Source: Actinomycetes bacterium (GTDB lineage: Bacteria > Actinomycetota > Thermoleophilia > Solirubrobacterales > Solirubrobacteraceae). Taken from it: a stretch of DNA of 32,324 bases. Position 1 is the first letter of the stretch, and each line of letters begins with the position of its first letter. Shown piece by piece: positions 1 to 32,324 of this stretch. Below the pieces are notes generated by a model. The model did no database searches. It had not been told where the DNA came from and saw only the letters and a program-made list of their open reading frames with translations. The position numbers and the translations under genes were made by a program. The stretch is taken from assembly GCA_021820105.1 (NCBI GenBank), contig JAKAED010000027.1:1-32324 (forward strand). Reading direction: 5' to 3'.

Positions 1-4
1 GCGC

Positions 5-568
5 GTGAGTGCACGGCGGGCGCTTCGGGTCCGGACTCCTGCGCTCGCATTGGTCCGCGGTGGGGTCGTGCTCGGTGCCTATGGGATCCTCTGGCTGTCG
101 GTCCGGGGGCAGCACCCGTACCACAGCCCCACCGGCGCCGCGCTCGTCGGTGTGATGGGCGTTGTCGGTGTTGGTGCTGTTGCGACGATCATGCTGCTCA
201 GGCGCTCGGTCGCCGGCGTGAGCGGGCGCTCGACCCAGCGGCGGCGCGCGGTGGGCCTGCTGCTCGCAGTTGGTTACGCTGCCGTATTCCTGATGGAGAT
301 CGCCCTTGCCCAGGCCGGGGTGAGCCGCAGCGTCGCCTTTGGGACATGGGCCGCGGGCGGGCCGCTGCTCGTCCTGGGAGCCGTCGCCGGCGCCCACGCG
401 GTCATGCAGGAGGATTGGGCGCTGTACGGGGTGGGCGCCGGGCTGCTGCTGTTGGGTCCGGCGGCAACGTTCGCCGGTCCCGTCGGCGTCTGGGAGACCA
501 TCGCGCTCGGCGGGTTTGGGATCTTCGCTGCACAGGCGGCCGTGGAGTGGTGGCTCGGCCGAGGATGA
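5..568 (+). CDS. Multi-pass integral membrane protein, function unknown
   Basis: A 187-residue hydrophobic protein with a GTG start four bases from the window edge, so an earlier start outside the window is possible. I see about six membrane segments, roughly at residues 15-35, 43-65, 82-104, 110-132, 137-155 and 160-180, joined by short Arg-rich loops. There is no catalytic motif I recognise. Its TGA overlaps the ATG of the next gene (ATGA at 565-568), so the two are probably translationally coupled. A membrane protein paired with a small winged-helix protein is a common actinobacterial arrangement, often linked to sensing or control of the membrane partner, but that role is inference. Confidence 0.7.
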   Translation: MSARRALRVRTPALALVRGGVVLGAYGILWLSVRGQHPYHSPTGAALVGVMGVVGVGAVATIMLLRRSVAGVSGRSTQRRRAVGLLLAVGYAAVFLMEIALAQAGVSRSVAFGTWAAGGPLLVLGAVAGAHAVMQEDWALYGVGAGLLLLGPAATFAGPVGVWETIALGGFGIFAAQAAVEWWLGRG

Positions 569-864
569 GCGTCGAAGCCCTTGACCCGCTGATCCACGTT
601 CCGGCGCGGTTGCGCATCGTCGTCACGCTGGCCGAGTTGGATGAGCGCGATGCGCTCTCATTCAGCCGTCTGCAGGAGCTGATCGGCCTGACGTCCGGAA
701 ATCTGATCACGCATCTCCGGAAGCTCCAGGATGCTGGCTACGTGGTCACCACCAAGACCGGCAGTGGCGCCGGCTCGCAGACGGCCGTGGCCCTGACACA
801 CCTTGGAAGAGCCGCGCTGGAGGGCTACAAGGCCGCCCTGGCCGAGCTGCTCGGTGGCCTCTGA
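565..864 (+). CDS. Small winged-helix transcriptional regulator (HTH_34/MarR-ArsR-like)
   Basis: A 99-residue protein starting at the ATG inside the ATGA overlap with the upstream membrane gene. The open frame continues further upstream, but that part is only the shifted frame of the membrane gene. The order fits the stand-alone winged-helix family: LIHVPARLRIVVTLAEL at the N-terminus, a recognition-helix region (LSFSRLQELIGLTSGNLITHLRKLQDAGYV) near residues 30-58, and a wing with KTGSGAGSQTAVALT. Such proteins usually bind DNA as dimers and control adjacent operons. The target is probably its own operon, which is inference. It ends 48 bp before the convergent glgA gene, with a large hairpin between them. 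Confidence 0.8.
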   Translation: MSVEALDPLIHVPARLRIVVTLAELDERDALSFSRLQELIGLTSGNLITHLRKLQDAGYVVTTKTGSGAGSQTAVALTHLGRAALEGYKAALAELLGGL

Positions 865-877
865 CCGCGGTCGCCGC

Positions 878-912
878 AGCTCCGCGCGGCGCGGCCCGCG
901 CCGCGCGGAGCT
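878..912. terminator. Large GC hairpin between convergent genes
   Basis: Near-perfect inverted repeat: arms 878-894 and 896-912 are 17-bp reverse complements around a single central base, so the folded stem would be about 15 bp. It lies between the winged-helix gene (plus) and glgA (minus) and touches the glgA stop codon. There is no T-run on either side. It is probably a bidirectional terminator of the high-GC type. Confidence 0.65.
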
Positions 913-2120
913 CAGCGCCTGTTGGCGGTCGCGTAGTCATAGACCGCGAGGGTCTGCTGCGCGATCGCGCCCCAGCCAAAGTGCTCGATCGCGCGGCGGC
1001 GGCCTGCCTCGCCCATGCGGCGAGCCAGCTCCGGATCGCCCAGCAGCGCGTTGACCCGCTGCGCGAAGACGGCCGCAAACCCGTCCGGGTCGACCGGATC
1101 GATCGAGCCGGGCTGCTGGTCAAGCGGGACCAGCAGCCCGGTGTCACCGTCCTGCACAACCTCGACGATGCCGCCGGTTGCGCTGGCCACAACCGCGGTT
1201 TCGCAGGCCATCGCCTCCAGGTTCACGATGCCCAGCGGCTCGTAGATCGACGGGCAGGCGAACACGGTGGCATGGCTGAGCAGCTGGATCACATCGCGCT
1301 TGGGGAGCATCTGATCGATCCAGATCACGCCGTCGCGCCAGCGCTTGAGCTCCTCGATCTGCGTCGCGATCTCAGCCCCGATCTCCGGCGTGTCGGGGGC
1401 GCCGGCACAGAGCACGAGCTGAGCCCCGGGGAGGAAATCGGCGGCCGCGCGCAGCAGGTGCGTCACGCCCTTCTGGCGGGTGATGCGTCCCACGAACACG
1501 ACCGTCGGGCGTGTCGGGTCGACGCCCAGGCGTTGCAGCACGTCGGTCTGCGGGTCGGGACGGTACTCGTCAGTGTCGATGCCGTTCAGAACGACCTGTA
1601 CGCGCTCGGGGTCGAGCGCCGGGTACGCCTCGAGGATGTCGCGCCGGGATCCCTGCGAGACCGCGATCACCGCGTCGGCCCCCTCCAGGGCGGCGCGCTC
1701 GCAGAAGCTGGACAGCGCGTAGCCGCCCCCCAACTGCTCCGCCTTCCACGGTCGCAGCGGCTCCAACGAGTGAACCGTTGCCACGTGTGCCGATCCGTGG
1801 ATCAGTTTGGCCAGGTGGCCTCCGAATTGGGCGTACCAGGTGTGCGTGTGCACCAGTTCCGCGTCGCCCACTCGTGCGGCCATCAGCAGGTCGATCGACA
1901 CCGCCTGCAGCGCCGCCAGCTCCGGGGCCTTGCCCGCCAGCGCATCCCAGGCGCCGTAGGAGTGCACATTCGGCTCCGGTCGCGGTGCGCCCCAGCAGTG
2001 AACGCTCAGCTCAACGAGGCTCTCCAGCTCGCGCGCCAGATACTCGACGTGGACACCGGCGCCGCCGTAGACCTCCGGCGGGTACTCGCGCGTGAGCAGC
2101 GCCACCCGACGCCGGCTCAC
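912..2120 (-). CDS. glgA: Actinobacterial-type glycogen synthase / GT4-like glycosyltransferase (GlgA/GlgM family)
   Basis: A 402-residue GT-B glycosyltransferase. The N-terminal [23 protein letters not shown] and the mid-protein [13 protein letters not shown], followed by [14 protein letters not shown] (the E-x7-E nucleotide-sugar motif), are characteristic of the short actinobacterial glycogen synthases. In mycobacteria this subfamily (GlgM) makes alpha-maltose-1-phosphate from ADP-glucose and glucose-1-phosphate for the GlgE pathway. Which reaction this copy performs cannot be told from sequence alone. It starts at GTG 2118-2120, overlapping the TGA of glgC by 4 bp (GTGA), so it is translated as the second gene of a glgC-glgA operon. 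Cytosolic. Confidence 0.9.
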
Positions 2121-3373
2121 GGGTGGTCCGCCGTGACGCGGGCCCCCTTGGGCACGACCACAATGCCACCCGGGGAGATCGTGAACCGCGCCCGGTCGTG
2201 CTCCGGGTCAACCCCGATTCGCGCGCCGGGCTCGATCACAACGTCCTTGTCGATGATCGCCCGGCGGACGACCGCGCCACCGCCCACCTCGATGCCGGAG
2301 AACAGCACGGAGTCGGTCACCAGCGAGCGCGCATGGAGGTGCACGCTTGTGGAGATGACGGAGTGGTCCACGGTCGCGCCGGAGACGATCACGCCGGAGG
2401 CGACCATCGAATCCAGGGCGTGGCCGATGCGCTCGTTCTCTGAAAAGACGAACTTCGCCGGCGGCAGCGACTCCTGGGTTGTCAGGATCGGCCAATCCAT
2501 GTTGTAGAGGTTGAAGATCGGCGAGACCGAGATCAGGTCCATGTGCGCGTCGTAGAACGCATCCAGGGTGCCGACATCACGCCAGTAGGCCATGTCACGC
2601 GGCGTCGCGCCGGGAACCACATTGGTCGCAAAGTCGTAGACCTCTGCCTCACCGGAGCTCACCAGCCGTGGAATGATGCTCCCACCCAGGTCGTGCGCCG
2701 AATCTGGGTCCCGCGCGTCCTCGCTGACGATCTCAATCAGCCGCTCGGCGTTGAAGACGTAGTTGCCCATGGATGCGTACACCTGATCCGGAGCGTCCGC
2801 CAAACCGGCGGCGTCTTGAGGTTTCTCGCGAAACGCCGTGATCTGGAGTCCATCGGCTCCGGTCTCGATCACGCCGAACTGATTGGCCTGCTCGATCGGG
2901 ACCCGGATCGCGGCGACCGTCACCGAAGCACCGGACTGGACGTGTTGGGCGACCATCTGCGCTGGGTCCATCCGGTAGATGTGGTCGGCGCCAAAGACGA
3001 TCACATGATCCGGCCGCTCGTCGCGCAGCAGGTTCAGGTTCTGGAAGATGGCGTCGGCCGAGCCCTCGAACCAGCGCGGTCCGCGGCGCATCTGGGCGGG
3101 TACGCTCGCCACATAGTTGCCCAGCAGATTGGATAGCCGCCAGGTCTGTGAGATGTGGCGGTCCAGGGAGTGGCTCTTGTATTGGGTGAGCACCACGATC
3201 CGGCGGTAGCCCGCGTTGACCAGGTTTGAGAGCGCGAAGTCAATCAACCTGTAGTTGCCGCCGAACGGCACCGCCGGTTTGGCGCGGTCCAGGGTCAGCG
3301 GTGCCAGACGTTTGCCCTCGCCGCCCGCCAGCACCATCGCCAGCACGCGCGGCTCTCGTCGCAGGTAGGTCAT
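2117..3373 (-). CDS. glgC: Glucose-1-phosphate adenylyltransferase (ADP-glucose pyrophosphorylase)
   Basis: Makes ADP-glucose from ATP and glucose-1-phosphate, the donor for the adjacent glycogen synthase. With ATG 3371-3373 the protein has 418 residues. The signature [25 protein letters not shown] lies at residues 15-39, and the N-terminal nucleotidyltransferase domain is followed by a left-handed beta-helix-like C-terminus ([24 protein letters not shown]-type repeats). An alternative GTG start at 3403 would add ten Arg/Lys-rich residues. I prefer the ATG because the family begins at about this point and AGAAG lies just upstream. First gene of the glgC-glgA operon, divergent from purD. Confidence 0.93.
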
Positions 3374-3495
3374 AGGTCTTCTAATTCTCGGCGCTTTGCC
3401 CACCGCTTTGCAAGCTATCGGGCCTGATGGGTTCGTGCGGCCGGCGCGCGCGCTGGCCGGGCTGGGTGCGCGGAGTCAGGGTCGGCCTGGCTCGT

Positions 3496-3501
3496 TAGAG
3501 T
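3496..3501 (+). promoter_or_regulatory. -10 hexamer TAGAGT of purD
   Basis: TAGAGT ends 8 nt before the purD ATG at 3510, matching a repeated TANNNT-to-start spacing in this window. Transcription would start at or next to the ATG, giving a nearly leaderless mRNA. No clear -35 is visible and no Shine-Dalgarno sequence precedes the ATG. Confidence 0.55.
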
Positions 3502-3509
3502 GCGCGACC

Positions 3510-4839
<1,330 letters not shown>

Positions 4840-4853
<14 letters not shown>

Positions 4854-5313
4854 GCACGAGCCGCCGGTCCTGAGTGAGGAGCAGGCGGTCTTTGCCGACC
4901 TTGATGTGGACGCGCCCCGGGTTGGGATCGTGATCGCTTCCAAGCGCGACCTGCCGGCAATGGAGCAGGCGGAGCAGGAGCTGGCTGAGCGCGGCATCCG
5001 CTCCGAGCTCCGCGTGATGTCTGCTCACCGCGATCCGGAGACGGTCGCTGAATACGCTCGCAATGCGCGCATGCGCGGGCTCCGCGTGATCATCGCTGGT
5101 GCCGGGCTGGCGGCCGCGCTGCCGGGCGTGGTCGCGGCGCACACGGACCTGCCCGTGATCGGCGTGCCGCTGACGTCGGCCACCTCAATCGCGGGCGGGC
5201 TGGACGCGCTGCTGTCGGTCGTGCAGATGCCCCCGGGCGTCCCGGTGGCCGCCGTCGGGGTTGACAATGCTCGTAATGCCGCCATCCTGGCGGCACGGAT
5301 CCTGGGTTGCTGA
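4840..5313 (+). CDS. purE: PurE-family N5-CAIR mutase / AIR carboxylase with altered active-site motifs
   Basis: A 157-residue PurE with an N-terminal extension of about 26 residues. It starts at ATG 4840, inside the end of purD. Family landmarks are SELRVMSAHRDPE (residues 55-67), VIIAGAGLAAALPGV (83-97), PVIGVP and LLSVVQMPPGVPV. By alignment from memory to E. coli PurE, the catalytic His45 is kept (H63). However, the GSKSD loop reads ASKRD (S18 to R36), T47 becomes D65, G72 becomes L90, and the conserved His75 is replaced by Ala93. These are unusual changes in normally near-invariant positions. No purK is present in this window. Operon: purD-purE-purB, with purB starting 1 nt after the stop. 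Confidence 0.88.
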
Positions 5314-5314
5314 C

Positions 5315-6589
5315 GTGATCGAGCGCTACACCCGTCAAGAGCTCGGCGACCTCTGGTCTGATCATGCTCGCTTTGAGGCGCTGCGGCGGGTGGAGGTCGC
5401 GGCCTGCGAGGAGATGGACGGGCCCGGCGCGGCGGACCTGGAGGCGATCCGTGCTGCGACCTTCACGGTGGAGGCGGTCAACGAACGCGAGCGCGTGACA
5501 GATCACGACACCGCCGCCTTTGTCGATGTGCTGGCTGCCTCCGCTGGGCCGGCGGGTCGCTGGATCCACTACGGCCTCACGTCCTCTGACGTGGTGGACA
5601 CCGGGCTGGCGCTCCAGATCAGGGCCGCGGGAGAGCTGATCCTCCCTGATTCACGCGCGCTCGTGCACGAGCTCGCGGTGAAGGCACGTGAGCACGTCAA
5701 CACCCTCTGTGTCGGGCGCACCCACGGAATCCACGCGGAGCCGACCACTTTCGGGATCAAGCTCGCCGGATTCGCGTTTGAGGCGCAGCGCAACCTGGAG
5801 CGTCTGGAGGCGGCGTTCAAGCAGGCGTCAGTCGGGGCGCTATCAGGCGCCGTCGGCACATACTCGGCCACGTCGCCCGACTTTGAGCGGCGTGTGGTGA
5901 CGCGTCTTGGCCTGGAGCTCGAGTCGGTCTCCACGCAGGTGATCCCGCGTGATCGCCATGCGCAGCTGATCCAGGCGATAGCGCTCGCGGGGGCCGGGCT
6001 GGAGCGGCTGGCCACGGAGATCCGCCATCTGGCGCGGACCGAGCTCGGTGAGGCGCGCGAGCCGTTCACCGCGGGCCAGAAGGGCTCAAGCGCGATGCCG
6101 CATAAGCGCAACCCGATCAAGACCGAGCAGATCACTGGGCTGGCACGCCTGCTGCGCGGCTACGCCTCCGCCGCGGTCGAGGATGTTGCGCTGTGGCATG
6201 AACGCGACATCTCCCACTCAAGCGTTGAGCGGATCGTGCTGCCGGATGCGACCATCCTGCTCGACCACATGCAACGGCGGATGCTCGGTGTGGTCCGCGG
6301 TCTGGTGGTGGATGCGCCGCGCATGCGGGAGAACCTGGACCTCACCTACGGGGCGCTCTTCTCCCAGCGACTGCTGCTGGCGCTCGTGGCACGCGGCTCC
6401 AGCCGTGACGACGCCTACCGGATCGTGCAGCGGCTGGCGCAGCAGGCGCTCGACACGCGTGTGCACCTGCGGGAGCTGCTGGCCTCGGATCCGGCCGGTG
6501 CGGGGCTCGATCTGGACGCGATCTTCGACTTTGCGCCTTACGTGCGGTTTGCGGGGGAGATCGTGGGCCGGCTGGACGCTATCGCCTGA
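5315..6589 (+). CDS. purB: Adenylosuccinate lyase
   Basis: Catalyses two eliminations that release fumarate: SAICAR to AICAR, and adenylosuccinate to AMP. With GTG 5315 the protein is 424 residues (MIERYTRQELGDLW), typical for the bacterial family. Motifs: HYGLTSSDVVDT near 85-96, GRTHGIHAEP with the catalytic His region at 135-143, and the fumarase/aspartase signature SSAMPHKRNP at 258-267. An ATG-started frame 18 codons upstream would overlap purE and adds non-family residues, so I rejected it. Only one base separates the purE stop from the GTG and there is no Shine-Dalgarno, so translational coupling is likely. Last gene of the first purine block; a GC stem-loop follows at 6609-6628. Confidence 0.95.
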   Translation: MIERYTRQELGDLWSDHARFEALRRVEVAACEEMDGPGAADLEAIRAATFTVEAVNERERVTDHDTAAFVDVLAASAGPAGRWIHYGLTSSDVVDTGLALQIRAAGELILPDSRALVHELAVKAREHVNTLCVGRTHGIHAEPTTFGIKLAGFAFEAQRNLERLEAAFKQASVGALSGAVGTYSATSPDFERRVVTRLGLELESVSTQVIPRDRHAQLIQAIALAGAGLERLATEIRHLARTELGEAREPFTAGQKGSSAMPHKRNPIKTEQITGLARLLRGYASAAVEDVALWHERDISHSSVERIVLPDATILLDHMQRRMLGVVRGLVVDAPRMRENLDLTYGALFSQRLLLALVARGSSRDDAYRIVQRLAQQALDTRVHLRELLASDPAGAGLDLDAIFDFAPYVRFAGEIVGRLDAIA

Positions 6590-6608
6590 GGTCCTGTCGG
6601 GATGGCCG

Positions 6609-6628
6609 CCGCGCCTTGCGGGGCGCGG
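6609..6628 (+). terminator. Short GC stem-loop after purB
   Basis: Arms 6609-6615 and 6622-6628 are perfect 7-bp complements (CCGCGCC/GGCGCGG) with a 6-nt loop, about 20 nt after the purB stop. There is no T-tract. Possible terminator of purD-purE-purB. Confidence 0.35.
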
Positions 6629-6804
6629 TCTGGCTGTGGGGGCTGGCTGCGGGGCGGGTTGCGCACGCTTGCCACCAACCCGGGTTGGGGCGTCGCGACC
6701 GTTCCAGAAAGCAGCAGCCCTTCTGTTGATTTATAGGTATAGCCAATGACTATTCGTGTAACTACGACTTTGACTTATGTCCGTTTATCGCCGAAAGTAT
6801 TGTC

Positions 6805-7050
6805 ATGTTCAACTTCAGAGACACCCAGAACGTGATGGATAGCAGCCTCTTCAATCCTGAAGAGGATCGCGACCTTGTGGTACTCATCGAGGAAGCTCGC
6901 ACTCAGGAGCAGATTGATGCAGTTCTACGTATGAGTCGGGCTCGCATGCGCGCACGTCGCGCTGAGTTGCGCAACGCGCAGCGTCGCCAGCGTCGTGCCG
7001 AAGGGCACGGGCGCGGGTTTGCTCCGCGCTCGTTGATCCGCGGCCTGTAG
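6805..7050 (+). CDS. Small charged orphan protein, unknown function
   Basis: An 81-residue protein starting at ATG 6805 that I do not recognise. The N-terminal half is acidic (NPEEDRDLVVLIEEARTQEQIDAVL) and predicted helical. The C-terminal half is strongly basic (RMRARRAELRNAQRRQRRAEGHGRG), which suggests binding to nucleic acid or the ribosome, though that is only inference. The 5' flank (about 6720-6805) is much more AT-rich than its surroundings. It contains TTGACT at 6770-6775, a plausible -35; the matching -10 is unclear. It stands alone between purB and the glyoxalase gene and is followed by a long hairpin. Confidence 0.55.
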   Translation: MFNFRDTQNVMDSSLFNPEEDRDLVVLIEEARTQEQIDAVLRMSRARMRARRAELRNAQRRQRRAEGHGRGFAPRSLIRGL

Positions 7051-7054
7051 CACC

Positions 7055-7095
7055 GGGGTCACGCCCCCCCACCAAGGTGGAGCGGGCGTGATCCC
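7055..7095 (+). terminator. Long hairpin after the small orphan gene
   Basis: Arms 7055-7066 and 7084-7095 form a 12-bp stem with one G.T pair. The intervening bases contain a further CCACC/GGTGG pairing. It lies just after the stop at 7050 and ends 3 nt before the -10 of the next gene, which suits insulation between the two transcripts. Confidence 0.55.
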
Positions 7096-7098
7096 GCG

Positions 7099-7104
7099 TA
7101 CGAT
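7099..7104 (+). promoter_or_regulatory. -10 hexamer TACGAT of the glyoxalase gene
   Basis: TACGAT is separated from ATG 7111 by six bases (TGCGGT), with no ribosome-binding site. This is the repeated leaderless layout of the window. Confidence 0.55.
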
Positions 7105-7110
7105 TGCGGT

Positions 7111-7500
7111 ATGACCGCAGCGTTTCTCCACACGATGGTCCGGATCACGGATCCGGACCGCAGCCGGGCGTTCTATGAGGCGCTCGGCTTTCGCTTTGAA
7201 CGCGAGTTGGACATCGTCCGCAACGGGGAGCGGGAGGCCACCAACTACTTCTTCTCGTTGGGCGAGAGTGCCTCTGTCCTGGAGCTCACGTTCAACCACG
7301 ACGGCCGCAGCTATGACCTCGGCACCGGCTACGGGCATATCGCCATAGGCGTTCCCGATCTTGACGGCACGCTGGCGAGCTTGGCTCAGCAGCAGATCGA
7401 GCCTGAGAAGCCTCCCTACAGGGTGTCTGAGGGTGGCTCGCGGCTCTGTTTCGTGCGCGACCCTGATGGTTACCGAATTGAGCTGATCGAGCGGTCCTGA
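7111..7500 (+). CDS. gloA: Lactoylglutathione lyase-like glyoxalase I (VOC family)
   Basis: A 129-residue vicinal-oxygen-chelate protein of normal glyoxalase I length. It follows the family closely: LHTMVRITDPDRSRAFYEALGF at the start, VLELTFNHD in the middle, DLGTGYGHIAIGV, and a C-terminal FVRDPDGYRIELIE. Likely metal ligands are H7, E58, H76 and E124. The family isomerises the hemithioacetal of methylglyoxal and a thiol; actinobacteria often lack glutathione, so the physiological thiol cofactor is uncertain. It is monocistronic, between two hairpins, and convergent with the GGDEF-EAL gene. Confidence 0.85.
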   Translation: MTAAFLHTMVRITDPDRSRAFYEALGFRFERELDIVRNGEREATNYFFSLGESASVLELTFNHDGRSYDLGTGYGHIAIGVPDLDGTLASLAQQQIEPEKPPYRVSEGGSRLCFVRDPDGYRIELIERS

Positions 7501-7536
7501 ACGGGCCGCTCGATTCGCTGCTGGCCAGCTCCGGTG

Positions 7537-7551
7537 GGCCCGCAGCGGGCC
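7537..7551. terminator. GC palindrome between convergent genes
   Basis: GGCCCGC and GCGGGCC flank one base, in the 71-bp gap between the glyoxalase stop and the GGDEF-EAL stop. The neighbouring bases to about 7571 are also rich in GGCCG repeats. Weak candidate for a shared terminator. Confidence 0.35.
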
Positions 7552-7571
7552 GGCGGCCGTCAGCCGGCCGC

Positions 7572-9659
7572 TCAGGCCGCGGCTGACAGCCGGCTCTCAT
7601 ACCGGCTGATCCAGCGCATGAACTCAATCGGTGGGATCGGCTTGGAGAAGTAATACCCCTGGGCGCGATCGCATCCGATCTCCTCCAGGCGCAGGAGCGT
7701 TGTCTCGTCCTCCACGCCCTCCGCAATGACCTTCAGTCCCAGCGCGTGCCCAAGGTCGATCGTGGAGCGGACTATCACCCCGTCCGACTCCTCGTTGAGC
7801 ATCGGCGTCACGAAGGACCGGTCAATCTTGAGCTCGTGCACCGGTAGCCGGCGCAGGTTCGCCAGTGAGGAGTGGCCGGTCCCAAAGTCGTCCACCGCAA
7901 AGCGCACGCCGATCTCTGTCAGGCCCTCGACCGTCAGCAACGCTCGCTGCGGGTCGGAGAGGATCATGCTCTCCGTGATCTCGAGTTTCAGTGAGTCAGG
8001 CGGCAGGCAGTGCTTCTCAAGCATCTGCGCCACCTGAGTCGAGAGCATCGGATCGTGCAGGTTGCGGATCGAGAGGTTCGCGCAGACCGTCAGGTTCCGC
8101 CCGGCCGCATGCCAGGCGGCGCACTCGGCAATCGCCTTTTCCAGCACGCGGGTGGTCATCGCGCCGATCAGGCCTGTCTGCTCAACGATCTCCAGGAATG
8201 CCGCCGGCTGCAGGAGCCCAGCTTCCGGATGCTGCCAGCGGACCAATGCCTCGGCTCCATGGACCTGCGCCGTGGTCAGATCGACGATCGGCTGGAAGTG
8301 GACAACGATCTGATCGTCGCGTTCCAGCGCCCGCCGGAAGTCTCCAACCATGCTGAGTCTGGAGACGGAGTGGCGGTCCTGGCCGTGGGCGTAGAAGCGG
8401 TGGCCATCCCGTTCCGTCTTGGCGCTGTACATGGCGATGTCCGCGCGCCGCAGCAGTGTCTGCGCGTCGTCTCCGTCATGCGGGTAACGGGCCACGCCGA
8501 TGCTCGCGTCGACCTGCAGGGTGATGTCGTCAAACACAACCGGCTCACGGATGCAGGCCAGCACGTCCTCCACGATCGCCGTCAGTGAAGCCGGGTGATC
8601 TGTGCGTACCGCGGGCAGGATCGCGAACTCATCGCCACCGAACCTCGCCACCAGGCCATTCTCGCCGACACGCTTCGCCAGCCGAGGACCCAGGTCGGCC
8701 AGCAGGTCATCCCCATACTGATGACCCAGCGTGTCATTGATGTCCTTGAAGTGGTCGAGGTCCAGCAGCAGCACGCCAAACGCCCCAGAGCCGGACTGCA
8801 GCTCATCAACGTTCAGCGCAGCGATCTCCTCATCAATCCGTTCGTTGAACTTCTTGCGGTTAGCCAGGCCCGTGAGGTCGTCGGTGGTTGCCACGGCTTG
8901 AAGCTCTTCCCCACGCCGCTGAGATAGGAGAAGCTCAGCCACCAGGTACTGGAAAATGACGAGCACAATCGCGAATAGCAACAGCCCCCGCTCGCCCAGT
9001 TGATTTCTCAAGTAGGCCGCGAGAACCGTCAGAACCGCCGAAGAAAGCTCCGCTGGCATGACCGGCTTAACCTCGTCGTACAGCCTCCTCAGAAGCGGGG
9101 CGCGAGTCAGGTAGACCTGATACCCCATGATTAGGATCGAATTGAGAATTAGGGCTACCAGGAAGGTTCCAAACACCAGCAGGTAGTAGGTTGGGTCGCT
9201 CCTGGGACTGTGTCCATGCAATCCCACGACCGAGGCGCTAGTCCAGTGGAAAAGCAGCCCGCTGAGGAGCGGAAACCAAATGAACGCCACAAGGTTCTGG
9301 CGCAGACCGTGAGCGGGCGATCGCCAACGGAACCAACTGATCAAGATCGTCATCACGCCCACCACCGCACCAGGAGCGCCCCCAAGCAGCACGGCGGCAA
9401 GCGTAATCCCGAGAAAGCTCCCCGAGACGTGGCCCAAGCCTGAGACTAGTGGCGTAGACATTAGGTCGCTCGCGGCAGCCAGAACTACGAGCGTGATCAT
9501 GTCCTGCACGTTCCAGGTGGCAGTGTTCGCCGTGAGTATGCACGTGGCTATTCCAGCGGCGATCAGCAGCAATTGGGCCGCAGCGACACCTCGCGAGCGG
9601 CTTCGGTCGGGCGCGCCACTGTTTGTTTCGTTCGCTGGGAGTTGCGCGCTTGCTGTCAT
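7572..9659 (-). CDS. Membrane-anchored GGDEF-EAL c-di-GMP signalling protein
   Basis: A 695-residue dual-domain protein. Residues 25-245 hold about seven hydrophobic segments, an N-terminal membrane sensor of MASE type. The GGDEF domain (about 255-425) has an intact RFGGDEF motif at 339-345, so diguanylate cyclase activity is possible. The RxxD inhibitory site expected five residues before GGDEF is absent. The EAL domain (about 440-690) keeps GAEALVRW (EAL at 470-472), ANLS, EITES, VDDFGTGHSS at 589-598, KIDRSFV and AEGVE, consistent with an active phosphodiesterase. Net activity cannot be predicted. Its ATG overlaps the TGA of the upstream MFS gene by ATGA, so the two are coupled. The membrane half is visibly less GC-rich than the catalytic half. 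Confidence 0.92.
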   Translation of the reverse strand: MTASAQLPANETNSGAPDRSRSRGVAAAQLLLIAAGIATCILTANTATWNVQDMITLVVLAAASDLMSTPLVSGLGHVSGSFLGITLAAVLLGGAPGAVVGVMTILISWFRWRSPAHGLRQNLVAFIWFPLLSGLLFHWTSASVVGLHGHSPRSDPTYYLLVFGTFLVALILNSILIMGYQVYLTRAPLLRRLYDEVKPVMPAELSSAVLTVLAAYLRNQLGERGLLLFAIVLVIFQYLVAELLLSQRRGEELQAVATTDDLTGLANRKKFNERIDEEIAALNVDELQSGSGAFGVLLLDLDHFKDINDTLGHQYGDDLLADLGPRLAKRVGENGLVARFGGDEFAILPAVRTDHPASLTAIVEDVLACIREPVVFDDITLQVDASIGVARYPHDGDDAQTLLRRADIAMYSAKTERDGHRFYAHGQDRHSVSRLSMVGDFRRALERDDQIVVHFQPIVDLTTAQVHGAEALVRWQHPEAGLLQPAAFLEIVEQTGLIGAMTTRVLEKAIAECAAWHAAGRNLTVCANLSIRNLHDPMLSTQVAQMLEKHCLPPDSLKLEITESMILSDPQRALLTVEGLTEIGVRFAVDDFGTGHSSLANLRRLPVHELKIDRSFVTPMLNEESDGVIVRSTIDLGHALGLKVIAEGVEDETTLLRLEEIGCDRAQGYYFSKPIPPIEFMRWISRYESRLSAAA

Positions 9660-10954
9660 CGGCTCAGCGTTGTTGGTGTGGCGACACTCGGTCCGGAAGT
9701 TCCGGACTCTCCCGCATTTGGCGACGACTCCATAGCGGGAAGCAGCATGTCCTCTGGGTTGAGGTGTGGCTTCCTATCTGACGATCGGAGAGCGATCACA
9801 GCTACAACGAAAAGCACGCCGAGCGAGGCGATCCCATAGGCCGCGCGGGGCGACGTGTATGCAGTGATCAAGCCGCCCGTGACAAAGCCAAGGGCCGGCA
9901 TAACTTGGCCGAGCGTTTCGAGCAGGGCCATGATTGCGCTCTGACTGGACAGAGGAATGCGTTCTTGCACCGCGGTCACGGCTGCAATCCATGCGCCACC
10001 ATTGCCGAGCCCGCCGAGTGCTGAGGCTGCGCATGCGACAGCAAGCGTCGGCGATAGAGCCAGAGCACCGTAGCCGAGGGCTGCAACTACGGTGCCGAAA
10101 GCGATCAGCTGTGTGAGGCTGACTCTTCGAAGGACAGCAAATGCTGCTGCACCTAAGACCATTCCTAGACCCCACGAACTCAGCAAGAGTCCGTAAGCCG
10201 AGTCGCCGGCATGTAGCGTCTGCCTTACGAAGACGACCTCAATTGGTATCGGGACTCCGCCAATTAGGATCACGAGTGCTATCCCGACCATGAGGCTTCG
10301 GACTTCGTCATTTGTGCGGAGGACGCTCATGCCGTTGCGTAGGCGCCCAAGGAACCCAGAGTCTCGGTCGCTATCGATCTTGATCCCGCGGGCAGAGGCG
10401 ATGATCAACGCGGTGGCGAGGAAGGTCCCGGCATCCAAGAGCAGTGCCCATTCTGGGCCCCGTGAAGCAATAAGAACTCCAGCTATGGCCGGGGAAGCGG
10501 CGGTTGCGACGATCATTCCCAGGTTCATGATCCCGTTCCCCTCGCGGAGCAGCCCATCCCTTATAAGGCTTGAGGCTGTAGCACTGCGCGTGAGGGCCCT
10601 AGCAGTTACTGCCAGGCACCCGTCGAGTGCCGCCATCGCCAGTACGACGGATAAGGTGAAGTGCCGAGTTAGAACCGCAATTGCGGTGAAGAGGCCGGCC
10701 TCCAGGACGTAGGTCGTAGTTAAGACCCATCGGACCGGCATCGACTCCACTCGGGTGGCGACAAGCGGGGCCAGGGACGCTGGGACGCAGCGCAGGACGG
10801 TGAACAGCGCGGCGCTTCCAAGTGGGCTGTGTGTTCGGTCGTACACGAGGATCGTCAGCGCGATCTCACCGATCCAGTTGCCGAACTCGTTGACCCAGTA
10901 AGCCGTGGCGAGATGACGGAATCCGGCGGACCGTAACGGCCTGAGGTCGAACAT
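9656..10954 (-). CDS. MFS transporter (EntS/MFS_3-like exporter)
   Basis: A 432-residue major facilitator with about twelve hydrophobic segments and a long, presumably cytoplasmic C-terminal tail rich in Ser/Pro/Thr. The opening FRHLATAYWVNEFGNWIGEIALTILVYDRTHSPLGSAALF resembles the MFS_3 group, which contains enterobactin and macrolide exporters. The substrate is unknown. It is the first gene of a two-gene unit with the c-di-GMP protein, overlapping it by 4 bp. Base composition in 9700-11200 is clearly lower in GC than elsewhere, hinting at horizontal origin. A 17-bp palindrome sits just upstream, facing the divergent LysR gene. Confidence 0.88.
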   Translation of the reverse strand: MFDLRPLRSAGFRHLATAYWVNEFGNWIGEIALTILVYDRTHSPLGSAALFTVLRCVPASLAPLVATRVESMPVRWVLTTTYVLEAGLFTAIAVLTRHFTLSVVLAMAALDGCLAVTARALTRSATASSLIRDGLLREGNGIMNLGMIVATAASPAIAGVLIASRGPEWALLLDAGTFLATALIIASARGIKIDSDRDSGFLGRLRNGMSVLRTNDEVRSLMVGIALVILIGGVPIPIEVVFVRQTLHAGDSAYGLLLSSWGLGMVLGAAAFAVLRRVSLTQLIAFGTVVAALGYGALALSPTLAVACAASALGGLGNGGAWIAAVTAVQERIPLSSQSAIMALLETLGQVMPALGFVTGGLITAYTSPRAAYGIASLGVLFVVAVIALRSSDRKPHLNPEDMLLPAMESSPNAGESGTSGPSVATPTTLSR

Positions 10955-10967
10955 GGTCTAACGGACG

Positions 10968-10984
10968 GTTATGCGAGGCATAAC
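10968..10984. promoter_or_regulatory. 17-bp palindrome, likely LysR-type operator
   Basis: GTTATGC-GAG-GCATAAC is a perfect 7-bp inverted repeat, and it contains the T-N11-A signature (T 10970, A 10982) of LysR-family boxes. It lies 14-30 bp upstream of the MFS ATG and is shared with the divergently transcribed LysR gene. This suggests that regulator controls the MFS/GGDEF-EAL unit, which is inference. Confidence 0.5.
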
Positions 10985-11079
10985 GAGTTCGGATCTACAA
11001 GAAGCCAGGGCACACCGTCAACCTTCGGCATGCGATTAGCAAGACCTTTCTCAGGAACTCAACCGCAAGGAGAGTCGCA

Positions 11080-11097
11080 ATGGGTTTCCGCATCTAA
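11080..11097 (+). other. Five-codon mini-ORF (MGFRI) with strong Shine-Dalgarno
   Basis: AAGGAG at 11067-11072 is followed after 7 nt by ATG and the codons for Gly-Phe-Arg-Ile, then TAA. An imperfect stem-loop (arms near 11110-11120 and 11156-11166) follows. This could be a leader peptide for the LysR transcript or a chance match in AT-richer DNA. Confidence 0.2.
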
Positions 11098-11261
11098 ATG
11101 GTTGGGGCTAACGCGGTGGCTCCTTAGGGCCGTCCGCCAGGAGTGCTCCTTGGTGTCGCCGCGTTATGCCAGTTGTTCGGCAAATCCCGCAAATACCTTT
11201 ATTTAGCTGTGCAATAAACGTTGCAGAGCAGTTAGAGCCTCTCGGCATCCGCCCTGAGGCT

Positions 11262-11267
11262 TATGTT
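11262..11267 (+). promoter_or_regulatory. -10-like hexamer TATGTT before the LysR gene
   Basis: TATGTT ends 8 nt before ATG 11276. The spacing matches purD, and this supports the ATG start, although no -35 is evident. Confidence 0.35.
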
Positions 11268-11275
11268 GTTTCGCC

Positions 11276-12841
11276 ATGGTGGCGCTGCCGGGAGATGGTT
11301 CTGCGGGACCGCAGACCGGGGAGTTCAGCAACCGAGGCCACGTCCCGGTAAGGGACATTGAGGTGTCGGAGCTGCGGGCGTTCTGCGCAGCGGCGACACT
11401 GGGGAGCATCGCGGAGGCGGCACGCTCCATGAGCATCAGCCAGCCGGCCATGTCCAAGCGGATGCGCGCGCTTGAGCATGTTGCTGGGGCCGCCCTGTTC
11501 GAGCGCTCGAGCCGAGGGGTGACTCTGACTCCCGCCGGCGTGCAGCTCTACAGCGCCGCGCGTCGGCTGCTGCGCAGCGCCGACTCGGTGCAGGCGCTGA
11601 TCATGACGCCGCCGGCGATGCCGGTCCGTATCGCCTCGAGTCCGACCATCGCCGAACTTCGCTTACCGCAGGTGCTCAGTGAGCTGGCGCTGAGCGAGCG
11701 GTCAATCAGCGCAGAGCTGATCTCCGCCAACTCCGAGCTGGTGCGAGAGCTTGTTCGCGAGGGACGCAGTGATCTGGGCATCGCCAGCGTTGACCCCTAT
11801 GCGCTCTACGCAGACGGACTTGAACAACGCATCGTGTGGCGTGACGAGCTGGTTGTCGTGGTGCCTCCAGGACATCCCTGGGAGTTCCTTGAGGAGGTTC
11901 CGGCTGCGGACTTTGCCTCCGTCCCCGTGGTGCAGCGCGACCCCTGGTCCAACTCAAGCCGAATCGTCTCCGCGACGCTTGAGCGGCTGGGTCTAGAGCG
12001 CGTGCCGCCGATCCCCGCCGTTGGCAGCGCCGGCGGCGTGATCGCGATGGCGCAGGCGACCGGCTCGCCCGCTCTGATCTCCATCATGGCGGCGCGGGCC
12101 AATCCTGAGCAGCGCCTGGAGATCCGTCGCGTTGAGGGTCTGCGCTTTGGGCTGGAGTACGCGCTGGTGTGGGCCGGGCCCATATTGGATCTGCGCGCGG
12201 AGGTTCAGGCGGTGGCTGCTCACATCATGCACCTTCCGTTTGCCCGCCCGCGCCAGGAACAGACAGTCGCCGCCCCACCCTCCGTTCCGCAGGGTGCGCC
12301 CCAGCGGTCTCCGCAAACCGACCAGGTCTATGCACAGGGCCAGCCTCACACGCAGGGCCAGCCCTCCACGCAGGGCCAGGCCTATACGCAGGCGCAGCCC
12401 TACGCCCAGCCGTACACGCATCCTTCCTATGCGGAACCGCTGCCGCCGCAGCCTGTCCTTGCCCAGGCGCAGCAAGCTGGCCAACCGTCGGCGGTGCTCC
12501 AACCAAACCCTCTTCCACCTCATCCGGTCTCCCTCCAACCGCAGCCAGGAGCCCCGCAGCCAGGAGCCCCGCAGCCAGGAGCCACACAACCGGCCGCTCT
12601 GCCGACCACACCAACAGACCCTCCGCCCCTTCCCCCCCACCACCAGCCGATCGCGTCACCACAACAACCGGGCCTGTACGGCGAACCACCCCGCTACGAC
12701 CCGCCCCCGCCCCAGGCGGTCACGGCGTACGAGCCACCCCCACCTCAGGGCCCCGTCACGACCGGCTCGCCTCTACCGGAAACGCCTGCGCAGCTGGTGC
12801 TGCCGAGCGCTCCTGTACCCGCCGACACACCCGCCCAGTAA
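11276..12841 (+). CDS. LysR-type regulator with a long Pro/Gln-rich C-terminal tail
   Basis: A 521-residue protein. Residues 28-87 are a LysR winged HTH (VSELRAFCAAATLGSIAEAARSMSISQPAMSKRMRALE). Residues about 115-321 are a periplasmic-binding-protein-like effector domain (VRIASSPTIAELRLP, LVVVVPPGHPWEF). From about 325 to the end, nearly 200 residues are low-complexity Pro/Gln/Ala/Tyr with short repeats such as GQPHTQ-GQPSTQ-GQAYTQ and QPGAP. Ordinary LysR proteins are about 300 residues and lack such a tail. The start could instead be GTG 11363, which still precedes the HTH. It is divergent from the MFS/GGDEF-EAL unit, and purC begins 25 bp after its stop. Confidence 0.85.
   Translation: MVALPGDGSAGPQTGEFSNRGHVPVRDIEVSELRAFCAAATLGSIAEAARSMSISQPAMSKRMRALEHVAGAALFERSSRGVTLTPAGVQLYSAARRLLRSADSVQALIMTPPAMPVRIASSPTIAELRLPQVLSELALSERSISAELISANSELVRELVREGRSDLGIASVDPYALYADGLEQRIVWRDELVVVVPPGHPWEFLEEVPAADFASVPVVQRDPWSNSSRIVSATLERLGLERVPPIPAVGSAGGVIAMAQATGSPALISIMAARANPEQRLEIRRVEGLRFGLEYALVWAGPILDLRAEVQAVAAHIMHLPFARPRQEQTVAAPPSVPQGAPQRSPQTDQVYAQGQPHTQGQPSTQGQAYTQAQPYAQPYTHPSYAEPLPPQPVLAQAQQAGQPSAVLQPNPLPPHPVSLQPQPGAPQPGAPQPGATQPAALPTTPTDPPPLPPHHQPIASPQQPGLYGEPPRYDPPPPQAVTAYEPPPPQGPVTTGSPLPETPAQLVLPSAPVPADTPAQ
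12328..12588 (+). repeat. Tandem repeats coding the Pro/Gln-rich LysR tail
   Basis: Two degenerate in-frame arrays. An 18-bp unit (CAGGGCCAGCC...ACG, coding GQPxTQ) repeats about three to four times from about 12340 to 12400. A 15-bp unit (CAGCCAGGAGCCCCG, coding QPGAP) repeats three times near 12542-12588. Being in frame, copy-number change would alter tail length without breaking the gene. Confidence 0.6.
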
Positions 12842-12854
12842 CCGCCACAACCGC

Positions 12855-12860
12855 TAGGAT
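12855..12860 (+). promoter_or_regulatory. -10 hexamer TAGGAT of purC
   Basis: TAGGAT, then six bases (CGGCGG), then ATG 12867. This fits a leaderless promoter for the second purine block. No -35 match is evident. Confidence 0.55.
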
Positions 12861-12866
12861 CGGCGG

Positions 12867-13766
12867 ATGGTCGCCATTGAAGATCTGGCCCTTGTCGCCT
12901 CCGGCAAGGTCCGTGACATCTACGACCTCGGTGATGAGCTCCTGCTCGTCGCGTCGGACCGGATCTCCACCTACGACGTGGTCCACCCCAACCCGATTCC
13001 GGACAAGGGTTCGGTGCTGACCGCCATCTCCACCTTCTGGTTCGAGCAGACCGGCGCCCTGATCCCCAACCACATGATCTCTGTGACAGATGGCGTCCCT
13101 GAGGGCGTTCGCGGCCGAGGCATGGTGGTCAAGAAGCTCAGGATGCTCCCGGTCGAGGCGATTGTGCGCGGGTACATCACCGGCTCGGGGTGGAAGGACT
13201 ACCAACAGACGGGGTCCGTCTCCGGCATCCAGCTGCCCGACGGCCTGCAGGAGTCAGATCAGCTGCCGGAACCGATCTTCACGCCTTCCACCAAGGCCGA
13301 CACAGGACACGACGAGTCGATTGACTTTGACGCGGCCGTGGAGCTTGTCGGTGATCCCGAACTGACGGAGCGCCTGCGCGACGTCTCGGTCGCGCTCTAC
13401 CAGTTCGCAGCGAGCCACGCGCGTGGCCGCGGGATCATCCTCGCCGACACCAAGTTCGAATTTGGCCTTGACGGCGATGGCAACCTGACCCTGGCCGACG
13501 AGTTCTGCACCCCCGACTCGTCGCGATTCTGGCCCGCTGAAACCTACGCGCCGGGTCGCGGCCAGCCCAGCTTTGACAAGCAGTTCGTGCGGGACTGGGC
13601 CGCGGGCACCGGCTGGGACAAGGCACCACCGGCGCCGGCCCTCCCGCCTGATGTGGTCGCCCGCACGCGCGAGAAATACATCGAGGCGTACGAGCGGATC
13701 ACCGGCACCCCCTTTGCTGATTGGCTCGCGCGGACCCGTGGCGGCCTGGAAGAGAGTGAGGTTTGA
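12867..13766 (+). CDS. purC: Phosphoribosylaminoimidazole-succinocarboxamide synthase (SAICAR synthetase)
   Basis: Ligates aspartate to CAIR with ATP. At 299 residues it matches the longer form found in mycobacteria and yeast rather than the roughly 240-residue E. coli type. Motifs: ASGKVRDIYDL near residue 11, LLVASDRISTYDVV, VVKKLRMLPVEAIVRGYITGSGW, FTPSTKA, and GIILADTKFEFG with LADEFCTPDSSRFWP in the C-terminal half. First gene of the purC-purS-purQ-purL chain. Its TGA overlaps the presumed TTG start of purS. Confidence 0.96.
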   Translation: MVAIEDLALVASGKVRDIYDLGDELLLVASDRISTYDVVHPNPIPDKGSVLTAISTFWFEQTGALIPNHMISVTDGVPEGVRGRGMVVKKLRMLPVEAIVRGYITGSGWKDYQQTGSVSGIQLPDGLQESDQLPEPIFTPSTKADTGHDESIDFDAAVELVGDPELTERLRDVSVALYQFAASHARGRGIILADTKFEFGLDGDGNLTLADEFCTPDSSRFWPAETYAPGRGQPSFDKQFVRDWAAGTGWDKAPPAPALPPDVVARTREKYIEAYERITGTPFADWLARTRGGLEESEV

Positions 13767-13993
13767 GCTTGCGCGCCCAAGTGCTGATTCGTCCCAAAGC
13801 CGGAATCCTCGACCCGCAGGGCCAGGCTGTGCAACGCGCACTGCCTGCACTTGGATTCGACGGGGTGGCGAACGTCCATGTCGGACGTCTGGTGGAGCTC
13901 GACGTTGAGGATCCTGAACAGCTCCCCGCGATGTGCGAGCGCCTGCTGGCGAACCCGCTCATCGAGGACTACGAGATCATCGAGCAGGCGTGA
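13763..13993 (+). CDS. purS: Phosphoribosylformylglycinamidine synthase subunit PurS
   Basis: A 76-residue protein matching PurS (AQVLIRPKAGILDPQGQAVQRALPALGF...VHVGRLVELDV), the small structural subunit that bridges PurL and PurQ in the three-part FGAM synthase. The start is taken as TTG 13763, overlapping the purC stop (TTGA). TTG 13769 would also fit the family N-terminus. The end overlaps the purQ GTG (GTGA). Confidence 0.93.
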   Translation: MSLRAQVLIRPKAGILDPQGQAVQRALPALGFDGVANVHVGRLVELDVEDPEQLPAMCERLLANPLIEDYEIIEQA

Positions 13994-14640
13994 AATTCGG
14001 CGTTATCCGTTTCCCGGGGACCTGCGACGACGTCGACGCGCAGCTTGCCGCAGCCAGGGTTGGCGAGGCTGAGCTGCTCTGGCACCGGGACCGCGACCTC
14101 AAGGGCGTGGACGCCGTGATCGTCCCCGGCGGGTTCTCCTACGGGGATTACCTTCGCGCCGGCGCGATTGCGCGCTTCGCACCGGTGATGGAGTCGGTTG
14201 TCGAATTTGCGCGTGAAGGCGGGCTGGTGCTCGGAATCTGCAACGGCTTTCAGATCCTCTGTGAGTCGGGACTGCTGCCGGGCGCGCTCCTGGTCAACAA
14301 CCACCTGAAGTTCGTCTTCCGGCAGGTTCAGCTTGATGTCGTCGACCACAACACGCCCTTCACCCGGACCTGCCCGCCGACTCTCTCAATCCCGGTCAAG
14401 CACACAACCGGGCGCTACTACGCGCCGGAGCCAGTGCAGGTGGTCCTCAGGTACGCACCGGGCCATAACCCCAACGGCTCGCAGGACGACATCGCCGGGG
14501 TCGTGAACAACGCCGGCAACGTGTTCGGTCTGATGCCACATCCCGAGCATGCTGTCGATGCCCTGACCGGCTCAACTGACGGCCTGGCGATCTTTGAGTC
14601 GATCCGCGCAGCCGTCAGTGAGCGCATACCGGTAGCTTGA
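13990..14640 (+). CDS. purQ: Phosphoribosylformylglycinamidine synthase subunit PurQ (glutaminase)
   Basis: Class I glutamine amidotransferase of 216 residues that supplies ammonia to PurL. VKFGVIRFPGTCDD is the family N-terminus, and GTG 13990 is the start because it overlaps the purS stop as GTGA. The catalytic triad is visible: Cys84 in GICNGFQIL, then His184 and Glu186 in LMPHPEH. The oxyanion-region motif VPGGFSYGDYLRAGAIA is also present. Works in complex with PurS and PurL. Confidence 0.95.
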   Translation: MKFGVIRFPGTCDDVDAQLAAARVGEAELLWHRDRDLKGVDAVIVPGGFSYGDYLRAGAIARFAPVMESVVEFAREGGLVLGICNGFQILCESGLLPGALLVNNHLKFVFRQVQLDVVDHNTPFTRTCPPTLSIPVKHTTGRYYAPEPVQVVLRYAPGHNPNGSQDDIAGVVNNAGNVFGLMPHPEHAVDALTGSTDGLAIFESIRAAVSERIPVA

Positions 14641-14657
14641 CTGACAGGGACCGGCAG

Positions 14658-16847
14658 ATGAGCAGCACCGACGCACAGCCCCGCTACCGCGAACTGGGCC
14701 TCACAGACCATGAGTACGAGCTGATCGTAACCGGGCTCGGGCGCGAGCCAGGCGATGTGGAGCTCGCGATGTTGTCGCTCATGTGGTCTGAACACTGTGC
14801 CTACAAGCACTCCAAGAAGCTGCTGAGCCGCCTGCCGACCACCGGCCGGCACGTGCTTGTCGGCCCGGGGGAGAACGCCGGCGCGGTGGACGTGGGCGAC
14901 GGCATGGCGATCGCCTTCAAGGTTGAGTCGCACAACCACCCAAGTGCGGTCGAGCCCTTCCAGGGCGCCGCCACCGGTGTCGGCGGCATCCTGCGAGACA
15001 TCTTTGCCGTGGGCGCGCGCCCCATCGCCGTCCTCGACAGTCTCCGCTTTGGCGAGGTCGCCACCTCTCAGCGCTCCCGCTATCTGCTTGAGCACGCCGT
15101 TGCCGGCATCGGCCACTACGGCAACTCGATCGGCGTGCCCACGATCGGGGGCGAGATCTACTTCGAGCCCAGCTACGAGCAGAACTGCCTGATCAACGCC
15201 ATGGCGGTGGGCCTGGCCCCGCATGCGCGGCTCACCAGCGCCGCGGCCGCGGGTCCGGGGAACCTCCTAATCCTGTTCGGCGCCCTGACCGGACGCGACG
15301 GCATCGGCGGCGCCTCGGTGCTGGCCAGCGCCGAGTTGACGGACGCCGACGACAGCAAACGCCCGACGGTGCAGATCGGTGACCCGTTTGCGGAGAAGAA
15401 GCTGCTCGAGTGCAGCCTGGAACTGCTGGACGCGGGTCTGCTCGCCTCCCTGCAGGATCTGGGCGCGGCCGGGCTGACCTCCTCCGCGTCCGAGATGGCA
15501 TCCAAGGGCGACGTCGGGCTCGATCTGGACGTCGGCAAGGTGCCACTGCGCGAGGCCGACATGGAGCCGTTCGAGATCATGGTCTCGGAGTCGCAGGAGC
15601 GGATGCTCTGCGTGGTCGAGCCGCACCTGGCCGACCAGGTGCTGGCCGTCTGTGAGAAGTGGGAGGTGACCGCCACCGTGATCGGCAAGGTCACCGACAC
15701 GCACAGCTTCCGCGTCTTCAAGAACGGTGAGCTTGTGGGTGAGCTCCCGGTTCCGCTGCTCGTTGACGACTGCCCGCTCTACGACCTTGAGCCGGAGGCG
15801 CCGGCCACGACGCTGTACGTCGGTGGCGAACAGCAAGTCGCCACCGACGCGGATCCGGCCACGACGCTCCGCGCGTTGCTGCAGAGCGCGAACATCGCCT
15901 CGCGCCGTGTCGTCTTTGAGCAGTACGACCCGGTCGTGCAGTCACGCACCGTATGTCGCCCTGAGCAGGCCGACGCCGCTGTGCTGGCGCTGCCGGTCCT
16001 GGCGGCAGGCACCGGTGCCGGTGGTGCGCCCATCCCCGGCATCGCCGTCTCGATCGACGGCAACGGCCGCCGGGTCGCTGTCGATCCTCGCGCCGGCGCT
16101 GCCGAGGTGGTCTATGAATGTGCAGCCAATCTCGCCTGCACCGGCGCTGAGCCGCTCGGGCTCACCAACTGCCTGAACTTCGGCAACCCGGAGAAGCCAC
16201 ATGTGGCCTGGCAGCTGAGTGAGGCGATTGACGGGCTCGCGCAGGCCTGTCGCGACCTGGACGTCCCCGTCGTCGGCGGAAACGTGTCGCTTTACAACGA
16301 GTCACCGGACGGGCCGATTCTGCCGACGCCCGTGATCGGCATGGTCGGCCGGCTGCCGGACGTGCGCCGCGCCGGGCGCATCGGTTTTGCCAATCCGGGC
16401 GATCGGATCGCGCTGGTCGGCAGCTTCAACCCCAGCCGCGACGGCTCGGAACTGGCGAAACTTCACGGCAGTGCGCCCGCTGGCGCACTGCCTGACAAGG
16501 ACGTCTCAGCGATCCGCGCTGCACACGACCGGGTGCGCCAGGGTGTGCGCGACAGAGAGTTCAGCAGCGCGCACGACATCGCTGAGGGCGGGATCCTCGT
16601 CGCCATAGCGGAGTGCTGCATCGCCGGCGGCGTTGGCGCGATCATCAATCTGCCGGCCGGTCTTGACCCATTCGGTGAGGACTTGGGTACCGCCTTCATC
16701 GTGAGCGGTCCCACGGAGGGCCTTGATGGCCTGACGATCATCGGCGCGGTGGGCGGCCGCGAACTGAACGTCCAGGGGCTGCTTAACGTGCCACTTTCCG
16801 AACTTGCCGACCTGCACGCCGCGGGTCTGTCCACGCTGCTGAGCTAA
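14658..16847 (+). CDS. purL: Phosphoribosylformylglycinamidine synthase subunit PurL
   Basis: Small-type PurL (729 residues from ATG 14658) that converts FGAR to FGAM with ATP and ammonia from PurQ. It lacks the glutaminase domain of large PurL, consistent with the separate purS and purQ genes. Motifs: YRELGLTDHEYELI, MWSEHCAYKHSKKLL, GDGMAIAFKVESHNHPS, GAATGVGGILRD, and later GNVSLYNES and SSAHDIAEGG. ATG 14658 has AGGGA seven bases upstream. A TTG at 14637, overlapping the purQ stop, would add seven residues and is the alternative start. The stop codon TAA lies inside a candidate -10 for purF. Confidence 0.95.
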   Translation: MSSTDAQPRYRELGLTDHEYELIVTGLGREPGDVELAMLSLMWSEHCAYKHSKKLLSRLPTTGRHVLVGPGENAGAVDVGDGMAIAFKVESHNHPSAVEPFQGAATGVGGILRDIFAVGARPIAVLDSLRFGEVATSQRSRYLLEHAVAGIGHYGNSIGVPTIGGEIYFEPSYEQNCLINAMAVGLAPHARLTSAAAAGPGNLLILFGALTGRDGIGGASVLASAELTDADDSKRPTVQIGDPFAEKKLLECSLELLDAGLLASLQDLGAAGLTSSASEMASKGDVGLDLDVGKVPLREADMEPFEIMVSESQERMLCVVEPHLADQVLAVCEKWEVTATVIGKVTDTHSFRVFKNGELVGELPVPLLVDDCPLYDLEPEAPATTLYVGGEQQVATDADPATTLRALLQSANIASRRVVFEQYDPVVQSRTVCRPEQADAAVLALPVLAAGTGAGGAPIPGIAVSIDGNGRRVAVDPRAGAAEVVYECAANLACTGAEPLGLTNCLNFGNPEKPHVAWQLSEAIDGLAQACRDLDVPVVGGNVSLYNESPDGPILPTPVIGMVGRLPDVRRAGRIGFANPGDRIALVGSFNPSRDGSELAKLHGSAPAGALPDKDVSAIRAAHDRVRQGVRDREFSSAHDIAEGGILVAIAECCIAGGVGAIINLPAGLDPFGEDLGTAFIVSGPTEGLDGLTIIGAVGGRELNVQGLLNVPLSELADLHAAGLSTLLS

Positions 16848-16850
16848 GCT
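16845..16850 (+). promoter_or_regulatory. -10-like hexamer TAAGCT for purF, containing the purL stop
   Basis: TAAGCT includes the TAA of purL and lies 21 nt before the purF GTG. This would give a short leader with GGGGA at 16857-16861 as ribosome-binding site. Tentative. Confidence 0.3.
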
Positions 16851-16871
16851 CGTGGTGGGGAACAGCCGCCC

Positions 16872-18326
16872 GTGTCCAATCCTCTAGACCATCGTGACGG
16901 ACCGCGCGACGAGTGCGGTGTGTTCGGCATCTTCTCGCCTGGCAGTGATGTCGCCCGTCTTGCGTACTTTGCCCTGTACGCGTTGCAGCATCGCGGGCAG
17001 GAGTCAGCCGGGATAGCCGTTGCGCAGCTCGGCGGCTCGATCATGGGTACCCGTGAGCAGGGGCTCGTCTCGCAGGTCTTTGACGAACACATGCTGCGGT
17101 CGTTGGTGGGCGATCTCGCGATTGGGCACGTGCGCTATTCCACCACCGGTTCCTCCGAGTGGGAGAACGCCCAGCCGATCGTCCGCGACGACCACCGGAC
17201 CATCGCGCTTGCTCACAACGGCAACCTGATCAACGCCGTGGAGCTCCACAGCGAACTGCGCAGCCGCGGCGTTCCGTTCCGTTCGACATCTGACTCGGAG
17301 ATCATCGCCGCGCTGTTGGCCGCACACCCTGCCGACAGCCTTGAGCAGGCTGTGGTCGAGGTGCTGCCGAAGCTGCAGGGCGCGTTCTCAACCGTGGTGA
17401 TGACCGAGGACCGGATCGTTGCCTTCCGTGACCCGCACGGGCTGCGGCCACTCGCGCTCGGCGTGATCCGTGACGAGGAGACGGGCCTTGAGGTCCACTG
17501 CGTGGCCAGTGAGTCATGTGCGTTTGACCTGATCGGTGCCCGCTACCTGCGCGAGGTCGAGCCCGGTGAGGTCGTGACGCTCGATGCCCAGGGGCTCCAC
17601 TCGCAGCTTGTTGCCGGCGGGGAGCGTCGCGCCTTCTGCCTGTTTGAGTACATCTACTTCGCGCGCCCGGACTCACTGATGAACGGCCGTAGGTTGCAGG
17701 TGTCGCGGGCGCGCATGGGGGAGATCCTCTGGCGCGAGGCGCCGGTCGAGGCCGACCTTGTGATTGCGATCCCGGACTCCGGCAACGCCGCGGCACGGGG
17801 CCTCGCCCGGGCCGCGGGGATCCCTCAGGATGACGGTTTCATCAAGAACCGCTACGTGGCTCGCACCTTCATCCAGCCCGGTCAGCAGTTGCGCAAGCAC
17901 GGCCTGCGGCTGAAGTTCAACCCGTTGCCGGAGGTGGTGGCCGGCAAGCGGCTGATCGTCGTTGACGACTCGATCGTGCGGGGCAACACGATGCCGCAGA
18001 TAGTGCAGATGCTGCGTGACGCCGGTGCCCGGGAGATCCACCTGCGGATCTCCTCACCGCCGATCAAGCATCCCTGCCACTACGGGATTGACATGTCCGC
18101 GCGGGAGGAGATGGTGGCGCACCGGCGCAGCGTCGCCGAGGTCTGCCAGGTGATCGGTGCCGACTCGCTGCATTACCTCTCCCTGGAGGGCGTCTATGAG
18201 GCGGTGGAGGGCCAGCGTTCGATGCACTGTGACGCGTGTTTCAGCGGCGAGTATCCGCTCGCCGGCACCGAGACCTCCGGTGGCAAGTTCGCGCTTGAGC
18301 GCGCCGAGCTGCCACTTGTCTCCTGA
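16872..18326 (+). CDS. purF: Amidophosphoribosyltransferase
   Basis: First committed step of purine synthesis: PRPP plus glutamine gives 5-phosphoribosylamine. The 484-residue protein starts at GTG 16872. It has a short propeptide before DECGVFGIFS, where Cys15 would become the N-terminal nucleophile after processing. The PRPP-binding loop LIVVDDSIVRGNT is in the C-terminal half. Cysteines in FCLFEYIYFARPDS and MHCDACFSGEYP match the [4Fe-4S]-type PurF of Bacillus and actinobacteria, implying oxygen-sensitive stability. It lies 24 bp after purL and may have its own promoter. Confidence 0.96.
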   Translation: MSNPLDHRDGPRDECGVFGIFSPGSDVARLAYFALYALQHRGQESAGIAVAQLGGSIMGTREQGLVSQVFDEHMLRSLVGDLAIGHVRYSTTGSSEWENAQPIVRDDHRTIALAHNGNLINAVELHSELRSRGVPFRSTSDSEIIAALLAAHPADSLEQAVVEVLPKLQGAFSTVVMTEDRIVAFRDPHGLRPLALGVIRDEETGLEVHCVASESCAFDLIGARYLREVEPGEVVTLDAQGLHSQLVAGGERRAFCLFEYIYFARPDSLMNGRRLQVSRARMGEILWREAPVEADLVIAIPDSGNAAARGLARAAGIPQDDGFIKNRYVARTFIQPGQQLRKHGLRLKFNPLPEVVAGKRLIVVDDSIVRGNTMPQIVQMLRDAGAREIHLRISSPPIKHPCHYGIDMSAREEMVAHRRSVAEVCQVIGADSLHYLSLEGVYEAVEGQRSMHCDACFSGEYPLAGTETSGGKFALERAELPLVS

Positions 18327-18356
18327 TCTGGCGGCCCGATCCCGGGGTCGGCGTCC

Positions 18357-19007
18357 ATGAGCTCAGGTCAACCGTTCAGATTCGCCGTGTTGGCATCCGG
18401 CTCCGGCACCAACCTGCAGGCGCTGCTTGATCAACTCCATGGCCGTGACGGGATCGAGGTCGTTGCGGTCGCCTCCGACAATCCTGAGGCCTATGCGCTC
18501 GAGCGGGCGCGGGCAGCCATGGTGCCGACCGCTGCCTTTGAGCGCTCGCGGTTTGGCGGGGATCGGATCGCCCGCGACCGTGCAATGGCCGACTGGCTCC
18601 GTGAGCGTGGCGCCCAACTGGTGGTGATGGCCGGCTACATGCAGCTCGTTTCAGAGCAGTTTCTCGACCGCTTCCCGGATGCGGTCATCAACCTCCATCC
18701 CTCTCTGCTGCCGGCCTTCCCTGGACTTGACGCGGTGGGGCAGGCGCTTGCCTACGGGGTCAAGGTATTTGGGGTGACTGTTCACTTCGCGGACGCCGGC
18801 TTGGACAGCGGGCCGGTGATCATGCAGCGGGCGATCGCGCTTCCGGATGCGCGCGTGCCCGACGATGTGCTGCCCCACATCCACGCCTTGGAGCATCAGA
18901 TGCTGCCTGAGGTGGTTCGCCTGTTTGGGCGCGGTGCCGTGCGGATCTCCTCCACGCATCCCAGGCGTGTGTTGATCGAGCCACTGGCAGAGCCGCTGGA
19001 GCGGTAG
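18357..19007 (+). CDS. purN: Phosphoribosylglycinamide formyltransferase (GAR transformylase)
   Basis: Transfers formyl from 10-formyltetrahydrofolate to GAR. 216 residues from ATG 18357. FAVLASGSGTNLQALLDQL is the phosphate-binding start. Catalytic residues fit Asn112 and His114 in VINLHPSLLPAFPG, and Asp150 in VHFADAGLDSGPVI. It is 30 bp after purF. Its stop TAG is part of the purH -10 hexamer. Confidence 0.94.
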   Translation: MSSGQPFRFAVLASGSGTNLQALLDQLHGRDGIEVVAVASDNPEAYALERARAAMVPTAAFERSRFGGDRIARDRAMADWLRERGAQLVVMAGYMQLVSEQFLDRFPDAVINLHPSLLPAFPGLDAVGQALAYGVKVFGVTVHFADAGLDSGPVIMQRAIALPDARVPDDVLPHIHALEHQMLPEVVRLFGRGAVRISSTHPRRVLIEPLAEPLER

Positions 19008-19010
19008 AGT
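19005..19010 (+). promoter_or_regulatory. -10 hexamer TAGAGT of purH, containing the purN stop
   Basis: TAGAGT begins with the purN stop codon TAG and is seven bases (CGCGCCT) from the purH ATG 19018. The hexamer is identical to the purD one. It suggests a leaderless internal promoter. Confidence 0.5.
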
Positions 19011-19017
19011 CGCGCCT

Positions 19018-20613
19018 ATGGCCACCGGAACCAATTCCGATCAACTGCTTCAACCCGCGGCACCCGGTGAGGTGCAGGTGGGGCGGGCGCTGCTGTCCGT
19101 ATCCGATAAGGCTGGGATCGTTGAGTTCGCCCGCGGACTCGCGGACCTCGGGATTGAGATCGTCTCGACCGGTGGAACCGCGCGCGAGCTGTCCGACGCC
19201 GGCCTGCGGGTCCGGACGATCACCGATCTCACGGGCTTTCCGGAGATCATGGACGGCCGCGTCAAGACACTGCATCCAAAGCTTTACGCCAGCCTCCTGG
19301 CAGTTCGCGACGACGCCGCTCACGTTGAGGCGGCGGTCGCTCACGCGGTGGAGGCTGTTGACCTGGTCTGCGTCAATCTCTATCCGTTTGAGCGCACCGC
19401 CGCGACCCGCGGGGTGACCGACGCAGAGGTCATTGAGAACATCGACATCGGCGGCCCGACAATGATCCGCGCCGCTGCCAAGAACTTCAAGTTCTCCGTG
19501 CCGGTTGTGTCGCCTGCGAGCTATGACGCGGTTCTGGAGGAGCTGCGGGCATCTGATCGGCGCCTGTCGCTGCAGACCCGTGAGAGCCTGGCGGCTGAGG
19601 CATTTGCCTACACGGCTCGCTACGACACTGCCATCACGCGCTGGTTCCAGGAGAAGAACGAGGACTTCCCGCCGCTGATGGTGCGGGCGTTTGAGCGCGA
19701 GCTGGAACTCCCCTACGGTGAGAACCCGCACCAGCGCGCCGCGTTCTACACCCAGATCGGAGCGCGCACACACGTGCTCTCGCAGGTCGCGCAACTGGGC
19801 GGGAAGGACCTGTCCTTCAACAACCTGCTCGACCTGGACGCGGCCAGGCAGCTGCTTTCGGAGTTTGTCGTTCCGGCCTGCGTGATCGTCAAGCACAACA
19901 ACCCCTGCGGGGTGGCGGTCGGCGCCACCACGCTGGAGGCCTACCAGCGCGCGTTTGCGTGTGACCCCACCTCTGCGTTCGGCGGGGTCATCGTTGTGAA
20001 CCGTCGCGTGGATGAGCAGACAGCGCGAGCGATCCATGATCAGTTTGCGGAGATCGTGCTCGCTCGCGGCTACGACGATGAGGCGCTTGAGGTCTTTGCC
20101 GACAAGCCCAACCTCCGGCTGCTGGATGACCGCGAGCGGCGACTGGACGTGATCTACGAGCCGGCGATCCGACAGGTGATCGGGGGCCTGCTGGTCCAGG
20201 ACCGTGACATCTCCAATGAGGACCGGGATGTGATGGAGGTGGTTTCGGAGCGCCGTCCGACGGAGGAGGAGTGGTCGGAGCTGCTGTTCGCCTGGCGCGT
20301 CTGCAAGCACGTGAAGTCAAACGCGATCGTGCTGGCGCACGGCGGCGCGACGCTCGGAATCGGTGCCGGTCAGATGAGCCGGGTCGATGCGGTGCGGATG
20401 GCAATCGACAAGGCACAGGCTCCGGTTTCGGGTGCTGTGCTGGCCTCAGATGCGTTCTTCCCATTCCCGGACGGGCCGGAGATCGCCCTTGAGCAGGGGA
20501 TCACGGCGATCATCCAGCCGGGCGGCTCGATCCGTGATCATGAGGTGGTTGAAGCCGTTGATCGCGCGGGCGGCGCGATGGTGTTCACCGGGCGTCGGCA
20601 CTTCCGCCACTGA
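19018..20613 (+). CDS. purH: Bifunctional AICAR formyltransferase / IMP cyclohydrolase
   Basis: Performs the last two steps to IMP. 531 residues from ATG 19018. The N-terminal MGS-like cyclohydrolase domain (about 20-200) has ALLSVSDKAGIVEFA, VSTGGTAREL, GRVKTLHPKLYASLL and NIDIGGPTMIRAAAKN. The C-terminal transformylase domain has GENPHQRAAFY, LSFNNLLDLDAA, VKHNNPCGVAVG (Lys292-His293) and AFGGVIVVN, and ends with the usual GRRHFRH. A long frame on the opposite strand is a GC shadow. Completes the purine block. Confidence 0.96.
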   Translation: MATGTNSDQLLQPAAPGEVQVGRALLSVSDKAGIVEFARGLADLGIEIVSTGGTARELSDAGLRVRTITDLTGFPEIMDGRVKTLHPKLYASLLAVRDDAAHVEAAVAHAVEAVDLVCVNLYPFERTAATRGVTDAEVIENIDIGGPTMIRAAAKNFKFSVPVVSPASYDAVLEELRASDRRLSLQTRESLAAEAFAYTARYDTAITRWFQEKNEDFPPLMVRAFERELELPYGENPHQRAAFYTQIGARTHVLSQVAQLGGKDLSFNNLLDLDAARQLLSEFVVPACVIVKHNNPCGVAVGATTLEAYQRAFACDPTSAFGGVIVVNRRVDEQTARAIHDQFAEIVLARGYDDEALEVFADKPNLRLLDDRERRLDVIYEPAIRQVIGGLLVQDRDISNEDRDVMEVVSERRPTEEEWSELLFAWRVCKHVKSNAIVLAHGGATLGIGAGQMSRVDAVRMAIDKAQAPVSGAVLASDAFFPFPDGPEIALEQGITAIIQPGGSIRDHEVVEAVDRAGGAMVFTGRRHFRH

Positions 20614-20646
20614 TTGTCGACTGGTCGCCTGGGGAGCTCTGTTCTC

Positions 20647-21132
20647 ATGTCCGCTGAACCTCCCCACCGCTCCCACGAACCAGCTGGGGCCGCTGGTGCT
20701 GCCGGTGCTGCCGGGTCCGGCGGTGCTGCCGGGCAGCCGATCCGGCGTCTGGCGGGAGATCCACCCTCTCCTTGGGAGGGCGAGTTCGCCTACAGCCGTG
20801 TGGTCAGCGCGGGACCCTGGGTGCTGGTCGGCGGGACCACCTCAATCGACCAGACCGGGTACGTGGTCGGCACCACGCCTTACGAGCAGGCCGCCGAGAT
20901 CTTCCGCAAGCTCCTCCATGAGCTGTCTCGGGTCGGTCTGACGGCCGCAGAGGTGGTACAGACCCGCATGTACGTGACCGATATCTCCCGTGGTGGAGAG
21001 GTCGGTCGGGCGCACGGGGAGGTCTTTGGCGGTGTTGAGGGCGGCGGTCCGGTGACCTCGATGGTGGAGGTGGGACGGCTGATCGATCCACGGATGCTCG
21101 TGGAGATTGAGCTCGTCGCGTATCGCGCCTGA
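20647..21132 (+). CDS. RidA/YjgF-family protein with an Ala/Gly-rich N-terminal extension
   Basis: 161 residues from ATG 20647, chosen because GGGGAG (20631-20636) lies 10 bp upstream. The frame stays open to a TTG at 20614. Residues 12-29 are low-complexity Ala/Gly. The RidA fold follows: VLVGGTTSIDQTGYVV, AAEIFRKLLHELSRVGL, VVQTRMYVTDI with the conserved Arg107, and MLVEIELVAY with Glu153. RidA enzymes deaminate reactive enamines/imines made by PLP enzymes; other subfamilies have different roles, so the substrate is unknown. It is 33 bp after purH and probably co-transcribed. Confidence 0.85.
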   Translation: MSAEPPHRSHEPAGAAGAAGAAGSGGAAGQPIRRLAGDPPSPWEGEFAYSRVVSAGPWVLVGGTTSIDQTGYVVGTTPYEQAAEIFRKLLHELSRVGLTAAEVVQTRMYVTDISRGGEVGRAHGEVFGGVEGGGPVTSMVEVGRLIDPRMLVEIELVAYRA

Positions 21133-21134
21133 GC

Positions 21135-21188
21135 CTCGCCCGACTGCCCGCCTGTCATCACAACGCGGTGGACCCGCGACCGGGCGAG
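21135..21188 (+). terminator. Nested stem-loop after the RidA gene
   Basis: Outer arms CTCGCCCG (21135-21142) and CGGGCGAG (21181-21188) are perfect 8-bp complements. An inner stem CGCGG/CCGCG lies at 21164-21168/21174-21178. It begins 2 nt after the stop. Likely end of the purC-to-RidA transcript; no T-tract. Confidence 0.4.
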
Positions 21189-21198
21189 CACCCGCCTC

Positions 21199-21229
21199 GG
21201 AAGGATTCTCCGGGGTGACCCCGTATAAA
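21199..21229 (+). promoter_or_regulatory. Possible ECF-type promoter with an embedded palindrome
   Basis: GGAAGG (21199-21204), 17 bases, then CGTATAAA (21222-21229) resembles ECF sigma-factor promoters. The spacer and -10 edge carry the palindrome CGGGG-TGA-CCCCG (21211-21223). It is about 80 bp before the repeat-protein gene. Tentative. Confidence 0.3.
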
Positions 21230-21306
21230 GCTGTCGATCGCCCGGCCGGGGTGCGGGCGTCTGATGCCGGGCCTCGCTCGGGGAATATTCCTAAACGAGG
21301 TTTTGC

Positions 21307-22092
21307 ATGAAGCGTTTTGTAGCGAGGCGGCCCAGCCCGTCCATGTTGGTCGCGATCATCGCGATGGTCGCCGCACTGGGCGGCACGGCGTACGCCGGAG
21401 TCACGCTGGGTCGCAACAGCGTCGGCACCAAGCAGCTCCGCAACGGGGCCGTGGTCACGAGCAAGCTCAAGAACGGGGCCGTGGTTACCAGCAAGCTCAA
21501 GAACGGTGCGGTGACCGCCTCCAAGATCAACACCAATGGGCTGGTTGTGCCCAACGCTCAGCACGCGACCGTCGCGGACTCGGCGACCAATGCCACCAAC
21601 GCGACGAATGCGACCAACGCGACCAACGCGACGAACGCGACCAACGCGACCAATTCGGTCAACACCAATGACATCAAGACCTGGTACGCGACCGCTTCGG
21701 TCGGTCAGACGGTGACGTTGCTGACCGTTGGCCCGTTCACGTACACCGGTCAATGCACGACTGTCTCGGGCAATCCGCACGCGCAGACCTATGTGTCCAC
21801 CAGCCAGGCGAACTCAATGGCTGACAGCTACGCCGACGTAAATGGATACACCAATAGCTCCTCGATTGTCTCCTTTGGTCCTTCGACGGCGCCGATCACC
21901 GTCGGCTACGCATCGGACAATTTCATCCAGCAGAACGTCGCGGGGCCGCACTGGGTCGGTCCGTATGACGGGTCGGATAGCCAGATCTCCGGGGATGGCC
22001 ACACGTTCGTGAACACGTTCGCTGGCGTCGCAACCGACTTCAACGGCGCTGATTGCACCTTCGTGGGGCACGCGACTGTCGTAACGCACTGA
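21307..22092 (+). CDS. Secreted or membrane-anchored repeat protein with a polymorphic ATN tract
   Basis: 261 residues from ATG 21307, with GAGG 6 nt upstream. A basic start (KRFVARRPSPS) and hydrophobic segment 12-30 ending TAYA form a signal or anchor. Then come three copies of a ten-residue unit NGAVVTSKLK (about 46-75), and an Ala-Thr-Asn triplet repeated eight times (93-116). A C-terminal domain of about 140 residues follows, with two Cys (GQC, ADC) that could form a disulfide. The anchor plus NSVGTKQL-NGAV pattern is one I associate with a large Solirubrobacterales exported-protein family of unknown function; the repeats may be surface-exposed stalks. A 36-bp palindrome follows. Confidence 0.75.
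   Translation: MKRFVARRPSPSMLVAIIAMVAALGGTAYAGVTLGRNSVGTKQLRNGAVVTSKLKNGAVVTSKLKNGAVTASKINTNGLVVPNAQHATVADSATNATNATNATNATNATNATNATNSVNTNDIKTWYATASVGQTVTLLTVGPFTYTGQCTTVSGNPHAQTYVSTSQANSMADSYADVNGYTNSSSIVSFGPSTAPITVGYASDNFIQQNVAGPHWVGPYDGSDSQISGDGHTFVNTFAGVATDFNGADCTFVGHATVVTH
21583..21654 (+). repeat. Eight tandem 9-bp units (GCGACCAAC-like) coding ATN
   Basis: Eight contiguous copies of a 9-bp unit varying only at third positions (ACC/ACG, AAC/AAT, GCG/GCC). Slippage would add or remove whole Ala-Thr-Asn triplets without a frameshift. Confidence 0.85.
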
Positions 22093-22098
22093 CCCCAT

Positions 22099-22134
22099 GG
22101 TGGGGAGCGTGGGCTGCAGCCCACGCTCCCCACC
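22099..22134. terminator. Perfect 36-bp palindrome after the repeat-protein gene
   Basis: Bases 22099-22116 and 22117-22134 are exact reverse complements (18-bp arms, centre TGCA), beginning 7 nt after the stop. A very stable hairpin, most simply a transcription terminator, although there is no T-run. Confidence 0.6.
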
Positions 22135-22219
22135 GGATTGGTCTCGGCTGATGCGGCCGGATCTGCGGCAACACCAGGTCCGCTCACATCGGTCGCGCTG
22201 CTGCCATCATCAGTGACGC

Positions 22220-22292
22220 GCCGGCGTAGCTCAGTTGGTAGAGCAGCGGACTTTTAATCCGAAGCGCCTGGGTTCGAGTCCCAGCGCCGGCA
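22220..22292 (+). tRNA. tRNA-Lys (anticodon TTT)
   Basis: Full cloverleaf of 73 nt. Acceptor GCCGGCG (22220-22226) pairs with CGCCGGC. The D-arm is GCTCAGTTGGTAGAGC, the anticodon loop CTTTTAA, and the T-arm CTGGG-TTCGAGT-CCCAG, with discriminator A at 22292 and no encoded CCA. The top pair of the anticodon stem appears as a G-A mismatch. It marks the left edge of an accessory region. Confidence 0.95.
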
Positions 22293-22337
22293 CTGAAAAT
22301 TCCAGGTAATCGCGATTTACTTGTTGCCTGGCTATCA

Positions 22338-22360
22338 GGGACATGTCCCCAATATGTCCC
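22338..22360. repeat. GGGACATGTCCC palindrome with additional half-site
   Basis: A perfect 12-bp palindrome at 22338-22349 is followed after 4 nt by ATGTCCC (22354-22360). It could be a regulator site or a REP-like element; nothing nearby decides. Confidence 0.4.
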
Positions 22361-22680
22361 GGTGCCCTTAGGGATAGCGGGCTGGATGCTCGGCCTGTGC
22401 TGCGGGCTGCTGGTCGCGACGACCCGACGGATCAGGCGTCACCGACCGACCCCTCCTGGCTGAGTTAGCTGCAGCCTGACCGGTCTCGCTTTGATCCCGG
22501 CACGCGGTTGTCTCGCGTTATGCGAGACACCCCGCTTCGCGCGGACAGCTGGGCTGACGAGTGCCCGCGATTCGTCGCCGCCCGAGGACCCAACTCCATC
22601 GACCCGACCGGACCGATCTCGGTAGGAAGCTCTCACTCAGTGGCAAAGCAGCGTCTGCCCGTGGGTCGTGGTCAGATCGG

Positions 22681-22686
22681 TAGCGT
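22681..22686 (+). promoter_or_regulatory. -10 hexamer TAGCGT for the gene at 22693
   Basis: TAGCGT, six bases (TCGCGT), then TTG 22693. The spacing is the same as for the purC, glyoxalase and 27753 genes, which supports the unusual TTG start. Confidence 0.45.
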
Positions 22687-22692
22687 TCGCGT

Positions 22693-22953
22693 TTGACGAT
22701 TGACGATCTGCCGCGCATGGTGCGCCAGCGCCTGGATGAGTTGATCGCAGCCATTCCGGATGCTGAGGATGCCTACGACCTCGCGCTCAGCGTCGTGGGA
22801 TGCGTCTCCGACGTCATGGAAGAGTCGGAACTGGCGTCCCGCCTATACATCCTGTGGGCCGACATCACCGACTTCTATGAGTTGAGACCGGATCACGATC
22901 GACCGCGCTGGCACTCATTCGAGAAGTTGGGGGCCAATGGCCGCAGCGGATGA
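22693..22953 (+). CDS. Small acidic protein of unknown function, first gene of a two-gene unit
   Basis: 86 residues from TTG 22693. I do not recognise the family. It is acidic and appears all-helical (LPRMVRQRLDELIAAIPDAEDAYDLALSVVGCVSDVMEESELASRLYILWADITDFYEL), with no membrane segment or catalytic motif that I can see. The stop overlaps the ATG of the next gene (ATGA 22950-22953), so the two are coupled. Small size, coupling and position beside three toxin-antitoxin pairs make an antitoxin- or immunity-like role possible, but this is inference only. Confidence 0.6.
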   Translation: MTIDDLPRMVRQRLDELIAAIPDAEDAYDLALSVVGCVSDVMEESELASRLYILWADITDFYELRPDHDRPRWHSFEKLGANGRSG

Positions 22954-23459
22954 GCGAGGATGAGCTACCAGACGCGGACCTAGACCGGTGGGACTCGCTA
23001 ATAGCCGCGGCCGTCCGTTCGGCCGGTAAGCCGCCGCCGTTACTCGGGCAGAACGCCTGGGGGCTCCCGCAGCGCCAGATCCTGGTGTCCTTCGACCCAG
23101 CAGCGAACGCCGTGTACGTCACGCTCGACGAGAATCCGGACGGTGTCGGACCAACTCAGGTCACCGACGCCGGCGTGATCGTCGACACCGACTCTCACGA
23201 GCACATCCGTGGCCTGGAGTTCCTGGCGGTTCGAGAGCGCGGGCTCCCGTCCGGCGAATTGCCCGCCCTTATCCGACGAACGCTGGACCTCTTCGAGCAG
23301 TCGAGGGCACTCGCCAGCGAAGCTTGCGTAACCAAGCGATACCACCGAGGCCCCCACGGTCAGAGCGCGGAGCCCCGCTGCCCGCATTACCGTGACACCG
23401 CACCACGCCGAGACTTGCATCCACGCGCCGGTGCAACTATCAGCGCCGGACCCGTCTGA
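22950..23459 (+). CDS. DUF2283-like small protein, second gene of the unit
   Basis: 169 residues from ATG 22950. Residues about 48-95 (ILVSFDPAANAVYVTLDENP...TDAGVIVDTDSHEHIRGLEFL) resemble the short beta-rich DUF2283 domain. Members of that family are often next to toxin-antitoxin-like genes, but their biochemical role is not established as far as I know. The last 45 or so residues (from about ACVTKRYHRGPHGQS) have a composition unlike a folded domain and may reflect a frameshift or decayed end. The true protein may therefore stop functionally near residue 120. Confidence 0.55.
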   Translation: MSEDELPDADLDRWDSLIAAAVRSAGKPPPLLGQNAWGLPQRQILVSFDPAANAVYVTLDENPDGVGPTQVTDAGVIVDTDSHEHIRGLEFLAVRERGLPSGELPALIRRTLDLFEQSRALASEACVTKRYHRGPHGQSAEPRCPHYRDTAPRRDLHPRAGATISAGPV

Positions 23460-23518
23460 TCTCAGTTGCGCGGTAGTCGAGAGCCCAGCGCTAGCGCGCT
23501 GTGAGGCTGTGCGGCTGC

Positions 23519-23941
23519 TCAGCTTTGCGGTGGCGTGGAGTCCCAGGGGTTGAGCAGCCGCACGTGGCACCCCTGGAAGTCTTTGGTGTTCCGGGTGACG
23601 ACCGTGAGTTCGTGAACGTGGGCTGTTGCCGCGATGAGGCTGTCTACGGTGTTTCGGCTAGCGACAGCGTTGAGTAGTCCCCACTGGTCGGCGACACGCG
23701 AGTCGACGGGGAGGATTCGTCCTGCGAACCGGGTCCGCAGCTCCCCTAGCCAGCGGGTGAACACATCTGCCTGGACAGGGTCTCGTCGTTGCAGGCGATC
23801 GATCCCGGTCCTGATCTCACCGAGGGTCAGGACGCTCAGGTACAGCTCGGAGCCATCAACGGTGTCGGCCCATGCGCGCACGTTAGGGTCACGGCCGCGC
23901 CTGATCTCAGAGACCGCGTTGGTGTCCAGCAGAAAGCTCAA
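23519..23941 (-). CDS. vapC: PIN-domain ribonuclease toxin (VapC/FitB-like)
   Basis: 140 residues starting MSFLLDTNAVSEIRRG, the FitB/VapC form. Acidic metal-binding residues fit D6, E42 (LGEIRTGI), D100 (VDSLIAATA) and D121 in TRNTKDF. The family cleaves RNA with Mg2+ and is held inactive by its antitoxin. The start overlaps the antitoxin stop by ATGA (23938-23941), the standard antitoxin-first order. Which RNA it cuts is unknown. Confidence 0.92.
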   Translation of the reverse strand: MSFLLDTNAVSEIRRGRDPNVRAWADTVDGSELYLSVLTLGEIRTGIDRLQRRDPVQADVFTRWLGELRTRFAGRILPVDSRVADQWGLLNAVASRNTVDSLIAATAHVHELTVVTRNTKDFQGCHVRLLNPWDSTPPQS

Positions 23942-24180
23942 AGCTCGACGTCGCGGCCGGTATCGCCGGCACGGCGGAGATCGAGCAACTCGAAGTCCGG
24001 GGCCGACCGGATGAAATCAACCAAACTCGGTTCGCCGCCGCTGAGCCGTCGGTAGTCCTCTGCTGAGACGACCACGACTGCGTCCTTGCCGTGTTTGGTG
24101 ACGACCTGTGGGCCCTCATTGCGTGCCCGTTCGACGAGCTCACTGAAGTGCTGTTTGGCTGTCTGAAGCTGCCAGGCCAT
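23938..24180 (-). CDS. Phd/YefM-family antitoxin
   Basis: 80 residues: MAWQLQTAKQHFSELVERARNEGPQVVTKHGKDAVVVVSAEDYRRL is the classic Phd/YefM N-terminal DNA-binding and dimer domain. The C-terminal tail (PDFELLDLRRAGDTGRDVEL) would wrap the VapC toxin. GAGG lies just upstream of the ATG. Tandem 9-bp repeats in its promoter suggest autoregulation. Confidence 0.93.
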   Translation of the reverse strand: MAWQLQTAKQHFSELVERARNEGPQVVTKHGKDAVVVVSAEDYRRLSGGEPSLVDFIRSAPDFELLDLRRAGDTGRDVEL

Positions 24181-24197
24181 GATCTACCTCGAACGTT

Positions 24198-24242
24198 CTG
24201 GACAGACTGGACAGATTCTATCAGTAGAGTGGTGCATCTCAA
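24198..24242 (-). promoter_or_regulatory. Promoter and tandem-repeat operator of the Phd/VapC pair
   Basis: On the minus strand, TTGAGA (24237-24242), a 16-bp spacer and TAGAAT (24215-24220) make a good sigma-70-type promoter. Just downstream are two exact tandem copies of CTGGACAGA as read on the plus strand (24198-24206 and 24207-24215), overlapping the -10 edge and the expected +1. That position suits repression by the antitoxin or the complex. Confidence 0.6.
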
Positions 24243-24342
24243 CTGAAGCCACCCAGTCCTGCCTTGATGTCGCGCCAGGCATCTGGCCACAGCTCACCAC
24301 TCCCCTGCTGCGCGCGGAACTTGCGCACCGGCTTGTGTGGGT

Positions 24343-24693
24343 TCAGGCTCGGTTGAGCCTGAGCGCGCGTACAAGGCCGGCATCGGTCTGCGCCATCAGC
24401 CAGTCTGGGAGAGCGCCTTTCTTTTCCTCGAGCGCGCCGCGGTCGATGGTGGCGATCTGGGTGACGTTCAGTACCGAGTCGTCCTCCAATCCGCTCACGT
24501 CTGCGGGAACGATCACATTGCCGGGTAGCCCTGCCAGTTGCTGTGTGGTGGTGATGACCGCGACCGTGACGGTCTGAAGCCGTGAGCGGTTGTATTGATC
24601 GGCGCTGATGACCAGAACAGGTCTGCGAAGGGCGGGCGCTGATCCGCGCGGCAGACCGAGATCAGCCCACCAAACCTCTCCGCGGGCGATCAC
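24343..24693 (-). CDS. mazF: MazF/PemK-family endoribonuclease toxin
   Basis: 116 residues. The family start MIARGEVWWADLG, RRPVLVISADQYNRSRLQTVTVAVITT (with Arg24 and Thr48-50 in the positions of the MazF active site) and VLNVTQIATIDRGAL are clear. MazF proteins cut mRNA or other RNA at short sequences; specificity is unknown here. Its start overlaps the end of the RHH antitoxin by ATGA (24690-24693). Confidence 0.93.
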   Translation of the reverse strand: MIARGEVWWADLGLPRGSAPALRRPVLVISADQYNRSRLQTVTVAVITTTQQLAGLPGNVIVPADVSGLEDDSVLNVTQIATIDRGALEEKKGALPDWLMAQTDAGLVRALRLNRA

Positions 24694-24926
24694 GCTCGGT
24701 CGGCGCGCTGAGCTAGGACGGCTGCCGCGGCGTCGGTGAATGCCGTGTCTTGCTCAATCCCGGCAAGCGCTTCGTTGATCGCGTCGGTGGTCTGGTTGTC
24801 GTCGAGGTCGTGCAACCAGCGCTCAGCGGCGCGCGCGAAGAACTCGCTGCGGGACACACCCAGCTGGGCAGCGGCGCGCTCGACACGCTCGAAGGTCTCG
24901 TCTGGCAGAGAAATCGCGGTCTTCAC
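24690..24926 (-). CDS. mazE: Ribbon-helix-helix antitoxin (MazE-like)
   Basis: 78 residues from GTG 24924-24926: VKTAISLPDETFERVERAAAQLGVSRSEFFARAAERWL is a standard RHH DNA-binding domain, followed by an acidic toxin-binding tail. A longer frame reaches ATG 25049, but the extra 41 residues are not family-like. A perfect TATACT ends seven bases before the GTG, which favours this start and a leaderless mRNA. Operon with mazF. Confidence 0.9.
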   Translation of the reverse strand: MKTAISLPDETFERVERAAAQLGVSRSEFFARAAERWLHDLDDNQTTDAINEALAGIEQDTAFTDAAAAVLAQRADRA

Positions 24927-24933
24927 ACCACCG

Positions 24934-24939
24934 AGTATA
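24934..24939 (-). promoter_or_regulatory. -10 hexamer TATACT of the RHH/MazF pair
   Basis: TATACT on the minus strand with a 7-nt spacer (CGGTGGT) to GTG 24926. A near-consensus -10 in the leaderless arrangement. Confidence 0.55.
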
Positions 24940-25441
24940 ACCAGGTCATACTGCGTCGGGCGGTGTTTCTCGCAGGGTCCAGCTTCAGCGTCGCGACGCG
25001 CAACCCGTGGTCCGGATCGAGATGCACGCAACGCGCGGGTTGCGTGCATGTGGCTAATAAGAGGGTGTCCTTGGGCGTCGGCGCCAACTGCGGACTATCG
25101 ACGTATGTATCGCGTATTGCGGGCAAAACGTCGATAGTCGCCTTCGCCTCGGCCAAGCGGCAAGTGACCGCACGGCCACGCAAAGGCAACTCCAGCCGCA
25201 CCCGCTCTTCCGCTCCGACGGGCATCTCCCGCCGCGCCCCGAAACACGTGGAATGCGCGGCCTGCAGGGCTGCGGTGGCCGGTGACCAGACCTGCGTACG
25301 ACCGCAGTCGTGTCCTGGCGAGGAGTAGGGCTCTCGTGAAGGTGTCCGGAGAGACCCGCTTCGGTTCGCTGCGAGGATTGTGCTCGGCGGGGAGCGTCCG
25401 GGGGTGGCTTGGTCGCGGCTGTCGGTGGTTTCGGTTGCTAT
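24940..25441. other. About 500 bp without a convincing gene
   Basis: Frames here are either upstream extensions of neighbours or lack family similarity. One minus-strand frame (24923-25225) has a protein-like composition but overlaps the RHH promoter. The stretch holds a perfect 12-bp inverted repeat (25093-25104/25128-25139). It may be the remains of a decayed gene. Confidence 0.45.
25093..25139. repeat. Perfect 12-bp inverted repeat with a 23-nt loop
   Basis: GACTATCGACGT (25093-25104) and ACGTCGATAGTC (25128-25139) are exact complements, in DNA with no assigned gene. It could be a recombination or regulator site or an RNA stem; no flanking features decide. Confidence 0.6.
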
Positions 25442-26410
25442 TCAGCCGGAGATGCTCGTGGTGGCGTGGTTGAAGCAGCCGGTTCCGGCTCTGGTGTCGC
25501 CGGGTGGGGGCGGTCCTTGGTGGGTGTAGTTGTGCTGCGCGGTCTTGACTAGTCGCGGTCCGTGCCAGGTGAACGTTGAGGCGGTTTCCTTCCAGGGTGC
25601 TTTCAGCAGATTGCCGAGGGGGATGAACACCCGTTGGATCACGCGAGCTCGCGGCAGGCAGCTGAACCCGGCCTGTACGCCTGAGTCTCCGCCGTACCCG
25701 AGCGAGATGCCAGCGGAGGTCAGCCGATGGTGATAGAGGCTGTACACGTTGGCGGTCGAGCCGCTTGAGATCTCGTTCACCTGAATGAAGATCTTCTCGC
25801 TCTCACCCTTGCCGATGTTCGCGATCCCGAGTAGCGCCGCCGCGCCGGGGCCGCCTTTGAGAACCGTGGTGGTGCGCACGCCGTTGGGGGCGATGACACG
25901 CAACTCGGCTCGCGTTGCCATGAATTCCTTGCTCAGGCTGGCTGGCGCGCCAGGGGAGCTGAAGTGGGTGTGGCTGAGCCGCGAGTAGAGCAGCACCAGG
26001 TAGGTTTGGCCGTTGCCGGTGAGATCCGCGCGTCGTACGGTGACGCATCCAGACCGCGGCGGCAGATACCGATTCGGCGGGGCCAGGAAACACGCGTCAT
26101 GCGCGATGCCGCCTGGGTTTGGCTGACTGGCCGGTGCGCCCGGGAACAACTGGCTGGCTGAATGCCCGGGGATCGAGCCCGGGGCGGGCGCCTGAACGAC
26201 GCCGTGACGACCTCCCCCGCTACCACTGCCGCCCGAGCCTGAGGAACCGAGGATCAGCCCCCCAACGATGAGCACCGTGACGGACAGGGCAGCGCCCAGG
26301 ACGCGATGTCGAAGCTGCCGGCGGCGTGCCTCCTCGATGACCCCAGCGTCGATGCCAGGCTCAGCTTGCGTCGGTGTCTCGGGTGGGGTCGGGGGTGACT
26401 GAACCGCCAT
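25442..26410 (-). CDS. Single-pass membrane protein with a large extracytoplasmic domain
   Basis: 322 residues. A Pro-rich start, then a basic stretch GVIEEARRRQLRHR, one membrane helix at about 37-57 (VLGAALSVTVLIVGGLILGSS), a Gly/Ser linker and an exported domain of about 240 residues. That domain has several Cys (DACFLAPPN, SGCVTVR, FSCLP, TGCF) that may pair as disulfides. The phrase ADLTGNGQTYLVLLYSRL resembles FG-GAP-like repeats but is not enough to classify it. It starts 26 bp from a divergent GntR regulator, which probably controls it. Confidence 0.7.
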   Translation of the reverse strand: MAVQSPPTPPETPTQAEPGIDAGVIEEARRRQLRHRVLGAALSVTVLIVGGLILGSSGSGGSGSGGGRHGVVQAPAPGSIPGHSASQLFPGAPASQPNPGGIAHDACFLAPPNRYLPPRSGCVTVRRADLTGNGQTYLVLLYSRLSHTHFSSPGAPASLSKEFMATRAELRVIAPNGVRTTTVLKGGPGAAALLGIANIGKGESEKIFIQVNEISSGSTANVYSLYHHRLTSAGISLGYGGDSGVQAGFSCLPRARVIQRVFIPLGNLLKAPWKETASTFTWHGPRLVKTAQHNYTHQGPPPPGDTRAGTGCFNHATTSISG

Positions 26411-26415
26411 GCCAA

Positions 26416-26436
26416 TGTGCTAGCCTAGGTGGCACA
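26416..26436. promoter_or_regulatory. Dyad between the divergent GntR and membrane-protein genes
   Basis: TGTGC and GCACA flank 11 bases (26416-26436), with 7 of 10 positions pairing. The element fills the gap between the two divergent starts and includes AGGTGG before the GntR TTG. A likely operator for the GntR protein. Confidence 0.4.
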
Positions 26437-26784
26437 TTGCTTGAAGTCAAGCTTGACCGTGAAGATCCGGCTCACCTCCACGAACAGGTGGCGGCGGAGA
26501 TCCGTCGCGCAATCGCCGACGGTGAGGCCAGCTCAGGTGACCGTCTCCCGCCCGCGCGGCACCTTGCCGCAGTGATGGGTGTGAACACCAACACGGTGCT
26601 GCGTGCGCTGCGCGCGCTACGCGATGAGGGGCTGCTTGAGATGGCACCCCGCCGCGGTATCCGAGTCGTCGGCACCCCCGCCCAGAGCGAGCTGCGCAGC
26701 AAAGTCGCCGAGCTCCTTCAGCTCGCTCGCGAGCAGGGCTATACACGCAACGATCTTCAGCAGATGATCGCCAACGCTTCCTAG
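26437..26784 (+). CDS. GntR-family regulator, YtrA subfamily
   Basis: 115 residues from TTG 26437: LDREDPAHLHEQVAAEIRRAIADGEASSGDRLPPARHLAAVMGVNTNTVLRALRALRDEGLLEMAPRRGIRVVG is a GntR winged HTH (about 6-79). It is followed by a short dimerisation helix region, as in YtrA. YtrA proteins usually sit beside ABC transporter genes; none is here, and only the divergent membrane gene and a broken relative are adjacent. TTG is chosen because AGGTGG lies 4 nt upstream; an in-frame start further upstream would overlap the divergent gene. Confidence 0.88.
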   Translation: MLEVKLDREDPAHLHEQVAAEIRRAIADGEASSGDRLPPARHLAAVMGVNTNTVLRALRALRDEGLLEMAPRRGIRVVGTPAQSELRSKVAELLQLAREQGYTRNDLQQMIANAS

Positions 26785-26791
26785 CTCGCCC

Positions 26792-27007
26792 ATGCCGACG
26801 GACGATCTACCACTCGCGCGGACCGACGGTGGTGCCAGGGTTAAGGCCGGGGTGATCGAGGACGCACGCCGACGCAAACGTAACTGGGCGGGCACCTGCT
26901 TCGATGCCATGGCGCGCCTCTCGGTCGCGGTCGACTCAGACGCGGAATGCGCGGAGGGCACCACCGGTGGTTGGCCGATCAGCCGCTGCGCTGCACTTGC
27001 CTGCTGA
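26792..27007 (+). pseudogene. Truncated paralogue of the divergent membrane protein's N-terminus
   Basis: A 71-residue frame starting 7 bp after the GntR stop. Residues 14-30 (GARVKAGVIEDARRRKR) closely match DAGVIEEARRRQLRHR of the membrane protein at 25442-26410, but the membrane helix and exported domain that should follow are missing. It may be the leftover of a second target gene once carried in an operon with the GntR gene. The 3' end overlaps the convergent VapC gene. Confidence 0.5.
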
Positions 27008-27371
27008 TCCGCTTGAGCTTCTTGTCGAGTGTGAGGAGGTCCGCGTCGCTGACGAGCGCTGTGGCGAGTGACATAGCGTCGGGCAGTCGCAGCGACGAGT
27101 GCTCGGCACGGAGTTCCGCCGCTCGGCGAGCTACCGCTCGGTCCACAATGACGAACCGGACACCAGCGGCGTCAAGGAAGCCATCTACGGTCGCTGCGTT
27201 TCCTTGCTGCAGCGGTCGAACGATCACCTCGGCGTAGACCGTCGCGCCGATCAGTAACTCGTCACCGGCGGTCAGTCGCGGGCGGAGCTCTTCTATCGCG
27301 CGCTCGTGCTGTGCGTCCCCGGGATCGAGGAACGCGATCAGCAGATCCGCATCGAGCGCTACGCGCGCCAC
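26979..27371 (-). CDS. vapC: PIN-domain ribonuclease toxin (VapC)
   Basis: 130 residues: MARVALDADLLIAFLDPGDAQHERA with D7, E48 (VYAEVIV), D98 (RLPDAMSLATA) and D116 (LTLDKKL) as the likely metal-binding acids. Its start overlaps the AbrB-type antitoxin by 13 bp. It differs clearly from the FitB-like PIN protein at 23519, so the two modules are not recent duplicates. Confidence 0.9.
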   Translation of the reverse strand: MARVALDADLLIAFLDPGDAQHERAIEELRPRLTAGDELLIGATVYAEVIVRPLQQGNAATVDGFLDAAGVRFVIVDRAVARRAAELRAEHSSLRLPDAMSLATALVSDADLLTLDKKLKRISRQVQRSG

Positions 27372-27580
27372 TCGTCCCGGAGCTGGTGAAGGTAGCCGGG
27401 TGGGTAGGTCCCGGCCGGGAGGCTCCCGGCGTACCGGTCGATTACGTCTTCGGCGCGCTCGACCTCGATGCGGCCACGCCCGACAACGCGGATCACGACC
27501 TCATCGCCGGCCTCAAGGCCCGCATCCTCAAGCACCCGGACAGGCAGCGTCACCTGATGCTTGCTGGACACCTTGCTCAT
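27359..27580 (-). CDS. vapB: AbrB/SpoVT-family antitoxin
   Basis: 73 residues: MSKVSSKHQVTLPVRVLEDAGLEAGDEVVIRVVGRGRIEVER is the swapped-hairpin AbrB DNA-binding domain. The C-terminal part (DRYAGSLPAGTYPPGYLHQLRDEWRA) would bind VapC. AAAGG directly precedes the ATG. The promoter carries TTTACC/GGTAAA repeats. Confidence 0.92.
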   Translation of the reverse strand: MSKVSSKHQVTLPVRVLEDAGLEAGDEVVIRVVGRGRIEVERAEDVIDRYAGSLPAGTYPPGYLHQLRDEWRA

Positions 27581-27581
27581 C

Positions 27582-27607
27582 CTTTACCAGTTTACCACCC
27601 GGTAAAG
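27582..27607 (-). promoter_or_regulatory. Operator/promoter of the AbrB/VapC pair
   Basis: CTTTACC (27582-27588) and GGTAAAG (27601-27607) form a perfect 7-bp inverted repeat, with a further TTTACC half-site at 27591-27596. The minus-strand -10 TAAACT (27589-27594) lies inside the repeat, 8 nt from the start codon. Binding by the antitoxin would block the promoter. Confidence 0.6.
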
Positions 27608-27740
27608 CGGCCGTGTGGGCCCTGCTTCACCGTCCCCACACGCATCTTGCACGCGCGGTGCTGAGTTGCCCTTTGCGCGGAACTCGTGCAGATGAGCTGG
27701 CCGGTCCCCGGCAGGCTTGGGTGATGTCGTCTCCGGGAGC

Positions 27741-27746
27741 TACTTT
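27741..27746 (+). promoter_or_regulatory. -10 hexamer TACTTT for the gene at 27753
   Basis: TACTTT, six bases (TACGTC), then ATG 27753. It selects this ATG over the in-frame GTG/ATG candidates upstream, which would overlap the promoter. Confidence 0.5.
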
Positions 27747-27752
27747 TACGTC

Positions 27753-28013
27753 ATGCCCGCCGATGACACAGTGAGCCAGCTGGAGCGGGAACTTGAGGTG
27801 GTTGAGCGGTCGATGTCGACGGTTGGGGCGTTGAGCGCGCAGCAGGCTGAGCGGGTCGCGGAGCGGGTGGACCGCTTGGCGTCCCAGCTGCTTGAGATCA
27901 CGGCGCCGGAATCGTGGGATGCGGTGCATGCGCGGCTCGGCACCACACCGGCAAGCAGCGAGGATTTCTCAGCGCTCTCGGGCGAGTTGGGTTCACCCGA
28001 CGACGAAGGCTGA
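27753..28013 (+). CDS. Small coiled-coil protein, unknown, first gene of a two-gene unit
   Basis: 86 residues from ATG 27753. SQLERELEVVERSMSTVGALSAQQAERVAERVDRLASQLLEI shows heptad-like spacing of Leu/Val and probably forms a helical hairpin or coiled coil. An acidic tail (SSEDFSALSGELGSPDDEG) follows, as in many antitoxins. I know no family for it. The next gene starts 4 nt after its stop. Antitoxin- or chaperone-like function is inference from size, tail and context. Confidence 0.6.
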   Translation: MPADDTVSQLERELEVVERSMSTVGALSAQQAERVAERVDRLASQLLEITAPESWDAVHARLGTTPASSEDFSALSGELGSPDDEG

Positions 28014-28017
28014 GGCG

Positions 28018-28410
28018 GTGCCTGCCGCCGCTGGTGCTCGTCGCCTGCCCGTCAGGTTCGATGAGCGTGTCTGGCAGGAGGCGCTACGCGGGTTCTCCGG
28101 GCGTGCGCTTGAGGTTGCCGTCAGCACCCGCAAGCGACTTGAGCTCGACGGCCTGGCGTTGGCCGAGGCTCTCGCATGTGAGGCGCAGGGTGCCGATGGC
28201 ACGCTGCTTGCCGGCTGCGCGAAGGTCTATCTGCCGCTCGGGCAGGGACCTGCGTCTCAGCGACCGTTCGGGATGGTTGTGCAGCTCGCCCGGGGCGGGC
28301 AGCAGGAGCTGCTGTGGGTGTTTGTCGCTTTCGGGCCGCGTCACCCAAGACCGGGCGTGCGGACCGTGTATGAGCGAGCACACCGGCGTCTGCATGGGCG
28401 CTTCCCGTAA
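28018..28410 (+). CDS. Unknown 130-residue basic protein, second gene of the unit
   Basis: Starts at GTG 28018 with GAGGC upstream; the frame is open further back but there overlaps the first gene. The N-terminus is basic/helical (RFDERVWQEALRGFSGRALEVAVSTRKRLELDG). A beta-rich middle follows (AKVYLPLGQGP...FGMVVQLARGGQQELLWVFVAFG), then a basic end VRTVYERAHRRLHGRFP. The shape recalls small RelE-like or other toxin folds, but I see no diagnostic residues and cannot assign a family. Candidate toxin of an undescribed pair, by inference. Confidence 0.55.
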   Translation: MPAAAGARRLPVRFDERVWQEALRGFSGRALEVAVSTRKRLELDGLALAEALACEAQGADGTLLAGCAKVYLPLGQGPASQRPFGMVVQLARGGQQELLWVFVAFGPRHPRPGVRTVYERAHRRLHGRFP

Positions 28411-28549
28411 TCCCGTTAGCACCCGAGCGCCAGTCCCGCTTCCGCTTCCCGGCCAGCATCTCGCGAGCCGCAACGAATCACCTGCTGAGCGCGGATCTCA
28501 CCAGCTGGTGGGAGCACAGTGCGATGCGACCTTGTGAGATGCTCTTGGC

Positions 28550-28801
28550 GTGGAACAGCGCATCAGCTGTGTGACTCTCGGCGTCGGCGACCTGGCCCGG
28601 GCGCGCCGCTTCTATGAGGCGCTTGGATGGTCTGGAGCAAATCAGCCCGATGACGAGGTCTGTTTCTTCCAGGCTGGCGGGATGGTCTTCGGTCTCTGGA
28701 CGGCGCTCGGCGGGCACGGCGCTCCCGGCATTGAGCTGGCGCATAACGTTCGTACCCCCGAAGAGGTCCAAGCGCTGCTCGAGGATGCAGACGGCCGCTC
28801 C
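28550..28801 (+). pseudogene. VOC/glyoxalase-like gene truncated next to tRNA-Asp
   Basis: GTG 28550 begins VEQRISCVTLGVGDLARARRFYEALGW...VCFFQAGGMVFGLW...IELAHNVRTPEEVQALLEDA, a clear N-terminal part of a VOC-family dioxygenase/glyoxalase-like protein. Family similarity stops near residue 83. The second half, with the usual FADPDGH-WE metal-ligand motif, is missing. The frame stays open to 28996 only by running antisense through the tRNA-Asp gene; the resulting GLEPATSGVTGRRSNQLSYAP is the familiar spurious tRNA translation. The gene therefore looks broken at the tRNA 3' flank, perhaps by a past integration or deletion. Confidence 0.7.
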
Positions 28802-28847
28802 AACGGCAGCAGCTTTTTGTCGAGCGCGGACGGGATTTCTAATGAAA

Positions 28848-28921
<74 letters not shown>

Positions 28922-29061
28922 TTTGGGCTCCGCTCAGTATGGCAAGCGGCGCGCATTTTCGCGGTCGCGCAACTTTTCTCCCCGCGGAGTGCTTAAACGG
29001 TTGCAATCACTTCAAGGCGCCCGACCCAACCCGGCCGTGGGAACGGCGCCGAGAAGCGACC

Positions 29062-29156
29062 GAGCGAGGATCCTGAATTGGGTCCTCGCTCTGTCTTTGG
29101 GCGTGCCCAAGCGGGGCGCGCCCAAAGCTGATCAGCTGAAGCCGGTTCGGCTTCAG
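29062..29156 (-). terminator. Three tandem strong hairpins between amidase and tRNA-Asp
   Basis: Stem 1: 29062-29073/29080-29091 (12 bp, one wobble). Stem 2: 29095-29106/29116-29127 (12 bp, one wobble). Stem 3: 29136-29144/29148-29156 (9 bp, perfect), overlapping the amidase stop. All three have different sequences and no T-tract. They probably end amidase transcription before the same-strand tRNA, but a structured RNA is possible. Confidence 0.5.
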
Positions 29157-30598
29157 AGCGTCGGTGGCACCCAGCCGCCAAAGACCGCCTCCAGCTCCAC
29201 CGCGATCGCAATTGCCAGGTGGTCCTGGCCGTGCGCGGCGGCAACCTGGATGCCCAGCGGCAGGCCCTCTGGGGAGAGGCCCATTGGGACCTCGGTGACG
29301 GGCACCCCGGCGAGGTTGAAGATCGCCGTGGGCGTCGTCAACCAGGGACGTCCATAAGTGCGGCGGTGATGCGGGGCGACGGACAGCTGTGCCGGGTGCA
29401 GCAGCACCCCACCACCGATCACCTCAATCAGCTCCTCGGCAAGGTCGTGGCTGCGGGTGCGCAACTGCTCGCGCAGCGGCTCCCGCGTGGGCAGGGCGTC
29501 GGCCAGCAGCGTGAGCTTCGTTGGGAGGGTGTGGCCGGGGCCGAACAGCAGCTTGAGCAAGCCCAGGCCGGAGGATTCCTGACCGTCCGTCAGCAGTGCG
29601 CTCAGCGCCGGGGCGCCGGGGCCGCTGCTCTGCAGCGCCGCCAGGAACGGGATCAGCGCGTGGCGCCAGCTGGGGAGGCTGACGGTGCGTACGCTGGCGC
29701 CGGCTGATACCAGCGCCCCGACGGCGCGCTCCCGGGCATCGCGCATCCCGCGCGACATCGGCCGGATCGAGCTGTCCTCAATGACTGTGACGGGCAGACC
29801 ATCGAGAGAGACGGATGTGACATCGCCCAGGGCCAGCGGTTTGACCAGCGGGTCGATTCCGTCGGGGCCCGCCATGATCTTGAGCAGCGGGAGCAGGTCC
29901 TCAGCCCGGCGGGTGATCGGCCCCAGCGCGAGCAGGTTGGCCGCCTCACCGCTGACCTCGGGCCACATGCCGGTGTGCGGGATCAGCCCCGCGGATGGCT
30001 TGTGCCCAAAGACGCCGCAGTACAGGGCGGGGATGCGGATCGAGCCACCGATATCAGCGGCAACGCCAAACGGGGAACCACCCGAGCCCACAACGGCTCC
30101 CTCACCTCCCGATGAACCACCGGCGGTCCGGGACGGGTCGTAGGGGTTGTTGGTCCGCCCGTACAGACCGTTGTCGGACTCGATCCAGAGGGTGAGCTCC
30201 GAGATGTTGGTGACGCCGAGCGGGATCGCACCGGCGTCGACCAGGCGTTCCACCACGGTGGCGGAGCGGGAGGCACGGTGGTCGCGGCGGGCGCGCACCC
30301 CGGCGCTGTGGGGCATGCCCTCAAGCGCGATTGACTCCTTGACGGTGAAGGGCACGCCCAGCAGTGGCGGCAGTTCCGTTACGCCGCTGCCGCGGAAGTG
30401 GGCGGCGTTGATCCGCTGTTCGATCTCCTGCGCCTGCTCGCGGGCCTGGGCAAAGCGGTTGGCGACAATCGCGTTCAGGCGGGGGGCCGTCCGCTCAAGC
30501 AGCTCGATGTGGGCTTCCATCACTTCCAGCGCGCTCAGCTCACGCCGGCGGATGGCCTCGGCGAGGTTGATCGCGGATCGCTCGGTCAGATCCGCCAT
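29153..30598 (-). CDS. Amidase-signature family hydrolase
   Basis: 481 residues from ATG 30596-30598; GGGGA lies 8 nt upstream. GTG 30622 is an alternative start adding eight residues. The Ser-cisSer-Lys triad is visible: Lys87 in GVPFTVKES, Ser162 in RTAGGSSGGEGAVVGSGGSPFG, and nucleophile Ser186 in ADIGGSIRIPA. NPYDPSRTAGGSSGGE is the family signature. These enzymes hydrolyse amides (fatty-acid amides, aryl amides, nitrile-derived amides). It is not GatA by context, because no gatB/gatC is adjacent, and the substrate cannot be assigned. Monocistronic, cytosolic. Confidence 0.9.
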   Translation of the reverse strand: MADLTERSAINLAEAIRRRELSALEVMEAHIELLERTAPRLNAIVANRFAQAREQAQEIEQRINAAHFRGSGVTELPPLLGVPFTVKESIALEGMPHSAGVRARRDHRASRSATVVERLVDAGAIPLGVTNISELTLWIESDNGLYGRTNNPYDPSRTAGGSSGGEGAVVGSGGSPFGVAADIGGSIRIPALYCGVFGHKPSAGLIPHTGMWPEVSGEAANLLALGPITRRAEDLLPLLKIMAGPDGIDPLVKPLALGDVTSVSLDGLPVTVIEDSSIRPMSRGMRDARERAVGALVSAGASVRTVSLPSWRHALIPFLAALQSSGPGAPALSALLTDGQESSGLGLLKLLFGPGHTLPTKLTLLADALPTREPLREQLRTRSHDLAEELIEVIGGGVLLHPAQLSVAPHHRRTYGRPWLTTPTAIFNLAGVPVTEVPMGLSPEGLPLGIQVAAAHGQDHLAIAIAVELEAVFGGWVPPTL

Positions 30599-30870
30599 GC
30601 GGGGCGTCCCCGGTGGAGCCACTTGACGTATCGCATCGCCATCAGGCTAGCGAGTACGTAGTTGCCGTCACGGTTCGGTCGCACAGGTTGCACGACCTCA
30701 AACGCACACCTGAGCGGGAGCTTTGCACCCGGTGGCACTTCACAACAGCAGTAGACTCACGAATCAAACGGGCGCGCCATCCGAGGATTTTCCAGTCCAC
30801 TTCCGGCCGGGGAGGGCCTGCAGTCGATGCTGGGTGGCCGCCACCACGAATCTAGGAGAGAGGTACTGAT
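30599..30870. other. Divergent intergenic region with a -10-like site
   Basis: No gene seen. TAGACT at 30752-30757 could be a -10 for the downstream secreted protein, leaving a leader of about 105 nt. AGGAGAGAGG at 30854-30863 is its ribosome-binding site. Confidence 0.35.
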
Positions 30871-32324
30871 TTGTCTCTTCGTGCACGGCGGCGATCACTG
30901 ATCGCCGCGGCCACCCTCGGCAGCGCGCTGGCGATCGCCAGCTCCGCGTCCGCCGTACAGATCCCGATGGGCAAGGTGACCGATCCGGCGTACTCCGGCA
31001 CCGGAGCCCCGAGCAGCGTGTACTCGCTGCTGAATGCCTCCTACGCAGCTCTGAGCAACGCTGATGCCACGTTGGTGGCCGCGCTTCACGACCCGGCGGT
31101 CCCCAATCCGATGCCCATCGAGAGTGCGCTCACGACTGCCCAGGCTGAGCAGATCGCGGCTGACTTCACCGGACAGACGATCAACAAGACAGCGCCCTCC
31201 AGCACCGCGTATTCGACCGCCCTCCAGGGCGGCGGTGATCCGAACTTCGCCACGGACGCGCCCCAGATCGCCAGTGCCGGCACGAGCTGGGGCCAGCTGA
31301 GCAGTCTGCTCAGCAACCTCGGCTCGGTTAGCAGCGTGCTTAACTCCGCGGACAGCGCGAGCGTCTCCTCGGCGGGCACCGTGGTGTCCACCACGCAGCC
31401 GATCGCCTACAGCATCACCGTGAGCGCCCCGACCGGCGGCTACATCCTGCCGAGCGCGTTCACGCTCACCTTCCCCGGCAACCTGGGCATCAACACGGGC
31501 CTGGTCAGTGACGAGATCAACGCCGCCGCCAACGGCACCTCAGCCGCTGCGATTGCGGCGATTGAGGCCAACCCGCAGGGCACCGCGATCGGCACCGTGA
31601 CCGTCACCTCGCCGCTTGCCGATGCCTACGGAGGTTCCAACAATCAGCTGACCGGCAAGGTCTACGCGGTCCAGACGGGCGCCACCAGCGGGCAGGGTTC
31701 GGTCACCCAGCCCTACCTGGAGCTGTGGTTCAACCAGGGTGTCTATGAGCTCGGCTCGTTTCCCAGCACGCTCGCATTCCCGCTGACGCTGAGCTTCGGT
31801 CCGGCAGTCACGCCGCTGCCGTTCTCAACCCTCGCCGTCAGCTTCCCGGCCGCGACCTCACCGGTCAAAGCGCAGAGCTGCACCGACCTGGGCACGGTGG
31901 GCGGCACCGCCACTGACGAGGTGGCGAACCTCGCCCTGATGTTCGGCGACACCACTGACGGCCTGACCAGCCTGACGGGCACGCCGACAGCAGTGACGCT
32001 GGCCTCCACCCCGACGGCGGTCACCAACAACTGTGTGACTCCGGTGAACACCACCAGCAAGCCGCCGGTCAAGAACACGCTGACCGGAGGCGCCGGCGGC
32101 CTGATGGGCGGCAATCCGACCCTGCACCTCAGGATCAAGACGGGCAAGGCGTTCAGGTCGTTCTCGGTCGTGCTGCCCCACGGCCTGAGGTTCATGAAGT
32201 CCAAGCGGCTCGGGAAGCTCATCCACGTCTCCGGCGGCAAGGTCAAGTCGGTCCGGATCGCGGGCGGCAAGCTGGTGATCACGCTCAAGCGTCCCTCCAA
32301 GTCGGTCATGATCAGGGCCAACCG
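30871..32324 (+). CDS. Secreted protein, 3' end beyond the window
   Basis: A continuous frame from TTG 30871 to the window end (484 codons, no stop). TTG is chosen because the strong Shine-Dalgarno AGGAGAGAGG lies 7 nt upstream and the next residues make a signal peptide: LRARRRSLIAAATLGSALAIASSASA, with cleavage expected near residue 26. The rest is Ser/Thr/Ala/Gly-rich and probably beta-rich, with no membrane helix after the signal. Two Cys (337 and 388) may pair. Near the visible end, KSKRLGKLIHVSGGKVKSVRIAGGKLVITLK looks like a basic beta-repeat segment. Family not recognised; probably an exported surface or envelope protein. Confidence 0.75.
   Translation, partial: MSLRARRRSLIAAATLGSALAIASSASAVQIPMGKVTDPAYSGTGAPSSVYSLLNASYAALSNADATLVAALHDPAVPNPMPIESALTTAQAEQIAADFTGQTINKTAPSSTAYSTALQGGGDPNFATDAPQIASAGTSWGQLSSLLSNLGSVSSVLNSADSASVSSAGTVVSTTQPIAYSITVSAPTGGYILPSAFTLTFPGNLGINTGLVSDEINAAANGTSAAAIAAIEANPQGTAIGTVTVTSPLADAYGGSNNQLTGKVYAVQTGATSGQGSVTQPYLELWFNQGVYELGSFPSTLAFPLTLSFGPAVTPLPFSTLAVSFPAATSPVKAQSCTDLGTVGGTATDEVANLALMFGDTTDGLTSLTGTPTAVTLASTPTAVTNNCVTPVNTTSKPPVKNTLTGGAGGLMGGNPTLHLRIKTGKAFRSFSVVLPHGLRFMKSKRLGKLIHVSGGKVKSVRIAGGKLVITLKRPSKSVMIRAN

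What the first reader, a model, noticed from the sequence alone, without database searches (positions are those of the whole stretch)
27753..28410. Possible undescribed toxin-antitoxin-like unit: coiled-coil protein plus basic beta-rich protein
An 86-residue coiled-coil protein with an acidic tail is followed after 4 nt by a 130-residue protein with a beta-rich core and a conserved-looking basic end (YERAHRRLHGRFP). Size, order, charge complementarity and location beside known pairs fit a toxin-antitoxin module, yet I can place neither protein in a family.
Basis: inference. Interest (0 to 1): 0.55.

Follow-up and report, generated by a model that had tools for sequence, protein, structure and literature searches.

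The report
Divergent RelE-like toxin with modular antitoxins
Two small neighbouring genes, probably of an actinobacterium, most likely form an undescribed toxin-antitoxin pair, in which a remote cousin of the RNA-cutting toxin RelE is held in check by a partner whose last 28 residues are shared by partners with quite different front halves.

Summary
The two genes are real: both evolve under purifying selection (dN/dS 0.119 and 0.135). The second protein belongs to a patchy, often broken family found only in the window's class, nearly always its order (33 of 201 order genomes), without a match in Pfam, NCBIfam, PADLOC or PHROGs. Of 37 complete copies, 36 follow a small gene with a shared tail; the last lies at a contig end. 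These partners have at least six unrelated front halves, two resembling DNA-binding domains, but one C-terminal tail (PxxEEFxxxxGxLPxDGEG) that profiles trained on the other classes recognise: antitoxin architecture. Profile-profile comparison places the toxin in the RelE superfamily: E 8e-7, 0 of 600 shuffles as good, RelE first of 470 E. coli ORFs. RelE's Lys52, Arg81 and Tyr87 have counterparts; Arg61 does not, and a near-invariant His has appeared. Toxicity, binding and RNA target are inferred; structure prediction did not confirm the fold.

The parts
27753..28013 (+). Antitoxin gene (86 aa): helical, coiled-coil-like head (class A, by eye) plus the family tail
   Evidence: dN/dS 0.135 against L004; same head class in L004, L008 and L046
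27927..28010 (+). Shared antitoxin tail, last 28 residues ending PDDEG: inferred toxin-binding segment
   Evidence: 4 of 4 class A tails score above the best of 3550 decoys with a profile built only from the other head classes (3 of 4 without the last four residues); found as a tail by the genome search
28005..28015 (+). Shine-Dalgarno-like GAAGG/GAGG in the antitoxin's last codons and stop, just before the toxin's GTG: likely translational coupling (inference)
   Evidence: read directly from the sequence; similar layout in most relatives listed
28018..28410 (+). Toxin gene (130 aa, GTG start): divergent RelE-superfamily protein
   Evidence: hhalign against RelE E 8.4e-7 over 92 columns, 9.3e-7 with the window protein as first row; dN/dS 0.119
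28222..28224 (+). Codon of Lys69, opposite RelE Lys52
   Evidence: 35 of 35 rows K; register
28339..28344 (+). Codons of Arg108 (opposite RelE Arg81) and His109 (opposite RelE Glu82)
   Evidence: R in 32 of 35 rows, H in 32 of 35; register
28369..28371 (+). Codon of Tyr118, opposite RelE Tyr87
   Evidence: 34 of 35 rows Y; register

Best explanation
A chromosomal type II toxin-antitoxin module. The downstream gene makes a divergent RelE-superfamily toxin that most likely stops translation by cutting RNA. The upstream gene makes its antitoxin: a variable head, probably for dimerisation and in some relatives DNA binding and autoregulation, plus a conserved acidic tail ending in -LPxDGEG-COOH that most likely binds the toxin over its active-site face. 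Shown by computation: two genes under selection, tight linkage, a shared tail on unrelated heads, profile similarity to RelE. Inferred: toxicity, neutralisation by the tail, RNA as target, autoregulation.
For: Linkage: 35 of 37 complete toxin copies have the tailed partner just upstream; of the two others, one (L061) was cut by the edge of the fetched stretch and shows its partner in the wider one (L179), and one (L005) lies at a contig end. Background: 49 of 3595 distinct ORF ends are [GDHE]EG, most of them the partners themselves. Exchangeable heads: classes A-F (4, 12, 15, 6, 1, 2 partners), with no clear similarity between the heads of A, B, C and D except one C/D hybrid (L068). Tails of each held-out class are found by the others above the best of 3550 decoys: A 4/4, B 12/12, C 14/15, D 6/6, E 1/1, F 2/2; without the last four residues 3/4, 10/12, 12/15, 6/6, 1/1, 2/2. 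Two heads resemble DNA-binding families: MazE E 1.1e-4, just under its cut-off, and HTH_23 just above its cut-off. Asymmetry: tails without a toxin match in six of 14 regions fetched. Toxin: hhalign against RelE prob 91.6, E 8.4e-7, score 40.7, columns 11-123 against 3-95, 0 of 300 and 0 of 300 shuffles as high, maximum 20.0; E 9.3e-7; RelE first of 470 ORFs from four E. coli regions, 25.8 against 18.1 for the next. Residues: K52, R81, Y87 opposite K69, R108, Y118; R61, R81 and Y87 matter for RelE cleavage (PMC2807027, passages). Selection: dN/dS 0.119 and 0.135.
Against: No toxicity, binding or RNA data. No Pfam, NCBIfam, PADLOC or PHROGs family for the window protein and only stray weak single-member hits in the rest of the 22; best PDB sequence by HMMER E 0.47, unrelated. 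RelE's Arg61 is opposite Gly in 31 of 35 rows and Lys54 opposite Tyr in 34. A profile of short actinobacterial ParE gives only weak support (score 17.1; 7 of 600 shuffles as high), Gp49 none (but Gp49 does not match RelE itself either), and YafQ, YoeB and HigB rank low. The window's own antitoxin head has no recognised domain. Part of the DGEG conservation at DNA level may serve as the toxin's ribosome-binding site, though L006 keeps the tail across a gap of about 50 nt. One complete toxin (L034) has a partner whose head I could not recognise.
Confidence: 0.85

Rival explanations
1. Type II toxin-antitoxin module whose toxin has a RelE-like fold but does not cleave RNA: a ParE-like gyrase poison or another activity.
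For: The RelE/ParE superfamily includes DNA gyrase poisons (recalled). RelE's Arg61 and Lys54 are not kept here, and an extra stretch with a near-invariant C..DGT is present before the second strand.
Against: The best register is to RelE itself and includes the counterparts of Tyr87 and Arg81. The short actinobacterial ParE set scores far lower (17.1 against 40.7).
Confidence: 0.17
2. Not a toxin-antitoxin pair but a regulator plus a small RNA-binding or enzymatic effector that are always co-expressed.
For: No toxicity has been shown; some heads look like transcription factors; tailed proteins without the toxin exist.
Against: A tail conserved across unrelated heads, patchy multi-copy distribution with many broken copies, similarity to RelE, and a position among three other toxin-antitoxin pairs.
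Confidence: 0.08
3. The shared tail is a by-product of the toxin's ribosome-binding site (GACGGCGAGGG) rather than a protein-binding segment.
For: The DNA gacggcgaggg(c/g/a) before the stop is nearly constant and lies a few bases upstream of most toxin starts.
Against: Similarity extends upstream of the last four residues and is still detected across head classes without them, though with more misses (34 of 40 against 39 of 40). L006 keeps DGEG with the toxin start about 50 nt away. Some tailed proteins without a toxin match keep it (L178, L183; others end DDEG, DDKG or DGEE).
Confidence: 0.04

Closest known systems
RelE (RelBE, E. coli K-12; RelE superfamily)
   Same: Profile alignment over 92 columns, nearly the whole of RelE. 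The FDER start, the DCYKIKL/GCAKVYL stretch, the GxR motif, the VYxxA helix and a small size are shared. Lys52, Arg81 and Tyr87 have counterparts.
   Different: Longer (about 120-130 aa against 95); an extra stretch with C54 and D60-G61-T62; Arg61 is opposite Gly and Lys54 opposite Tyr; near-invariant His109; similarity remote; no RelB match in Pfam for the window partner or the ten others scanned; seen only in one bacterial class in the genomes searched.
MazE/AbrB- and HTH-headed type II antitoxins
   Same: Layout of an N-terminal head followed by an acidic C-terminal tail; one relative has a MazE-like head (AbrB also weakly) and two an HTH-like head (one tested, the other by eye).
   Different: The tail gave no credible Pfam match in the partners scanned; most heads, including the window's, match no family.
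Panacea (PanA) antitoxins
   Same: Combinatorial exchange of parts within toxin-antitoxin systems (PMC8832971, PMC10440598: search listing and start of abstract only).
   Different: There one antitoxin domain meets many toxins; here one toxin family with one tail meets many antitoxin heads. No tail was seen with another toxin family, but neighbours of solitary tails were inspected by eye only.
M. tuberculosis RelE1
   Same: A RelE-family toxin of an actinobacterium; it shows that targets vary within the family (16S rRNA anti-Shine-Dalgarno region; PMC12620021, passages).
   Different: RelE1 keeps the counterpart of Arg61 (R65, from the passages); the present family does not.

Membership tests
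Type II toxin-antitoxin module | Two small adjacent co-oriented genes, constantly linked | tested here: met
   36 of 37 complete copies have the partner upstream (35, one more); the last is at a contig end
Type II toxin-antitoxin module | Antitoxin with an exchangeable DNA-binding or dimerising part and a conserved toxin-binding tail | tested here: inconclusive
   Six head classes and one tail by sequence, a MazE-like and an HTH head; but no binding was tested and the window's own head has no known domain
Type II toxin-antitoxin module | Second protein toxic alone, harmless with the first | not testable with these tools
   Needs expression tests
Type II toxin-antitoxin module | Patchy, decaying distribution; antitoxin tolerated alone | tested here: met
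   10 of 28 genomes of the genus listed; broken copies; array and tails without toxin match
RelE superfamily | Significant profile similarity over the whole domain | tested here: met
   E 8.4e-7, 92 columns, 0 of 600 shuffles; 9.3e-7; first of 470 ORFs
RelE superfamily | RelE/RNase T1-like three-dimensional fold | tested here: inconclusive
   Models with pLDDT 53 give three helices, three strands and a last helix but no significant PDB match
RelE superfamily (RelE proper) | Residues needed for mRNA cleavage: Arg61, Arg81, Tyr87 (PMC2807027) | tested here: not met
   Arg81 and Tyr87 counterparts kept, Arg61 opposite Gly in 31 of 35 rows; so not filed as RelE proper, only as a divergent superfamily member
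ParE_toxin (PF05016) and Gp49 (PF05973) | Match to the curated Pfam model | tested here: not met
   No Pfam family with E <= 1 for the window protein, and neither family among the matches of the 22 members
VapBC, MazEF (neighbouring systems) | PIN or PemK toxin domain | tested here: not met
   No PIN or PemK match for ORF 2 or the 22 members

The most novel reading that the evidence does not exclude
A new branch of the RelE superfamily with a rebuilt active site: RelE's transition-state arginine is gone, and a near-invariant His next to the Arg81 counterpart supplies RNase T1/YoeB-like acid-base chemistry, perhaps on a substrate other than A-site mRNA. It is neutralised by a free C-terminal -DGEG tail that plugs that site. 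The tail has been grafted onto at least six unrelated heads, so that the regulatory part of the module can be swapped while toxin recognition stays constant.
Probability: 0.3. Interest if true: 0.65.

Novelty: new variant of a known kind. Interest (0 to 1): 0.5.

Why it matters
It adds an unannotated toxin-antitoxin family in what is probably the order Solirubrobacterales (inferred from the title of L006) and shows how such families stay hidden: a RelE relative too far for curated models, beside partners that look unrelated to each other until their tails are aligned. The constant tail on many heads gives a clean natural experiment on which part of an antitoxin recognises the toxin and which part sets regulation, and the altered active site makes a testable case of changed chemistry or target within the RelE fold.

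Tried and rejected
Structure prediction: only window proteins and loci of the search for related loci were permitted as input, so both jobs had four rows and gave poor models. Foldseek and VIA-align results on them are not informative; absence of RelE there is not evidence either way. HMMER profile against PDB sequences: best E 0.47, unrelated. The first RelE test used short actinobacterial ParE sequences: weak; Gp49: none, but Gp49 does not match the RelE set either, so it was a poor template. Plasmid and phage searches with the window toxin and three relatives: none, or chance-level hits at E 0.7-0.8 in other genes. Viral contigs: none except L035, which lies inside a long terminase-like frame (judged by eye) and was dropped. 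A RelE-like ORF beside L050 (L188:1989-2471; 8.3 bits) was followed without result; the empty genome search is weak evidence, since its own genome was not in the rows shown. Promoter scan: 0 found; terminator scan: 1 found, 0.7 expected; the inverted repeats had no chance control and I draw nothing from them. Considered and rejected: that ORF 2 is a spurious frame, and that the tail is only a ribosome-binding site.

Papers: searches for an earlier description found none; I saw listings and abstract starts, plus passages of PMC2701414, PMC2807027 and PMC12620021; a find in PMC4803016 gave no passage.

Caveats on counts: partners were picked by a C-terminus ending in EG, so E and G at the last two places of the 40 partners are constant by selection. 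Two partners (L034, L029) were dropped before the class and tail counts. In the first held-out test the 'best decoys' scored up to 48; five ORFs with tails, found (four next to toxin stretches, one without), were removed. The 35-row toxin alignment holds one frameshifted row (L053). Head classes were assigned by eye. The profile searches scored at most 30, 14 and 11 first-look candidates per genome, so their counts are lower bounds: G055, found, is not among their matches.

Full report
The observation. Both reading frames are present as described: 27753-28013 (86 codons, ATG) and 28018-28410 (130 codons, GTG), 4 nt apart on the + strand. Compared with the 82%-identical copy in L004, both genes change mainly at third codon positions and have dN/dS of 0.135 and 0.119 in the proposed frames. 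Eight of the ten other frames give values above 1; two reverse frames that mirror the codon positions give 0.25 (toxin; interrupted by stops) and 0.19 (antitoxin; open). The frames are real genes.

Distribution of the second gene. A protein query finds it at E <= 0.001 in 33 of 201 genomes of the window's order and in 3 of 246 drawn from the phylum, all three of that order. A 22-row profile finds it in 29 of 146 genomes of the family, 18 of 299 of the class and 2 of 396 of the phylum; these three are lower bounds because only part of the first-look candidates was scored. One hit lies in another family of the class (G637). Within the genus, 10 of the 28 genomes listed carry it. Some genomes have several copies: G292 has five and G439 an array. 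Several copies contain stops or frameshifts. In named genomes, L004 and L005 ('Actinomycetes bacterium') are 82% and L006 ('Solirubrobacterales bacterium') 46% identical; these were the only three of 129 pattern-matched stretches that held. No credible plasmid, phage or viral match was found. The pattern is that of a chromosomal, patchily inherited, frequently decaying module.

The upstream partner. Among 49 distinct toxin stretches in the fetched loci, 37 are complete, and 35 of these have an upstream ORF ending in EG, as a rule within about ten bases of the toxin start. Of the two others, the one in L061 was cut by the edge of the fetched stretch and shows its tailed partner in the wider stretch L179; the one in L005 lies at a contig end. 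In all 3595 distinct ORF ends of these loci only 49 end in [GDHE]EG, most of them the partners. Forty partners fall by eye into six head classes: A, coiled-coil like the window (4); B, VEIDGRRY-type (12); C, SGDxxGDYVV-type (15); D, TKAEL-type (6); E, MazE/AbrB-like (1); F, HTH-like (2); two partners of poor quality were left out. Head profiles of classes A, B, C and D do not find heads of other classes above 7 bits, except L068, a C head with a D-like linker (22 bits). In contrast, a profile of the last 28 residues trained without a class finds that class: A 4 of 4, B 12 of 12, C 14 of 15, D 6 of 6, E 1 of 1, F 2 of 2 above the best of 3550 decoys. Without the last four residues it still finds 3/4, 10/12, 12/15, 6/6, 1/1 and 2/2. 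The consensus is roughly PxxEEFxxxxGxLPxDGEG. The partner in L016 matches MazE_antitoxin (E 1.1e-4, 22.6 bits, cut-off 24.7) and that in L027/L047 matches HTH_23 just above its cut-off (25.7 against 24.6 bits). Tailed proteins in L178 and L179 show a further kind of head.

Asymmetry. Tails also occur without a toxin. Of 14 regions fetched around tail or head hits, six (L175 with two, L176, L177, L178, L183, L185) hold a well-scoring tail at a C-terminus (24 bits or more; seven in all, one ending DDKG and one DGEE) and no toxin match above 8 bits. In L183 only a 45-codon frame carries the tail; L185 ends with its contig about 1.1 kb after the tail; neighbours were inspected by eye only. Two further regions (L182, L184) hold degraded tails without a toxin match. 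No complete toxin with upstream DNA lacked a tailed partner, though in L034 the partner's head is not recognisable. Broken toxins keep an intact-looking partner in L012, L020, L077 and L070; in L029, L074 and L076 both look damaged. This one-way tolerance is what a toxin and its antidote would give, on small numbers. A tree of 34 toxins shows head classes largely inherited with toxin clades (6 changes, the minimum being 5, shuffled mean 18.2): head exchange looks old and infrequent, not rampant.

What the toxin is. No curated family matches the window protein, and the other members have only stray weak hits; no PDB sequence matches by HMMER (best E 0.47). A first profile-profile test with short actinobacterial ParE toxins was suggestive only (score 17.1; 4 of 300 and 3 of 300 shuffles as high), and with Gp49 negative. 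Nine RelE sequences of the E. coli type gave a clear result: probability 91.6, E 8.4e-7, score 40.7, covering toxin columns 11-123 and RelE 3-95; none of 300 + 300 column shuffles reached it (maximum 20.0). The same comparison with the window protein as first row gave E 9.3e-7. In a ranking of 470 single ORFs of 70-220 codons from four 49-kb E. coli regions, chosen because they hold RelE-type toxins, RelE came first (25.8; next 18.1; mean 10.5, s.d. 2.4), covering 90 columns; YafQ, YoeB and HigB did not rank. As a yardstick, RelE against the ParE set gives E 5.6e-12, but RelE against Gp49 gives nothing. I conclude that the protein is a divergent member of the RelE superfamily, closer to RelE than to the other branches tested. 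Structure prediction neither confirms nor denies it.

Mechanism. In the alignment RelE Lys52, Arg81 and Tyr87 face Lys69 (K in 35 of 35 rows), Arg108 (R in 32) and Tyr118 (Y in 34). Lys54 faces Tyr71 (34 of 35) and Arg61 faces Gly85 (Gly in 31 of 35, Arg in 2). In E. coli RelE, mutating Arg61, Arg81 or Tyr87 to Ala lowered mRNA cleavage, while K52A and K54A showed no significant decrease (PMC2807027, passages). So two of the three important residues are kept, one is mostly lost, and a His (His109, 32 of 35) sits next to the Arg81 counterpart. The same passages say that RelE lacks the catalytic His and Glu of YoeB. A His-assisted RNase is therefore a reasonable but unproven guess. M. tuberculosis RelE1 cuts near the 3' end of 16S rRNA rather than A-site mRNA (PMC12620021, passages), so the target should not be assumed. 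The acidic tail of the antitoxin (net -1 to -8 in 40 partners) probably covers this site; the toxin as a whole is not always basic (-6 to +13).

Comparison and novelty. As a module it works like a type II toxin-antitoxin system of the relBE kind with antitoxin first; membership in the RelE superfamily is supported by profile similarity, not by structure, and membership in RelE proper fails on Arg61. The association of one toxin family with several antitoxin kinds is known in principle (tables and passages of PMC2701414), but there the pairs are listed as whole antitoxin families; here the tail is constant while the head changes. I found no earlier description (and the family libraries). I rate it a new variant of a known kind.

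Setting. The module lies beside three other toxin-antitoxin pairs on the opposite strand (23522-24180, 24343-24932, 26979-27580), in a 6.5-kb stretch between tRNA-Lys (22220-22293) and tRNA-Asp (28848-28921), which looks like an insertion hot spot (inference).

Noticed in passing
window 22220-28921: Three known-type toxin-antitoxin pairs plus this module lie between a tRNA-Lys and a tRNA-Asp gene: a possible insertion hot spot.
   Followed up: partly
window 28550-28996: A glyoxalase/bleomycin-resistance-like ORF matches its family only in part (E 0.0021, below the cut-off) and its frame then runs through the tRNA-Asp gene on the other strand: probably a truncated gene.
   Followed up: partly
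L179 (G439:C41), minus strand: Three complete toxins plus further tails, heads and a toxin fragment of the same family in one 7.5-kb stretch: a tandem expansion or graveyard.
   Followed up: partly
L178 and L179:5956-6136 (minus strand, oriented coordinates): Tailed proteins with a further kind of head (DDELDDIVxFLACR-like). In L178 no toxin of the family follows; the next ORFs look MazEF-like by eye.
   Followed up: no
L188:1989-2471: A 160-aa RelE/ParE-like ORF by eye (YRLRE...ILAVGVGH...AYQAATRLL), without Pfam, NCBIfam or plasmid match; a search of 346 genomes found no relative, which is weak evidence. It lies near a class C head without its tail.
   Followed up: partly
window 26374-26784 and 25442-26410: A short GntR-family regulator gene (136 aa) next to an uncharacterised 322-aa protein on the opposite strand.
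   Followed up: no
window 22950-23459: A 169-aa protein with a marginal DUF2283 match near the same tRNA-Lys.
   Followed up: no
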